Shown: in pieces, positions 1-53,941 of the stretch
Numbering within the stretch: position 1 is the first letter of the stretch
Layout: the number at the start of each line of letters is the position of its first letter
Assembly: GCA_946553045.1 (NCBI GenBank)
Contig: CAMNRO010000015.1
Location: 1 to 53,941 of the forward strand
Reading direction: 5' to 3'
DNA length: 53,941 nt
From: an uncultured Porphyromonadaceae bacterium
GTDB lineage: Bacteria > Bacteroidota > Bacteroidia > Bacteroidales > Muribaculaceae
The notes under the pieces: generated by a model
The model's input: the letters and a program-made list of their open reading frames with translations, nothing else
Told to the model about the DNA's origin: nothing
Database searches by the model: none
Made by a program: the position numbers and the translations under genes

Positions 1-60
1 TCCGAGTTCTTCAAATTTATTGCCTAATTTTGCACTTGCAGGTAGAATCTTTCGAGTGGA

Positions 61-181
61 GAGGGGCGAGGTACGAGTGGCTTTTTAGGGGGCGAGGGGC
101 TAGTTTGGGGTTGCGATACGTTGTTCCTAATTCCTAAAAAACTCGTACCTCGCCCCTCGCTCCTAAAAACTCGCCCCTAAA
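61..181. repeat. Intergenic inverted word-repeat
   Basis: Bases 61-78 are an exact reverse complement of 141-158 (18 bp). A second arm, TTTTTAGGGG-GCGAG at 82-96, matches CTCGCCCCTAAAA at 169-181 almost perfectly. The reiterated word is GAGGGGCGAG. The whole of 1-188 contains no convincing gene. A lone TAATTTTG at 25-32 resembles a -7 box but has no -33 partner and no reading frame downstream. The repeat lies just past the stop of the DUF2752 gene and could act as its transcription end. Confidence 0.8.
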
Positions 182-188
182 ATAATGA

Positions 189-560
189 CTAACGGAAAAT
201 CCACCAGGCGATGATTGCCAGAAGAATGGCGGTGAGGATTGCCGGGTGGACGGCGCGCGCATGGAGGCGGGGCCATGCTTCGCGGCCGTTTTCGACTATG
301 ATATAGAATATTGCCGTCGGAACGGCGAAGAATACAAAGGGGTTGTAGTGCCAGGCCGCAGCGATGTCGCCGTGCAGAAGCGAGTGGAAAGCGCGCTGGC
401 TGCCGCAGCCGGGGCATTCGTAGCCGGTGATGAGCTTGAAAAGGCAGCGTGGAGCCTTCCCGCCAGAAGGGTCATGTGTATAATAATACCAACAAAACAT
501 GGCGACTACGGCGAGCATAACTGCTACCGTAGCCGCCACGCGGTATTTCGGGTTTTTCAT
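189..560 (-). CDS. DUF2752 family membrane protein
   Basis: Encodes a 123-residue membrane protein of the DUF2752 family, whose function is unknown. It has a membrane segment near residues 8-23, then the family signature (GYECPGCGSQRAFHSLL, about residues 43-59) with two cysteines in CPGC, and two further hydrophobic stretches near 70-85 and 105-122. I chose the ATG at 560 because its first base is the last base of the preceding gene's stop (TAATG), a normal coupling for this family. A longer frame reaching to 785 lies wholly inside the upstream gene and is unlikely. The close coupling to the GYF/CD225 gene suggests the two proteins work together at the membrane. Confidence 0.85.
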   Translation of the reverse strand: MKNPKYRVAATVAVMLAVVAMFCWYYYTHDPSGGKAPRCLFKLITGYECPGCGSQRAFHSLLHGDIAAAWHYNPFVFFAVPTAIFYIIVENGREAWPRLHARAVHPAILTAILLAIIAWWIFR

Positions 561-1120
561 TATTCTCCGAAGAGACTGCTCATGAACATCACGGGGAAGA
601 ATCCCAGGGCGATGGCTATCATGATAAGCCATGCCGCAATCTCCGACGCCTTCCGGGCCTTGTCGACGTTGCCGCTCTGATAGAAGCTGGTAACGCAGAT
701 GGAGGCAACGAGCGCGCCAATGCTCAGAGGTGAGCAGCAACAGATTGCCAGGCCGATGCTCCAGCCCAGATATGTGCTCGGGCACGGTTCTTCGGGGAGC
801 TCGCGACGAGGTGCGGGGCGTCCGGGTGCATATGGCGATTCGGGTTTGGCTTCGGCAACGGGCTCTTCGGCCAAATCGGTATGTTCGGCTTCGACAGACT
901 CGTCTGACGCGTATGAGGCCTCGGCTTCTGCGGTGTTTTGGGCCGGAGCAGGACGGCTGCCGTCGAAAAGACAGCGGAGTTCGTCGATTTCACCGGCGGC
1001 GCACCAGCGGGGAAGGCCGTCGAACCATACTTTGGTATTCTCGTCGACAGGCATGTCGAAGAGCTGTTCCAATTCAAAAGGGCCTTGTTGACGGCCATCG
1101 AGATAAACCCAAATCTTCAT
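560..1120 (-). CDS. GYF-domain / CD225 membrane protein
   Basis: A 186-residue protein with an N-terminal GYF_2-type domain (about 1-50; starts IWVYLDGRQQGPF, with a WF...PRW core). It continues with an acidic, proline-containing linker (about 52-112) and a C-terminal CD225/dispanin-like double membrane segment (about 115-186; cysteine cluster CCCSP in the first helix). GYF domains usually bind proline-rich peptides; CD225 proteins sit in membranes. No enzyme motif is visible. The stop codon overlaps the start of the DUF2752 gene by one base, so the two are translationally coupled. A -7 box (TAACTTTG, minus strand) lies about 40 nt upstream of the start. Confidence 0.85.
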   Translation of the reverse strand: MKIWVYLDGRQQGPFELEQLFDMPVDENTKVWFDGLPRWCAAGEIDELRCLFDGSRPAPAQNTAEAEASYASDESVEAEHTDLAEEPVAEAKPESPYAPGRPAPRRELPEEPCPSTYLGWSIGLAICCCSPLSIGALVASICVTSFYQSGNVDKARKASEIAAWLIMIAIALGFFPVMFMSSLFGE

Positions 1121-1161
1121 ATCGTTTCGTTATATCAGGGAGCTATAAAGTGTCGAGTTTA

Positions 1162-1169
1162 CAAAGTTA
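1162..1169 (-). promoter_or_regulatory. -7 promoter box for GYF/CD225 operon
   Basis: On the minus strand this reads TAACTTTG, an exact match to the Bacteroidetes TAnnTTTG box. It would start transcription near 1155, giving a leader of about 35 nt before the ATG at 1120. I see no clear TTTG -33 box at the usual spacing. Confidence 0.5.
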
Positions 1170-1233
1170 AGAAAAAAGCTTGGAAACTATTGTTCTTACT
1201 CTTTCAACTTATCGCTTTTTAGCATTCCGGCAA

Positions 1234-2130
1234 TCAGAACTGCTTCACTTCGTAGCCTACGATGTCGCTCAGAAGATAGTTGGCCAGACGGCTTGCTCCA
1301 AGACGGAAATATTCGTTGGTAAGCCATTCTTCGCCAAGCACTTCCTTGATGACAGTGTAGTACTTCACGGCGTCTTCGGTGGTTGCCACGCCGCCTGCGG
1401 CCTTGAAGCCGACACGGTTGCCGGTCTTTTCGTAGTATTCTTTGATGCACTGAGCCATCACATATGCGGCTTCCAGACTTGCTCCGGGATATTCCTTGCC
1501 GGTAGAGGTCTTGAGGAAGTCAGCGCCCGAGTAGAGCGACAGGATAGAGGCAATCTTGATGTTTTTGGCAGTCTTGAGGGCGCCGCTCTCGAGGATAACC
1601 TTGAGGCGTCCGTCGCGGCAGGCCTCTTTCTGCTCGGTGATTTCGTCGACGAGCGACTCATAGTCGTGGTCGAGGAAGTAGCCCAGATTGAGCACGATGT
1701 CGATTTCGTCGGCACCGTTGGCTACGGCCAGCGAGGTCTCGGCAATCTTTACCTCCTCGAAGCTCTGCGACGAAGGGAATGCGCCCGATACGCAGGCGAT
1801 TTTGACACCGCTCACTTCGAGAACAGTGCGCACAACGGGAGCGAAGTTAGGATACACGCAGATTGCGGCAACGTTGGGCAGCGAAGGGAATTTCTCTTCG
1901 AAGTCGTTGACATTCTGGGTGAAACGCGACACCGATGTGGGCGAGTCGGTTGCCTTGAGGGTGGTGAGGTCGATAGTGTTGAAAAGGAAGGTATATACGT
2001 CCTTGTTGTTGTTTTCAGCAAAATGTTCGTCGAGGATTTTCTGCACGGCAGCCGATACTGCGGCATCATCTTCAATCACATTGCTGGCGGCAATGGCCTG
2101 AGTGTATTTGTCGGATGTAGGTTCGCTCAT
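1234..2130 (-). CDS. deoC: Deoxyribose-phosphate aldolase
   Basis: DeoC (298 aa) cleaves 2-deoxyribose 5-phosphate to glyceraldehyde 3-phosphate and acetaldehyde in deoxynucleoside catabolism. The Schiff-base lysine is visible as K207 in ADFLKTSTGK, and the second active-site lysine as K243 in GFKAAGGV. The DEIDIV segment (141-146) supplies the usual active-site aspartate. The length fits the longer E. coli-like class. It follows the MazG-like gene by 12 nt on the same strand, so the two are probably one transcript dealing with nucleotide breakdown. No other deo genes are nearby. Confidence 0.95.
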   Translation of the reverse strand: MSEPTSDKYTQAIAASNVIEDDAAVSAAVQKILDEHFAENNNKDVYTFLFNTIDLTTLKATDSPTSVSRFTQNVNDFEEKFPSLPNVAAICVYPNFAPVVRTVLEVSGVKIACVSGAFPSSQSFEEVKIAETSLAVANGADEIDIVLNLGYFLDHDYESLVDEITEQKEACRDGRLKVILESGALKTAKNIKIASILSLYSGADFLKTSTGKEYPGASLEAAYVMAQCIKEYYEKTGNRVGFKAAGGVATTEDAVKYYTVIKEVLGEEWLTNEYFRLGASRLANYLLSDIVGYEVKQF

Positions 2131-2142
2131 AGCTAAATGATT

Positions 2143-2487
2143 TTATGTTAGTTTGGGATTTTCAATATGTCTTCTGCTATCCCTAACGCATTTTTTGGAT
2201 ATATTGTTGCGGAAAGCTTCTGCAAGGTCGATTCCGTGCTGGTTGGCGATGGCCATGAGCACCCAGAGGGTGTCGGCCAGTTCGTCGGCAAGGTCGAGTC
2301 GTTCGCCCGGTTTGGCCGACTGCTCGCCGTCGGTGCGGGCTATTATGCGAGCCACCTCGCCCACCTCCTCGGTCAGAATGGCCATGTTGGTAAGCGGCGA
2401 GAAATAGCGCACCCCGACGGTGCGTATCCACCCGTCGACCGCTGCCTGCGCCTCGCGCAGCCCTATGTCACCGCCTTTGCATTCCAT
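2143..2487 (-). CDS. MazG-like nucleotide pyrophosphohydrolase
   Basis: A small (114 aa) all-alpha NTP pyrophosphohydrolase of the MazG/dUTPase-2 superfamily, expected to hydrolyse a nucleoside triphosphate to monophosphate and pyrophosphate. The metal-binding motif is visible as LTEEVGEVAR followed by DLADELADTLW (the EExxE...ExxD pattern). Substrate cannot be told. The frame can start at 2517 or at the ATG at 2487. I prefer 2487 because an exact -7 box lies 5 nt upstream, which would place the RNA start at the ATG and make a start at 2517 untranscribed. It lies 12 nt upstream of deoC, consistent with nucleotide salvage or house-cleaning. Confidence 0.85.
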   Translation of the reverse strand: MECKGGDIGLREAQAAVDGWIRTVGVRYFSPLTNMAILTEEVGEVARIIARTDGEQSAKPGERLDLADELADTLWVLMAIANQHGIDLAEAFRNNISKKCVRDSRRHIENPKLT

Positions 2488-2492
2488 CTCGG

Positions 2493-2500
2493 CAAATATA
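2493..2500 (-). promoter_or_regulatory. -7 box for mazG-deoC, possibly leaderless
   Basis: Minus-strand TATATTTG ends 5 nt before the ATG at 2487. With the usual distance from -7 box to RNA start, the transcript would begin at the start codon. No clear -33 TTTG is seen. Confidence 0.45.
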
Positions 2501-2558
2501 CAAAAAAAATCGTACACCTTAAGATTGCACCCTATTTTTCAACTTGATGAAATCTTCG

Positions 2559-3353
2559 TTATGTATTCCACACATCTTCGAACTCTTGGCGCGTTATGAA
2601 ATTGTTGTATAGCCAATTTGTGTCTCCGAACGCTGCAGTTCGCAGTGTCATTCCATTTACCGACGGATTTTCTTTAGACAGGCATGTTTTTTCTCCGTTG
2701 AAAAGAACAACTTCTTTCTCCGTGAACTCTCCTATGAAATGATAATACACAGAAAATCCTGCTTCCTCAGTTTTCAGGTAACTGTCTACTTTAGGTAATG
2801 GGTGCCGCTTTAGTATTTCATATATTTCCGATGTATTTGTGTAATATCCGTACTTAATTCTAGTTAGGATTGAATTGTAGGAGATTACAGCTCCAGGGGT
2901 CACAATGTTATGATATTTTTGTGCTAAGATTCCGACATGAATATGTTGTTGGTTAATCTTCCATATGTACCAGTTTTCCAATGGATTTACATCAAGAACT
3001 TTAAAAAAGCCATTTTCTTTTATAGGTTTGGTGTCTTGTGCGCATCCAAAAACAACTTCATTCAATGATGTTTCATCGATATCTTTCGATTTACCGATTT
3101 TATACCAGGCGCCATACATAATACCAAATTTGAGTATTGTATGTGCATAGAACTGGACCTCGTCTTTTACAATATCCTCGATAACAGGCTTATGATCTAT
3201 TGGATGGTGCGTTTTGAACACGCGTATTACCGAGCTGTTCAGCTGCGTGAGATCATTGGCCACATACTGAAAATATGCCTTGAACTCGCCGTCGACCTCC
3301 GCACAGAACACATCGCCGATTTTCGTAACTATTCTTTTTCTTTTTTCTTTCAT
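2559..3353 (-). CDS. AT-rich orphan protein, possible Imm26-like
   Basis: A 264-residue soluble protein I do not recognise with certainty. It starts with a basic stretch (MKEKRKR) followed by KIGDVFCAEVDGEFKAYFQY. That opening, a beta-rich segment beginning G-D-x-F and a charged hairpin, recalls the Imm26 family of immunity proteins (weak pattern memory, not a computed match). No signal peptide, membrane segment or catalytic motif is visible. Codon use is much more AT-rich than in either neighbour, and it sits alone between unrelated genes, so it was probably acquired horizontally. No toxin gene is adjacent; if it is an immunity protein, it is an orphan. Confidence 0.7.
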   Translation of the reverse strand: MKEKRKRIVTKIGDVFCAEVDGEFKAYFQYVANDLTQLNSSVIRVFKTHHPIDHKPVIEDIVKDEVQFYAHTILKFGIMYGAWYKIGKSKDIDETSLNEVVFGCAQDTKPIKENGFFKVLDVNPLENWYIWKINQQHIHVGILAQKYHNIVTPGAVISYNSILTRIKYGYYTNTSEIYEILKRHPLPKVDSYLKTEEAGFSVYYHFIGEFTEKEVVLFNGEKTCLSKENPSVNGMTLRTAAFGDTNWLYNNFITRQEFEDVWNT

Positions 3354-3453
3354 GTTGTTAGCTTTCGCTTTAAAAGCTGTTTAGATAGGATGCGGAGATT
3401 TTATGGCTAATACCAGTGTAAGTATATGGATTGTTTTCATGGTCGGATATATT

Positions 3454-3487
3454 TTCACACACATAGCGATGTGGCTATGTGTGTGAA
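3454..3487 (-). terminator. Strong hairpin after yggS
   Basis: A perfect 14-bp stem (TTCACACACATAGC with its complement) around a 6-nt loop, 8 nt beyond the yggS stop on the minus strand. It lacks a clear U-tract (followed by AAATATAT on the minus strand), so termination is likely but not certain. Confidence 0.6.
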
Positions 3488-3494
3488 GGGAGGG

Positions 3495-4166
3495 TCAATA
3501 GGAGCGGTCGCCGAAGATTGCGGAGCCTACGCGGACGAGGGTGGCGCCGGCGGCTATGGCGAGCGAGTAGTCGTGGCTCATGCCCATGGAGAGGGCGTCG
3601 AAGCCGCGGAGGTCGGGGCATGCCTGCTGTATTTCGGTCTTTAGAGCTGCGACGCGGGCGAAGTCGGCTGCGACGCGGGTCATGTCGTCGGTGTTAGAGG
3701 CCATTGCCATGAGGCCGCAGATGTGTGTGGCGCGGAGCGACTCGTAGGCACGCGAGGTGAAGAAGGCGAGCATTTCGTCGGGTGTGAGGCCGAATTTGGT
3801 CTCTTCCTGAGCCACATGGACCTGCATGAGCACGCGGCTGACTATGCCGGCGCGCTCGCTTTCGGCGTCGATGGCGCGGAGCAGGCGCTCGCTGTCGACA
3901 CTCTCTATGAGCGCGGGGCGCAGGGCAATGAGCTGTCGCACTTTGTTGGTCTGCAGATGGCCTATGAAGTGCCATGAGATGTCGGCGGGCAGCGCCGGCA
4001 CCTTCACGGCAAGTTCCTGCACGCGGCTCTCGCCGAAAAGGCGTTGTCCGGCGGCGTAGGCTTCTGCAAGGGCCTCGACGGGATGGAATTTCGACACCGC
4101 CACGAGCTCCACTCCGGCAGGAATGGTGGCGCGGACGGCGTCGAGAGCGCGGGCTATGGTGTCCAT
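3495..4166 (-). CDS. yggS: YggS/PLPBP family PLP-binding protein
   Basis: A 223-residue member of the YggS/PROSC family, single-domain PLP-barrel proteins that hold pyridoxal 5-phosphate and buffer B6 and amino-acid balance without known catalysis. The PLP lysine is K26 in AVSKFHP. Other family marks are FGESRVQE, HFIGHLQTNK, the C-terminal SMGMSHDY, and VRVGSAIFG. Length is typical. Its ATG overlaps the stop of the DUF4494 gene by one base (TGATG). In Gram-positive bacteria the homologue (ylmE) lies beside ftsZ; here it lies a few genes downstream of the dcw cluster on the same strand. Confidence 0.95.
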   Translation of the reverse strand: MDTIARALDAVRATIPAGVELVAVSKFHPVEALAEAYAAGQRLFGESRVQELAVKVPALPADISWHFIGHLQTNKVRQLIALRPALIESVDSERLLRAIDAESERAGIVSRVLMQVHVAQEETKFGLTPDEMLAFFTSRAYESLRATHICGLMAMASNTDDMTRVAADFARVAALKTEIQQACPDLRGFDALSMGMSHDYSLAIAAGATLVRVGSAIFGDRSY

Positions 4167-4600
4167 CAGTCTACGACTTTCATTTTGTAGACGTCCATCA
4201 GCGGCGTTTCTGAAATCGATACGATTTCGTAGTCGGCCATAGTGCCGGCCATGCCCTTGATGAAGTTGTCGTATGCTTCCTTGAAGTTGTTGGCCTGTAC
4301 AAGGATAAGAGAGGTGGAGCGCTTCTCTACAGCGGTCTTTTCGTCGATAGTGATGAAGCCTACCTTGACGAGGAACCAGCGGTCGCCGGCGTCGTCGAAG
4401 AATATTTCGGCGATTTTGGTGCGTTTCACGGCCGAAACGCTGAATTCGCCTGATATGAAGGGTGTCTGCTCTTCGGTGATACGGGCTTCAGCCTCGGTGA
4501 AGGAGAGGGCGTCGACGAGATAAGGTTCTGTCACTTTTTTGGCGGCTCCGTTTTCCTGGAGCTTATCGTAGCGTACTTTGCATTCAAACCAGTTTGCCAT
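4166..4600 (-). CDS. DUF4494 domain-containing protein
   Basis: A 144-residue protein of the Bacteroidetes family DUF4494, function unknown. It begins MANWFECKVRYDK, rich in aromatic and charged residues, and has a C-terminal segment ending in SETPLMDV-YKMKVVD. It appears cytosolic, with no signal peptide or membrane span. It is translationally coupled to yggS (one-base overlap), so a link to PLP homeostasis is possible but only inferred from position. Confidence 0.85.
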   Translation of the reverse strand: MANWFECKVRYDKLQENGAAKKVTEPYLVDALSFTEAEARITEEQTPFISGEFSVSAVKRTKIAEIFFDDAGDRWFLVKVGFITIDEKTAVEKRSTSLILVQANNFKEAYDNFIKGMAGTMADYEIVSISETPLMDVYKMKVVD

Positions 4601-4620
4601 ATTCTTTTTTATCCTTTGAG

Positions 4621-4719
4621 TTAGTGATTGGTGGTTAGGGGTTAGTGGTTAGGGGTTAGTGGTTAGTGGTTAGTGGGGGGTGGGGTTCACTAACCACTAA
4701 CCAATAACCCCTAACCCTA
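4621..4719. repeat. GGTTAGTG word-repeat hairpin
   Basis: The left arm (about 4629-4675) reiterates GGTTAGTG/GGTTAGGG; the right arm (4688-4719) is its reverse complement, so the block folds into a long imperfect hairpin with several registers. The right arm contains the stop codon (TAG at 4717-4719) of the SGNH hydrolase gene, so the repeat supplies that stop. Probably acts as the 3-prime end of that gene. Confidence 0.85.
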
Positions 4720-5829
4720 TTTCTGTAATATTTTGCGTAGTATCGGGGTCAGTTTCTCGGCGTAGTATTTGAAGCCGAGGTCGGTGAGGTGTATGCCGTC
4801 GACGGTGCCGTCGTCTTCCACGCCGTCGAGGTCAACGGAGTCTACATAGTAGAGGTTGCGCGGATTTTCGGCTTTCAGGCGCTCGTAGTTGCGACGGAAA
4901 GCGGCGTTTTTCTTGGGCAGGTACTTGCCGAAGAAAGCGTCCTGGCGGGCATAGGGGTAGATGGGGCCTTCGAGCATTACGATAGGCACGTCGGGGCGGG
5001 CGGTGCGGAGAATGTCGATGAAGCCGTATGTGAGGGTGTCGCACATCATTTCGGTGCAGTTGGGCACCGGGTCGATGAGGAAGAGGTCGGCGTCGGCTAT
5101 TTTTGCCATGGCGCGCGCCATGCAGCTGTCCATCTTGCCTTCGCCGCTGAAGCCGAGGTTCACGACCTCGCAGTTGAGGTCGCGGCTTATGATATTTGTG
5201 GCCGCCATGCCCGAGCGCGAGGCGCAGCCGCCCTGGAGTATGCTGGTGCCGTATGCCACAATCTTTGTGCGGCTGTCGATGAGCGTTTCGGCGCCGGAAG
5301 TGAGCGAGGCGGTGCTGTCTACCTTGATTTCGAGCTGTTCGATGCCGTCGTAGAGGGGCAGATAGACCATGTATTCGGTCATGCGGGTGGTGTCGAGATT
5401 GCTCACGTATGTCGATTCGACGAGTTTCGTCTCTTTGTCTTTCACATAGGGGCGGTTGGTGTTGACATGGCGCCAGACTGAGTCGCCCTGCCACACGTAT
5501 AGGTCGGTGCCTTTGAGGCCGGTGTCGGCCATGTGTATCATGTGGGTGTTCCAGAGCAGGGTGTAGCGCACGCCTATGCGGCTTGAATTGGTGGCGAAGC
5601 GCACGGCAATGCCGCTGGAGCACATCTGGCGGCTCCAGAGGTCGGGGCGCACGCTGTCCTTAAGATATGCCGGAATGCGCCAGTAGGGGCGCTCGGTGTT
5701 GTCGAAGCCTTTGTTGACGATTCTGAGCTGGCGGGCGTCGGTATATCGCCATGGCTTTTCGGGGGTGTCGGCGGCAGTGGCCGCAAGCACTGAAAGCGTT
5801 GCGAAAATGATTAAAAAAAGTCGTTTCAT
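4717..5829 (-). CDS. Secreted SGNH/GDSL hydrolase
   Basis: A 370-residue exported esterase-like protein. It has a signal peptide (about 1-20, ending LAATAA), a beta-sandwich-like N-terminal domain (about 25-180), and an SGNH hydrolase domain (about 185-370). The catalytic serine is S196 in AYGTSILQGG. Block II is NLGFSGEG (224-231), the oxyanion Asn lies in DPVPN (about 257), and the Asp-His pair is D344/H347 in DGIHLTD. Two-domain proteins like this in Bacteroidetes are usually carbohydrate or lipid esterases; the substrate cannot be told. It follows sir2 on the same strand after a 133-nt gap and ends inside a word-repeat hairpin. Confidence 0.85.
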   Translation of the reverse strand: MKRLFLIIFATLSVLAATAADTPEKPWRYTDARQLRIVNKGFDNTERPYWRIPAYLKDSVRPDLWSRQMCSSGIAVRFATNSSRIGVRYTLLWNTHMIHMADTGLKGTDLYVWQGDSVWRHVNTNRPYVKDKETKLVESTYVSNLDTTRMTEYMVYLPLYDGIEQLEIKVDSTASLTSGAETLIDSRTKIVAYGTSILQGGCASRSGMAATNIISRDLNCEVVNLGFSGEGKMDSCMARAMAKIADADLFLIDPVPNCTEMMCDTLTYGFIDILRTARPDVPIVMLEGPIYPYARQDAFFGKYLPKKNAAFRRNYERLKAENPRNLYYVDSVDLDGVEDDGTVDGIHLTDLGFKYYAEKLTPILRKILQK

Positions 5830-5962
5830 GGCAGTAATTGTGATAATTCTTGTGTGTACAGCGCCATTTCGCAGCTATGTGCGTGATTGCGGGCAGACGC
5901 ATGGCCGAGTGGGGCAGCGGTGTTGTCCGGCGATAGGGTGATGATTATGTCGTCTGTATCCT

Positions 5963-6667
5963 TCAAATCTTTTTCAGTAGAATTTCGGCCAGACGGGCCA
6001 TGCCTTCGGTGGCTTTTTCGCGTATCACGATGACGCCATCAGGCACTTTCGACGGATTTGGATCGATGTAGTACACGGGCACGCCGCGGCGCACATAGTT
6101 GAGAAGTGCCGCCGCAGGATATACGACCAGGCTGGTGCCTACGATTACAAAAATGTCGGCTTCGGCGGCAAGTTGGGTCGCCGGCTCGAACATGGGCACA
6201 GCTTCCTGAAAGAAGACGATGTGCGGCCGCACCCGGTGGCCGTCGATGCGGGTTTCGGGTGTGGTGGCGGTGTCGTAGCTTTCGAGACGGTAGGTAAGGT
6301 CGGGGTTGTCGAGCGCGCGGACTTTGGTGAGCTCGCCGTGGAGGTGTACGACCTCTGTGCTGCCGGCGCGCTCGTGGAGGTCGTCGACGTTCTGGGTTAT
6401 GACGCAGACGTCGAAGTGCTCCTCGAGTTCGTGCAGTATCTCGTGGGCGCGGTTAGGCCGGACGGTGCCGAGCTGGCGGCGTCGCTCGTTGTAGAACTGA
6501 TGAATCAGCGCGGGATTGCGGCGGAAGCCGTCGGCGCTGGCAACGTCCATCACAGGGTAGTTTTCCCAGAGGCCGTCGGCGTCGCGGAATGTCTTGATGC
6601 CGCTTTCGGCGCTGATTCCGGCGCCGGTCGATACCACCAGACGGGGCTTTTTCTTGTTACTTGTCAT
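5963..6667 (-). CDS. Sir2-family NAD-dependent protein deacylase
   Basis: A 234-residue sirtuin that removes acyl groups from lysines using NAD. Visible motifs: GAGISAESGIKTFRD (15-29), TQNVDDLHERAG (91-102), the catalytic histidine H110 in VHLHGE, and GTSLVVYPAA near the C-terminus. Y59 and R62 (FYNERR) match the Y-xx-R pair of class III sirtuins, which prefer succinyl/malonyl-lysine. Unusually, the four zinc-binding cysteines are absent; the only cysteine is C88, in the Rossmann core. Its start overlaps the end of ftsZ by 11 nt, making it the last translationally coupled gene of the dcw run. Confidence 0.92.
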   Translation of the reverse strand: MTSNKKKPRLVVSTGAGISAESGIKTFRDADGLWENYPVMDVASADGFRRNPALIHQFYNERRRQLGTVRPNRAHEILHELEEHFDVCVITQNVDDLHERAGSTEVVHLHGELTKVRALDNPDLTYRLESYDTATTPETRIDGHRVRPHIVFFQEAVPMFEPATQLAAEADIFVIVGTSLVVYPAAALLNYVRRGVPVYYIDPNPSKVPDGVIVIREKATEGMARLAEILLKKI

Positions 6668-7982
6668 CGGTGTTGAAGAAAATCTTTGTGTCCGGGTTGC
6701 CTTTTCGTGTCTCGGGCTCTGTTTCGGGCTGACGCTGCACGGAGGCCTTGCGCTTGTCGCGCTTGAATGCCGGAGAGCGTTCTACCATCTCGATGGCCTC
6801 GTCGCTGTCGAGCTGGTCGGCGGCGAGAATATAGTAGCTCTGTGTCTCCTGCTGGCGGTTGAACTCATCGATTTTTTCTTTGCCATAGAGTGTTACAACG
6901 GCATCGGGCACGTCGGGCGTTTCGGCCGCTTCGGCCTTGCGTCCTTCTATGACGGTGAAATTGCCGCCGGTATCGACGCTTACGTCGAAGCCCGAGGCCA
7001 GAATCGTAAATTTCACCTTGTTGCCGAGTGTGTCGTCGTAGCCCCAGCCGAATTTGATGTGCACGCGCTTGTTGATCTGTGTGACAAGGGTATTGGCCTC
7101 GCGGGTTTCCGATACCTTGAACGCCGGCTCGATGTCGTGCGAGTAGTAGAATGCAAACAGAAGCTCCTTGGCGCTCATGATGTCGGTGTCGCAGAGCAGG
7201 GGCGAGTGAAGGGCCGCTTTCATGGCGTCCGACATACGGTTGGGGCCTTCGCCGTATCCTACCGATATGAGTGCGGTGCGGCCGTCGCGCAGACATGTGT
7301 CTACGTCGCGCATATCGATGTTGATATTGGCGAGGGTCGTGACCATGTCGGAGATGGTGCGGGCGGCGGTGGTGAGAATGTCGTCGGCCTTGGAGAATGC
7401 CTCGGCCCAGTCGAGGTCGGGGTAAATGGTGCCGAGACGGTCGTTGTTGATGATAAGCATGGCGTCGACATTCTTCTGCAGGCGCGCGGCGCCTTCGATG
7501 GCGCTGTTGATTTTGTTCATGCCTTCGAAGAAGAATGGTATGGTGACGATGCCTACCGTGAGGATTCCCTTGTCTTTTGCCACACCGGCCACGACGGGAG
7601 CGCCGCCGGTGCCTGTGCCGCCGCCCATGCCGGCGGTGACGAAGACCATCTTGACGTCGTCGGTGAGCAGCTTTTCGATTTCGGGCACGCTTTCGAGCGC
7701 GGCAGCCTCGCCTACTTCAGGCTTTCCTCCGGCGCCGAGACCTTTGGTGGTCTGCGGTCCGAGGAGCACTTTGGTCGCTACGGGCACGGGGTCGAGAGCC
7801 TGTTTGTCGGTATTGAGCACCACGAAGTCGACGCCTTTCACGCCCTGGCTGTGCATATAGGCCACGGCGTTGCAGCCGCCGCCGCCCACGCCCATGGCTA
7901 TAATCTTGGCTGCGGCGGGCGATTCGGGAGCCGACGCTCTCTGATATTTCTCTATCAATTGGGGATCTTCGGGATCTGTCAT
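6657..7982 (-). CDS. ftsZ: Cell division protein FtsZ
   Basis: FtsZ (441 aa) is the tubulin-like GTPase that forms the division ring. GTP-binding residues include GVGGGGCNAV (31-40) and the tubulin signature GGGTGTG (120-126). The T7 loop at 221-226 (NIDMRD) carries the two acidic residues (D223, D226) that complete GTP hydrolysis in the next subunit. A variable linker (about 335-425) leads to a short C-terminal peptide ending KIFFNTDDK, expected to dock onto FtsA. It follows ftsA after a 58-nt gap containing a small inverted repeat, and its end overlaps sir2. Confidence 0.98.
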   Translation of the reverse strand: MTDPEDPQLIEKYQRASAPESPAAAKIIAMGVGGGGCNAVAYMHSQGVKGVDFVVLNTDKQALDPVPVATKVLLGPQTTKGLGAGGKPEVGEAAALESVPEIEKLLTDDVKMVFVTAGMGGGTGTGGAPVVAGVAKDKGILTVGIVTIPFFFEGMNKINSAIEGAARLQKNVDAMLIINNDRLGTIYPDLDWAEAFSKADDILTTAARTISDMVTTLANINIDMRDVDTCLRDGRTALISVGYGEGPNRMSDAMKAALHSPLLCDTDIMSAKELLFAFYYSHDIEPAFKVSETREANTLVTQINKRVHIKFGWGYDDTLGNKVKFTILASGFDVSVDTGGNFTVIEGRKAEAAETPDVPDAVVTLYGKEKIDEFNRQQETQSYYILAADQLDSDEAIEMVERSPAFKRDKRKASVQRQPETEPETRKGNPDTKIFFNTDDK

Positions 7983-8000
7983 GTTCTTAATGTAATAAGG

Positions 8001-8038
8001 ATTAAGTAATAAGTAATTGCGTATTACTTTTTACTTAT
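8001..8038. repeat. Small AAGTAATA inverted repeat between ftsA and ftsZ
   Basis: AAGTAATA at 8004-8011 pairs with TATTACTT at 8022-8029, and ATAAGTAA at 8009-8016 can instead pair with TTACTTAT at 8031-8038. The two pairings share bases and cannot form together. The block fills most of the 58-nt gap before ftsZ and could affect how much of the message continues. Confidence 0.6.
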
Positions 8039-8040
8039 CA

Positions 8041-9630
8041 TCAGTTTTCGTCTTCTTCGTCATCGTCTTCTTCAGGAGTGGTGAAGAATCTGATGAATCC
8101 GGATTTCATTTTTTCGAGAGTATCCGATATCTTGTTTATTTCCGGTTGAGCTTCTTCGATTTCTTCTTCGTAAACATCTTCTTCGGGCTCTGGTTCGGGT
8201 TCTGGCTCCGGAAGAGGTCGTTTAGCTGTTTTTTTTGCTTTGTTGCGGCCGAAAATGCTTCCGAAACGGCGTCGGGGCGCGCTCTCTTCCTCCTCTTCGA
8301 TTTCGTCGGGGTCATCGCTCAGAATATCTTCTTCGTCATATTCGTCTTCGATGATGTCGGGTTCTTCCTCGAATAGGCTTTCTTCTGCCTGAGTCTCGGC
8401 AAGTTCGCGTATCGTCTCTGTAGCTACGACGGCCGCAGCCGCTTTTTCGGCGGGTATTTCGGCCTTCGGGCGGATTATGTCAGACTGCTCGGTGGCGGGG
8501 AGTGCGAGGCATTCGTCGGCCGGCAGATTGCGTCCGGCCCAGAGGAGGGCTACGATGTCGATATTGTCGGGGTTATTGCGGCCCGGGGTGCGGAATACGA
8601 TGTCGCCCGACATGTCGGCCACGCGCACGGGCAGTTTGGCCTGGTTCGACAGCACCGCGGCAAATTCAGGCAGCCTTGCGCCGCCGCCGGTAAGCACTAT
8701 TTTCGATATATTGTCGGTCATTCCCGACACCGTGAGCTGGTTGAGGATATTGGCGGCTATTTCGCCGGCGCGGGCGCGCACATAGCCGTCGATTTCGACG
8801 GCGTTGACTCCGCTTCCGGTCTTTTCGCCGAGAGTGGCGAGGGTGGTCTTGAAGTTCTCTGCGGCTTCCTCGGTCACACCCAGGCCGGCCATGATGTCGA
8901 GAGTTATCAGGCGCGAACCCATAGGCACTGTGCTCAGGAAGGCGAGGGTGCCTTCGCGGTACACCGATACGGTGCAGGTTTCGGCGCCGAAGTCAACGAG
9001 CATGCAGCCAACCTCTTTTTCGTCGGAGGAGAGGACGAAATCTGCAATCGCGGTTGCGCGCAGACGGTAGTGGATATGGTCGGACTCTATGTTGCCGTAT
9101 TTGAGGCGTTCGAGGTTCTGCCGGGTCTCCTTGCCGCATGTCACCATGGTGAAGTCGCCTCGCAGAGTCTCGGCGAAGTTGCCTACGGCCTTCTTGACAG
9201 CGGTATTGTTGACATAGAACATGCGCGGCAGTGTGTCGACGATAAACCGTTCGCCGACATAGTCGCGTGTAGCCTCGAAAATCAGACGCTGCACCAGCGA
9301 CTCGGTGATTTCGCACTCGCGCTGGAAACGTAGCGAGGCGGTCGTGGGGGCACCCATGACCGAGCGGCCGCCTACGGCTACAATGGCGCCGCTTATTTTG
9401 GCCGGAGAGACATTGCGCGAGGATTCGAGCCGGCCGATGATGTCGGCTATGGCATCGCTCACTTCGCGTATGTTCTGCACGCGGCCGTAGCGCACGTTGT
9501 TGATGGCAGGCATTTCTTCGACCGCAAGTACGGTGAGTCGGCCGTCGGATTCAATCGAACCTACGGCTCCTTTTATTTTGGAAGAGGCTATTTCTAAAGC
9601 AACTACAGTCTTTGGTTCCATGGGTTTCAA
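8041..9630 (-). CDS. ftsA: Cell division protein FtsA
   Basis: FtsA (529 aa) is the actin-like protein that ties FtsZ to the membrane. ATPase-fold motifs are LEIASSKIKGAVG near the N-terminus, VDFGAETCTVSVYREG mid-protein, and LTGGGARLPEF around residue 320. After about residue 400 there is a long glutamate/aspartate-rich extension with a basic patch (RRRFGSIFGRNKAKK) and a proline-glutamate run. It ends in an amphipathic helix (KMKSGFIRFF) followed by a very acidic tail. The helix is the likely membrane anchor, but the acidic tail after it is not usual. Its start overlaps the end of ftsQ by 4 nt. Confidence 0.96.
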   Translation of the reverse strand: MKPMEPKTVVALEIASSKIKGAVGSIESDGRLTVLAVEEMPAINNVRYGRVQNIREVSDAIADIIGRLESSRNVSPAKISGAIVAVGGRSVMGAPTTASLRFQRECEITESLVQRLIFEATRDYVGERFIVDTLPRMFYVNNTAVKKAVGNFAETLRGDFTMVTCGKETRQNLERLKYGNIESDHIHYRLRATAIADFVLSSDEKEVGCMLVDFGAETCTVSVYREGTLAFLSTVPMGSRLITLDIMAGLGVTEEAAENFKTTLATLGEKTGSGVNAVEIDGYVRARAGEIAANILNQLTVSGMTDNISKIVLTGGGARLPEFAAVLSNQAKLPVRVADMSGDIVFRTPGRNNPDNIDIVALLWAGRNLPADECLALPATEQSDIIRPKAEIPAEKAAAAVVATETIRELAETQAEESLFEEEPDIIEDEYDEEDILSDDPDEIEEEEESAPRRRFGSIFGRNKAKKTAKRPLPEPEPEPEPEEDVYEEEIEEAQPEINKISDTLEKMKSGFIRFFTTPEEDDDEEDEN

Positions 9631-10493
9631 TGGCTTGGGTTAGAGGAGTCGACGGCCCTTTCGATTTCGTCGGGGTCGGTTATGGTTTCATTATCGTCGA
9701 TGTCGAGCGAGCCTGTCTGCTCCTCGACGGTAGGCAGTTCGACCGGCGGCATGGCCTTGTTGCGCCTTGTCGCCACCACCTGACCGCGCCAGCGCACGGC
9801 CACAGTATCGTATGCGTTCCAGCCCTTTACGGGCGCCACATGGCGGTAGAAAGTGCGCAGGCGCTGAAATTTATCGGTCACCATCGTGGTGTCGCCGAAA
9901 TTGATGACGTGGCCTACGATGTTGGGTATGAGTATGATATTTCCGTCGGCTTCCTGTGTGACTGTCGCGACGAGAGCGCTCGCCTCGGGGTGGTTGGCTA
10001 TATAGTCGAGCAGCGGAAGAAGGCGGCTTGCCGGGTGAATGGAGTCGAAGCGGCCTACGAGCACGGGTACGTCGAGATGATAGCGCAGCTCGGCCGATAT
10101 GCGTTTGCCGCCGGCGTTGATGTAGTACGATGGCTGGCCGTATTCAAACACGCGCGCCACAGGCTCCATCGGCGTGACTTCGATGAGCACGGTGCCGTCG
10201 GAGAGTATCGAGGCGTTGGCGTCCTGGATTTTGTCGGAAGCGGCAAGGCGCTTCTCGAGGCCGTAGAGGTCGAAGCCCGAGCGGAGCACGCTCTTGAGGC
10301 TGTCGGGGTCGAGCCCCGATTCGTGAACAATGTCGGCCTTCTCGATAAAATCGGTTTTCGACGGCGCCAGACGCACTTCAAGCCTCGACAGGCATTCGGT
10401 GCGCGACATGCGGGCCGTTACCGTGAGGGCAAAGGCGAAGTAGGCCACCATGACGATGGTCAGCACACACATAAGCACCGATTTTCGAGTCAT
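9627..10493 (-). CDS. ftsQ: Cell division protein FtsQ/DivIB
   Basis: A 288-residue bitopic divisome protein. It has a short cytoplasmic start, one membrane segment (about 6-26), then a periplasmic POTRA-like and beta domain. The pattern of hydrophobic strands and SILSDGTVLIEVTPMEPVARV resembles FtsQ of Bacteroidetes, where sequence conservation is low. Position between murC and ftsA makes the assignment strong. Its stop overlaps ftsA by 4 nt (ATGA coupling). The C-terminus is acidic. Confidence 0.9.
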   Translation of the reverse strand: MTRKSVLMCVLTIVMVAYFAFALTVTARMSRTECLSRLEVRLAPSKTDFIEKADIVHESGLDPDSLKSVLRSGFDLYGLEKRLAASDKIQDANASILSDGTVLIEVTPMEPVARVFEYGQPSYYINAGGKRISAELRYHLDVPVLVGRFDSIHPASRLLPLLDYIANHPEASALVATVTQEADGNIILIPNIVGHVINFGDTTMVTDKFQRLRTFYRHVAPVKGWNAYDTVAVRWRGQVVATRRNKAMPPVELPTVEEQTGSLDIDDNETITDPDEIERAVDSSNPSH

Positions 10494-10520
10494 ATCCTTA
10501 ACTTCTTCACTATATCAGCT

Positions 10521-11903
10521 TTATTGACCTTTGGCCGACGGAGACAGAGCCTTTACCAGCGGGGGCACACAGAGGTTGAGGTCGCCTGCGCCGAGGGTCA
10601 ACAGGATTTCAAAGTTACGATTTTTCATTGTATCGACAAAGTCTTCCTTCGAAATCATGATTTTATTTTCGTTTTTGAGCTTGTCGAAGATAGTTTTCGA
10701 ACTGATTCCCGGAATCGGCAGCTCGCGAGCCGGATAGAGGTCGATGAGAGCCACTTCGTCGGCCGCGTCGAGGGCCAGGGCAAATTCGTCGGCGAAATCG
10801 CGGGTGCGGCTGTAGAGGTGGGGCTGGAATGCTACTGTGAGCTTGCGTCCGGGGTAGAGGGCGCGCACCGAGGCTATGCTCTGGCGGATTTCGTCGGGGT
10901 GGTGGGCATAGTCGTCGATTATGGCGCGTCCGTCGGGGCCGTTTTCCTTGAGGTGGAACTCAAAGCGGCGTTCGACTCCGGGATAGCTCTTTATGGCCTC
11001 GCGGGCGAGTTCGGGCGTGAGGGTGCCTGTGAGCCATACAGCCGCCAGAGCGGCTACTGCGTTGTCTATGTTTATGGCTACGGGCACGCCGAGTTCTATG
11101 TCGGTGACAGAGCCTTCGGGGTGAACGAAGTCGAATACTATCGTGCCGCCTCCGATGCGGATATTTTCTGCATGGAAGTCGCCGCTGTCATGGCCGAATG
11201 TGTAGGTCCGGACGCCCTTCGGAGGCCGCGGAACCAGTTTGAGGCCTGTGTGCACGATGAGGAATCCGTCGGGGCGTATCAGCTCCGTGAAGTGTGCGAA
11301 ACTTTCGAGATAGGCCTCTTCGGTGCCGTAGATGTCGAGATGGTCGGGGTCGGTGGCATTGACGACTGCTATATAGGGAGTGAGCTGATGGAAGGAGCGG
11401 TCGTACTCGTCGGCCTCGATTACGCTGTAGGGCGATGTGGCGCTGAGCATGAGGTTGCTGTCGTAGCCCTTGAGAATGCCGCCGAGGAAGGCGTTGCAGC
11501 CCGTCGGGCAGCTGTGGAGCACGTGTGCGGCCATCGACGATGTCGTGGTCTTGCCGTGGGTGCCGGAGAAACAGAGGCCTTTGCTGTCGCGGGTCACCTG
11601 TCCGAGCACCCATGCGCGCTTGCGCACCTCGAAGCCATTGTCGCGGAAGAATGTCAGGGGCACATTGCTTTCCGGCACTGCCGGGGTGTAGACCACGAGG
11701 GTGTCGGCCGGGTCGCGGAACGCTTCGGGCACGGCGTCCATGGAATCGTCGTAGCTCACGGCGACGCCTTCGGCGGCGAGTTCGGCGGTGAGTGCCGAGG
11801 GGGTGCGGTCATAACCTGCCACAGGCAGGCCGAGGGAGAGGTAATATCTTGCGAGTGCGGCCATTCCGATGCCGCCAACTCCTACGAAGTAAACTCTTTT
11901 CAT
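10521..11903 (-). CDS. murC: UDP-N-acetylmuramate--L-alanine ligase
   Basis: MurC (460 aa) adds L-alanine to UDP-MurNAc in cytoplasmic peptidoglycan synthesis. The N-terminal nucleotide motif is GVGGIGMAALARYY (8-21). The ATP P-loop is GTHGKTT (114-120; H and K typical of MurC), and the central domain contains EADEYDRSF and the NATDPDHLD segment. The C-terminal Mur ligase domain has DDYAHHPDE. Length is typical. It overlaps murG by 4 nt and is followed by ftsQ after 27 nt. Confidence 0.98.
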   Translation of the reverse strand: MKRVYFVGVGGIGMAALARYYLSLGLPVAGYDRTPSALTAELAAEGVAVSYDDSMDAVPEAFRDPADTLVVYTPAVPESNVPLTFFRDNGFEVRKRAWVLGQVTRDSKGLCFSGTHGKTTTSSMAAHVLHSCPTGCNAFLGGILKGYDSNLMLSATSPYSVIEADEYDRSFHQLTPYIAVVNATDPDHLDIYGTEEAYLESFAHFTELIRPDGFLIVHTGLKLVPRPPKGVRTYTFGHDSGDFHAENIRIGGGTIVFDFVHPEGSVTDIELGVPVAINIDNAVAALAAVWLTGTLTPELAREAIKSYPGVERRFEFHLKENGPDGRAIIDDYAHHPDEIRQSIASVRALYPGRKLTVAFQPHLYSRTRDFADEFALALDAADEVALIDLYPARELPIPGISSKTIFDKLKNENKIMISKEDFVDTMKNRNFEILLTLGAGDLNLCVPPLVKALSPSAKGQ

Positions 11904-13021
11904 TTCTTTATAAGGGCGTCGATGTGATCCACGATTTTTTCATCGCTGTCGTGTAGTGCCATCTGGCTTATATTGGCGCTCAGGCCTGCGATGGCGGCGC
12001 GGTCTGTTGCCAGAGCGCATATTTTCTTCCATAGTTCTGTCTGGGCGTCGGCGTCGAGCACCATGGCGGCGGCGCCTTTGTCGGCGAGGGCCTCGGCGTT
12101 GTGGCGCTGATGGTCTTCGGCCACATTGGGCGAGGGTACCAGAATGGCGGCTTTGCCGAGGAGTTCGAGCTCGCTGATTGTGCCGGCTCCGGCGCGCGAC
12201 ACCACGAGGTCGGCGGCGCGGTAGGCCTGTGCCATGTCGGTGATGAACTGTGAGGCTTTAACACGCGAGGGGTGGCATGTGTTCATTGCGCGCCTGCAAC
12301 GTTCCCAGTCGTTTTTGCCGGTCTGCCACATAATCTGGAAGGGCACCTGCTCTGCTTCGCCGCTTTCGACAGCGTCGATCATGGCATTGTTGAGGGTGCG
12401 GGCTCCCAGACTGCCGCCTACAACGAGCACAAGAGGTTTTGCAGGGTCGAATCCCATGGCCTTCTTGGCGTCTTCCTGTGTGGCCGAGAAAGCAAGCAGG
12501 GCCGGGCGCACGGGGTTGCCGGTCAGCACAATCTTATCGGCCGGGAAGAAGCGGTCCGTGCCGTCGTATGCCACGCAGATAGCGTCGGCCTTGGCTGCAA
12601 GCAGTTTGTTGGTGACGCCGGGATAGGAATTCTGCTCCTGTATAAGTGTCGGTATGCCGGCCTTCTGGGCTGCTTTGAGCGTCGGGCCGCTGGCATAGCC
12701 GCCCACGCCGACGGCGATGTCGGGTCTGAAATCGCGCACAATGCGGCGCGCCATGCGCATGCTCTTCCACAGCCGGAAAAGCACCTTGAAGTTGCGCCAC
12801 AGGCGCTTGCGGTCGAAGCCGCTCACCGGCAACCCGACAATTTCATATCCGGCCGCTGGCACTCGCTCCATTTCCATGCGGTTGTCGGCGCCTACAAAGA
12901 GAATTTCGGCATCGGGGTGACGTCGTTTCACGGCTGTAGCTATCGACAGCGCGGGGAATATATGTCCGCCGGTTCCTCCGCCGCTTATGAGCATGCGGAG
13001 CGGCTTTTTCGTTTCACTCAT
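11900..13021 (-). CDS. murG: UDP-GlcNAc:lipid I GlcNAc transferase MurG
   Basis: MurG (373 aa) converts lipid I to lipid II at the inner face of the membrane. It has two Rossmann domains. The glycine loop GGGTGGHIFPALSIA is near residues 14-28, and the second G-loop is VGGSLGARTLN. The UDP-GlcNAc site is SRAGAGTISELELLGK, followed by PSPNVAEDHQ. I chose the ATG at 13021 (MSETKK), because the extra 21 residues of the longer frame from 13084 resemble no MurG start. A 110-nt gap separates it from ftsW and contains AAAAAGTC/GACTTTTT arms. Confidence 0.96.
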   Translation of the reverse strand: MSETKKPLRMLISGGGTGGHIFPALSIATAVKRRHPDAEILFVGADNRMEMERVPAAGYEIVGLPVSGFDRKRLWRNFKVLFRLWKSMRMARRIVRDFRPDIAVGVGGYASGPTLKAAQKAGIPTLIQEQNSYPGVTNKLLAAKADAICVAYDGTDRFFPADKIVLTGNPVRPALLAFSATQEDAKKAMGFDPAKPLVLVVGGSLGARTLNNAMIDAVESGEAEQVPFQIMWQTGKNDWERCRRAMNTCHPSRVKASQFITDMAQAYRAADLVVSRAGAGTISELELLGKAAILVPSPNVAEDHQRHNAEALADKGAAAMVLDADAQTELWKKICALATDRAAIAGLSANISQMALHDSDEKIVDHIDALIKK

Positions 13022-13131
13022 TTTATATATCTGCTTGAAAAAGTACGAAGTATAAAAAGTCGAGAGACTGGTTTTGTTCGGCAAATCATCATATGGACTT
13101 TTTCGACTTATTCCTTTTTTTGACTAAAGAA

Positions 13132-14454
13132 TCACTCCTCGACCATCGCTGGGTTCTCGCTGCGGGCGTTTTCGGGCAGCATTTCGGCGTCTATGCGCTG
13201 GTCAGCTCCGGTGTCGGTGGTGCGGGCGGCATGGCGGGCGCAGCTCAGCATTACGCCGAAGGCCAGCGAGGTCGCCAGCACCGATATGCCGCCTTTGGAG
13301 ATGAGGGGCAGGGGCTGCCCCGAAACCGGGAATACGCCTGATACAATAGCCATGTGGAAGAGCGCCTGGAAGACTATCGTGAAAGCACAGCCCATGACGA
13401 GCACGCCCGGCAGGGTCTGTTTGAAGCGCATGGTCAGCTTGGCGCTGCGGCCAAGTATCCAAAGGTAGCATATGAGGATTCCGAGTCCGACGAAGAGGCC
13501 CATTTCCTCGATGATGATGGCGTAGATATAGTCGGAGAAGGCCAGGGGAAGACGGGCATTCTCGCGCGAGCGGCCGATGCCGACGCCGGTGAGGCCGCCG
13601 TGTGCCTGGGCTATGTAGCTGAGCTGCTCCTGCTGGTTGTCGATGTCGAACTTGTCGAGGTGCTTGTCGGAGCGGAAGTGGCGTTTTACACGGGCCATCC
13701 ATGTGCTGCCTCGGCCATGTCCGCCGATTTCTTCGGGGCGTTCTTTGTTGAGGGTATAGACCATTTCCTGTTCGGGGGTGAGCTTCTTCTCGGAGCTCAA
13801 TACGGTCTTGGCACCGATGGCGCCGCCTCCCAGTACAATCGTTATAGCCAGCGCGATGCCGAATTTTTTCCAGCCCATGCCACCGACGAGCATCATGGAG
13901 AAGCCTATGGCCATTACGACAATTGTGTTCGACAGGCCTTGCGAGAAGAGCAGTCCGGCGCAGAAAAACAGGAACAGGAGGCAGTAGACGAGTCCACGGG
14001 TGGTGACGTCGCGGGCGCCTTTCATCTGGTTACGGCTCAGAATCCATGCCATGCCAAGAGCTGCGGCAAGTTTCATGAACTCGGCCGGCAGAACGGGTAT
14101 GCCGGCTATGCGGATAGCGCGCACGGCGCCGTTGATTTCGGAGCCGACGAATCGCACCGCTATCATCAGACCTACGCTGAATACCACATAGAGCGGAATC
14201 AGGGCGTAGACATAGCGGTAATGCAGTTTCTGAATCAGAAACATACACACGAGGCCACCGAGGATAAAGCCTCCGTGACGCACGATTGGACGGAAAATAT
14301 CGCCGTCGTTCACCTCCTGGATAGAGGCTGAGAACAGCTCTATTATGGCGATAATCACCAGTATGATATATGTGCCCCAAAGGTGGTGGTCGGTGCGCAC
14401 CTTGTTGGTCTTTACGGCACTTTCGTCAATTTCGGCAACAGCAGGAGAGGACAT
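13132..14454 (-). CDS. ftsW: SEDS glycosyltransferase FtsW
   Basis: FtsW (440 aa) is the polytopic SEDS-family peptidoglycan polymerase of the divisome, working with the PBP encoded upstream (ftsI). Many hydrophobic segments are visible. The catalytic aspartate is D308 in AFSDYIYAIIIEE. Other family marks are the PAEFMKLA segment (123-130), AHGGLTGVGIGRS, and SGQPLPLISKGG near the end. A long extracytoplasmic loop (about 220-280) is charged. Upstream, a word-repeat hairpin separates it from murD. Confidence 0.96.
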   Translation of the reverse strand: MSSPAVAEIDESAVKTNKVRTDHHLWGTYIILVIIAIIELFSASIQEVNDGDIFRPIVRHGGFILGGLVCMFLIQKLHYRYVYALIPLYVVFSVGLMIAVRFVGSEINGAVRAIRIAGIPVLPAEFMKLAAALGMAWILSRNQMKGARDVTTRGLVYCLLFLFFCAGLLFSQGLSNTIVVMAIGFSMMLVGGMGWKKFGIALAITIVLGGGAIGAKTVLSSEKKLTPEQEMVYTLNKERPEEIGGHGRGSTWMARVKRHFRSDKHLDKFDIDNQQEQLSYIAQAHGGLTGVGIGRSRENARLPLAFSDYIYAIIIEEMGLFVGLGILICYLWILGRSAKLTMRFKQTLPGVLVMGCAFTIVFQALFHMAIVSGVFPVSGQPLPLISKGGISVLATSLAFGVMLSCARHAARTTDTGADQRIDAEMLPENARSENPAMVEE

Positions 14455-14460
14455 TTCTAA

Positions 14461-14574
14461 TGATGAATTATAAATGATGAATTAAGGATTCTTTTTGATT
14501 ATGAATGTCTGTGATTATGAATTATGGCCGACGGTGGTGTCAATTCATAATTCATAATCCTTAATTCATAATTT
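14461..14574. repeat. AATTCATA word-repeat hairpin, ftsW-murD gap
   Basis: The left arm (about 14461-14525) carries copies of ATGAATTA, including ATGAATTAAGGATT. The right arm (14541-14574) carries AATTCATAATTCATAATCCTTAATTCATAATT, its complement. The right arm covers the stop codon and the last residues (I-M-N) of murD. It is an element inside an essential operon, probably affecting termination, processing or ftsW translation. Confidence 0.85.
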
Positions 14575-15916
14575 TCTTGACGGCGTCCTTGAACTGGCGT
14601 CCGCGGTCTTCGTAGCTTTTGAAGAGGTCGAAGCTGGCGCAGCATGGCGAGAGGAGGACGGTGTCGCCGGGGCGTGCGAAACTGCGGCATGCGGCGATTG
14701 CGTCGTCGAGGCTATGGGTGTCGGCTATGCGCTCGACGTAGGGCGAGAAGAAGTCGACGATTTTGGCGTTGTCCACTCCCATGGCTACGATGGCGGTCAC
14801 TTTTTCCTTCACCAGTGGCAGTATTTCGGAATAGTCGTTGCCTTTGTCCTTGCCGCCAAGTATGAGCACGGTGGGGGTTGTCATGGCTTCGAGGGCATAC
14901 CAGCAGGAGTTGACATTGGTAGCCTTCGAGTCGTTCACCCAGTGCACGCCGTCGATTTCAGCGACAGGCTCGAGACGGTGCTCTACGCCGGTGAAGTCTT
15001 CGAGAGCACGGCGTATGTCGTCTTTGCGAATGTCGAGCGCGCAGGCCGACAGGCCGGCGGCCATGGAGTTGAATACGTTGTGAAGGCCGCTCAGGGCGAG
15101 GTCTGCGCGGGGCATGCTCATCGAAGTGCCCGGGGTGCGTAATATGAGTTCGTTTTCGGCGTCGATATATGCGGCCGAGCCTTCTTCCTCGTGCTCGGAG
15201 AAGGGCAGCATTGAGGCTTCGGTCGATATTTTCTTGAGCTGAGCGGTGATGACGGGGTCGTCTTTCCAGAAAATGAAGACGTCCTTCGGAGTCATATTCT
15301 GCAATATGCGGAATTTGGCATTGACATAATTCTGCATCAGATGCTCGTAGCGGTCGAGGTGGTCGGGCGTTATATTGAGCAGCACGGCGATGTTGGCCTT
15401 GAAGTCGTACATATTGTCGAGCTGGAAGGAGCTCAGCTCAACCACATAGACCTTGTGCGGTGCGCGTGCCACCTGATAAGCAAGGCTATGGCCGACGTTG
15501 CCGGCGAGTCCGGCGTCGATGCCCGCACCGGTGAGGATATGGTGAATGAGCATCGTCGTCGTTGTTTTGCCGTTGCTGCCTGTGATACATACCATCTTGG
15601 CGTCGGTGTAGCGTCCGGCAAATTCAATTTCGCTGATTATATGTATGTTCTTGGATACGGCCGCCTTGACAACAGGGGCGTCGAGGGGTATGCCGGGGCT
15701 TTTCACGATTTCATCGGCCGACAGAATCTTGTCCATCGAGTGCGAGCCCTCTTCGAAGACTATGCCTTCTTCTTCAAGAATGGCGCGATATTTGGGCGAG
15801 ATTGTTCCCGAATCGCTCAAAAACACGTCGAAACCTTTGTCTTTGGCCAGTATGGCGGCTCCTGTGCCGCTTTCGCCGGCACCGAGCACTACGAGACGTC
15901 GTTTTGTTGTGTCCAT
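14561..15916 (-). CDS. murD: UDP-MurNAc-L-alanine--D-glutamate ligase
   Basis: MurD (451 aa) adds D-glutamate to UDP-MurNAc-L-Ala. The N-terminal motif LGAGESGTGAA (11-21) binds the UDP sugar. The ATP loop is GSNGKTT (113-119). NITPDHLDRY and the C-terminal NDSKATNVNS and LILGGKDKGNDY segments are diagnostic of MurD. The start overlaps the mraY stop by one base (TAATG). The last three codons and stop fall within a word-repeat arm, so the C-terminus has been shaped by that repeat. Confidence 0.98.
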   Translation of the reverse strand: MDTTKRRLVVLGAGESGTGAAILAKDKGFDVFLSDSGTISPKYRAILEEEGIVFEEGSHSMDKILSADEIVKSPGIPLDAPVVKAAVSKNIHIISEIEFAGRYTDAKMVCITGSNGKTTTTMLIHHILTGAGIDAGLAGNVGHSLAYQVARAPHKVYVVELSSFQLDNMYDFKANIAVLLNITPDHLDRYEHLMQNYVNAKFRILQNMTPKDVFIFWKDDPVITAQLKKISTEASMLPFSEHEEEGSAAYIDAENELILRTPGTSMSMPRADLALSGLHNVFNSMAAGLSACALDIRKDDIRRALEDFTGVEHRLEPVAEIDGVHWVNDSKATNVNSCWYALEAMTTPTVLILGGKDKGNDYSEILPLVKEKVTAIVAMGVDNAKIVDFFSPYVERIADTHSLDDAIAACRSFARPGDTVLLSPCCASFDLFKSYEDRGRQFKDAVKKIMN

Positions 15917-17166
15917 TATCTGATTTTTAATGTTACGAATGTTATGGCGGCAAGTATGATGCCGATAATCCAGAAGCGGGTCACGATTTTAGACTCCGGA
16001 ATTGCATGGAGAGGCCTCTGTATGAGGGCGTCGATTCCCGAGTTGCCTTCTTTCTGGAAGTGATGGTGGAGGGGCGTCATCTTGAAAACGCGACGACCGC
16101 CTGTATGTTTGAAATATGCTACCTGGATTATTACCGAGAGGTCTTCGATATAGAAGAGCGCGCACAGAAGGGGCAGGAGCAGTTCTTTATGAATCAGGAT
16201 TGCGAAGACGGCTATGACACCGCCGAGAGTGAGGCTGCCGGTGTCGCCCATGAATACCTGTGCGGGCGATGCATTGTACCACAGGAAGCCGATGAGGGCG
16301 CCTACGAACGCTGCCATATATACCACCAGCTCTTCGCTGCCCGGCACATACATTATATTAAGGTAGGAGGAGTAGATGAGGTTGCCTCCGAGATAGGCCA
16401 TCACTGCCAGCGCCACACCTGCAATGGCCGAGAGGCCGGCAGTCATGCCGTCGAGGCCGTCGTTGAGGTTCGCGCCGTTGCTTGTGGCCGTCACCATGAA
16501 GACGGTGAGGAGGAAGAACACTATCCAGCCGCCTGTTTCGGCATAGTCGCCAAGCCAGCCAGTGAGCCATGAGTAGTTGAAGTTGTTGTTCTTCACGAAT
16601 GGAATGGTGGTCTGAGGCGATTTTGTCTCTTCTTCGCCATACACGACTTCCTCCACGCGGTTGGTGTCGCTGCTTATGATTTCGCTGTTCTCGACCAGTA
16701 CCATGTCGGGGCTGGCATACATCACGGCGGCCACAATGACGGCTATGCCTACCTGGCCGACGATTTTGTATTTGCCCTTGATACCGTCCTTGTTGTGCTT
16801 GCGCAGCTTCATATAGTCGTCTACGAAGCCGATAGAGCCAAGCCAGACTGTGGCGAGGAGCATCAGGAGCATATATAGGTTAGAGAGGTTGCCGACCAGC
16901 AGGCACGGCAGCACTATTGACAGTATGATGATGACACCGCCCATGGTGGGAGTGCCGGTTTTCTTCATCTGGCCTTCGAGGTCGAGGTCGCGCACAATTT
17001 CTCCTATCTGCATTTTCTGCAGGCGGTGTATTATGTTTTTGCCTACGAAAATTGCCAGAAGGAGCGCCAGCACGAAGGCCGCGCCGGAGCGAAATGTTAT
17101 ATAGTTCATCAGGCGCGCACCTGGAAAGCCTGAATCCTGCAGCAGTGAAAAAAGATAATACAACAT
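15916..17166 (-). CDS. mraY: Phospho-MurNAc-pentapeptide transferase MraY
   Basis: MraY (416 aa) makes lipid I by moving phospho-MurNAc-pentapeptide onto undecaprenyl phosphate. It is polytopic. Motifs: KKTGTPTMGGVII (about 68-80), DDYMKLRKHNKDG (about 116-128), NGANLNDGLDGMTAG, GDTGSLTLGG and PLHHHFQKEG. A periplasmic insert of about 50 residues (about 155-205) after the DDYMK segment is typical of Bacteroidetes MraY. The word-repeat arm ends directly at its ATG, so ribosome access probably depends on that structure. Confidence 0.97.
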   Translation of the reverse strand: MLYYLFSLLQDSGFPGARLMNYITFRSGAAFVLALLLAIFVGKNIIHRLQKMQIGEIVRDLDLEGQMKKTGTPTMGGVIIILSIVLPCLLVGNLSNLYMLLMLLATVWLGSIGFVDDYMKLRKHNKDGIKGKYKIVGQVGIAVIVAAVMYASPDMVLVENSEIISSDTNRVEEVVYGEEETKSPQTTIPFVKNNNFNYSWLTGWLGDYAETGGWIVFFLLTVFMVTATSNGANLNDGLDGMTAGLSAIAGVALAVMAYLGGNLIYSSYLNIMYVPGSEELVVYMAAFVGALIGFLWYNASPAQVFMGDTGSLTLGGVIAVFAILIHKELLLPLLCALFYIEDLSVIIQVAYFKHTGGRRVFKMTPLHHHFQKEGNSGIDALIQRPLHAIPESKIVTRFWIIGIILAAITFVTLKIR

Positions 17167-17262
17167 TATAAATTATGAATGATGAATGATGAATTATGAA
17201 TAAGAATTATGATTTGCCGATTTTTGTCAAAGCATAATTCATAATCCATAATTCATAATTTA
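17167..17262. repeat. AATTCATA word-repeat hairpin, mraY-murE gap
   Basis: The left arm (17168-17210) repeats AATTATGAATGATGAATG. The right arm (17232-17261) reads AGCATAATTCATAATCCATAATTCATAATT, the complementary words. The element runs from the mraY start codon to the last two codons of murE, filling the entire gap. Confidence 0.85.
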
Positions 17263-18755
17263 TTTTGGAATGCGGCGACGATTTCTTCGCGGTCGTCGAA
17301 GTGGATTGCGCCTGTGGCGAGGGTCTGGGTGGTTTCGTGGCCCTTGCCGGCTATCAGGATTATGTCGCCGGGCTCTGCGAGGGCTACGGCGGCACGGATT
17401 GCCTCGCGGCGGTCGATGTGGCAGTGAGTCTTGCCTTTTTCGAATTCGTCGAGGCCGGCGAGCATATCATTGATTATGGCCTGCGGGTCTTCCGAGCGGG
17501 GATTGTCGGAGGTTATCACAAGAATATCGGAGCGCTCGGCGGCGGCTTTGGCCATCTGGGGTCGTTTGCCGGGGTCGCGGTCGCCTCCGCAGCCGCACAC
17601 GGTGATGACCGATGCGCCGTCGGGCATGACTTCGCGTATGGTGTCGAGCACGTTGATAAGGGCGTCGGGCGTATGGGCGTAGTCAACGATGGCGGTGACG
17701 CCCTCGGGCGAGCGGAAAGGCTGGAATCGGCCTGCCACAGGGTGCAGACGGCTCATGAGCACGCCGGCTTCGTCTGCCGGAACGCCCAGAAGGACTGCGG
17801 CGCCATAGACTGCGGCGAGGTTGGAGGCGTTGAAGCTTCCGGTGAACATGGTCTCTACCTCGCGGCCTCCGAAGTCGAGGAGCATGCCGTCGATGCGGTC
17901 TTCGATAACACGAACGTGGAAGTCGGCGGCGTCGCGCACCGAGTAGAATGCGCGTCGTGCGGCCGTGTTCTGGAGCATTACGGCGCCGTTGCGGTCGTCG
18001 GCGTTGCTGATGGCGAAGGCGTCGGCAGGGAGCATGTCGAAGAACGACTTTTTGGCGCGCAGATATGCGTCGAAGGTCTTGTGGTAGTCCAGATGGTCGC
18101 GGGTGAGGTTTGTGAAAATGCCTCCGGCAAAGTTAAGCCCGGCTATGCGGTGCTGGTCGGCCGCATGGCTGCTTACCTCCATGGATGCGAAAGTGCAGCC
18201 GGCGTCGGCCATGCGGCGCAGGCAGGCGTTGAGCAGAATGGGGTCGGGCGTGGTGTGCTCCGAGGGGTACTCCTCGCCGTCGATTTTCACGGCTACGGTC
18301 GAGATAAGGCCGGCCTTCTCGCCGCGCATTCGTGCCATGTCGTAGAGGAGTGTGGCGATGGTGGTCTTGCCGTTGGTGCCTGTCACGCCGACCAGACGCA
18401 GCTCGTCGGAAGGCTCGCCGTAGTAGCGCGAGGCCATGCGGCCCAGCGCCTCGCGGGAGTCGGCCACACGGACAAAAAGCACGCCCTCGGGCAGCGTTTC
18501 GGGAAATTCCTCGACCACAACAACTGCCGCACCGGCTTCTACGGCCTTGGCGATAAAGCGGTGGCCGTCGACGGCCACGCCGCGCACAGCCACGAACAGG
18601 CCTCCGTGCTTCACCGCGCGCGAATCGGCCGTAAGCACGCTTATGTCTTCCACAGAGCTGTTTCCGTGGCGCTCGAGCACATCGGCCGCTCCGAGAATGC
18701 TCTCGACGGCAGTGACCGTAGGCTCAGTATTGTTTATTATATCTTCGAGTTTCAT
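17253..18755 (-). CDS. murE: UDP-MurNAc-tripeptide synthetase MurE (mDAP type)
   Basis: MurE (500 aa) adds the third amino acid to UDP-MurNAc-L-Ala-D-Glu. The ATP loop is GTNGKTT (126-132). The substrate motif at 417-420 is DNPR, the signature of enzymes that add meso-diaminopimelate, so the peptidoglycan is predicted to be mDAP type. Further marks: TTPDP (168-172), HAADQHRI (197-204), DYAHTPDAL (358-366) and GKGHE near the C-terminus. It follows ftsI after 50 nt. The last codons touch the word repeat. Confidence 0.98.
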   Translation of the reverse strand: MKLEDIINNTEPTVTAVESILGAADVLERHGNSSVEDISVLTADSRAVKHGGLFVAVRGVAVDGHRFIAKAVEAGAAVVVVEEFPETLPEGVLFVRVADSREALGRMASRYYGEPSDELRLVGVTGTNGKTTIATLLYDMARMRGEKAGLISTVAVKIDGEEYPSEHTTPDPILLNACLRRMADAGCTFASMEVSSHAADQHRIAGLNFAGGIFTNLTRDHLDYHKTFDAYLRAKKSFFDMLPADAFAISNADDRNGAVMLQNTAARRAFYSVRDAADFHVRVIEDRIDGMLLDFGGREVETMFTGSFNASNLAAVYGAAVLLGVPADEAGVLMSRLHPVAGRFQPFRSPEGVTAIVDYAHTPDALINVLDTIREVMPDGASVITVCGCGGDRDPGKRPQMAKAAAERSDILVITSDNPRSEDPQAIINDMLAGLDEFEKGKTHCHIDRREAIRAAVALAEPGDIILIAGKGHETTQTLATGAIHFDDREEIVAAFQNKL

Positions 18756-18805
18756 TTTCTTTTTCTAATCTAATAAGGTCTTTAAAGTTTTTAATGTCTT
18801 TAAAG

Positions 18806-20995
18806 TCAGTCGTGTCTGAGTACAAGCTGCACTTTCGTGCCTGGTACGGCCGGTGTGCCGGGCGGCGGGTTCTGGTCGGCCACGTAGCCTATTCCCTGGA
18901 AGCTGACGGCATAGCCGGCGCTTTCGAGGTGGGTCAGGGCTTCGCGGATTCCGACTCCGCGCACGTCGGGCACGCAGCCTTCGACGCGGTCTTCGGGGCG
19001 TCGTATGGCCCGAGAGTCGGCAAGCTGCAGGTCGGCGTGCAGGGTGGCGTTGCGGCGGCTGTTGAACGAGGAATATACCGTCGGACCGGACGATTTGTCG
19101 GGTGTGCCGGTGAATCCGGGGTCTTCTTCGAGCATACCTCGGGCATACATCTTGAGAGCCACGTTCTTAAGCACAGTACCCGAACTCAGCGCAGGGCCTC
19201 GGTATGGCACTTTGGGGTCGTTTATCACCACTATGCAGGTGTACTTGGGGTTTTCGTAGGGGAAGAAGCCGCAGAAGGTCACACGGTAGCGTCCTTCGAG
19301 GTAACCGCCCTTGAATGGGGTGAGCTGCAGGCGGTTGCCGTTTTTGTCGAAGCGCGGACGCTTGTCTTCTTTGGCAATCTTGCAGGTGCCGGTCTTGCCG
19401 GCTATTTCCACAATGTCGCTTTTGAGAGCTTTGGCCGTGCCGCCCTGCTCCCAGACCACTCCGCGCATCATCTTGCGCAGTGTGGCGGCGTTCTCGCTCG
19501 AGAGGATGCGCTCGCGCACATACGATACGTCGATGGCCGAGTCGCGGCCGTCGGGGGTGCGGAGGCTCTTGACCAGTCGCGGACGCACGAAGCGGCCGTC
19601 GTTGGCTACGGCGTTGTAGAACGCGCACGTGTAGAGCGGCGGAATCATGGTGCTGTAGCCGAATACCATTCGGGAGAGCGACAGACGACCGCCTACATTG
19701 TTTTGAAGGCGGGGGAAATACGGCGTGCGCTCTCGCGCTATGCCGGTGTTGAGCCTGTCGAAGAAGCCCATTTCGGCAAGGTCGGCGCGGAAACGGTTGG
19801 GGTCGCCTTCGTAGTGCGGCATAGTCATTTTTACCATGCCGATGTTCGATGAATACTCTATGAATCGGTCTACGGGCAGCGAGCCGGGCGAGTGTGTGTC
19901 GGAAATTGGCCTGCGGCCAAGGTAGGCGAAGCTGCGGCCGATGGGATAGCTGCGAGAAACGGGCTTGGCAAAGCCTTTTTCGAGAGCTACGGCCATTGTC
20001 ATGACCTTCATGACGGAGCCGGGCTCGTATGCCTCGACCGCGCGGTTGAGTGCCTCGATATAGCGGGGCGTTCTCGACGTGGAGTCGCGCTCGAGGTTCG
20101 ACATCGCCTTGATGTCGCCGGTGGCGACCTCCATGATTATGGCGGTGCCCCAGTCGGCCTTGGCAAGAAGGAGCATTTCGCCGAGTTCGCTCTCGAGAAT
20201 GTCCTGCATGGTGATGTCGATGGTTGTGGTGACGTCGTAGCCGTCGATGGCCGGAGTCTCGACGTCGTAGCGGGCGCCGCGGGTGAAGAGTTTCTTGCGG
20301 GCGAGGCCCGGAACGCCGTAGAGAAGGGTGTCGAGGGCCCGTTCGAGGCCTGAGCGGCCGTGCACTTCGGGGCAGGTGTCGGTCTGACCTACGCGGCCTA
20401 TGCTCATGCGGGCCATCTGGCCGAAAGGATATGAGCGTTTCATCACCTTGTCGACTTTCAGACCTGTCTTATTGCAGTTTTTCGAGCTGCGGAAGAAGGG
20501 CAGCCTTTTGATTTTGTTGACAGTCTCCTCGGGCACGCCCTTGACGATTACGAAATTGCGTGTGCGTTTGGATTTCGGGGCCTCAATGGCGCTTTCGAGT
20601 TTTTTCTTCCATGCCAGGCTGTCGCGTTTGCCCGGAATGAGGCGGGCGAGGGCTCCGGCAAGCTGGGGTATGGTGTCGTGGAAGCCTGTTATATCGAAAC
20701 GTGTGGCCCTGAAATCGATCATCACGTTGAAATAGTACAGGTTGGTGGCAAGGATACTGCCGTCGGCGGCATGTATCTCGCCTCGGTTGGGCGTTATGAC
20801 GCTTGAGTCGCGCAGGGTGGAGGCGCCCATGGCGTTCCATGCGCCTGCGTTGACAACGGTAGTGCGCACGAGCATGACGGATATGCACACGGCTATAAAG
20901 ACCGTTATCGCAAATATAATGCCGAACCGGCCCACAACGTAGCTGTTGCGTGAGCCGGCCGAACGACGGTTCTTTTTCTGCGGAGAAGAGGACAT
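18806..20995 (-). CDS. ftsI: Divisome transpeptidase PBP3/FtsI with PASTA domain
   Basis: A 729-residue class B penicillin-binding protein, the septal peptidoglycan transpeptidase paired with FtsW. It has one N-terminal membrane segment (about 22-45), a PBP dimerisation domain (about 65-235), then a transpeptidase domain. Active-site motifs are SVMK (S327, K330), SSN (382-384) and KTGT (534-537). A C-terminal PASTA domain (about 670-729; VPDVRGVGIREAL) is present. I prefer the ATG at 20995 (MSSSPQ) over a TTG at 21010, since it follows the ftsL stop at normal distance. Confidence 0.96.
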   Translation of the reverse strand: MSSSPQKKNRRSAGSRNSYVVGRFGIIFAITVFIAVCISVMLVRTTVVNAGAWNAMGASTLRDSSVITPNRGEIHAADGSILATNLYYFNVMIDFRATRFDITGFHDTIPQLAGALARLIPGKRDSLAWKKKLESAIEAPKSKRTRNFVIVKGVPEETVNKIKRLPFFRSSKNCNKTGLKVDKVMKRSYPFGQMARMSIGRVGQTDTCPEVHGRSGLERALDTLLYGVPGLARKKLFTRGARYDVETPAIDGYDVTTTIDITMQDILESELGEMLLLAKADWGTAIIMEVATGDIKAMSNLERDSTSRTPRYIEALNRAVEAYEPGSVMKVMTMAVALEKGFAKPVSRSYPIGRSFAYLGRRPISDTHSPGSLPVDRFIEYSSNIGMVKMTMPHYEGDPNRFRADLAEMGFFDRLNTGIARERTPYFPRLQNNVGGRLSLSRMVFGYSTMIPPLYTCAFYNAVANDGRFVRPRLVKSLRTPDGRDSAIDVSYVRERILSSENAATLRKMMRGVVWEQGGTAKALKSDIVEIAGKTGTCKIAKEDKRPRFDKNGNRLQLTPFKGGYLEGRYRVTFCGFFPYENPKYTCIVVINDPKVPYRGPALSSGTVLKNVALKMYARGMLEEDPGFTGTPDKSSGPTVYSSFNSRRNATLHADLQLADSRAIRRPEDRVEGCVPDVRGVGIREALTHLESAGYAVSFQGIGYVADQNPPPGTPAVPGTKVQLVLRHD

Positions 20996-21024
20996 TTCCC
21001 TGAATTGCAATTAGGATTTAGAAG

Positions 21025-21375
21025 TTATTGGTTTTCGTCGAGGGTGAGCACTTGCGGGCGGGCGTCGGGGATTGTGAGGCCGAGCTTCAGCGAGTCGACC
21101 AGGTGCATCATCGCCGATTCGCGGGTGAGAGTCATGTAGAGCGAGCGCTCTTTCTGTTTCTCTGTGCTCATTACGTTTATCTGATTTTTGAGACTGTGGA
21201 TAGTGTTCTGGTCGGTGGCGCATTCGAACCGGGCCGCTATGAACGCGACGCAGGCGATGACGGTGAATGCAGTGGCAAAGAAGTGTCGTTTGAAAAATTT
21301 ACTCGACACGGCATCGCCCTGCATAAGCACCCTTATGCCTTTACCGGTTTTCTGCGCAACGTCTTTGACTTTCAT
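21025..21375 (-). CDS. ftsL: FtsL-like divisome protein
   Basis: A 116-residue bitopic protein. A cytoplasmic N-terminus of about 28 residues is followed by one membrane segment (about 31-48, FFATAFTVIACVAFIAA) and a periplasmic coiled coil (about 52-95, with SLKNQINVMSTEKQKE). Size, topology and position between rsmH and ftsI match the FtsL-like family of Bacteroidetes, which joins FtsQ and the FtsB-like partner. Sequence identity among FtsL proteins is low, so the call rests mainly on context. Confidence 0.9.
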   Translation of the reverse strand: MKVKDVAQKTGKGIRVLMQGDAVSSKFFKRHFFATAFTVIACVAFIAARFECATDQNTIHSLKNQINVMSTEKQKERSLYMTLTRESAMMHLVDSLKLGLTIPDARPQVLTLDENQ

Positions 21376-21393
21376 ATTTAGCGGTTTAGAAAG

Positions 21394-22308
21394 TTAATTG
21401 CCGATTTTCTCGGCGACACGGAGTTTTGCAGAGCGAGCGCGGGGATTGCGTTCGATTTCGGCGGCAGTCGGCGTGATAGCTTTTCCGAGAGGCTTCAGGG
21501 GCGCGTTGGAGCGTCCGAAAAGGTCTTTTTCGGCGTCGCCGTCGATTCGACCGCTGCGCATGAAGTTTTTTACCATGCGGTCTTCGAGCGAATGGTATGT
21601 GATTATCGCGAGCCGTCCGCCGGGGCGCAGTTCGGCTGCGGCCTGGTGCAGAAACGCTTCAAGAGCAAGCATCTCGCCGTTGACTTCTATGCGCAGGGCC
21701 TGGAAAATCTGAGCGAGTTCTTTCTTTGCGCGGGCGGGGTTGAGCATGGGCTCGGCAATGGCAGCGAGTTCGCCTGTGGTTCTGACGCCTCCGTTGGCGC
21801 GGGCCTTGACGATGGCTGCAGCCAGGCGGCGCGCCTGCCGGAATTCGCCGTAGACCTTGAAGAGCATGGCAAGGCGTTCTTCGGTCTCTGTGGCGAGGAG
21901 TTCGGCTGCTGTCATTGCTCCCGACTGGTTCATGCGCATGTCGAGGGGTGCATCGGCGCGGAACGAGAAGCCTCGCGAGGCATCGTCGAAGTGATGCGAT
22001 GACACACCGAGGTCGGCAAGAATGCCGTCGACCTGCCCTGTGTGGCCGTAATAGCGCAGATAGTTGGTGAGATAGCGGAAATCGCCGTGTACGGCAGTGA
22101 AGTTAGGGTGCTCGAAAGCGTGCGCTATAGCGTCGCTGTCGCGGTCGATTGAGTAGAGATGACCCGACCCTGACAGACGGTCGGCGATGGCATGTGAATG
22201 GCCGCCGCCGCCGAGGGTGGCGTCGACATAAATGCCGTCGGGCCGGATATCGAGAGCGTCGAGGCTTTCGCCGAGGAGTGCCGGTATGTGATAAGTGTCT
22301 TGAGCCAT
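21394..22308 (-). CDS. rsmH: 16S rRNA (cytosine1402-N4)-methyltransferase
   Basis: RsmH/MraW (304 aa) methylates N4 of C1402 in the 16S rRNA P site using S-adenosylmethionine. Motifs: YVDATLGGGGHSHAI (about 28-42), the SAM-binding DRDSDAI, GILADLGVSSHHFDD, the long RGFSFRADAPLDMRM stretch, and the C-terminal ITYHSLEDR. It is the first gene of the dcw operon here. The usual mraZ gene upstream is absent; instead there is a promoter, a word-repeat hairpin, and an unrelated receptor gene. Confidence 0.97.
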   Translation of the reverse strand: MAQDTYHIPALLGESLDALDIRPDGIYVDATLGGGGHSHAIADRLSGSGHLYSIDRDSDAIAHAFEHPNFTAVHGDFRYLTNYLRYYGHTGQVDGILADLGVSSHHFDDASRGFSFRADAPLDMRMNQSGAMTAAELLATETEERLAMLFKVYGEFRQARRLAAAIVKARANGGVRTTGELAAIAEPMLNPARAKKELAQIFQALRIEVNGEMLALEAFLHQAAAELRPGGRLAIITYHSLEDRMVKNFMRSGRIDGDAEKDLFGRSNAPLKPLGKAITPTAAEIERNPRARSAKLRVAEKIGN

Positions 22309-22350
22309 AGTTAATTACGGCCCGTTAAGGAGAGCCGTTTTTAGAGAGCC

Positions 22351-22358
22351 CAAAATTA
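22351..22358 (-). promoter_or_regulatory. -7 box of the dcw operon promoter
   Basis: Minus-strand TAATTTTG with a TTG about 22 nt upstream (CAA at 22381-22383 on plus). Transcription would start near 22344, about 35 nt before the rsmH ATG. It is the only good match between rsmH and the next gene. Confidence 0.5.
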
Positions 22359-22490
22359 GTGATTTTCGCCCGAAAATTTACAATGCCAAATAGCAATTTT
22401 TTCGACATATACCCCAAAAGTTATCAACATCAGACAGAAGCCCTCCGTTTGCAATTGTAAACTGCGCAAAGTGATAAATTAGAAGGAGCG

Positions 22491-22563
22491 TTAGTCAGAA
22501 ATTAGAAGTTAGGAGTTAGAAGTGCTTTCGCGTCGGCAACTTCTAACTCCTAACTTCTGATTA
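22491..22563. repeat. TTAGAAGT word-repeat hairpin
   Basis: AGAAGTTAGGAGTTAGAAGT at 22504-22523 is the exact complement of 22539-22558 (20 bp) around a 15-nt loop, with further pairing of TCAGAA and TTCTGA outside. It lies between the receptor gene and the dcw promoter, and could end transcription of either side. The rest of 22309-22583 holds only the promoter above. Confidence 0.85.
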
Positions 22564-22583
22564 GTAATTATTTAAACTCATTA

Positions 22584-25418
22584 TTATCTTCCCGGAGGCG
22601 GGCCCATCGGGCCACGGCGGCCTCCCATGCCCGGAGGTGGTCCCATGCGCTCGCCGTCGAAGTTGCGGTCGCGGGGCTGCTCGCCTTTTCCGAATGTGGT
22701 GAATTTATAGCTCAGGGTCACCATCGCGTAGCGTGTCAGCGAGTTATAGCGCGCTGTTTCCTGGTAGTTGCCGGAGTTGGTGAAGCGCACGCGGTCGTTC
22801 TGTCCGAGAATGTCGTATGCCTTCAGCGTTACGGCTGCATTGCGGTTGCGGAGGAACTGGTAGGATATTGAGGCGTTCCACATCCATGTCCGTGTGTCGA
22901 AGCCCTGCGAGTAGCCCGATGTCGCCGAGTAGTTGATGTCGGAGCTCAGCACGAGGCCGAAAGGAGCTGTATATGTGGCATAGAAAGAGCCTCCGTAGGT
23001 GTGAATGTCGCGGTTGTTGTCTTTCTGGAAGCTGTTGCGCGAAGACTGGAACGAATATCTGGGGCGCAGTTCGAGTTCGATAAACTCGGGACGCCATGCA
23101 ATGCCGGGGCTTTCGTTGACAGTGAACGTGCCTGTGCGGTTGCGGTTATCGTTGTTGAAGCCAACGCTCTGGCTGTAGTTGAGGAACATGTGATTGTTGA
23201 AGGTGAAAGCCTTGTTACGGAAGGGGAATGAAATCATGTTCATGCCCCGGATACTCCAGACGCCGTTGACGTTTGTATAGGTCGTCACGTTGCCGCCGGT
23301 CTCCTGGTTGAAGGTCATTCGCGATACGATTGAGTTCTGCACCACCTGGGCATCAATCATCGCCATGATGGAGCGCTGGGCTTCCTGGTTGAAATCCTGG
23401 AAACGCAGGCGTGCGTTGTGGCTGAAAGTAGGCTTGAGGTCGGGGTTACCGATGACAACGCGCAGAGGGTCGGAGTAGTCGGCCACCGGCTGAAGTTGTG
23501 TCATGGAAGGCTGCGAGGAGCGTCCGTTGTAGTCGATGGTGAGGCTGCGGCTCTTGCTGAAGCGGGCTCGGTAGCGCAGGAATGGAGCTATGTTGAGCAC
23601 ATTGCGGCGGGGAATGTCTTTGGCGTGGTCTATGAGGTTGATAGACTTCGAGCTCTGCGGCACCAGCGAGATGCCTACGTTGAGCTGTCCTTTCTTGTCT
23701 ACGTGGCGGTATCCGATTCTGATGTCCTGGTTCATGTAGTCGTTGCGGAATCGGTTTGAAAGGTCCTGGTTGAACACGAGTTCCGGAGATATCACAGGCT
23801 CGCCCTCCCAGCCGTCGGGGAATGTGACGGGGTGGTCGTAGGTGAGTTTGTCGGCATTGTTCCATCGGTATGAGAAGTTGTAGGCCAGAGTAAGGAAGTT
23901 GCCTTTCTTCACATCGCCGAGGGGCTCGGTCCAGCTTAAGCGGGCGCTGATGTTGTTGGTCCACGTGTGGTTGTCGGCCCACTGGTCGTAGAGGTCTACT
24001 GAGTCGTTGAGCTGGAAGAACTTATTGAATGAGTATGAGTCGGATTTTTCGCGGACGTTGCTCATGCGGTAGTTGGCGAACACAGAGAATGAGCAGCCCG
24101 GCTTCGAGCGGAATTTGTGGTTGTATATCAGGCGTCCGCCGAATTCGAAGGAGTTGCCTTTGGAGTAGTCGCGGTTGAGGCTTCGGCTTACGTCGGTGGC
24201 GAAATTGTCGCGATATACCGAGCTGTTGTCAACGCTCGATGAATTGTTGTAGTTCAACGAGACATTGGGACGGAACTCGAAGGTGTTGAACGAGTCGGGG
24301 TTCCACTGCACCCGGAAGTCGGCGCGTATGTTGTGGCCTTTGTCGCGGCTGTATTTATTGGAACGGCTCTGCTGGTCGACGCCTTTGCCGTATATGCGCT
24401 CAGACTCGGTGCGGCTGTCGCGGTCGGTGTGGCTGTACATCACATCGCCTCCGACGCGGAAAATTTCCTTGTTGCCGACATTGAAGTTGAAACCCAGCGA
24501 CTGAGCCGATGTGATGCCGTTGGCGCCGCCGAAACGCATGAATCTGCCGCTGGCACCGTCGGCGAAGCCGGGCTCATTTATGTTGTTGGCCGAGCCGAGG
24601 AAGGTCATCTGGTTTCCCTCTCCCCAGAAGCGGTTGATCATGAAATTGCCTTTGTAGCGGTCGTCGGTGCCATATCCGCCCTCGATGTTCCCGAACCAGC
24701 CGTTTTTCATGTTTTTCTTCACCGTGAGATTGATGACGGTTTCTTCTTCGCCATCGTCAACGCCGGTGAGGCGTGCAAGGTCGCTCTTGCGGTCTACGAC
24801 CTGGAGCTTTTCAACCATATTCACGGGCAGATTTCGCGAGGCCACAGTGGGGTCATCGCTGAAAAACTCTTTGCCGTCAACGAGAATTTTGCTCACTTCC
24901 TTGCCGTTGGCCGTGATTTTGCCGTCGGAACTTACTTCGACGCCTGGCAGGCGCTTCAGCAGGTCTTCGACAACGGCATTGGGCTGGGTCTTATATGATT
25001 CGGCCGAAAACTCCACCGTGTCTTCCATCACTTTTATAGGTGTGCGGATGCCTGTCACGGTTGCTTCTTTCAGAGCTATGGAGCTTTCCGAAAGGCCGAA
25101 AGGCTTCAGGCGCATATCGGCGGCGGTCATATTTATGTTTTGTGTCTGGGTGGCATAGCCTATATATGAGGCTTCCACAATATATTTTCCGGCTTTGAGA
25201 TTGTCGATGGTGAAGCGGCCGGAGCTGTTGGTTACGGCGGCCTTTACTACGGTGGAGTCTTTGGCCGCAAGTACGCGCACGGAGGCCTGGATAAGACCTT
25301 CGCTGGTGGCGGCATCGATAACGCTGCCGCGTAGTACGCCGGCCGAAAGAGCCTGCGCCGCCACAAGTACGACGGCAAGTAAAGAAAGAAGTTTTTTTGA
25401 GTCGGGGATTAGTATCAT
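22584..25418 (-). CDS. TonB-type outer-membrane beta-barrel protein
   Basis: A 944-residue outer-membrane protein of the OMP_b-brl_3/TonB receptor class. It has a signal peptide (about 1-26), a carboxypeptidase-regulatory-like beta-sandwich (about 27-110; LRGSVIDAATSEGLI), a plug-like domain (about 125-235; VVEDLLKRLPGVEVSSDG, KILVDGKEFFSDD), then a long barrel rich in alternating aromatic strands. The last 25 residues are an unusual glycine/proline/methionine/arginine tail (MGPPPGMGGRRGP). There is no SusD partner, so it is not a classical Sus pair. Substrate unknown. A near-match -7 box (TAATTTTA) lies upstream. Confidence 0.88.
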   Translation of the reverse strand: MILIPDSKKLLSLLAVVLVAAQALSAGVLRGSVIDAATSEGLIQASVRVLAAKDSTVVKAAVTNSSGRFTIDNLKAGKYIVEASYIGYATQTQNINMTAADMRLKPFGLSESSIALKEATVTGIRTPIKVMEDTVEFSAESYKTQPNAVVEDLLKRLPGVEVSSDGKITANGKEVSKILVDGKEFFSDDPTVASRNLPVNMVEKLQVVDRKSDLARLTGVDDGEEETVINLTVKKNMKNGWFGNIEGGYGTDDRYKGNFMINRFWGEGNQMTFLGSANNINEPGFADGASGRFMRFGGANGITSAQSLGFNFNVGNKEIFRVGGDVMYSHTDRDSRTESERIYGKGVDQQSRSNKYSRDKGHNIRADFRVQWNPDSFNTFEFRPNVSLNYNNSSSVDNSSVYRDNFATDVSRSLNRDYSKGNSFEFGGRLIYNHKFRSKPGCSFSVFANYRMSNVREKSDSYSFNKFFQLNDSVDLYDQWADNHTWTNNISARLSWTEPLGDVKKGNFLTLAYNFSYRWNNADKLTYDHPVTFPDGWEGEPVISPELVFNQDLSNRFRNDYMNQDIRIGYRHVDKKGQLNVGISLVPQSSKSINLIDHAKDIPRRNVLNIAPFLRYRARFSKSRSLTIDYNGRSSQPSMTQLQPVADYSDPLRVVIGNPDLKPTFSHNARLRFQDFNQEAQRSIMAMIDAQVVQNSIVSRMTFNQETGGNVTTYTNVNGVWSIRGMNMISFPFRNKAFTFNNHMFLNYSQSVGFNNDNRNRTGTFTVNESPGIAWRPEFIELELRPRYSFQSSRNSFQKDNNRDIHTYGGSFYATYTAPFGLVLSSDINYSATSGYSQGFDTRTWMWNASISYQFLRNRNAAVTLKAYDILGQNDRVRFTNSGNYQETARYNSLTRYAMVTLSYKFTTFGKGEQPRDRNFDGERMGPPPGMGGRRGPMGPPPGR

Positions 25419-25584
25419 AAGATTACGTTTTTTCGTGGTGTAAAATTATAAAACCATGTCGGCATGGACAACAACGCCTCTACAAACCCACTTATTTTAT
25501 CGACAAAGTCGGCCGCACCCCCGATATTGCAGCACTATGCGCGCCCCTATGCGTTTTTTGCTTTCGCAAGTTGAAAAAAATATG

Positions 25585-25592
25585 TAATTTTG
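25585..25592 (+). promoter_or_regulatory. -7 box of asd
   Basis: TAATTTTG on the plus strand, 54 nt before the asd ATG. A TTTG at 25557-25560 lies 24 nt upstream, slightly far for a -33 box. Confidence 0.5.
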
Positions 25593-25646
25593 CAAATTAA
25601 ACACATATTACGTAAATATTATCTATATTATCCCATTTCAGAAAGA

Positions 25647-26663
25647 ATGAAAATAGCTATTGTGGGCGCATCCGGCGCCGTTGGGCAGGAATTTCTGCGT
25701 ATTTTGTCGGAAAACGACTTTCCCATAGACGAACTCCGTCTCTTCGGCTCTGAGCGTAGCGCAGGCCGCACATATAGCTTCCGCGGTGGTGTAACAGAGC
25801 CGGTGCGTGTTCTCACCGCCAATGCATCTGACTTTGCCGACCTCGATTTCGCGTTTGTGTCGGCCGGAGCAGGCGTGTCGCGCGAATATGCCGATGTCAT
25901 CACATCGGGCGGCGCGATAATGATTGACAATTCGAGCGCTTTCCGCATGGACGCCGATGTGCCTCTGGTTGTGCCCGAAGTCAACGGTGCCGATGCTCTG
26001 AAGGCTCCGCGAAATATAATTGCCAATCCGAATTGCACCACAATCCAGATGGTGGTGGCTCTCAACCCTATAAACCGCCTTTCGCCAATCAGAAGGGTGC
26101 ATGTGGCAACCTATCAGGCCGCCAGCGGTGCCGGAGCCACCGGCATGGACGAACTTGAACGCCAGAGCGCCCAGATTGCCCGCGGCGAAGAGCCCGAAGT
26201 GAAGAAATTCGTGAGCCAGCTTGCTTTCAACCTCATTCCCCACATCGATACTTTCACCGATAACGGCTATACCCGCGAGGAAATGAAGATGCACTTCGAG
26301 ACCAAGAAGATAATGCATGCTCCCAAACTCGAGGTGAGCGCCACATGTGTGCGAGTGCCCGTGATGCGCGCCCATAGCGAGGCTATCTGGGTGGAGACAG
26401 AAGATGCGGTAAGCGTTGCCGAGGCACGCTATGCCTTCGCGTCGGCCCCCGGCGTGGTGCTGATAGACAAAGCCGAGGCTCTGGGCTACCCGATGCCGCT
26501 CGATGTGGCTGGCACTGATCCGGTCTACATTGGCCGTATCCGCGCCGACCTCGCCAATCCCCGCGGTCTGTCGTTCTGGGCCGTAGCCGACCAGATTCGC
26601 AAAGGCGCCGCTCTCAACGCCGTGCAGATTGCTGAGTTTATCCTCGCCAACCGCTCCAAGTAA
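25647..26663 (+). CDS. asd: Aspartate-semialdehyde dehydrogenase
   Basis: Asd (338 aa) reduces aspartyl phosphate to aspartate semialdehyde with NADPH, feeding lysine/mDAP, threonine and methionine synthesis. The NADP loop is [10 protein letters not shown] (7-16). The catalytic cysteine is C130 in NPNCTT, and the active-site histidine sits in [14 protein letters not shown] start at 25647 ([10 protein letters not shown]), because the extra residues of the longer frame from 25590 begin at the -7 box and do not resemble the family. It stands alone and supplies the mDAP needed by MurE. Confidence 0.97.
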
Positions 26664-26687
26664 TAGTTTAAAAAGTGAAAGGAGTTA

Positions 26688-26750
26688 AGGAGGTTGAGAT
26701 ATTGGCTTCGTCTCTCAATTCATAATCCATCATCCATAATTCATAATTTA
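26688..26750. repeat. AATTCATAAT word-repeat before antiporter
   Basis: The right-hand part (26717-26749) reads AATTCATAATCC-ATC-ATCCATAATTCATAATT, the same word family as in the mraY-murE gap. A short TTGAGA/TCTCAA stem lies before it. Only one arm is well preserved. It ends 3 nt before the TTG start of the next gene. Confidence 0.7.
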
Positions 26751-26752
26751 TT

Positions 26753-28849
26753 TTGCTTCTGTTAGCGCAAGCCTTGGTGACCGAGCCGGTGCAGATATTC
26801 CTTATCGTGCTGGCTATAATCCTTTTTGCGCCGATACTACTCAATAAACTCAAGATTCCTCATATCATCGGTATGATTGTGGCCGGGGTGGCTGTCGGGC
26901 CATACGGGCTGAATATTCTCGCCGATGACTCTTCGTTTGCCGTCTTCGGGCAGGTGGGGCTTCTTTACCTCATGTTTCTCGCCGGCCTCGAAATCGACAT
27001 GTATCATCTGCGGCTGAATCTGCGCCGCGGCCTCTTCTTCGGCTTTCTCACTCTGGCGGTTCCTCTGGCGTTGGGAGTGCTTACGAGCGTCTATCTGCTG
27101 AAACTCGACTGGATAACATCTATGCTTCTCGGGGCGATGTATGCGTCGCACACGCTGCTGTCGTATCCCGTGGCGGCGCGTCTCGGTGTCACCAAGGCTC
27201 CGGCCGTACTTATAGCCATTGTCGGTACTATCATTGCTGTGATAGGAGCCCTTCTTGTGCTTGGCGCTACGGTCAGCGTGGCCCGCGAAGGCTATTTCAA
27301 CGTCGTGGAAATATTGCTGCTGGCGGTGCGCCTTGTGGTGTGGGCGGCGGTGATACTTTACGCCTATCCGAGGGTGACACGCTGGTTTTTCAAGAAATAT
27401 CCCGACAAGGTTCTCCAGTATGTCTTCGTGCTTGTCCTTGTGTTTCTTGCCGCTACGACGGCACGCGCCATAGGCCTCGAAGGTGTCCTTGGAGCATTTT
27501 TCGCCGGCCTGGTGCTGAACCGCTATGTGCCTGTGGCCTCGCCTCTGATGAGCTCGATAGAGTTTGTGGGCAACGCCCTCTTCATTCCATATTTCCTTAT
27601 CAGTGTCGGCATGATGATTAACGTCAGGCTGCTTGCCGATACCGACACTCTGGCGGTGTCGGCCGTGATGATTGCCGTGGCGCTTGCCGGCAAGTGGATT
27701 CCGGCGTGGATTGCGCAGAAAATCAACCGGCTCGACGGTTTCAGCCGCAATGTCATGTTCGGCCTCACGGCCGCGCATACGGCTGTGGCTCTGGCTGTAG
27801 TGTCGGTGGGTTACAATATGGGAATGTTCGACGAGCGCATACTCAACAGCACCGTGATGGTGATTCTGGCAACATGTGCCGTGGCTCCCATCATCACAGC
27901 CTCGTCGTCGGCCAAACTCAAGGTGAAGATGATGGCCGCCGAAGGCGACGACGTAATCCGCCATACGCGTGTCAACAACACTCTCATTGCCGTTGCAAAT
28001 CCTCTGACAGCCGCCTCGCTCATGGAGATGGCTGTGCTAATACGCAACGACCGCGGGCGACACAGCTTCTTTGCGCTCCATGTGCGGACCGACAATACGC
28101 CGCAGGCAAAGGCCGTGTCGCACAACTCTCTCGAGGCCGCGCGCCGCATAGCCGCAGCCGCCGACCAGGCTGTGGAAAGCCTCGACCGCTACGACAACAA
28201 TATCGTCACCGGCATTATCAATGCCGTAGAGGAGCGCGACATAACCGAGGTTCTTCTTGGCATGCACCGCCGTGTGACCGTAATCGACTCTTTCTTCGGA
28301 AACAAGGTCGAACAACTGCTGCGCGGCACTAACAAGATGCTTATAATCAGCCGTTGTTTCATTCCGGCCAATACCATAACCCGAATCCTGGTATGGGTGC
28401 CCCGCGATGCCCAGTATGAGACCGGATTCAGCCGGTGGGTGCGCGCGGTGGCGCGTCTGACACGCCAGGTCGGCTGCCGTGTGATATTCTGCTGTCCCGA
28501 CAATATCCAGCCGCTTATACGGGGTGTGATATATACCGAGAACTATGGCATACGCTGCGAATTCCGCAGCACCGAGGGCTGGGACGACCTCGTGCTGCTG
28601 AGTGCCGATGTGCACGACGATGACCTTTTTGTGCTTATCGGCGCGCGTGCGCAGTCGGTGTCTTACAATTCCGATATGGCCGATTTGCCCGACTTCCTGC
28701 AGCGCAATTTCTCGCGTAACAATCTGATGATGATTTTTCCGGAGCAGTTCGGCGAGGCGCCTGTGCTCACTTCGTTCACCGACCCGCTTGCCACGGATAT
28801 CGCCGCGACGCCGTCGGCATGGCTGCGACGTCTGTTCCGCCGCAAATAA
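26753..28849 (+). CDS. CPA2-type cation:proton antiporter
   Basis: A 698-residue transporter of the KefB/NapA-like monovalent cation:proton antiporter-2 family. Residues about 5-390 form some 12 membrane segments, with ILLNKLKIPHIIGMIVAGVAVGP near the start, LYLMFLAGLEIDM (the family Gly-Leu-Glu segment), and a later G-x-FFAGLVLNR. The region after about 400 is a soluble Usp-like cytoplasmic domain that may regulate transport. The frame opens with TTG at 26753 (stop codon 9 nt earlier); no ATG gives a complete first helix, so TTG is the best start. It directly abuts a word repeat. Confidence 0.88.
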   Translation: MLLLAQALVTEPVQIFLIVLAIILFAPILLNKLKIPHIIGMIVAGVAVGPYGLNILADDSSFAVFGQVGLLYLMFLAGLEIDMYHLRLNLRRGLFFGFLTLAVPLALGVLTSVYLLKLDWITSMLLGAMYASHTLLSYPVAARLGVTKAPAVLIAIVGTIIAVIGALLVLGATVSVAREGYFNVVEILLLAVRLVVWAAVILYAYPRVTRWFFKKYPDKVLQYVFVLVLVFLAATTARAIGLEGVLGAFFAGLVLNRYVPVASPLMSSIEFVGNALFIPYFLISVGMMINVRLLADTDTLAVSAVMIAVALAGKWIPAWIAQKINRLDGFSRNVMFGLTAAHTAVALAVVSVGYNMGMFDERILNSTVMVILATCAVAPIITASSSAKLKVKMMAAEGDDVIRHTRVNNTLIAVANPLTAASLMEMAVLIRNDRGRHSFFALHVRTDNTPQAKAVSHNSLEAARRIAAAADQAVESLDRYDNNIVTGIINAVEERDITEVLLGMHRRVTVIDSFFGNKVEQLLRGTNKMLIISRCFIPANTITRILVWVPRDAQYETGFSRWVRAVARLTRQVGCRVIFCCPDNIQPLIRGVIYTENYGIRCEFRSTEGWDDLVLLSADVHDDDLFVLIGARAQSVSYNSDMADLPDFLQRNFSRNNLMMIFPEQFGEAPVLTSFTDPLATDIAATPSAWLRRLFRRK

Positions 28850-28870
28850 CGCTGCACGCGTGGTTTTGCG

Positions 28871-28902
28871 TTTGTGAGATTCGCTAAAAATCATTATCTT
28901 AG
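28871..28902 (+). promoter_or_regulatory. Promoter of POT transporter gene
   Basis: TTTG at 28871-28874, 20-nt spacer, then TATCTTAG at 28895-28902 (two mismatches at the end of the -7 box). The leader would be about 25 nt. Confidence 0.45.
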
Positions 28903-28933
28903 CGCCAGATATTATCTAAAACTTCTTTCTGTC

Positions 28934-30511
28934 ATGTTTAAAAATCAACCTAAGGGGCTGATACCCGCCGCGTTGAGCAACATGGGCGAACGTTTCGGCT
29001 ATTATATCATGAATGCCGTGCTCGTGTTGTTCCTCTGCTCCAAATTCGGTCTGTCTGAAGAAACAAGCGCGCTTGTCTACTCGTTCTTCTATGCCGGCAT
29101 CTATCTTCTTAGCCTTGTGGGCGGTGTCATAGCCGACCGTACCCGCAACTATAAGGGCACCATCATCAGCGGTCTCATCGTCATGACCGCCGGCTATCTC
29201 ATTCTCTCGATTCCTATCCTGTCGACATCCGACAACATCTCGTGGCTTCTGCCTCTGACCTGCTTCGCGCTCTTCCTCATCGCCTTCGGCAACGGTCTGT
29301 TCAAAGGCAATCTTCAGGCAATTGTAGGCCAGCTCTACGATAATCCCCGCTACAGCGCACAGCGCGACTCCGGTTTTCAGATTTTCTACGTATTCATCAA
29401 TATTGGCGGTGTTTTCGCTCCGCTCATCGCTCCTATGCTCCGCAGCTGGTGGCTCGGCGTGCACAACCTTGCCTACAATGCCAAACTCCCCGCGCTCTGC
29501 CATGAGTATCTGAGCGTTACCGACAATATGTCGATGGAGAATGCCAATAACCTCTATGAGCTCATCACAGCAACCGGAGGTGATGCCGCCGGCGACATAC
29601 AGGCATTCTGTACGCAGTATCTTGATGTATTCAACACCGGTATCCACTATTCGTTTATCGCATCGGTGGCCGCCATGCTGATTTCGCTTTTCATCTTCCT
29701 GGCCTCCAAGAAGGGTCTTCCCACACCTGCTGCCAAGGTCAAGGAGCAGAGCGTTCAGATTTCCGACGAGGAGCGCCGTGCCATGGCATCTGAGATACGT
29801 CAGCGCATGCTCGCCCTCTTCGCAGTGCTCGGTGTGGTAATCTTCTTCTGGTTCTCATTCCACCAGAACGGTACTTCGCTCTCGCTGTTCGCCCGTGACT
29901 TCGTAAAGACCGACTCCATTGCTCCTGAGGTATGGCAGCTTATCAATCCTTTCTTTGTAATCGTGCTCACTCCGGTTGTGATGTGGTTCTTCGGTTCGCT
30001 CAAAAAGCGCGGTATAGAGATTTCGACACCCAAAAAGATTGGCATCGGCATGGGTCTCGCCGGCCTGGCTTTCCTCTTCCTCGCCATCTTCTCCAACGCC
30101 ATGGACTATCCTTCGGCCGAGACATTCCGCTCGCTCCCTGTAGCCGAATCGCAGAGCATGCTCGCAGGTCCCTGGGTTCTTATAGCTCTCTATTTCTTCC
30201 TTACGGTAGCCGAACTTTTCATTTCGCCTCTCGGTCTTTCGTTCGTATCCAAGGTAGCCCCCAGCCACATGCAGGGTCTCTGCCAGGGTCTCTGGCTTGG
30301 CGCCACCGCTCTCGGCAACCTGCTCCTGTGGATTGGCCCGCTCATGTATAACGCATGGCCTCTGTGGCAGTGCTGGACAGTATTCCTCATTGTCTGCCTC
30401 GTATCTATGGGTGTGATGTTCGCCATGGTCAACTGGCTTGAGCGCGTCACCTCCGACGCCCCGGCCGCTCCCGCCGCAGCCATCGACACCGAAGAAAAGG
30501 ACATCCTTTAA
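28934..30511 (+). CDS. POT-family peptide MFS transporter
   Basis: A 525-residue proton-coupled oligopeptide transporter (DtpT-like, POT/PTR family). It carries the N-terminal PTR signature around GERFGYYIMNAVLVLFL and GGVIADR, the GNGLFKGNLQAIVG segment, and about 14 membrane segments. A periplasmic loop of roughly 60 residues (near 165-225) carries a short helical insert. The E-R-F-G-Y-Y motif supports peptide import. I start at 28934 (MFKNQPKG), since upstream residues of the longer frame fall within the promoter. A strong nested hairpin follows the stop. Confidence 0.92.
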   Translation: MFKNQPKGLIPAALSNMGERFGYYIMNAVLVLFLCSKFGLSEETSALVYSFFYAGIYLLSLVGGVIADRTRNYKGTIISGLIVMTAGYLILSIPILSTSDNISWLLPLTCFALFLIAFGNGLFKGNLQAIVGQLYDNPRYSAQRDSGFQIFYVFINIGGVFAPLIAPMLRSWWLGVHNLAYNAKLPALCHEYLSVTDNMSMENANNLYELITATGGDAAGDIQAFCTQYLDVFNTGIHYSFIASVAAMLISLFIFLASKKGLPTPAAKVKEQSVQISDEERRAMASEIRQRMLALFAVLGVVIFFWFSFHQNGTSLSLFARDFVKTDSIAPEVWQLINPFFVIVLTPVVMWFFGSLKKRGIEISTPKKIGIGMGLAGLAFLFLAIFSNAMDYPSAETFRSLPVAESQSMLAGPWVLIALYFFLTVAELFISPLGLSFVSKVAPSHMQGLCQGLWLGATALGNLLLWIGPLMYNAWPLWQCWTVFLIVCLVSMGVMFAMVNWLERVTSDAPAAPAAAIDTEEKDIL

Positions 30512-30667
30512 TTAGGATTTTTAGGAAATCAGGAAATTTAGATATTAGGATATTTAGATTTCTGACATAATCGGAATCCCGGATATGGTTGTTAAAAAAC
30601 ATATCCGGGATTCTTGTGTATATACACTTCCTAAATTCCTAAACTCATAATCTCCTAAATTCCTAAA
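30512..30667. repeat. Nested TTCCTAAA word-repeat and terminator hairpin
   Basis: The outer arms reiterate TTAGGA (30515-30568) and TCCTAAA (30629-30667). Inside is a perfect 13-bp stem, AATCCCGGATATG at 30575-30587 with 30600-30612, around a 12-nt loop. It lies just after the POT gene and probably ends its transcript. The remainder to 30789 contains no gene; the promoter of the next gene follows. Confidence 0.8.
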
Positions 30668-30789
30668 ATGAACCTTTCGCAGGGAGAGGCGTTTTGATAG
30701 GTGAGCGCTTCTCTCGGAAGAGGAAGCAGTTTCAACGGAAATTTATGAAAATAAAGCTTCGAATATATTAAGTAAAAATTGTTAAATTA

Positions 30790-30820
30790 TTTGTCACTCC
30801 ATGTCTGCGGCTTATCTTTG
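30790..30820 (+). promoter_or_regulatory. Consensus promoter of ompA-like gene
   Basis: TTTG at 30790-30793, exactly 19 nt, then TATCTTTG at 30813-30820. This is one of the best matches to the Bacteroidetes housekeeping promoter in the window, consistent with high expression of a major outer-membrane protein. RNA would start near 30827. Confidence 0.8.
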
Positions 30821-30855
30821 CAGGCTGGAACGTGCAAACGTATCAATTGATGTTT

Positions 30856-31995
30856 ATGAAGAAGACACTCCTCTCCGCTGCTGCCATCGTCCTTTTTGGC
30901 ACAGCTATCGCTAACGCTCAGGCTATTGAACAGCCGGGTCTTTTTGACAATGTGTCAATCGGACTCGACGGTGGCGTTACAACTCCTATCCATCACAATC
31001 CTTTCTTCGGCTCCATGCGTGGTGTCGCCGGACTCCACATCGCTAAGCAGATTACACCGGTGTTAGGACTCGGTGTCGAGGGCATTTTCGGGGTTAATAC
31101 GTCGTCGTGGAATGGTTTCCGCCACAGCTCCACTGCTTTCGATAATTCCTATGTGGGCGTATATGCTACGGCCGACCTTTTCAATCTCTTCGGAGGATAT
31201 CAGTGCTACAGACGTCCGTTCTCTATCGACGCTCTTATAGGCACCGGCTGGGGGCATAACTTTGTGAACAAGGCCAATGGCTCGGATTCCAATTATCTGG
31301 GCGTTAAGACGGGTCTTAACTTCAACTTCAATGTCAGCGACCACGTCACTCTGGCTCTCAAACCATCGCTTACATGGAACATGGGCGGCGGATACCGCAA
31401 TTCCGACCTCGATTTCAATGTAAATAATGCTGTGTTCGACCTCCTTGCAAGTGTGTCGTACACTATCGGCGACGGTTTCCAGTGCGTGCAGCCCTATAAC
31501 CAGGCCGAAATCGATGCCCTCAACGGTCAGATTAACAGTCTCCGCGGACAGCTCGACCAGTCGGTGGCAGCCGCCAATGCATGGCAGGCAAAGGCAGATG
31601 CTCTGAGCTCTGAGCTCGAGACATGCCGCAACAAGGCTCCCGAGGTTGTGAAGGAAGTGACAAACAAGTACAATTCGGTGCGTTTCGTATTCTTCCGTAT
31701 CGGTTCGTCGGTTATTACCGCCGACCAGCGACCGAATGTCGAAATGATTGCCGACTATATGAAGAATCACCCCAAATCGAAAGTTATCGTGAAGGGTTAT
31801 GCATCGAAAGACGGTAATTACGACTTCAATATCAAGCTTGCCGCAAACCGTGCCGAATCTGTGAAGAAGATGCTCGTCAGCAAGTATGGTATTCCTGCCG
31901 ACCGCATTCAGGCTGAAGGCGAGGGTATCGGACAGATGTTCGATGAAGAATCGTGGAACCGCGTGTCTATCTGTACTCTTGAAGAAGGTAAATAA
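30856..31995 (+). CDS. OmpA-family outer-membrane protein
   Basis: A 379-residue OmpA-like protein. Signal peptide about 1-21 (ends AIANAQ), an N-terminal eight-strand-type beta-barrel (about 25-205), a coiled coil (about 215-260; IDALNGQINSLRGQLDQS), and a C-terminal OmpA domain (about 275-379). That domain binds peptidoglycan through its diaminopimelate group; VKGYASKDGNYDFNIKLAANRAESVKKML contains the characteristic N...L...R pattern. Start at 30856 (MKKTLL) or 30850 (MFMKK) cannot be separated. A strong promoter precedes it and a stem-loop follows. Confidence 0.93.
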   Translation: MKKTLLSAAAIVLFGTAIANAQAIEQPGLFDNVSIGLDGGVTTPIHHNPFFGSMRGVAGLHIAKQITPVLGLGVEGIFGVNTSSWNGFRHSSTAFDNSYVGVYATADLFNLFGGYQCYRRPFSIDALIGTGWGHNFVNKANGSDSNYLGVKTGLNFNFNVSDHVTLALKPSLTWNMGGGYRNSDLDFNVNNAVFDLLASVSYTIGDGFQCVQPYNQAEIDALNGQINSLRGQLDQSVAAANAWQAKADALSSELETCRNKAPEVVKEVTNKYNSVRFVFFRIGSSVITADQRPNVEMIADYMKNHPKSKVIVKGYASKDGNYDFNIKLAANRAESVKKMLVSKYGIPADRIQAEGEGIGQMFDEESWNRVSICTLEEGK

Positions 31996-32066
31996 GGCTT
32001 AAGGGTTGTGGCTTAAGTGTTTAAGTCCTGCTCTTAGCTCCCCGATATAATACACAATTACATAAC

Positions 32067-32126
32067 TGACACGACACACTCCCGGCAACGAGGCACTGCG
32101 CAAGTGACCCGTTGCCGGCTGTGTCA
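32067..32126 (+). terminator. Long hairpin between ompA-like gene and SemiSWEET
   Basis: CCGGCAACG at 32082-32090 pairs with CGTTGCCGG at 32110-32118, with CACT/AGTG pairing inside and TGACAC (32067-32072) pairing with GTGTCA (32121-32126) outside. Likely the end of the ompA-like transcript; it could also be a structured leader for the next gene, which starts 20 nt later. Confidence 0.65.
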
Positions 32127-32145
32127 ATTAAAAAATCGTTTTATT

Positions 32146-32421
32146 ATGAATGACCTTTTCATCACAATTATCGGCTATACTGCCAGTGTCTGCATGATAC
32201 TCGGATATATGCCCCAGGCTATCGTGACGATAAAGACCCGCGACACCGACGGCATTGCCCTTCCGACGTTCTGTATGCTCGGTCTCGGCAGTATTTTCTT
32301 CGTTATCCAGGGTCTTGCCCTTGGCAACTGGCCCCTTGTAATCACCAACGTAATAACCACCATCTGCTCGGTGATTATCTTCGGTATCAAGATCCACAAC
32401 GACCGCCGCAAGAAAAAATGA
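32146..32421 (+). CDS. SemiSWEET sugar transporter
   Basis: A 91-residue protein with three membrane helices (a single PQ-loop/MtN3 unit), which dimerises to form a sugar uniporter. The PQ signature is visible in GYMPQAIVTIKTRD (about 18-31). A conserved N in helix 3 lies in LVITNVITTICSV. The basic C-terminus (DRRKKK) fits the inside-positive rule. I start at 32146 (MNDLF), since upstream residues of the longer frame fall within the stem-loop. Substrate probably a mono- or disaccharide. Confidence 0.9.
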   Translation: MNDLFITIIGYTASVCMILGYMPQAIVTIKTRDTDGIALPTFCMLGLGSIFFVIQGLALGNWPLVITNVITTICSVIIFGIKIHNDRRKKK

Positions 32422-32433
32422 CATTCCCGCAGA

Positions 32434-33672
32434 CTATTCTGCCGGAATGAAAGCGAGTACGGAGGCTTCGGCGAATGCCGAGGCCTCTGCTGCTATCCGG
32501 GCGGCATCGACGGCCTCGATGGCTGCTTCGACATCGGCGCGCGAGGCGGGGCGGCCGTAGAATAGTGTGGAGCGTGCGGCATTGATGACGCTGTTTTCGC
32601 GGTTTTCGGAGGCTACGGCAAGCTGGCCGAGGTATTGTTTTTTTGCAGCGCGAAGGCGGTATGGCGTAAGGGCGGAGCCGTCGGCAAGCCGTCGGAAAAC
32701 ATCGTCGCATAGGCGGCGACAGCGTCCGACATCTTCGGCGTCGCAGCCGAAATAGACTCCCATATAGCCTGTCGAACGGAAAAATGCAGTCGAGGCCTCA
32801 ACATTGTAGACGAGACCGCGCTTTTCGCGCAGTTCGACATTTAGCAGCGAGTTCATGCCCGGTCCGCCGGCGATATTGGCGAGCAGGGCGACTGCATAGC
32901 GCGACTGAGAGTGGAGGCCGGCTGTGCGTATGCCGGTAAGCACGTGGGCCTGATGGCATGGCTGGGCGTCGGCTATATCGAAGCGCTCGGCCGTTGCGGG
33001 GCATTCCGGTGTTTTTGACGGTGCTTTGCCCTCTGCCATCGGTGCGAAATGACGGTCTACAAGGCTTGCTATGACATTGCAGCTCTGCGGTCCCGAATAG
33101 AAGGCTACAGAGTTGCTTTTTGTGTAGTGGCGTGCGAGGAAATTGCGGCAATCTGAGCTTCCGAGCTTTTCGACAGTGTCGGTCGAGCCCAGAATGTTGT
33201 GGGCGAGAGGTGTTCCGGCGAGCAGCTTTTCTTCGAAAAGGTCGTAGATGGCCTCCGAAGGGTTGTCGAGGTATGAGGCAATCTCGTCGAGCACCACCTG
33301 CCGCTCTTTGTCGAGTTCGCGGTCGGGGAACTGAGAGTTCTGTGCGAGGTCGGCTATGAGTTCGATGGCGCGGGCGGCGTTTGAGCCCGGGAATAGGCTG
33401 TAGACAACCGTCTCTTCCTTAGATGTATAGGCATTCAGCTCGCCGCCGATGGCTTCCATGCGGTTTATGATGTGCCACGACGAGCGGCGCGCCGTTCCTT
33501 TGAATATGGTATGCTCCACGAAGTGCGCCAGGCCTTCCTCCGCCGGGGTCTCGGCCGCACTGCCTGCACCTACGGCGAGGCCGAAAATTCCTGCGGCAGC
33601 GCCTCGGTCGTGCACGTGCACAAGACGCATGCCGCAGGGTGTGACGATGAGCTGTGGGTTCAGTCGTGCCAT
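32434..33672 (-). CDS. M16-family zinc metallopeptidase
   Basis: A 412-residue pitrilysin/insulinase-type (M16B) peptidase. The inverted zinc motif HxxEH is H50-F-V-E53-H54 in GLAHFVEHTIFKGT, and the distal glutamate is expected in the KERQVVLDEIA segment about 75 residues later. The ELNAYTSKEETV stretch is characteristic. The C-terminal half is the structural, non-catalytic domain typical of M16B. No signal peptide, so cytosolic. Its ATG lies 13 nt inside the end of ispG, a strong coupling that suggests co-transcription with purE-ispG. Confidence 0.93.
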   Translation of the reverse strand: MARLNPQLIVTPCGMRLVHVHDRGAAAGIFGLAVGAGSAAETPAEEGLAHFVEHTIFKGTARRSSWHIINRMEAIGGELNAYTSKEETVVYSLFPGSNAARAIELIADLAQNSQFPDRELDKERQVVLDEIASYLDNPSEAIYDLFEEKLLAGTPLAHNILGSTDTVEKLGSSDCRNFLARHYTKSNSVAFYSGPQSCNVIASLVDRHFAPMAEGKAPSKTPECPATAERFDIADAQPCHQAHVLTGIRTAGLHSQSRYAVALLANIAGGPGMNSLLNVELREKRGLVYNVEASTAFFRSTGYMGVYFGCDAEDVGRCRRLCDDVFRRLADGSALTPYRLRAAKKQYLGQLAVASENRENSVINAARSTLFYGRPASRADVEAAIEAVDAARIAAEASAFAEASVLAFIPAE

Positions 33673-35246
33673 TGACCGTCGGCTTTGATTAGGTCTATGA
33701 GCCGGTCGAGAGCCTTGTCGGAGCTTATGTTCTTTTCAACGCATTCGATGCCGCGGTAGAGGCTCACAGTGCCTGCGCCCGCGCCTACATAGCCGTAGTC
33801 GGCGCCGGCCATCTCGCCCGGTCCGTTTACTATGCAGCCCATTACGGCTATTTTGAGGTGGCTCAGGTGAGAGCAGGCGGCTTTCACGCGTTCGAGGACT
33901 TCGGGAAGGGCATAGAGAGTGCGTCCGCAGCCGGGGCAGGCCACGATTTCGGCCTTGAAGCGCTGCAGGCCTGCAGCCTGGATAATGTCGCGGCAGATTT
34001 CGGCAGCTTCTTCGTCGGTCAGTACGGGCGAAGAGATACCGATGGCGTCCTGATAGCCGTCGAGCAGTATGGCGCCGAGGTCTATCGCGGCGGCGAGAGC
34101 CACGTCTTCCTTGCCGGTGAGGTCTGTGTATGAGACTATGATTACGGCCGGTCTGTCGTCGCCGTCGGCGAGTGCCCGTCGCACGGTGCCTATGCGGTCG
34201 CCGGAAGCGGCGGTGATTATGCGATAGTCGGAGTCGGCGGACAGGCCGGACACATCGGATATTATTGCAGTAGGCTTATGGCCTCCGATGCCCAGAGCTG
34301 TGCTTTCTTTGCTGATTTTGCGTTTGCCGGCGCGGCCTCGGCGCTGCTCCAAGTTGAGCGAGCCGTCTTCGCCGACGCGTTTTTCCATATGCTCCACGAT
34401 AGCGCGTGCCACAGGAATCTCATTTTCCGGGTCTTCGCTGAGCGATACGCGGATAGTATCGCCGATGCCGTCGGCAAGCAGCGAGCCTATGCCGACGGCC
34501 GATTTGATTCGGCCTTCGCGGGCATTTCCGGCCTCGGTTACGCCGAGGTGCAGCGGATAGTGCATGTCTTCGGCTTCCATGCGCTCTACCAGCAGGCGCA
34601 CGGTGTCGGTCATCACAGGCACGTCGGAGGCCTTGATTGATATGACGACGTTGCCGAATCCCGTAGCTTTGCATATGCGCAGATATTCGAGGGCAGACTG
34701 CACCATGCCTTCGGCCCCGTCGCCATAGCGGCTCATTATGCGGTCGCTGAGCGAGCCGTGGTTCACGCCGATGCGGATAGCGGTGCCGTGTTCGCGGCAG
34801 AGTTCGAGGAAGGGCACGAATTTGTCGCGTATTTTATCGAGTTCGGCGGCATATTCCTCTTCGGTAAACTCCATTTTGCGGAATGTGCGGCCCGGGTCGA
34901 AGAAATTGCCGGGGTTTATGCGCACTTTTTCCACATGAGTCGCGGCTTCGAAAGCTGCGGCGGGATTGAAGTGAATGTCGGCCACGAGGGGCACATTGCA
35001 GCCTGCTGCGCGCACGGCGGCGTGAATGTCGGACAGTTTCTGAGCGTGAGCTACTCCCTGGGCGGTAAGACGCACCAGTTCGGCTCCTGCTGCAGCAATC
35101 GAGAGTGTCTGTGCGGCAGAGGCCTCTACGTCGAGGGTCGGCGTTGTGGTCATGGATTGCAGACGCACGGGGTTGGCGTCGCCGATAGCGGTGTCGCCTA
35201 CGCGTACTTCGACGGTTTTTCGCCGGAATTTATCGTAGTTACTCAT
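33660..35246 (-). CDS. ispG: 4-hydroxy-3-methylbut-2-enyl diphosphate synthase
   Basis: IspG/GcpE (528 aa) reduces methylerythritol cyclodiphosphate to HMBPP in the non-mevalonate isoprenoid pathway, which supplies undecaprenyl carriers for peptidoglycan. The N-terminal TIM-barrel (about 1-280) is followed by a region of about 145 residues (281-425) corresponding to the insert domain of the three-domain plant/Chlamydia-type enzyme. The C-terminal 4Fe-4S domain has ligands C437 and C440 (CPGCGRT) and C471 (MGCIVNGPGE). The insert seems shorter than I recall for Bacteroides. It sits between purE and the M16 peptidase. Confidence 0.97.
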   Translation of the reverse strand: MSNYDKFRRKTVEVRVGDTAIGDANPVRLQSMTTTPTLDVEASAAQTLSIAAAGAELVRLTAQGVAHAQKLSDIHAAVRAAGCNVPLVADIHFNPAAAFEAATHVEKVRINPGNFFDPGRTFRKMEFTEEEYAAELDKIRDKFVPFLELCREHGTAIRIGVNHGSLSDRIMSRYGDGAEGMVQSALEYLRICKATGFGNVVISIKASDVPVMTDTVRLLVERMEAEDMHYPLHLGVTEAGNAREGRIKSAVGIGSLLADGIGDTIRVSLSEDPENEIPVARAIVEHMEKRVGEDGSLNLEQRRGRAGKRKISKESTALGIGGHKPTAIISDVSGLSADSDYRIITAASGDRIGTVRRALADGDDRPAVIIVSYTDLTGKEDVALAAAIDLGAILLDGYQDAIGISSPVLTDEEAAEICRDIIQAAGLQRFKAEIVACPGCGRTLYALPEVLERVKAACSHLSHLKIAVMGCIVNGPGEMAGADYGYVGAGAGTVSLYRGIECVEKNISSDKALDRLIDLIKADGQWHD

Positions 35247-35277
35247 TTATAGTCAGGTGAAAGCGCCTATCGGTATA

Positions 35278-35784
35278 TCAGCATTTGAATTTGTAGTCGG
35301 CTATGCCGGCGAGCTCGGCATCGGCTTTCTCGACTTTGGCAGAGAGCGATGCGCAGTATGCCTTGTAGCGGGCTGCGAGAGCGGGGTCGGAGAGCGCGAG
35401 AATGCGTACGGCAAGAACTGCCGCGTTGAGGCCGGCTCCAATTCCGACAGTGGCCGTGGGGATGCCGGGAGGCATCTGGATTATGGAAAGGAGGGCGTCG
35501 ACGCCGTCGAGAGTAGAGGCAATCGGCAGGCCGATGACGGGCAGCTCTGTGAGAGCGGCGATGACACCGGGAAGTGCTGCGGCCATGCCTGCGGCTGCTA
35601 TTATTACCTTTACGCCGCGGCCTGCGGCTTCGGTGGCATATTTTTCAACGGCTGCAGGAGTGCGGTGTGCGCTCAGAGCATGCATTTCGAAAGGCACTTC
35701 CATCTGCTCGAGGAAATCGGCGGTTTTGCGGAGAACGGGCAGGTCGGAGGTGCTGCCCATGATTATACTTACTGTAGGAGACAT
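35278..35784 (-). CDS. purE: N5-carboxyaminoimidazole ribonucleotide mutase
   Basis: PurE class I (168 aa) moves the carboxyl group of N5-CAIR to give CAIR in purine synthesis. Diagnostic segments: [12 protein letters not shown] (about 7-18), the active-site [10 protein letters not shown] (about 40-49, with His in SAHR), and [17 protein letters not shown] (about 71-87). Length is typical. It is the first gene of a purE-ispG-M16 run (31-nt gap to ispG). In Bacteroides, gcvH often precedes purE; it is not here. Confidence 0.97.
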
Positions 35785-35809
35785 ATTTTATAATTTGGTA
35801 ATTTGTAAT

Positions 35810-35866
35810 CAGAAGTTGTTGATAGTTAGAATTATATTTCTAAATTCTAACTTGTGGCTTTCTGAC
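35810..35866. repeat. GTTAGAAT inverted repeat
   Basis: GTTAGAATT at about 35825-35833 pairs with AATTCTAAC at 35843-35851, and TCAGAAG at 35809-35815 pairs imperfectly with CTTTCTGA at 35858-35865. It fills most of the gap between the PAP2-like gene and purE. Confidence 0.65.
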
Positions 35867-35869
35867 TGT

Positions 35870-36514
35870 TTACAGCATTTGCGGGCTTATGTTGAGGAAA
35901 ATGAGTTCGACGGTGAAGCCGAGTGCAGCTCCGGCAAGGGTCTGAAGCACGGTGTGCTTGTTGAGATAGAGCCTTGCCCAGGCAACGAGTCCGAGTACAA
36001 GAAACGCGGCGCATACCCATACGAGAGGAGCCGAAATCAGAAGTCCGCGCTGAGTCATCCAGAATATGATGGCGGCCAGTCCGCCCATGGCGCCGGTATG
36101 CGCGCTGATTTTCCACCATTGGGTCACAAGCAGGGAGATGGCCGATACCATGGCGGCGGCGAGGTAGAAATTCTGAATCCAGTATGGCGCGCGGAGGTAT
36201 CGCACGAAGAATGCCGCGCCGACATAGCACAAGATAGTGGCGCAGAATGGTGCGGTGCGCTCGTTGCGGTTGCTGATGGCGATATCGCTGACCTTGCCCA
36301 TGCGCATCAGCACCAGAATCACTAAAATCGGAATTACGGCGGTGATGAACATCACTCCGGCCGTAGACCATATTTTGGGCGATGTCGGCAGCAGACACAT
36401 CGGAGTCAGCGTGAGAGCTGCAATCATTGCGTAGCTCGGCAGGAGCATAGGCGAGAAAACGTCGCTGAGGACGTGTGCGGCGGCCGAAGCCATGGTTCGT
36501 TTATTGTTGTTCAT
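35870..36514 (-). CDS. PAP2-superfamily-like membrane protein
   Basis: A 214-residue polytopic membrane protein with about six hydrophobic segments. The region KISAHTGAMGG resembles the second PAP2 motif (SGH-like; here S-A-H), and ARLYLNKHT resembles the third motif (R...H with flanking lysine). The first PAP2 motif (KxxxxxxRP) is weak or absent, though a K/R-containing loop (SNRNERTAP) lies in the right place. It may be a lipid phosphatase or a degenerate relative. Its ATG lies 14 nt inside the 3-prime end of rpoN, so the two are coupled. Confidence 0.75.
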   Translation of the reverse strand: MNNNKRTMASAAAHVLSDVFSPMLLPSYAMIAALTLTPMCLLPTSPKIWSTAGVMFITAVIPILVILVLMRMGKVSDIAISNRNERTAPFCATILCYVGAAFFVRYLRAPYWIQNFYLAAAMVSAISLLVTQWWKISAHTGAMGGLAAIIFWMTQRGLLISAPLVWVCAAFLVLGLVAWARLYLNKHTVLQTLAGAALGFTVELIFLNISPQML

Positions 36515-37964
36515 CGTTGCGGTATGTTTTGCGCAGACGTGCCACGGGGTAGCCGAGGCGTTCGCGGTATTTGGCGACAGTGCGGCGCGCTATGTCGAAT
36601 CCCCCTTCCTGGAGCGACTCCTGGATTGCCTGGTCGCTGAGCGGATTTTTTTTGCTTTCGCCTTCTATTAGTTCTCTGATAGCCTCGGTAATACGGTGTG
36701 CCGAGGCTCCCGAATCGTCTTTAGGGTGTTCGTTGAAGAAAAATTTAAGCGGATACATGCCGTGTGGGGTGAGCATGTATTTTCCGGCTACAGCCCTCGA
36801 TATTACCGACAGGTCAAGGCCTGTAGCAGCCGATACGTCCTTCAGTATCATAGGCTTTATCTGAGCCCGGTCGCCGGTGGCGAAAAATTCGTGCTGAATT
36901 TTTACGATGGCTTCGGCAATGAGAGTGAGGGTGTCGGCACGCAGTTCGGCCAGACGTATGAATGTTGCGGCCTCGTCGCGTTTGCTGCGTATGAACGCCC
37001 TGGCGGCGGCCAGCGAGGACGAAGTTCCACCTTTGGGGTCTACGGTGAAACTGTCTTCAATGCCCAGACGTGTGCGCCGTCCGGCCAGCTGGACGGTAAA
37101 AATGTCGTCGCTGTGGTCGTAGTCGAGCACGAAATCGGGTGTGATGTGCCTTGCACGGGTGTCGGCGCCGCCTTCCTCGAGCGCTGCCGCCGGACGCGGA
37201 TTCAGGCTCAGAATCAGGTCGAGAGCATGGCCGAGTGCCGTTGCGTCGGTGTCGAGCGCCGCCGCGAGGCGGTCGTAGTGTTTCTTTGAAAAGAGGTCGA
37301 AATGGTCGGTGAGAATGCGGCGTGCAAGCTCAACTGTTTCGGAGTGCTGCCTTCGGTCGAGTTGCAGCAGCAGGCAGTCGCGGAGGTCTACGGCGCCTAT
37401 TCCGGCGGGGTCGAGGTGGCGCACGGCGTCAAAAGCCCGCTGCATCTGGGCTTGCGTAGGGTTCATGCCTTCTGCAATGGCCAGGTCGTCGGCAATGTCA
37501 TCGAGCGGCCGGGTCAGGTAGCCGTTGGAGTCGAGGTTGCCTATGATGTAGCTCCCGATTTTGAGCTCCGGTGCGGAAAGTTCGCTTTCGGCGGCCAGGC
37601 GCCGCAGCAGTATCTCGAAAGCCGACTCCGACTCGTCGGCGGCGAGGGCTACGGCGTCGACCCCGATGTCGTCGGGACTGCCGTTGCGGGCGTCGTAGCG
37701 GTACGAGGGCATGTCGTCGTCGGCATAGTCGGCCATCTGCAGCTGTTCGGCGGTCTCGCGGAAGTCGTTTTCGGGCTCTTCGGCGAGCGGTGCGTCGTCG
37801 AGGGCTTCGAGGGCCGGATTGTCGTCGAGCTGACGGCGTACTTCCTCATCGAATTCGGGCGCTGACATCTCCAGCATGCGCCCTAACACCACATTGTGTA
37901 TGTTGAGGCGCTGCTGCAGGCGTTGTTGCTGCTCCATGCGGAGCGATTCCTTACCCGATGCCAT
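36501..37964 (-). CDS. rpoN: RNA polymerase sigma-54 factor
   Basis: Sigma-54 (487 aa) directs RNA polymerase to -24/-12 promoters that need AAA+ activators. Region I is the glutamine/leucine-rich start (MEQQQRLQQRLNIHNVVLG), followed by acidic region II. The core-binding and DNA-binding domains follow, and the RpoN box lies at about 459-468 (ARRTVAKYRE). No sigma-54 activator lies in the window. It follows trpS by 12 nt and overlaps the PAP2-like gene by 14 nt. Confidence 0.96.
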   Translation of the reverse strand: MASGKESLRMEQQQRLQQRLNIHNVVLGRMLEMSAPEFDEEVRRQLDDNPALEALDDAPLAEEPENDFRETAEQLQMADYADDDMPSYRYDARNGSPDDIGVDAVALAADESESAFEILLRRLAAESELSAPELKIGSYIIGNLDSNGYLTRPLDDIADDLAIAEGMNPTQAQMQRAFDAVRHLDPAGIGAVDLRDCLLLQLDRRQHSETVELARRILTDHFDLFSKKHYDRLAAALDTDATALGHALDLILSLNPRPAAALEEGGADTRARHITPDFVLDYDHSDDIFTVQLAGRRTRLGIEDSFTVDPKGGTSSSLAAARAFIRSKRDEAATFIRLAELRADTLTLIAEAIVKIQHEFFATGDRAQIKPMILKDVSAATGLDLSVISRAVAGKYMLTPHGMYPLKFFFNEHPKDDSGASAHRITEAIRELIEGESKKNPLSDQAIQESLQEGGFDIARRTVAKYRERLGYPVARLRKTYRNDEQQ

Positions 37965-37976
37965 CGGACGAGCGGT

Positions 37977-39050
37977 TTAGAACTTTCGTATGCCCATTAT
38001 GGAGCGCATTTCGGCGAGGGTTTCGGAGGCTCGTGCGCGTGCTTTTTCGGCGCCGTCGCGCACTACGCGCGAAATGTATGCCTCGTCGGCCAGAATGTCG
38101 TTCACACGCTCGCGAATCGGTGTCGTGATGGCGAGAATGTCTTCGGCAAGCTGTTTTTTGAGGTCGCCGTAGCGGATAGAGCAGTCGGCGTATGCGTCGC
38201 GGAACTGGGTGACGATTTCGGGCTTCGATGTAAGCTCAAGAAGCGAGAAGAGGTTGGCGACGGGCTCGCTCATGGGAGAGTTCGGCCCCTGGGGACCTTC
38301 GTCGGTCACGGCGCGCATCACTTTCTTGCGCAGAGCCTTGGGCTCGTCTACGAGGTATATGCAGTTGCCTTCGCTCTTGCCCATTTTGCCGGAGCCGTCG
38401 AGGCCGGGAACCTTGACGGGTTTGCCGCCGGTAAGGTCGAAGTCGGTGGGCTCGGGGAAGAAATCGACGCCATAGAAGCTGTTGAAGCGGCGTGCGAAGC
38501 GGCGTGTAAGCTCAAGGTGCTGCAGCTGGTCTTTGCCGACGGGTACTTTTGTGGCTTTCTGTATGAGAATGTCGCAGGCCATTAGGGTGGGGTAGGTCAG
38601 GAGGCCGGCGTTGACGCGCTTGTTGGTTTCGGCTCCGATGATTTCCTTTTCGAAGGCCTCGTCGTTCTCGTCGTCTCCGGCCTTGATGCCAAGCGCCTTG
38701 CGGGCCTTGTCTTTGAACGATGTCGTGCGCATTAGCTCGCCGATTCCTACATGCATGTTGAGCAGCAGATACATTTCGGAGATTTCGGGCACATCGCTCT
38801 GCACGAAGATTGTAGCCTTTTCGGGGTCTATGCCTGCGGCAAGATATTCGGCCAGGATGCTCTTCACGTTGGCATGGAGCTGGTCGGGGTCCGGGTTTGT
38901 GGTGAGGGCATGGAGGTCGGCGATGAAGAAGTTGCAGTCGTGTTCGCCCTGCAGGGTCACAAATTTCTTCAGGGCACCGAAATAGTTGCCCAGGTGGAGG
39001 TTTCCGGTAGAGCGTATGCCGCTCAGTATTATTTCTTTCTTTTCGCTCAT
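37977..39050 (-). CDS. trpS: Tryptophan--tRNA ligase
   Basis: TrpRS (357 aa), a class Ic synthetase that charges tRNA-Trp. The HIGH motif appears as HLGN (19-22) and the KMSKS motif as GKMGKSEGN (221-229). The ALTTNPD segment after the HIGH domain and VGKDQLQHLE (171-180) are characteristic. I start at 39050 (MSEKKE), since the preceding nine residues of the longer frame fall in the leader. It is the first gene of trpS-rpoN-PAP2. An exact palindrome sits at the predicted RNA start. Confidence 0.97.
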   Translation of the reverse strand: MSEKKEIILSGIRSTGNLHLGNYFGALKKFVTLQGEHDCNFFIADLHALTTNPDPDQLHANVKSILAEYLAAGIDPEKATIFVQSDVPEISEMYLLLNMHVGIGELMRTTSFKDKARKALGIKAGDDENDEAFEKEIIGAETNKRVNAGLLTYPTLMACDILIQKATKVPVGKDQLQHLELTRRFARRFNSFYGVDFFPEPTDFDLTGGKPVKVPGLDGSGKMGKSEGNCIYLVDEPKALRKKVMRAVTDEGPQGPNSPMSEPVANLFSLLELTSKPEIVTQFRDAYADCSIRYGDLKKQLAEDILAITTPIRERVNDILADEAYISRVVRDGAEKARARASETLAEMRSIMGIRKF

Positions 39051-39059
39051 GATATGCTG

Positions 39060-39105
39060 TGTGGTTTTAAACCACAAAATTACTAAAACAAGTTATAAGT
39101 TACAA
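39060..39105 (-). promoter_or_regulatory. trpS promoter with palindrome at RNA start
   Basis: On the minus strand TTG (39103-39105) lies 20 nt before TAATTTTG (39075-39082). Just downstream, 39060-39076 is the perfect inverted repeat TGTGGTTT-T-AAACCACA, centred about 7 nt beyond the -7 box where the transcript should start. It could be an operator or a 5-prime hairpin. Confidence 0.55.
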
Positions 39106-39125
39106 GAAGTAGTGCATTCAGCCCG

Positions 39126-40295
39126 CTATCTGAGGCTGAAGACTTCGCTGTCGGGGGCGAATGTTTTGAACATTAGCTGTATCGGTTCGGCTGTGGCGTC
39201 CGTGAGCAATGCGCTGATATTTTTGTCTTCGCTTATGTCACTGAGGAACTTATTGGCGTCGAAGAGCAGAATGTCTATGTATGCGAGACCAGAGGCGCCG
39301 TATGCACCTCCGAGGAGCATGCCTTTTTGGGCGGATGAGTCGAAAAGAGATGTCAGATAGTCTTCGACCTTGTATCTCAGTTCGAGAAAGTCGTTGGTCT
39401 CCATGCCTTCGGGCTGTGTGAGAATAAGCATGATTGCAGAGGCGCCTTTTTCGGCAAGAGAGTCGTAGATATTTCGTTCTCTGTTCAGATAGTCGTTGTT
39501 CAGGGCCATGTAGCGGCTCGTGCCGGCTATTATGTCGGAGCGCACGGATTTGCTGTTCTGGTCGGGATTACCCTGATATGTGTAGAATGGCATGTAAGGC
39601 TCTGTGTGGTATTCGATACCGTTGCTTTCCACTGTCGCTTTTACGGCTTCGGAGAGGTCGCCGACAGGAGTCATGCCCTTATCGTTGTCGGCCAGATAGA
39701 CTTCGCCTATGTAGTTGTAGGCCACGCCTTCGCCCAGTATCAGTTCGAGAATGAGATAAAGGGCTTGCACACATTCGGTCTCCGAAAGGCCGACGAGATC
39801 CGGTTGATAGCAGGTGAGTATGAAATATCTGCGTTCTGAGTCGAACTTAGCTGAATACTTGATGTCGGCTACGTTGATGTCCCTGTCGAATATTCTAAGG
39901 CCGAAATCAGGCTTTGACGGTTGTTTGCAAGGATATACCGTCCACTTGGTTCTAAGCGAGTCGGGCATCGAAGCGACGAGCCAGGGGTAGAGATAGTGGC
40001 ATTCCGTGCGCTCTTCGACGCAGAAAGTCAGCTCGTTGTCGCCTCCTATATTGTAATATACGTCATCGCCGATTATCTGCACGCCCTGTGCAAGCAGGTT
40101 GTTGAGCTTATTCATGTCGCGCTTTTTTCCGTTGTTGAGCGATTCCATTTTGTCGGAGTGCCGCTCGAACCAACGCCAGAATTTATCGACACGTTCGGAA
40201 AAGTTGATGGTCTCTGATGATTTCATGGGCTTTTCAGGCTTGGCAGAGGCACAAAGTGCGGATAAGAAGAGGAGCACTAAGGTCTTAAGTTTCAT
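39126..40295 (-). CDS. Exported protein of unknown function
   Basis: A 389-residue protein with a signal peptide (about 1-18, ending ALCASA), so likely periplasmic or outer-membrane associated. No lipobox, barrel or enzyme motif is visible. The first 80 residues are charged and helical (WRWFERHSDKMESLNNGKK). The middle has a mixed alpha/beta pattern with CVEERTECHYLYPWL and WTVYPCKQPSKPDFGL, which recalls DUF695-type proteins only loosely. Its ATG lies 1 nt past the stop of the Na/Ca exchanger gene, so the two share a transcript. I do not recognise the family. Confidence 0.7.
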   Translation of the reverse strand: MKLKTLVLLFLSALCASAKPEKPMKSSETINFSERVDKFWRWFERHSDKMESLNNGKKRDMNKLNNLLAQGVQIIGDDVYYNIGGDNELTFCVEERTECHYLYPWLVASMPDSLRTKWTVYPCKQPSKPDFGLRIFDRDINVADIKYSAKFDSERRYFILTCYQPDLVGLSETECVQALYLILELILGEGVAYNYIGEVYLADNDKGMTPVGDLSEAVKATVESNGIEYHTEPYMPFYTYQGNPDQNSKSVRSDIIAGTSRYMALNNDYLNRERNIYDSLAEKGASAIMLILTQPEGMETNDFLELRYKVEDYLTSLFDSSAQKGMLLGGAYGASGLAYIDILLFDANKFLSDISEDKNISALLTDATAEPIQLMFKTFAPDSEVFSLR

Positions 40296-40296
40296 T

Positions 40297-41265
40297 TTAG
40301 CTGATTATGACGAGATAGGAGATGTAGGCTATGTATCCGGCGGTGAGGAGGGCGCCTTCGGCTCGGGTGAAGGTGCGCTCTTTGAAGAAAAATCCGAAAA
40401 GCCAGAAGAGTATGCACGCGCCGGTGAGCACCAGGAGGTCGACCGGGCCGATGGTGCCGAATGCCAGCGGGCGGATTGTGGCCGAGGCGCCGAGGACCAT
40501 GAATATATTGAAAATGTTGCTGCCAATGACATTGCCGATGGCGAGGCCGGGCTTGCCCTTGAGGGCTGCCGCCACCGATGTGGCGAGCTCGGGCAGCGAG
40601 GTGCCGGCCGATACTATGGTGAGGGCGATGATGGCGTCGCTCACACCGAGAGCCGATGCTATGCCCGAGGCGCCGTCGACGAACTTGTCGCCGCCGAACA
40701 CGAGCCCTGCGAGGCCGAGCGCCACCCACAGCCAGGCTTTCCATACGGGCATTGGTGTCTGTGTTTTTGCGTTGTCGGAAGGTTCGGGTGCGCCCTGTTT
40801 TGCCTGGGCGAATGTGTAGCGCATGAATATGGCGAAGAAGAGCAGCAGCACTATGCCGTTTGAGCGCCAGAGCGTGCGGCCGGTATCATCGCCAAGCCAA
40901 GGCCCCATGCCCATCGCCAGAAGAACCAGGGCCGACAGGACTACCAGAGGTATATCGGCCGTAAGGGTGGTGCGCTCCACTTTTATCGGTTTTACCATGG
41001 CCGTCACTCCGACTATCGCAAGTATATTGAAGATATTGCTGCCTACGGCGTTGCCGATGGCGAGCTCGCCCGAGCCGTTGATTGCCGACACGATACTGAT
41101 GACCAGCTCGGGTGCCGACGTGCCGAATGCGACGACGGTGAGGCCGACTATCATATCGCTCACGCCCCATCGCTTTGCTATGGCCGAGGCGCCGTCGGTG
41201 AGCAGGTTGGCGCCAACCAGTATCAGAGCGAGGCCTACAACGAGAAAAATTATGTCGAGAAGCAT
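40297..41265 (-). CDS. CaCA-family Na+/Ca2+ antiporter
   Basis: A 322-residue YrbG-like calcium/sodium antiporter with ten membrane segments arranged as two inverted halves. The ion-binding alpha repeats are clear: GTSAPELVISIVSA followed by GNAVGSNIFN in the first half, and GTSLPELATSVAAA followed by GNVIGSNIFN in the second. These contain the paired glutamates that bind Ca2+. A basic cytoplasmic loop (about 150-170) separates the halves. It is followed by an exported protein of unknown function and has its own minus-strand -7 box. Confidence 0.95.
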   Translation of the reverse strand: MLLDIIFLVVGLALILVGANLLTDGASAIAKRWGVSDMIVGLTVVAFGTSAPELVISIVSAINGSGELAIGNAVGSNIFNILAIVGVTAMVKPIKVERTTLTADIPLVVLSALVLLAMGMGPWLGDDTGRTLWRSNGIVLLLFFAIFMRYTFAQAKQGAPEPSDNAKTQTPMPVWKAWLWVALGLAGLVFGGDKFVDGASGIASALGVSDAIIALTIVSAGTSLPELATSVAAALKGKPGLAIGNVIGSNIFNIFMVLGASATIRPLAFGTIGPVDLLVLTGACILFWLFGFFFKERTFTRAEGALLTAGYIAYISYLVIIS

Positions 41266-41291
41266 AATCGTGTTTGTATATGAATAATCAA

Positions 41292-41299
41292 CAAATTTA
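41292..41299 (-). promoter_or_regulatory. -7 box for Na/Ca antiporter operon
   Basis: Minus-strand TAAATTTG, 26 nt before the ATG at 41265. It is divergent from the plus-strand box at 41313-41320, and the two promoters overlap. Confidence 0.5.
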
Positions 41300-41312
41300 C
41301 GAAATTAAGTGC

Positions 41313-41320
41313 TATATTTG
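41313..41320 (+). promoter_or_regulatory. -7 box for META lipoprotein operon
   Basis: TATATTTG on the plus strand, 21 nt before the ATG at 41342. No clear -33 TTTG is seen. Confidence 0.5.
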
Positions 41321-41341
41321 TATGACTAATTTTTATTTGAT

Positions 41342-41764
41342 ATGAAAAAATATGCAGTTTTTGCTGCCGGCATGGCCATACTGATGGCATCGTGCGGCAG
41401 CACCAAGCCCCAGGATATAAATCTTGTAGGAGAGTGGTCTATACGGGCTTATAATCCGGCTGAAGTATCGTCGTATAATCTTGTTGAGACCGACGGCGAT
41501 TATCGTTTCGAATTTGATAAAGACGGCAACTTCTATTGCGGCACCGACTGCAATTCGATTTCAGGGTCTTATGTCGCATCCGGCGACAGCCTGAGCTTCG
41601 GGGGCTTGATGAGCACTCTCATGGCTTGCCATAAAATGGATATGGAGGACGCTATGACGCAGGCTCTTCCTAAGGTGCGTACAATAGAACTTTCAGAAGA
41701 TTCTATCCTGTCTATGAAAGAAAGCGGAGGCAATGTTGTTGTCCGTCTTGTAAAGGTTAAATGA
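41342..41764 (+). CDS. META-domain-like lipoprotein
   Basis: A 140-residue lipoprotein. The signal peptide ends in the lipobox LMASC with the lipid-anchored cysteine at 18. The remainder (about 25-140) matches the small beta-barrel META/HslJ pattern: GEWSIRAYN, F-E-F-D-KDGNFYCGTDCNSISGSY, then a C-terminal strand ending VVVRLVKVK. META domains are found in envelope heat-shock and motility proteins, and the role here is unknown. Its stop overlaps the next gene by 4 nt (ATGA). Confidence 0.85.
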   Translation: MKKYAVFAAGMAILMASCGSTKPQDINLVGEWSIRAYNPAEVSSYNLVETDGDYRFEFDKDGNFYCGTDCNSISGSYVASGDSLSFGGLMSTLMACHKMDMEDAMTQALPKVRTIELSEDSILSMKESGGNVVVRLVKVK

Positions 41765-42600
41765 AACTGAAACTACTGGTACTGTCGGCCCTTATGGTGG
41801 CCGTCGGTGCCTTTGGCCAAAGCGCTGGCAAGCCGGAGGTGGTGCGCATACTTGCCGTAGGCAACAGCTTTTCGGAAGATGCGCTCGATTACCACTTCCA
41901 CGGCCTTTGCGAGGCTGCCGGCAAGAGGGCGGTCGTTGGCAATCTGTTTATAGGCGGTTGCTCCATCGACCGCCATCTGCTTAATGCCCGCACGGATTCG
42001 GCTGCATACCGTTTTCGCCGAATCGGGCTCGACGGCGCCATTCTTGCGGTCGAGAAAGTGCGTCTGAGCGAGGCTATTGGCAGCGACGATTGGGATTTTG
42101 TCAGTTTCCAGCAGTCGAGCGGTGTGTCGGGCATATATGCCTCTTATGCAAATCTGGGAAAGCTGATAAGCTATGTCGACAGTCTGACACCCGACAAAAC
42201 GGGCTATATATGGCACCAGACATGGGCCTATGCGCCTACATCGACTCACAGCGCGTTCGGGCGATATGGCTCGGACCAGCAGACGATGTATGATTCGATA
42301 ATGAATGCCAACCGCCGCGCCATAATGGACAACAGGGCGCTTTCGCGTGTTGTACCCTCGGGAACTGCCGTGCAGAATGCGCGTGAAGCCGGCGGCGACC
42401 TCGACCTCACCCGCGACGGCTACCATCTACACCCGCTTATTGGACGCTATGTCGCCGCCTGCGCGTGGTTTGAGGCAATATTCGGCGAGTCGGTAGTAGG
42501 GAACAGCTATGTGCCCGAGGGGCTGAGCCCCGAACAGGCGCGTCTTGCCCAGGAATCGGCGCATGCCGCATGTCTAAGCCCCTTCGGCGAGCGCCGCTGA
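41761..42600 (+). CDS. DUF4886 SGNH-like exported protein
   Basis: A 279-residue exported protein of family DUF4886, which has an SGNH-hydrolase-like fold. The signal peptide is about 1-20 (GAFGQ). The likely nucleophile is S36 in AVGNSFSED. Later marks are GGCSIDRHL, DFVSFQQSSG and DGYHLHPLIGRY near residue 220-231, which supply the Asp-His pair. Substrate unknown, perhaps an esterified glycan. It is coupled by a 4-nt overlap to the META lipoprotein gene, suggesting joint action in the envelope. Confidence 0.87.
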   Translation: MKLKLLVLSALMVAVGAFGQSAGKPEVVRILAVGNSFSEDALDYHFHGLCEAAGKRAVVGNLFIGGCSIDRHLLNARTDSAAYRFRRIGLDGAILAVEKVRLSEAIGSDDWDFVSFQQSSGVSGIYASYANLGKLISYVDSLTPDKTGYIWHQTWAYAPTSTHSAFGRYGSDQQTMYDSIMNANRRAIMDNRALSRVVPSGTAVQNAREAGGDLDLTRDGYHLHPLIGRYVAACAWFEAIFGESVVGNSYVPEGLSPEQARLAQESAHAACLSPFGERR

Positions 42601-42665
42601 TTCAACTTTAGGCCCTGAGCCGCTGTTATCGTATTGTCCGGGCATAAATTCCGGACCATATGGTT

Positions 42666-43118
42666 ATGAAAAGAATAATACTATTGATTGTGGCTGTGAT
42701 AGCTATAATATGTCAAGGCTACGCTTTTATCGATTCATACACGATTGACCGCGACAAATTGCCGGAAGAGGCTCAGAACATGCTCACGGAGTATTTCCCG
42801 AAAGCTAAGGTCTGCATGATAAAAGTCGACCGCCACCTGCTTAAGAAAACCGACTACGATGTGCGGCTCGTCAACGGAACTACCATAGAATTCAACAATA
42901 AGGGTAAGTGGACGTCGGTAGACTGTAAAAACCGCGAGGTGCCCGAAGCTCTCGTGATAAAGCCCATACGCAAGTATGTGACGAAAAATTTCAGCACCCT
43001 TAAAATCGTGAAAATACGCAAGAAATCAGGTGGATACCAAGTAGGACTCTCCGACGGTGTTGTTCTCAAGTTCAACCTTCTCGGCTCATACACCGGCGTT
43101 CTCGAAATCGAGGAATAG
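42666..43118 (+). CDS. PepSY-like exported protein
   Basis: A 150-residue exported protein with a signal peptide (about 1-20, ending QGYAF) and two PepSY-like repeats of about 55 residues each (about 30-85 and 90-150). Each has the pattern of a helix followed by strands (ITEY-like helix, K...DYDVRLVNGTTIEF; helix, KSGGYQVGLSDGVVLKF). Such proteins are common in gut Bacteroidetes, where they may bind and inhibit peptides or peptidases. A start at 42660 (MVMK) is also possible. It lies 59-65 nt after the DUF4886 gene and could be on the same transcript. Confidence 0.82.
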   Translation: MKRIILLIVAVIAIICQGYAFIDSYTIDRDKLPEEAQNMLTEYFPKAKVCMIKVDRHLLKKTDYDVRLVNGTTIEFNNKGKWTSVDCKNREVPEALVIKPIRKYVTKNFSTLKIVKIRKKSGGYQVGLSDGVVLKFNLLGSYTGVLEIEE

Positions 43119-43126
43119 CTGTTTCG

Positions 43127-43327
43127 TCAGAGTATTCTGGTGAGAAAGATAGATAGGCCAATGAATATGCAGAGGGCGGCGCGCTGGAAGTATGCTTTTG
43201 CCAGCCGTCGCTCTTCGTCGTTGTCGTCGCTTGAGAGCAAAGCTTTGTGCCTTGCCATGAGGCCTCTGACAAGGCAATATACCGCAAGGGCAACAAACCC
43301 GGCTATAAAAATGATATAACCCGTCAT
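43127..43327 (-). CDS. Small membrane protein (second of pair)
   Basis: A 66-residue protein with two membrane segments (about 2-22 and 48-64) separated by a charged loop (RHKALLSSDDNDEERRLAKAY). The ATG at 43327 overlaps the stop of the upstream small gene by 4 nt (ATGA); the longer frame to 43402 lies inside that gene and is unlikely. Function unknown. Confidence 0.7.
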   Translation of the reverse strand: MTGYIIFIAGFVALAVYCLVRGLMARHKALLSSDDNDEERRLAKAYFQRAALCIFIGLSIFLTRIL

Positions 43328-43539
43328 GAGTAGCAGCCGATGATTGCAATTACGACACCGCCTATCATCAGGCCGAAGCCCAGAGCTCTTTTTCTGAGCC
43401 ACTGTGCCTTTACGTCTTTGGTGCGTTCTGGCATTTTTTCAGCCTCTTTAAATGTCCGGTAATACTTCACGGCATAAATCATCAGCAGCACGGCACCGAT
43501 GATATTGATGGCTATCCCGAGGTATATGACAAAATCCAT
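43324..43539 (-). CDS. Small membrane protein (first of pair)
   Basis: A 71-residue protein with two membrane segments (about 3-25 and 50-69) and a basic loop between them (FKEAEKMPERTKDVKAQWLRKR). Same topology and size as the gene coupled to it, so the two may form a hetero-oligomer. Function unknown. It is convergent with the PepSY-like gene. Confidence 0.72.
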   Translation of the reverse strand: MDFVIYLGIAINIIGAVLLMIYAVKYYRTFKEAEKMPERTKDVKAQWLRKRALGFGLMIGGVVIAIIGCYS

Positions 43540-43662
43540 AGCGTTTTTATCTGTAAAACACTATGCTTCAGTGAATAGTTCGATGTGTGACAGTTGATGC
43601 CCAACATGAATGTCGTTGTTATGCTGCATTTTTATAAAAAACAGAATGTCTCTATTTTTTTA

Positions 43663-44009
43663 TTATAGTCCGAACTTCTGCAGAGCTTCGATTGTGTCCT
43701 TTTTGAGTATGGGAATATGCCTTACGACCAATGCCCAGAGAAATTCGGGCTGCACGCTGTCGTAGCCGTGAATGATTCTGTTTCGTGTGTTTATGATTTC
43801 GCGGGCGTTTGGCAGTGGGAAATCTTTGTCGATTTTAGGATTCTGTTTATTGCTTCTCCCATTATTTCGACTTTGCGCTCGACTGCACTGCGTCTAAGAA
43901 AATCTTTGACGAATATATCGTATCGCATGGGATAGTCGTTGAAGTAGCTTTCAAGTTCTTCTATTGCGATTTTGACGTCTGTAAGGTATATCGGGATATA
44001 TTCATCCAT
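43663..44009 (-). pseudogene. hepT: Frameshifted HepT (HEPN) toxin
   Basis: A HepT-like HEPN-fold gene. The first part reads MDEYIPIYLTD...GEAINRI in one frame; near 43831-43845 (the AAAA run on the minus strand) the reading shifts, and the conserved end NPKID...NAREIINTRNRIIHGYDS...KFGL continues in another frame to a stop at 43663. The RNase motif RX4HXY (RNRIIHGY) is thus lost from the translated product, which stops at 43791. Adding back one base gives 115 residues, close to the two intact copies at the right end (117 and 114). It overlaps its antitoxin gene by 8 nt. Confidence 0.85.
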
Positions 44010-44307
44010 AAATTGGCATTTTGTGCTTGTTTATTGCTGCGAGGAACAGCGGGTTGCGAATGCCTTGCTCTTCAATCAGGTCGATTTTACGGTTGAACAG
44101 GGCTTCGAGGGCATCGCGGAATCCGAAATAGTTGCTGACGTAATCCCACTGCTCGTGGTCTGTCGTATCGAAATTTACAAGGAAATCGACATCGCTCTGT
44201 TCTGAAAAGCGGTCTGTGAGTATAGACCCGAACACAGAAAGCGATTTCACCCTGAACTTGTGGCACAGGGCTATGATTTTGTCCATGTTCATTTCTATGA
44301 GCTTCAT
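44002..44307 (-). CDS. mntA: MntA-type nucleotidyltransferase antitoxin
   Basis: A 101-residue minimal nucleotidyltransferase of the HepT/MntA system, in which MntA neutralises HepT by transferring AMP to its tyrosine. The catalytic motif is G-S at 27-28 then D39-V-D41 (FGSILTDRFSEQSDVDF), and the third acidic residue is probably in VNFDTTDHEQ. The protein begins MKLIEMNMDKIIALC, like both other copies. The partner toxin is broken by a frameshift, so this antitoxin may now be free. The promoter leaves only 4 nt before the ATG, so the mRNA may be leaderless. Confidence 0.9.
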   Translation of the reverse strand: MKLIEMNMDKIIALCHKFRVKSLSVFGSILTDRFSEQSDVDFLVNFDTTDHEQWDYVSNYFGFRDALEALFNRKIDLIEEQGIRNPLFLAAINKHKMPIYG

Positions 44308-44311
44308 GTTG

Positions 44312-44343
44312 CAAATATACTAATCTTTTGTTGTTAAAACAAA
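44312..44343 (-). promoter_or_regulatory. Promoter of the frameshifted mntA-hepT pair
   Basis: Minus strand: TTTG (CAAA at 44340-44343 plus), 20-nt spacer, TATATTTG (44312-44319), then 4 nt to the ATG at 44307. The RNA start falls within a couple of bases of the ATG. Confidence 0.75.
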
Positions 44344-44672
44344 TGCGGGGCGCAGATGGCGGTGGCGGGATATATAAAATGAAGCGGGACGTCGTCGCGA
44401 CGCCCCGAATCTAATACACAATTATCTATAAAACAACTATTTTGTCCATGAGTCTATTGCTATGGGCGGCTATATAAAAATATAGCCGGCTTTCACCCTC
44501 ACGGGCGGAAATCGGTGTCAAAGCCGTTTGAAGCGGCGCAGTACAAGACTGATATGTCTTTGCAAACCGATACTCGACTTTGGTCACTTATTGTGGCGCA
44601 AAATTATTGCATTTTCGTTAATCTGTCAATAGTAATAATGTTAAAAAAAGAGAAAACGGTTTCAGAGATAGC
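44344..44672. other. Gene-free stretch with three structured elements
   Basis: 329 nt without a convincing gene. GGGACGTCG at 44386-44394 pairs with CGACGCCCC at 44398-44406 (8 of 9 pairs, 3-nt loop). A perfect 7-bp stem GGCTATA/TATAGCC lies at 44468-44487. The segment 44490-44620 has mixed composition unlike a coding region. It follows the WYL gene on the minus strand and may hold its terminator or an RNA; I cannot tell which. Confidence 0.5.
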
Positions 44673-45563
44673 TCAGACGTAGAATTTTAGGGCTTCTTCG
44701 AGTTCGGTGCGAAGCATGGCCCGCAGTTCCGGCGGCTCGATGACTTCTACGCGCGGCCCGTACGAGAGCAACTCGGCGACGAGGTCGGGCGTGATGCGCA
44801 TATTGTAGTAAAAAATGGAGTAGCGGTCGTGTATGGCTTCGTCCTGGCTGCGATGAAGGGGGAGCGCGCGGAAGTATTTAGCCTGATTGGGGTCGGTGCG
44901 CACGGCTATGCGTCGTGGCTCGCCCATGCTCGACACGATGCCGAATGAATATCGGAAATATTCGTCGAAATCGAATGTCGGGTCGATTTCGAAGGTGTCG
45001 TTCAGAATCTTAAGGGAGCCGATGCGGTCGAGCGCATAGGTTTTTATTCGGTTTTCGGCAACGTTTCGTCCTGTGAGATACCAGCGCTGTCGGAAAATCT
45101 TCAGAAGGTATGGCTCGAAAGTCACGTTGCCGGGGCGGGTGCGGTAATATGGCTGGTAGTCGAAGCTTATTACCTTGTTTTCGCGCATGGCATCGATGGC
45201 CGGCGCAAGGTGCTGCCTTGCCGAAGGAACGTCTTCGACGAAGATGCGGTCGGCAAGTTCGCGCGAGTTCGACAGCACATCGTTGACAGCCGCGGTGTTG
45301 AGGAGCCATTCGGTCATGTCTTCGCTGTGAGGGCCGTTTTCATCGATGTAGTACTCGTATGTGCGCGTGTCGCATTTTATTTCTACGCAGAAGAGCTCTT
45401 CTATGGCTTCCCTGTAGTTGAAGAATGTGCGGCGCGGCATGGGCTTTCCGTTGGAGAACGCCGAGCGGCACCAGCAGGCGTCGAAATCGGCTCTGGAAAT
45501 TCGCCCGTGCCGTCTGATTGTGTCAATCATCCACAGGTATCGCCTGAAGAGGTCTTTTGCCAT
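44673..45563 (-). CDS. WYL-domain transcriptional regulator
   Basis: A 296-residue regulator with an N-terminal helix-turn-helix region (about 5-60; RRHGRISRADFDACW) and a central WYL domain (about 120-225; VISFDYQPYYR, RWYLTGRNVAENRIKTYALDRI), expected to bind a small ligand or nucleic acid. A C-terminal WCX-type extension follows, ending LRTELEEALKFYV. It sits 28 nt downstream of the SSS symporter gene on the same strand, so it probably regulates that operon or is carried with it. No cas genes or other defence genes lie near. Confidence 0.9.
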   Translation of the reverse strand: MAKDLFRRYLWMIDTIRRHGRISRADFDACWCRSAFSNGKPMPRRTFFNYREAIEELFCVEIKCDTRTYEYYIDENGPHSEDMTEWLLNTAAVNDVLSNSRELADRIFVEDVPSARQHLAPAIDAMRENKVISFDYQPYYRTRPGNVTFEPYLLKIFRQRWYLTGRNVAENRIKTYALDRIGSLKILNDTFEIDPTFDFDEYFRYSFGIVSSMGEPRRIAVRTDPNQAKYFRALPLHRSQDEAIHDRYSIFYYNMRITPDLVAELLSYGPRVEVIEPPELRAMLRTELEEALKFYV

Positions 45564-45591
45564 CGTTGTTTAGAGCTTGTTTAATAACATC

Positions 45592-47046
45592 TTAGTTTTT
45601 TACTCCCACGGAGAGCAGGCGCAGGCCTACGACGGTGAGAAGGGCATTGATGATGAGGAGCTCGAAGCTGGTTTCATAGCCGAACATGTGGCGGAGCGCC
45701 CACTGTATGCACCACGACAGGCACGGTGCGGCAATGCATACCGCAGGCACCAGACGGTCGCGGACGGGCTTGTGCCAGAACATGCCATATACGAAGAGGC
45801 CGAGAATCGGGCCGTAGGTGTATGAGGCAAGGGTGTAGACGGCCGAGATTGCGTCCTGGTCGCTGAGGTAGTAGAATGCTATGATGACGAGCCCCATGAT
45901 TGCCGACATGCCTATATGCACGGCCTTGCGTGTGCGGGTGAGGCCCTTTTCGTCTTTTTTCTTGTGGGCTCCGAGAATGTCTACTGTGTATGAGGTTGTA
46001 AGCGAAGTCAGTGCGGAGCCTGCGGCTGAGTAGGCTGCCGACACGAGGCCGAGCACAAAGAGAATGCCGACGATGACAGGCACGTCGGGGTGTGTGGCTA
46101 CGAGGCCGAAGATGTCGTCGCTCTTGGCCGGGTGGGCTATTCCTTTGGTATCGAGGAATATGACAAGCAGGGTGCCGAGCAGAAGGAAGAGCGCGATGAC
46201 GAAGAACTGGGTGATTCCGCTCACGATCATGTTTTTCTGGCTCTGTCCGCTGTCGCGGCAGGCAAGATTGCGCTGCATCATGTCCTGGTCGAGGCCGGTG
46301 GTGGCTATTGCCATGAAAATGCCTGCGAGGAACTGCTTCCAGAAGTATGTGCCTTCCTTGGGGTTGTCGAAGAAGAACATGCGCGAGGTCGGATGGTCGG
46401 CTATGGCCGAGGTGAGTTCGCCGAAAGAGTAACCGAGGTTGCGTGCGACAAAGTAGATGCACAGCACAACCGACATGATGAGGCAGAAACTCTTGATAGT
46501 ATCGGTCCAGATAAGGGTTTTAACGCCGCCTTGCACCGTATAGAGCCATATGAGTGCTATCGTGACAATGACGTTGAATACAAACGGTATGTGCAGCGGG
46601 CCGAAAACAAGCAGCTGCAGCACGGCGCACACCACGAAGAAGCGCACCGCAGCTCCGAGCATCTTGGATACGAAGAAGAACCAGGCGCCGGTGCGGTAGG
46701 TGGACCCTCCGAAGCGTTCTTCGAGATATCCGTAGATTGATATGAGGTTGCGTTTGTAGAATAGTGGAACCAGTACGAATGCTATCAGGGCATAGCCTAC
46801 AATGAAGCCGAGCACCATCTGGAGGTAGGAATAGCCTTTGGCGGCTACCATGCCCGGAACAGAGATGAAGGTTACACCCGAGATGGCGGCTCCGATCATG
46901 GCGAAGGCTACGACGGGCCACGGCGCCTGGCGTTTGCCGGTGAAGAAAGTGCTGTTGTCGGAGCCACGGGATGCATAGTATGATACGGCCATCAGCAGGG
47001 CGAAGTAGCCTACGATGGTGATGATGACGATTACGGGAAGCGACAT
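45592..47046 (-). CDS. Sodium:solute symporter (SSS), possible MurNAc importer
   Basis: A 484-residue SSS-family transporter with about 13 membrane segments. Marks include the first-helix ISGVTFISVPGMVAAKGYSY (about 54-73), LYTVQGGVKTLIWTDTIKSF, and GLVSAAYSAAGSALTSLTTSYTVD, which carries the Na+ site. The gene upstream encodes a NamZ exo-muramidase. In Tannerella forsythia, MurNAc is taken up by a related transporter (MurT) beside murK-murQ. By that context I infer N-acetylmuramic acid or a muropeptide sugar as substrate; murK and murQ are not in this window. Confidence 0.85.
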   Translation of the reverse strand: MSLPVIVIITIVGYFALLMAVSYYASRGSDNSTFFTGKRQAPWPVVAFAMIGAAISGVTFISVPGMVAAKGYSYLQMVLGFIVGYALIAFVLVPLFYKRNLISIYGYLEERFGGSTYRTGAWFFFVSKMLGAAVRFFVVCAVLQLLVFGPLHIPFVFNVIVTIALIWLYTVQGGVKTLIWTDTIKSFCLIMSVVLCIYFVARNLGYSFGELTSAIADHPTSRMFFFDNPKEGTYFWKQFLAGIFMAIATTGLDQDMMQRNLACRDSGQSQKNMIVSGITQFFVIALFLLLGTLLVIFLDTKGIAHPAKSDDIFGLVATHPDVPVIVGILFVLGLVSAAYSAAGSALTSLTTSYTVDILGAHKKKDEKGLTRTRKAVHIGMSAIMGLVIIAFYYLSDQDAISAVYTLASYTYGPILGLFVYGMFWHKPVRDRLVPAVCIAAPCLSWCIQWALRHMFGYETSFELLIINALLTVVGLRLLSVGVKN

Positions 47047-47094
47047 GTGTGATGGTTGATTTTGGGTTGGGGCTTAGATGTTGTCGACAACCTC

Positions 47095-48264
47095 TTATTC
47101 GGCATACAGAAGGTAGGGGCGGCGCTGCTGTTTGAACTTCTCGACGTCACCGGCCCATGTGGCCTTGATTTCGTCGGCGCTCTTGCCGTCTTCTATCATC
47201 TGGCGGATATCTCCGCGGCCGATAAGGAGTTCGAAGAATGAACGGAAGAACTCGTCGCCCATACCGAGGTCGCGGTATGCGTCGATAAGATATTCGAGGT
47301 TGATGCCTTGAGCAATGGCTTCCGATTCGGGCATGCCGCGGAGGTCTACGCCATGGCAGAGCTTGTCGAGCTGAGGCGGATTTTTAGCGCCGGGCACGCT
47401 GCGCGGTGTGAAGTCGAATGTGCGGTTTTTCATGTCGGGGTGGCCGTATATTTCGAAAGGCGCGTCGGTGCCTCGGCCAAGGCTCACGGGTGTGGCCTCG
47501 AAATAGCAGATCGACGGATAGAGATATATGGCCAGCATGGACCTGAGGTTGGGAGAGGGTGCCACAGGGAGCATATACAGCGACTGGTGTGTGTATCCGT
47601 CGCATGGCACTACGCTCAGTTTCACTTTGCCGCCGTCTGTGAGCCAGCCTTCGCCGTTTGCCATGGTGGCGATTTCGCCCAGCGTCATGCCGTGTACTAC
47701 GGGGATTGGCAGTCTGCCGACGCCTGATGCATATTTCATGTCGAGGATAGGACCGTCTACATACATGCCGTTAGGATTGGGGCGGTCGAGTACGAGCACT
47801 TCCTTGTCGTAGGCCTTGGCGGCGTTCATCAGGTCTATCATCGTGCAGTAGTAGGTGTAGAAACGGAGGCCTACGTCCTGAATATCGACAACTATGACGT
47901 CCAGATTGTCCATGATTTCCTTTGAGGGCATACGCTTGCCTTTGCTGCCATAGAGAGAGGCGATAGGAATGCCTGTCGGCTCGTCGATGCTGTTGCCCAC
48001 GTGCTCGCCTGCGTCGGCAGTGCCGCGGAAACCGTGTTCCGGTGAAAAAAGAGTGACTACATTCAGGCCGTTTTCAAGCATGATGTCGAGAGTGTGGCGG
48101 TCGCCGACCATGCCGGTATGGTTGGAGAAAAGGGCTACGCGCTTATCTTTCAAAGATGGCACGTACAAGTCTGTGCGGGCTGCTCCGACGGTTATGTCGG
48201 CAAAAGATTGTGCCGGGAATAATATCGCGGCAATGAGCATGAACAAAAAAGCGAAATGTTTCAT
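47095..48264 (-). CDS. namZ: NamZ-type exo-beta-N-acetylmuramidase (DUF1343)
   Basis: A 389-residue exported protein of family DUF1343, whose characterised members (NamZ) release N-acetylmuramic acid from the non-reducing end of peptidoglycan fragments. Signal peptide about 1-22 (ending QSFA). Family segments include ALFSNHTGMVGDRHT, LFSPEHGFRGTADAG, VVDIQDVGLRFYTYY and LDRPNPNG, and the length is typical. It is the first gene of namZ-SSS-WYL (48-nt gap), which supports peptidoglycan sugar salvage. A near-match -7 box (TATCTTTA) lies upstream. Confidence 0.9.
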   Translation of the reverse strand: MKHFAFLFMLIAAILFPAQSFADITVGAARTDLYVPSLKDKRVALFSNHTGMVGDRHTLDIMLENGLNVVTLFSPEHGFRGTADAGEHVGNSIDEPTGIPIASLYGSKGKRMPSKEIMDNLDVIVVDIQDVGLRFYTYYCTMIDLMNAAKAYDKEVLVLDRPNPNGMYVDGPILDMKYASGVGRLPIPVVHGMTLGEIATMANGEGWLTDGGKVKLSVVPCDGYTHQSLYMLPVAPSPNLRSMLAIYLYPSICYFEATPVSLGRGTDAPFEIYGHPDMKNRTFDFTPRSVPGAKNPPQLDKLCHGVDLRGMPESEAIAQGINLEYLIDAYRDLGMGDEFFRSFFELLIGRGDIRQMIEDGKSADEIKATWAGDVEKFKQQRRPYLLYAE

Positions 48265-48365
48265 TGATATGTGATATTTTGCCGTAAAGATACAGCATAT
48301 AATTGGATTTGGCTTCTAAAAATCAGTGCAAAAATATTAATAAATATTAAAACTACTTTTAGATG

Positions 48366-48395
48366 TTTGTTTTATCGAAAAAATGCCTAACTTTG
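48366..48395 (+). promoter_or_regulatory. tRNA-Ala promoter
   Basis: TTTG at 48366-48369, 18-nt spacer, TAACTTTG at 48388-48395. RNA would start near 48402, about 10 nt before the tRNA. Confidence 0.75.
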
Positions 48396-48412
48396 CAACG
48401 CAAACAGACAAT

Positions 48413-48489
48413 GGGGCACTAGCTCATCTGGCTAGAGCGCGACACTGGCAGTGTCGAGGTGAGCGGTTCGAGTCCGCTGTGCTCCACCA
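48413..48489 (+). tRNA. tRNA-Ala (GGC)
   Basis: A full cloverleaf of 77 nt including encoded CCA. The acceptor stem GGGGCAC pairs with GTGCTCC, with the G3:U70 wobble that is the identity signal of alanine tRNAs. The D-stem is GCTC/GAGC. The anticodon stem is CGACA/TGTCG with loop CTGGCAG, giving anticodon GGC (reads GCC/GCU). The T-stem is AGCGG/CCGCT with loop TTCGAGT. It is followed after 2 nt by a hairpin terminator that recurs twice downstream. Confidence 0.97.
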
Positions 48490-48491
48490 AA

Positions 48492-48539
48492 GGCGAATCG
48501 AGAATATCGGTTCGCTTTTTTTGTTATATCACTATAAAT
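48492..48539 (+). repeat. 48-bp terminator/promoter cassette, copy 1
   Basis: Begins with GGCGAATCG and ends with ACTATAAAT. GCGAATCG and CGGTTCGC form an 8-bp stem (one G-U) around AGAATAT, followed by seven Ts: an intrinsic terminator for the tRNA. The T-run ends in TTTG, the form of a -33 box. The same 48 bp recurs exactly at 52373-52420 and with three changes at 53106-53153. In this copy no TAnnTTTG box follows at the right distance. Confidence 0.92.
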
Positions 48540-48589
48540 ATTCTCTTTTAGGGGTTGAGTTTTGCAGATGTTGTGTGTCTTATTAGTGT

Positions 48590-49078
48590 ATGACGAACAG
48601 AAACGACATAGGGCGGCTTTTCAAAGCACACTATGCGCAGATGTACCGCTTGGCCGTGGCACTTCTGCACGACGATGATATTGCGCGCGACATCGTCCAT
48701 GATGTGTTTGCATCGCTTCTCGACGCACCCCTTGAGATTAGTGTCACAGCTGCTTATCTTATTAAAGCGGTCAGAAACCGCTGCCTGAACTATATCCGCG
48801 ACTGTGAGACTCACCAAAGGATTGCCAACCGTTATTTTCTCGAAAACGAGGAGTACGACCGCGAGGATTGGCCTGACGAAGAAACCATTGCCCGTATATA
48901 CAGTCTTGTCAAGTCTGAAATATCTCCGCAGGCAAGACGTGTCATCGAATTACGCTTCTCCGAGGGTTTGCCGTTTGCCCGCATAGCGGCGACAATGAGA
49001 ATAAGCGAGACTGCCGTTTACCGCCATCTGAGTCATGCACTGATTATCATTCGCAAAAAACTCAACGAAAATGGATAA
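48590..49078 (+). CDS. ECF sigma-70 factor
   Basis: A 162-residue extracytoplasmic-function sigma factor. Region 2 (about 9-75; DDDIARDIVHDVFASLLDA) binds core polymerase and the -10 box. Region 4 (about 108-158; EGLPFARIAATMRISETAVYRHL) is the -35-binding helix-turn-helix. It overlaps the DUF4974 anti-sigma gene by 8 nt, and an STN-type outer-membrane receptor follows. This is the cell-surface signalling layout of Bacteroidetes, in which ligand binding outside frees the sigma factor inside to activate, usually, the same operon. Confidence 0.93.
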   Translation: MTNRNDIGRLFKAHYAQMYRLAVALLHDDDIARDIVHDVFASLLDAPLEISVTAAYLIKAVRNRCLNYIRDCETHQRIANRYFLENEEYDREDWPDEETIARIYSLVKSEISPQARRVIELRFSEGLPFARIAATMRISETAVYRHLSHALIIIRKKLNENG

Positions 49079-49709
49079 GTACGAACTTGTGCTTGATGTC
49101 ATCGAGCATCCCGAAAAATATACTTCCGGGCGCTTGGCGGAAATAATGTCTGATTCAGAAGCCAGAGAAATCTACAATCTGCTATGCAAAACTGATTCTG
49201 CTATAGAGGCCAATAAAGAGATAGATGTTGACGCCGAGTGGGAAGATTTCTCGGAGAAGCATTCTGTTCGCAATCGCCGCACATTCTTTTGGTTCGGCAG
49301 TCGTGCCGCATCCATTGCAGCCATAGTCGGCACTTCAATAGTAGCCGTTGCTGCCGGAATAGCCGTCACCGTGAATGTAGTCGTCCGTAAACCGGAACCG
49401 GTTGCTGAAAATGTGGCTGTTGCGTCGTCCGTTGAAGCCGTTTCGACAGATACTTTGACGTCTAATAGAGATGCTGTCAAGGTTGGTCTGACGCCGATAA
49501 TGTTTGAGAATGAGCCTCTTGACAAGATAATGAAAGAGGTTGCCGATGCTTACGGTATGGAGGTTAAGTTTAACAACAAGGAAGTAGCATCGCTGCACCT
49601 TTACTATAGGTTCGACCCATCGCTATCGCTCAACGAGCTTGTGGAACAACTCAATACATTCGAGCAAATCAATATCAAGCAAAACGGCAACATTCTGACC
49701 ATTGACTGA
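49071..49709 (+). CDS. Minimal anti-sigma protein (DUF4974)
   Basis: A 212-residue single-pass anti-sigma candidate. A cytoplasmic N-terminal part (about 1-75) would hold the sigma factor, with one membrane segment (about 82-107; ASIAAIVGTSIVAVAAGIAV), then a short periplasmic part. The final 70 residues (about 140-212; FENEPLDKIMKEVADAYGMEVKFNN) form a DUF4974/STN-like domain that would touch the receptor. The central FecR domain normally found between these parts is missing. The receptor gene starts 2 nt after its stop. Confidence 0.85.
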   Translation: MDKYELVLDVIEHPEKYTSGRLAEIMSDSEAREIYNLLCKTDSAIEANKEIDVDAEWEDFSEKHSVRNRRTFFWFGSRAASIAAIVGTSIVAVAAGIAVTVNVVVRKPEPVAENVAVASSVEAVSTDTLTSNRDAVKVGLTPIMFENEPLDKIMKEVADAYGMEVKFNNKEVASLHLYYRFDPSLSLNELVEQLNTFEQINIKQNGNILTID

Positions 49710-49711
49710 CA

Positions 49712-52258
49712 ATGAGAACAATACTGGCAATAATATTGGCTCTGATATCTTATATTTCAGCCAATGCAAACAAATATACCTATTCATTTCACAACACTCC
49801 TATATCAGAAGCTATTGTAAGAATAAGTAAAGACCATCCTGACATAAATATCTCCTTCATCTACAAGGAACTCGACAACTACAAAACATCAGCGAAAATT
49901 CATGCAGATGACGTCTTCGACGCCTTGCGTCAAACAATAGGTCTCAATCCAATATCAGTCATTAAAAAAGACAATAATTACTATATCGAGGCACTGCAAC
50001 ACGGAAAATTCTGCTATACAGGCAGAGCTGTAGGTCGTGATGACGAGCCTGTTGTAGCGGCAACAGTAATGCTGCTTGCGCCGAAGGACTCCACGGTCAT
50101 AACATACGGCATGACCGATGCCACTGGACACTTTTCAATTCCATGCGACAAGAAACATGTACTTGCTAAGTTTACTTGTATAGGTTATAAAACAACCTAT
50201 ATAAATATGTCAGACTTTGCGATGGGAACTATCACAATGCAACTGTCGCCCATACATCTTTCTGCTGTTTCTGTCGAATCGGATAATACAATTTTATCAA
50301 CGGATAAAAATGTTTACATTCCGACATCGACCCAAAAGAATGCGTCGCAGAATGCCGCAGATCTTTTGCGTCGTATGGCTATTCCGCAGTTGGCAATCAA
50401 TCCTGGCGACAACTCTGTTAAAGATGTTTTCGGCAACAATGTGGCTGTTTTCATTAATTACCACGAAGCCCAGTCTGACGAACTAAAAGGTATGAAAATG
50501 AATGATGTTCGCAAAATAGAGTACATCGAATTTCCTGCCGACCCACGGTTCAAGGGCGAGCAGCGCGTTGTCAACTTCATTGTTCAGGAATATGAGTATG
50601 GTGGATATATAAAGGCTTCAGAGTCGTTCACTACTCTTAATGGCATGTTCAATAATACCGATATTTTCAGCCGTTTCACTTATAAGAAGATGACATATGA
50701 TATATACGCTGGTGCTGACAATCAGGATTTTCATCATTCCGGAGCTGATAATTCGGCGGTTTATCGTCTCGAAGATAAAGGAATGCCGTTGGAGGTTACA
50801 CGTAGAGAGGCTTTCAAGAAATCAGATACACGCACAAACGAATATCCTGTAACGCTAAGAGCAAGTTATTATTCGCCACGTTTTACAGTCCGTAATACAT
50901 TGTCACTCACGCACTATTCTTCGCCTGAGCAATTATCTTGCGGTGATTTGAATGTCAATAATCACCCCGAAAGCGATTATACATACTCGAGAAATGCCCC
51001 TAAAAGAAATAATACTGTTTACTACAATAGCAACATTTGGGGTGCTTTAGGTTCTAATGCATCATTCGATATTACGCCTACTTTTCGCCATACACATCGT
51101 AACAACATATCCTCTTACGAATCAACATTGCTCAACGAACCGATTCTTAATCACATAACTGAGAATTCATATAATTGGAGTTTACAGGCAAATGGACGCA
51201 CAGGCATCGGACAGAAGAGTCAGCTTTCGTTATTCATAGCCGGAGGTCAGAATATCAATGACTTGACTTATAGAGGCTCCAACAATATCTACGACTCTTA
51301 TTCTAATTCTTTTGCAGTCGGTGAACTTCGGTATAGATACCAGACTCGTAAAATCTCCATTTCAACTTTTCTCGGGATTGGTTATGATCATAATTCGATG
51401 AATGGAATCACTTCTGACGATGCATTCCCACGGTTTGGCGCCAATGTAAGGATTTCACTTAGCAATAATTGCCAGATTTCCGCATATCTGTCCTATCAAA
51501 CGACTACCCCGGACATCAGTATGAAGGCTAATGACATAGTTCAAAGCAATGAATATATGTACCTTACCGCGAACCCCAATTTGAGAAACTGGCGAAATCT
51601 CAACTCCAATCTGTCATATAACTGGTACTGCAACAATTCGTTCTCATTGGCAGCTTTTGCCGGATATGAACAGGACTTCAACCGTGTCGCAACTGTTTAC
51701 ATACCTTATAAAGACGGTCTCGCTTTATTACGAGATTACATGAATGACGGTTCTTACAGACATTACTATCTAGGAGTCTCGGCCAATTATAAACTTTTCA
51801 ATAACAGTCTTCAGTTATACGCCAATCTTACTCAAAATGCTTATGAGATTACGGGCAGATATAGTGATTCATATTATCCTGTCCGAATACAGTTGCAAGG
51901 GGTATATTACTGGAAATCATTCAATGTACTTGCTTCGTGGGGTAATCCTCAGCGTACATTGACTGAAAACTCTAACTACATAATTCGAGGACGTAATTTC
52001 CATATGTTTTCTATCGGTTGGGGTAATGGTACTTGGTCTGTAAACTGTGCTGCGAAGAATATCTTTAATAAAGGATGGCGTTACGAGATATGGGAAAAAC
52101 AGAGTCCGTTATATTCTGAATATAAAGCTGTTTATAGTCCTTCGTCGCATGCGAGCTTAAATCTATCTGTTACTTATACTATAGGTTACGGCAAAAAGGT
52201 ACAGCGAGGCAATGAAGTAGGTGGACAAGGAAGTGCTCCGTCTGCAATTATCCGATAG
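49712..52258 (+). CDS. STN-type outer-membrane signalling receptor
   Basis: An 848-residue outer-membrane protein. Signal peptide about 1-19; an STN/secretin-N domain (about 24-90; FHNTPISEAIVRISKDHPDI), the signalling part that meets the anti-sigma protein; a carboxypeptidase-regulatory-like sandwich (about 96-180); a plug-like region (about 215-300); then a barrel of many aromatic strands. It has no SusD partner. Its DNA is strongly AT-rich compared with the chromosome around it, a sign of transfer. Ligand unknown. The end is a glycine-rich tail. Confidence 0.88.
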   Translation: MRTILAIILALISYISANANKYTYSFHNTPISEAIVRISKDHPDINISFIYKELDNYKTSAKIHADDVFDALRQTIGLNPISVIKKDNNYYIEALQHGKFCYTGRAVGRDDEPVVAATVMLLAPKDSTVITYGMTDATGHFSIPCDKKHVLAKFTCIGYKTTYINMSDFAMGTITMQLSPIHLSAVSVESDNTILSTDKNVYIPTSTQKNASQNAADLLRRMAIPQLAINPGDNSVKDVFGNNVAVFINYHEAQSDELKGMKMNDVRKIEYIEFPADPRFKGEQRVVNFIVQEYEYGGYIKASESFTTLNGMFNNTDIFSRFTYKKMTYDIYAGADNQDFHHSGADNSAVYRLEDKGMPLEVTRREAFKKSDTRTNEYPVTLRASYYSPRFTVRNTLSLTHYSSPEQLSCGDLNVNNHPESDYTYSRNAPKRNNTVYYNSNIWGALGSNASFDITPTFRHTHRNNISSYESTLLNEPILNHITENSYNWSLQANGRTGIGQKSQLSLFIAGGQNINDLTYRGSNNIYDSYSNSFAVGELRYRYQTRKISISTFLGIGYDHNSMNGITSDDAFPRFGANVRISLSNNCQISAYLSYQTTTPDISMKANDIVQSNEYMYLTANPNLRNWRNLNSNLSYNWYCNNSFSLAAFAGYEQDFNRVATVYIPYKDGLALLRDYMNDGSYRHYYLGVSANYKLFNNSLQLYANLTQNAYEITGRYSDSYYPVRIQLQGVYYWKSFNVLASWGNPQRTLTENSNYIIRGRNFHMFSIGWGNGTWSVNCAAKNIFNKGWRYEIWEKQSPLYSEYKAVYSPSSHASLNLSVTYTIGYGKKVQRGNEVGGQGSAPSAIIR

Positions 52259-52372
52259 CTATTATGAATTAGCCTGACTTATTATGAAATGCCACTGAGG
52301 GAGGCTCTCGCTTCTCTATGTGGCGTTGCTCGTGTGGCTTTGATTGTTCAGAATGGTCTTTGCGTAGCCCAC
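52259..52372. other. Gap between receptor and cassette copy 2
   Basis: A 50-codon open frame (52289-52441) crosses the gap and the cassette, but nothing similar exists at the other copies, so I treat it as chance. I see no gene or clear promoter in the first 110 nt. Confidence 0.5.
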
Positions 52373-52420
52373 GGCGAATCGAGAATATCGGTTCGCTTTT
52401 TTTGTTATATCACTATAAAT
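52373..52420 (+). repeat. 48-bp terminator/promoter cassette, copy 2
   Basis: Identical over all 48 bases to the copy behind tRNA-Ala. The terminator would stop transcription from the receptor gene, while the TTTG at the end of its T-run (52401-52404) is the -33 box for mntA just downstream. Confidence 0.95.
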
Positions 52421-52431
52421 GGCTATATTTG
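52401..52431 (+). promoter_or_regulatory. Promoter of mntA copy A
   Basis: TTTG at 52401-52404, exactly 19 nt, TATATTTG at 52424-52431, then 6 nt to the ATG at 52438. The RNA start is predicted at the ATG, so the mRNA is probably leaderless. Confidence 0.8.
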
Positions 52432-52437
52432 CGGTGT

Positions 52438-52737
52438 ATGAAGCTGATAGAAATGAACATGGATAAGATAGTGGCCTTGTGCAAGAAGTACAAGGTAGCC
52501 AAGCTATGGGTCTTCGGCTCCATTCTCACCCCGCGCTTCAACGATGACAGCGACGTCGATTTCTCGGTGATTTTTCACTATGACCAGATTCAGGATTTAT
52601 TTGTCACATTCTTTGATTTCATTGATGAACTTCAGGACTTGCTTGGCCGAAAGGTAGATATGGTTGACGAGACGGCTGTCAGGAATTCATTTTTTCGCAA
52701 AGAACTCGATAAAACCAAATACTTGATTTATGGATGA
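52438..52737 (+). CDS. mntA: MntA-type nucleotidyltransferase antitoxin, copy A
   Basis: A 99-residue minimal nucleotidyltransferase, expected to AMPylate and silence HepT. The catalytic GSx10DxD motif spans G27-S28 to D39-V-D41. Residues 1-42 are identical to copy B, with only silent base changes; from residue 43 (SVIFHYDQIQ) the sequence is unrelated in DNA and only similar in pattern (LLGRKVDMVDETAVRNSFF). The usual acidic third residue after D-x-D is replaced by a V-I-F-H stretch, so activity may be reduced. Its stop overlaps hepT by 8 nt. Confidence 0.92.
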   Translation: MKLIEMNMDKIVALCKKYKVAKLWVFGSILTPRFNDDSDVDFSVIFHYDQIQDLFVTFFDFIDELQDLLGRKVDMVDETAVRNSFFRKELDKTKYLIYG

Positions 52738-53083
52738 GCAAATTGTCAAGTCACTTCTTGATATCCTCAAGTCTATCGAGAATATAGAGTTGTTTTGCTC
52801 CTCCCGCCCAAAGGAATTCAAGACATTCTGTGAGGACCTTTGTTTCCGTAGTGCCGTTCAATGGGAAATCGCTATCATAGGTGAGGCGATGAACAGAATT
52901 CTGAAGGTATGTCCTGATATAAGCATTACATCTGCGCGTAGGATTGTAAATACCCGTAATTACCTTATACACGGCTATGACAGCTTAAGGGAAGATTTAA
53001 TATGGGCTATAGTGGTAAACCATTTGCCAATATTAAAGGCCGAAGTCACAAAATTGCTCGAATCCGCTGATTCGGTCCGATGA
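52730..53083 (+). CDS. hepT: HepT HEPN-domain RNase toxin, copy A
   Basis: A 117-residue all-helical HEPN protein. The RNase active site RX4HXY is R76-x4-H81-G-Y83 in NTRNYLIHGYDS; Y83 is the residue AMPylated by MntA in characterised systems. The conserved GEAMNRIL (51-58) and the C-terminal LPILKAEVTKLL helix are present. The ATG lies 8 nt inside the end of mntA, so the pair is translated together. Only moderately similar to copy B, unlike the near-identical start of the two antitoxins. Confidence 0.93.
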   Translation: MDEQIVKSLLDILKSIENIELFCSSRPKEFKTFCEDLCFRSAVQWEIAIIGEAMNRILKVCPDISITSARRIVNTRNYLIHGYDSLREDLIWAIVVNHLPILKAEVTKLLESADSVR

Positions 53084-53105
53084 TTTGTCATGAAGCCCCA
53101 CCCAC

Positions 53106-53153
53106 GGCGAATCGGGAATATCGGTTCGCTTTTTTTGTTATATTATTATAAAT
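53106..53153 (+). repeat. 48-bp terminator/promoter cassette, copy 3
   Basis: Three differences from the other two copies (A to G in the loop, and two changes in TCAC to TTAT). The bases just before it (53095-53105) match the tRNA-Ala 3-prime end (GCTCCACCAAA) at 8 of 11 positions, so this copy may preserve part of the tRNA end. Confidence 0.92.
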
Positions 53154-53164
53154 GACTATATTTG
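53134..53164 (+). promoter_or_regulatory. Promoter of mntA copy B
   Basis: TTTG at 53134-53137, exactly 19 nt, TATATTTG at 53157-53164, then 6 nt to the ATG at 53171. Same leaderless layout as copy A. Confidence 0.8.
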
Positions 53165-53170
53165 CGGTGT

Positions 53171-53482
53171 ATGAAGCTGATAGAAATGAACATGGACAAG
53201 ATAGTGGCCTTGTGCAAGAAGTACAAGGTAGCCAAGCTATGGGTCTTCGGCTCCATTCTCACCCCGCGCTTCAACGACGACAGCGATGTCGACTTTCTTG
53301 TCGATTTCGATGAAAAACACATCGATTTGCTTGATTATGCCGATAATTTTTTCAACTTTATCCATGAAATTGAAGCAGTTGTGGGTCGTAAAGTAGATAT
53401 GGTGGTGAACAAGTCGATTAAAAACCGCTTCTTTCGCGCCGAAGTTGATGAAACTCGCAAGTTATTATGGAGCGTTCAATAA
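53171..53482 (+). CDS. mntA: MntA-type nucleotidyltransferase antitoxin, copy B
   Basis: A 103-residue minimal nucleotidyltransferase. The catalytic motif G27-S28...D39-V-D41 is followed by a well-formed acidic stretch (LVDFDEKH), so catalysis looks intact, unlike copy A. The first 42 residues are identical to copy A. The C-terminal half (LDYADNFFNFIHEIEAVVGRKVDMVVNKS) differs. The frame could open at TTG 53162, but that lies inside the -7 box; the ATG at 53171 is right. It overlaps hepT copy B by 16 nt. Confidence 0.93.
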   Translation: MKLIEMNMDKIVALCKKYKVAKLWVFGSILTPRFNDDSDVDFLVDFDEKHIDLLDYADNFFNFIHEIEAVVGRKVDMVVNKSIKNRFFRAEVDETRKLLWSVQ

Positions 53483-53811
53483 ACAAGACACTCGAGGATA
53501 TCCTAAATGCTATTTTAGAGATAAATTCTTTTTTTGGAACTCGCCCGATGCGGTATGATATATATCTTTCCGATGTATGTCTGCGTCGAGCTGTTGAACG
53601 CAATATAACTATAATAGGCGAGGCTATGAACCGGCTATTGCGTCTCGCGCCAAGTATTGAAATTACAGCGGCGCGAAGGATTGTGGATACTCGCAATTAT
53701 GTGATTCATGGCTACGACAGCGTTACCGATGATGTCATGTGGGGCATAGTCGTCCGACACTTGCCATTGCTCAAGGCTGAGGTGGAAAAGTTGTTGGAGA
53801 GCCTTGATTAA
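53467..53811 (+). CDS. hepT: HepT HEPN-domain RNase toxin, copy B
   Basis: A 114-residue HEPN protein with the active-site motif RX4HXY at R76-x4-H81-G-Y83 (RNYVIHGY). GEAMNRLL (51-58) and the terminal LPLLKAEVEKLLESLD helix are conserved with the other copies. It is intact and coupled to mntA copy B. A hairpin terminator follows 50 nt after the stop. Confidence 0.93.
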   Translation: MERSINKTLEDILNAILEINSFFGTRPMRYDIYLSDVCLRRAVERNITIIGEAMNRLLRLAPSIEITAARRIVDTRNYVIHGYDSVTDDVMWGIVVRHLPLLKAEVEKLLESLD

Positions 53812-53860
53812 TTTAAAATGACGGAAGTCGTTGCGATATAGATTGTCAGCATACACGCAA

Positions 53861-53896
53861 AAAAGGCGAGCCGAATTTCGGGTTCGCCTTTTTTGT
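53861..53896 (+). terminator. Terminator after hepT copy B
   Basis: AAAAGGCGA-G-CCGAA pairs with TTCGG-G-TTCGCCTTTT around a short loop, followed by a T-run. The core (GGCGA...GGTTCGCCTTTTTTG) resembles a diverged version of the 48-bp cassette terminator. The remaining 45 bases to the window end hold nothing I can name. Confidence 0.8.
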
Positions 53897-53941
53897 ATGG
53901 CGGGCATGCCATACATCTGTGGTGAAATTCCACACGGGGCG

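Follow-up and report, generated by a model that had tools for sequence, protein, structure and literature searches.

In tandem arrays of MntA/HepT toxin-antitoxin genes in the Muribaculaceae, neighbouring mntA genes resemble each other in their first halves far more closely than the age of the antitoxin types would allow; this holds in six of the seven arrays compared and is not seen among dispersed copies. We attribute the pattern, with a probability of about 0.75, to concerted evolution in which tandem neighbours undergo gene conversion; homology, and perhaps selection for matched pairs, would set its limits. The reference case lies in the window, i.e., the whole 53,941-nt stretch of DNA analysed, where two modules stand head to tail at the contig end with all four genes on the + strand (Table 1).

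Table 1. Features of the tandem array and the upstream tRNA site (window coordinates)
Feature	Position	Strand	Details	Basis
tRNA-Ala(GGC)	48413..48489	+		
48-nt element, third copy	48492..48539	+	directly behind tRNA-Ala(GGC)	repeat, folding
Shared block, copy A	52368..52562	+	terminator, promoter, mntA codons 1-41 and most of 42	direct repeat
48-nt element, copy A	52373..52420	+	terminator hairpin, T run, AT-rich spacer	repeat, folding
Promoter-like TTTG-N19-TATATTTG	52401..52431	+	before mntA-A	sequence; presumed consensus
mntA-A	52438-52737	+	52438..52563 = codons 1-42, catalytic half with GSx10DxD	
mntA-A second half (type A) and stop	52564..52737	+		
hepT-A	52730..53083	+	RX4HXY (R76, H81, Y83)	
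Shared block, copy B	53101..53295	+		direct repeat
48-nt element, copy B	53106..53153	+		repeat, folding
Promoter-like TTTG-N19-TATATTTG	53134..53164	+	before mntA-B	sequence; presumed consensus
mntA-B	53171-53482	+	53171..53296 = codons 1-42, catalytic half	
mntA-B second half (type B) and stop	53297..53482	+		
hepT-B	53467..53811	+	RX4HXY, pattern as in HepT-A	
Terminator-like hairpin	53858..53896	+	3' of hepT-B	folding

Both window MntA proteins reach the Pfam cut-offs for Polbeta and NTP_transf_2 and carry the GSx10DxD motif, and the two HepT proteins score 51.4 and 57 bits against PF01934 (HepT-like). The NCBIfam equivalog cut-offs of 60 bits are missed by all four, the MntAs scoring 44.5 and 41.3 bits against NF047752 (MntA_antitoxin) and the HepTs 23.4 and 27.9 bits against NF047751 (HepT_toxin). 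The start codons are likely those at 52438 (A) and 53171 (B), with a protein beginning MKLIEMN-, seven codons upstream of the ATG used earlier. An AlphaFold2 model of MntA-A built from 12 sequences (mean pLDDT 90.3) has the MNT fold, and its best PDB matches (1wot, 7bxo, 1no5 and 8xeo) are MNT proteins. According to the available part of PMC7641770, MntA catalysis uses GSx10DxD and a third aspartate further on (D71); in our sequences D74, behind beta-2, is invariant across 12 MntA sequences and, by its position, would be the counterpart. Both MntAs also match PDC-S09, a PADLOC candidate defence family (E 8.7e-26 and 1.5e-28), and neither window HepT does; this likeness is an MntA match to what is a database label only. 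A third module, of another type, lies 8 kb from the array on the - strand (43672-44307); its mntA is open, its hepT is broken, and it shows no homogenisation with the array modules.

The two modules share a direct repeat of 195 nt at a spacing of 733 nt, with 187 of 195 positions identical and 8 mismatches (95.9%). Five differences fall within mntA codons 1-42 (52464, 52545, 52554, 52560 and 52563), and all are silent, which bears out the earlier note's description of a near-identical 5' block with silent coding differences. Compared base by base at the 733-nt offset in 20-nt bins, identity runs at 17-20 of 20 over 52370-52549 and then falls to 13, 10 and 4. The sharp step that the same note had set as a test is thus present; it had been placed directly after the second catalytic aspartate, and it lies one codon further on. 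Beyond it, the mntA second halves share 53% of their DNA and 43% of their protein sequence (gaps allowed), and the HepT proteins are 57% identical. Between mntA-A and mntA-B, pN is 0 and pS 0.24 in the first half, against 0.36 and 0.94 in the second. Because pS rises from 0.24 to 0.94 inside one gene, the step marks a recombination edge rather than a gradient of constraint; protein constraint alone cannot produce such a jump in silent divergence.

To place the window in context, 54 mntA genes of its clade (W type) from 38 genomes were compared, among them seven tandem arrays with nine tandem pairs. They come from 96 mntA genes (at least 85 aa and at least 100 bits) in the fetched loci, 42 of other types and shorter pieces being left out. 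Loci were fetched for part of the 125 profile-positive genomes (genus hits, multi-copy and high-scoring genomes), with one genome per species and contigs that are mostly metagenome assemblies; genomes and loci are given below by our G and L numbers, the window being contig C15 of G000.

Third-position identity over the first 35 aligned codons separates tandem neighbours from all other pairs. Tandem first halves average 79% (n=9: 51, 71, 75, 80, 83, 86, 89, 89, 89), against 47% for dispersed copies of the same genome (n=15, p=6e-5), 53% for other genomes of the genus (n=241, p=4e-6) and 48% for other genomes of the family (n=1166). Of 1407 cross-genome pairs, a single one is as high as the tandem median, and eight of the nine tandem pairs are closer than the cross-genome averages. 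Second halves are flat by the same measure (37% in tandem, 34-39% otherwise). A recently homogenised first half was therefore found in six of the seven Muribaculaceae arrays (third positions 71-89%), the exception being the G136 pair, 1.3 kb apart (51%). The tandem pairs of G001 and G089, which join unlike clades, are not homogenised. The search for other genomes carrying the same first half with other second halves, which the earlier note had called for, did find such genomes.

Trees of the two halves tell different histories. In the first-half tree six of seven arrays are monophyletic, an array clustering matched in 0 of 200 shuffles; support is good for G000, G003, G009 and G265, moderate for G006 (93/79) and low for G012 (64/74), and G136 is not monophyletic. 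Second halves of types A, B, D and F form one clade per type in their own tree. On the first-half tree the types require 27 changes, against a shuffled mean of 29.5 (25 of 200 shuffles were as low); on the second-half tree they require 4, the minimum possible. AU tests of the first halves rejected a type B clade (p 1.5e-4), a type A clade (0.0014) and a genus-only type B clade (0.027), and those of the second halves rejected monophyly for every one of the six homogenised arrays (1.5e-10 to 0.008). The type-B second halves of G000, G003 and G009 cluster together (93/84) while their first halves cluster by array; the three lineages therefore acquired their sharing independently. Recombination, by gene conversion or in modular form as first proposed, is required by the AU tests, by the tandem and dispersed identities and by the pS contrast.

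Exchange between species is a separate matter. Across genomes, first-half identity is 53.8% for pairs with the same second-half type (n=63) and 52.1% for pairs of different type (n=178; p 0.25). The flanking genes of seven loci are near saturation at third positions (48% for the symporter, 45% for DUF1343), and neither mntA half tracks flanking-gene distance significantly in these seven loci. Since silent sites are saturated between species, the lack of a type signal across species is weak evidence for exchange between them; the firm result is recent sharing within arrays. Among 393 genomes of the order, some of which belong to this family, the matches listed outside the family include no pair less than 1.6 kb apart (nearest G647, 3.2 kb).

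The edges of the shared tracts vary. The 3' edge of identity lies near codon 42 in the homogenised arrays and coincides with the first amino-acid difference; in the A/C pairs of G003 and G012 identity continues through common Ser-Val codons and stops where the neighbours differ. The 5' edge takes in terminator and promoter in the window and the promoter in G009, and in the other four homogenised arrays lies at the start codon or within about 25 nt of it. Such variable edges argue against a fixed junction and fit conversion limited by homology or selection. The proposal of a fixed expression-plus-catalytic cassette finds no support in that form: the terminator-promoter stretch is wholly common only in the window and partly so in G009. 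In G006 (L040:7600-7700) the end of hepT-F appears, by eye, to run directly into the next mntA start, and the two may form one operon.

What had been called a 48-bp cassette is the terminator of tRNA-Ala(GGC) and is no general part of the shared unit. All three window copies form a hairpin on folding, with a T run behind it, and a 48-nt repeat has a chance expectation of 0.00 (100 shuffles); before later units of other arrays the element is absent or degenerate. TTTG-N19-TATATTTG matches what we take to be the Bacteroidetes promoter pattern. Before both mntA genes its TTTG is the end of the terminator T run, with the ATG 6 nt past TATATTTG, and because the T run supplies the TTTG, tRNA terminator and antitoxin promoter appear to be fused in the window. 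Among the 54 related mntA units, TTG/TTTG-N18-21-TANNTTTG stands upstream of 32, and a tRNA-Ala lies at most 400 nt upstream of 16. In the window the array is parted from the tRNA gene by a 3.8-kb segment (48540-52372) flanked by two identical 48-nt terminator copies; the segment encodes an 848-aa protein, an ECF sigma factor and a FecR-like protein. In the 91 loci searched for flanking genes, tblastn gave no match at 1e-8 for the sigma factor or the FecR protein, and two for the 848-aa protein (33% and 31%, in L080 and L051).

The MntA profile matches 125 of 297 family genomes, in 22 of 30 genera. As DNA, the shared block has a match in 23 of 49 genomes of the genus, the window's own included, often partial and in a few cases covering the terminator only. 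Of the 91 loci, 11 in the genus have the DUF1343 flank of the window, 10 of them also with the symporter and the WYL-type regulator, and all 11 carry tRNA-Ala(GGC). What follows the tRNA gene varies: modules of type A, B, C or D, a DUF4160/DUF2442 pair (G014) or, in G032, little beyond terminator, promoter and a short mntA-like start (by eye); three contigs end directly behind it. G006 has only the WYL-type gene upstream, with type F and then type A. The DUF4160/DUF2442 pair stands directly behind tRNA-Ala(GGC) at L063:1400-2150 (G014), L150 (G019), L156 (G043) and L143 (G002), the Pfam assignment having been made for G019 and G014, and in G014 it sits between two copies of the tRNA end and terminator (about 59 nt, by eye). 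Upstream of position 8901 of L038 (G003), an apparent DUF2442 gene end precedes mntA-B (by eye), which suggests successive occupants of the site. Other tRNA genes are also followed by mntA: tRNA-Pro(CGG) by a gene of another clade (L062 in G043, L068 in G011) and tRNA-Met(CAT) by type A (L079 in G136, L109 in G305), and placement behind tRNA genes may be more general. Contig ends inside the shared block behind tRNA-Ala (G036:C41, L058; G037:C36, L065) hint at further arrays hidden by assembly.

The division of the gene coincides with a predicted division of labour. In the model the shared half comprises the N-terminal helices, beta-1 (20-26), the loop with its short helix and the beginning of beta-2 (40-46); alpha-2 (54-69), beta-3 (73-77), alpha-3 (84-93) and the last strand make up the variable half. 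The shared part thus stops inside beta-2 of the model, with the helix and loop that contact the HEPN partner (after the available part of PMC11586414) falling in the variable half. Correlations with HepT identity were computed over 588 cross-genome pairs of 35 units with a hepT, one of which (G012_24094) is a piece of a broken gene. By local stretches of mntA, the correlation is 0.01-0.12 from aligned codons 1-25, 0.23 from codon 28, 0.45-0.52 from codons 31-34 and 0.08-0.60 thereafter. For whole halves it is 0.16 for the first (Mantel p 0.026) and 0.61 for the second (p 0.002), a contrast partly due to the low protein variation of the first half. The expectation that the variable half is the partner-recognition half agrees with these correlations, with the model and with the contacts in the available part of PMC11586414.

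We propose the following mechanism. The antitoxins belong to old, distinct types (A, B, C, D and F), set out head to tail as two type VII modules per array and three in G003. Neighbours would recombine homologously, by ectopic gene conversion or unequal crossing-over, and the copied tract would end with GSx10DxD; it would begin at the start codon or, if promoter and terminator are present in the two copies, with those elements. Tracts would stop since the second halves are too unlike to pair, and perhaps also because conversion of a second half would deprive a HepT of its own antitoxin. By analogy with characterized systems, each MntA would move AMP to the RX4HXY tyrosine of its own HepT, the shared half providing the chemistry and the variable half (alpha-2, the alpha-2/beta-3 loop and alpha-3) the choice of partner. 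A crossover in the shared half does not part a second half from its own hepT, and all products would thus hold matched pairs.

The picture expected from conversion would also result if new second halves were captured and joined to a copied first half. An incoming second half with its hepT would recombine in the first half, for example as a circle by a single crossover, and stack beside the resident with a first-half copy and no later conversion. Species do differ in type at one site behind DUF1343, the symporter and tRNA-Ala, and type A, present in six of seven arrays, stands furthest from the array start in G003, G006, G009 and G012; it comes first, however, in G000 and G265. Tandem first halves differ at 11-29% of third positions, a distance between that of identical copies and that of a foreign donor, and searches of IMG/VR and phage records found no carrier. 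On balance, we consider capture without conversion unlikely. Carriage by phage was pursued and set aside, none being confirmed in IMG/VR and MntA-B having no match in phage records, and carriage by plasmids likewise, with just two distant MntA-B matches (50% and 41%).

Much less probable is a site-specific cassette system with the 48-nt tRNA end and terminator element as attachment site. Copies do lie behind tRNA-Ala, before mntA-A and before mntA-B, and two flank the DUF4160/DUF2442 pair of G014, but later junctions of other arrays lack the element or have it degenerate, the tract edge is not fixed, and no recombinase stood out on casual inspection. The same observations dispose of a universal fixed cassette, or of the element as an attachment site, as the general driver. 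An integron-like array, similarly, has a recombination site at every junction, which the 48-nt element does not provide here. A short-read assembly artefact over the repeat is still harder to credit: the contigs are metagenome-assembled and the window contig ends 130 nt behind hepT-B, but the two copies hold 8 fixed differences and the pattern recurs in six genomes. Stronger purifying selection on the first half without recombination can practically be dismissed, since, although this half is the most conserved part of the MntA protein, silent sites (pS 0.24 vs 0.94) and dispersed copies, at only 47% of third positions, contradict it, as the latter do the idea that a DNA or RNA signal keeps the first half fixed.

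Toxin integrity qualifies the selective part of the gene-conversion reading. HepT is intact beside 6 of 19 type-A mntA genes (perhaps 5, the G037 hepT being counted although its end looks out of frame), against 28 of 35 others (Fisher p 8.8e-4). Type A occurs in six of seven arrays, with an intact HepT in only one of them, the window, and two intact pairs stand side by side in only two of seven, G000 (A, B) and G003 (B, C). Two active, insulated pairs are thus not the usual state, and it is doubtful that selection favours them. All 13 type-A antitoxins without an intact HepT keep the 92 aligned residues and GSx10DxD; their second halves have a pN/pS of 0.21, for which selection before toxin loss may account. 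A more speculative extension, which we think improbable though worth stating, would make the tRNA-Ala(GGC) site an antitoxin specificity-exchange locus. The tRNA terminator would act also as a promoter element, and the recombining catalytic half would serve as a platform on which units of second half plus hepT are loaded, stacked and lost by homologous recombination; the cell would swap matched pairs and keep orphan type-A antitoxins against incoming HepT-A.

Concerted evolution makes tandem paralogues of the same array more alike than their counterparts in other genomes; unlike the general case, homogenisation here is confined to the antitoxin's catalytic half, with a sharp edge at the partner-recognition half. 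Target-domain exchange in HsdS likewise joins a constant half to a changing specificity half. Polymorphic toxins do so by C-terminal exchange, as the available part of PMC3482391 describes. Unlike in both, the split here falls inside the fold of one small domain, and the changing part is the antitoxin half linked to its toxin gene. The Shewanella pair SO_3165/SO_3166, in the available part of PMC7641770, has the same fold and a GSx10DxD antitoxin upstream of an RX4HXY HEPN toxin; the present systems differ in their tandem arrays, recombining first halves, type-specific second halves, MntAs of 99-103 aa and scores below the NCBIfam equivalog cut-offs. HEPN-MNT systems with a short MNT (8xeo, 8xeh) resemble them in an MNT of about 100 residues, and the available part of their description (PMC11586414) does not mention half-gene homogenisation. 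MNT-HEPN modules have been recently gained or lost between close genomes, according to the available part of PMC2701414. Among the papers listed in literature searches, no title or abstract opening describes half-gene homogenisation in MntA arrays or such a tRNA-Ala site, an earlier description elsewhere being possible.

The finding touches the open question of how toxin-antitoxin pairs that are related to each other remain matched under recombination of their genes. As the two halves have separate histories, a tree of whole MntA proteins mixes both. Within an enzyme of about 100 residues, natural recombination marks the part that neighbours share and the part kept apart, and MntA partner choice is predicted to lie behind beta-2. 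The arrays thereby offer a natural set of second halves, with their own HepTs, for testing partner choice.
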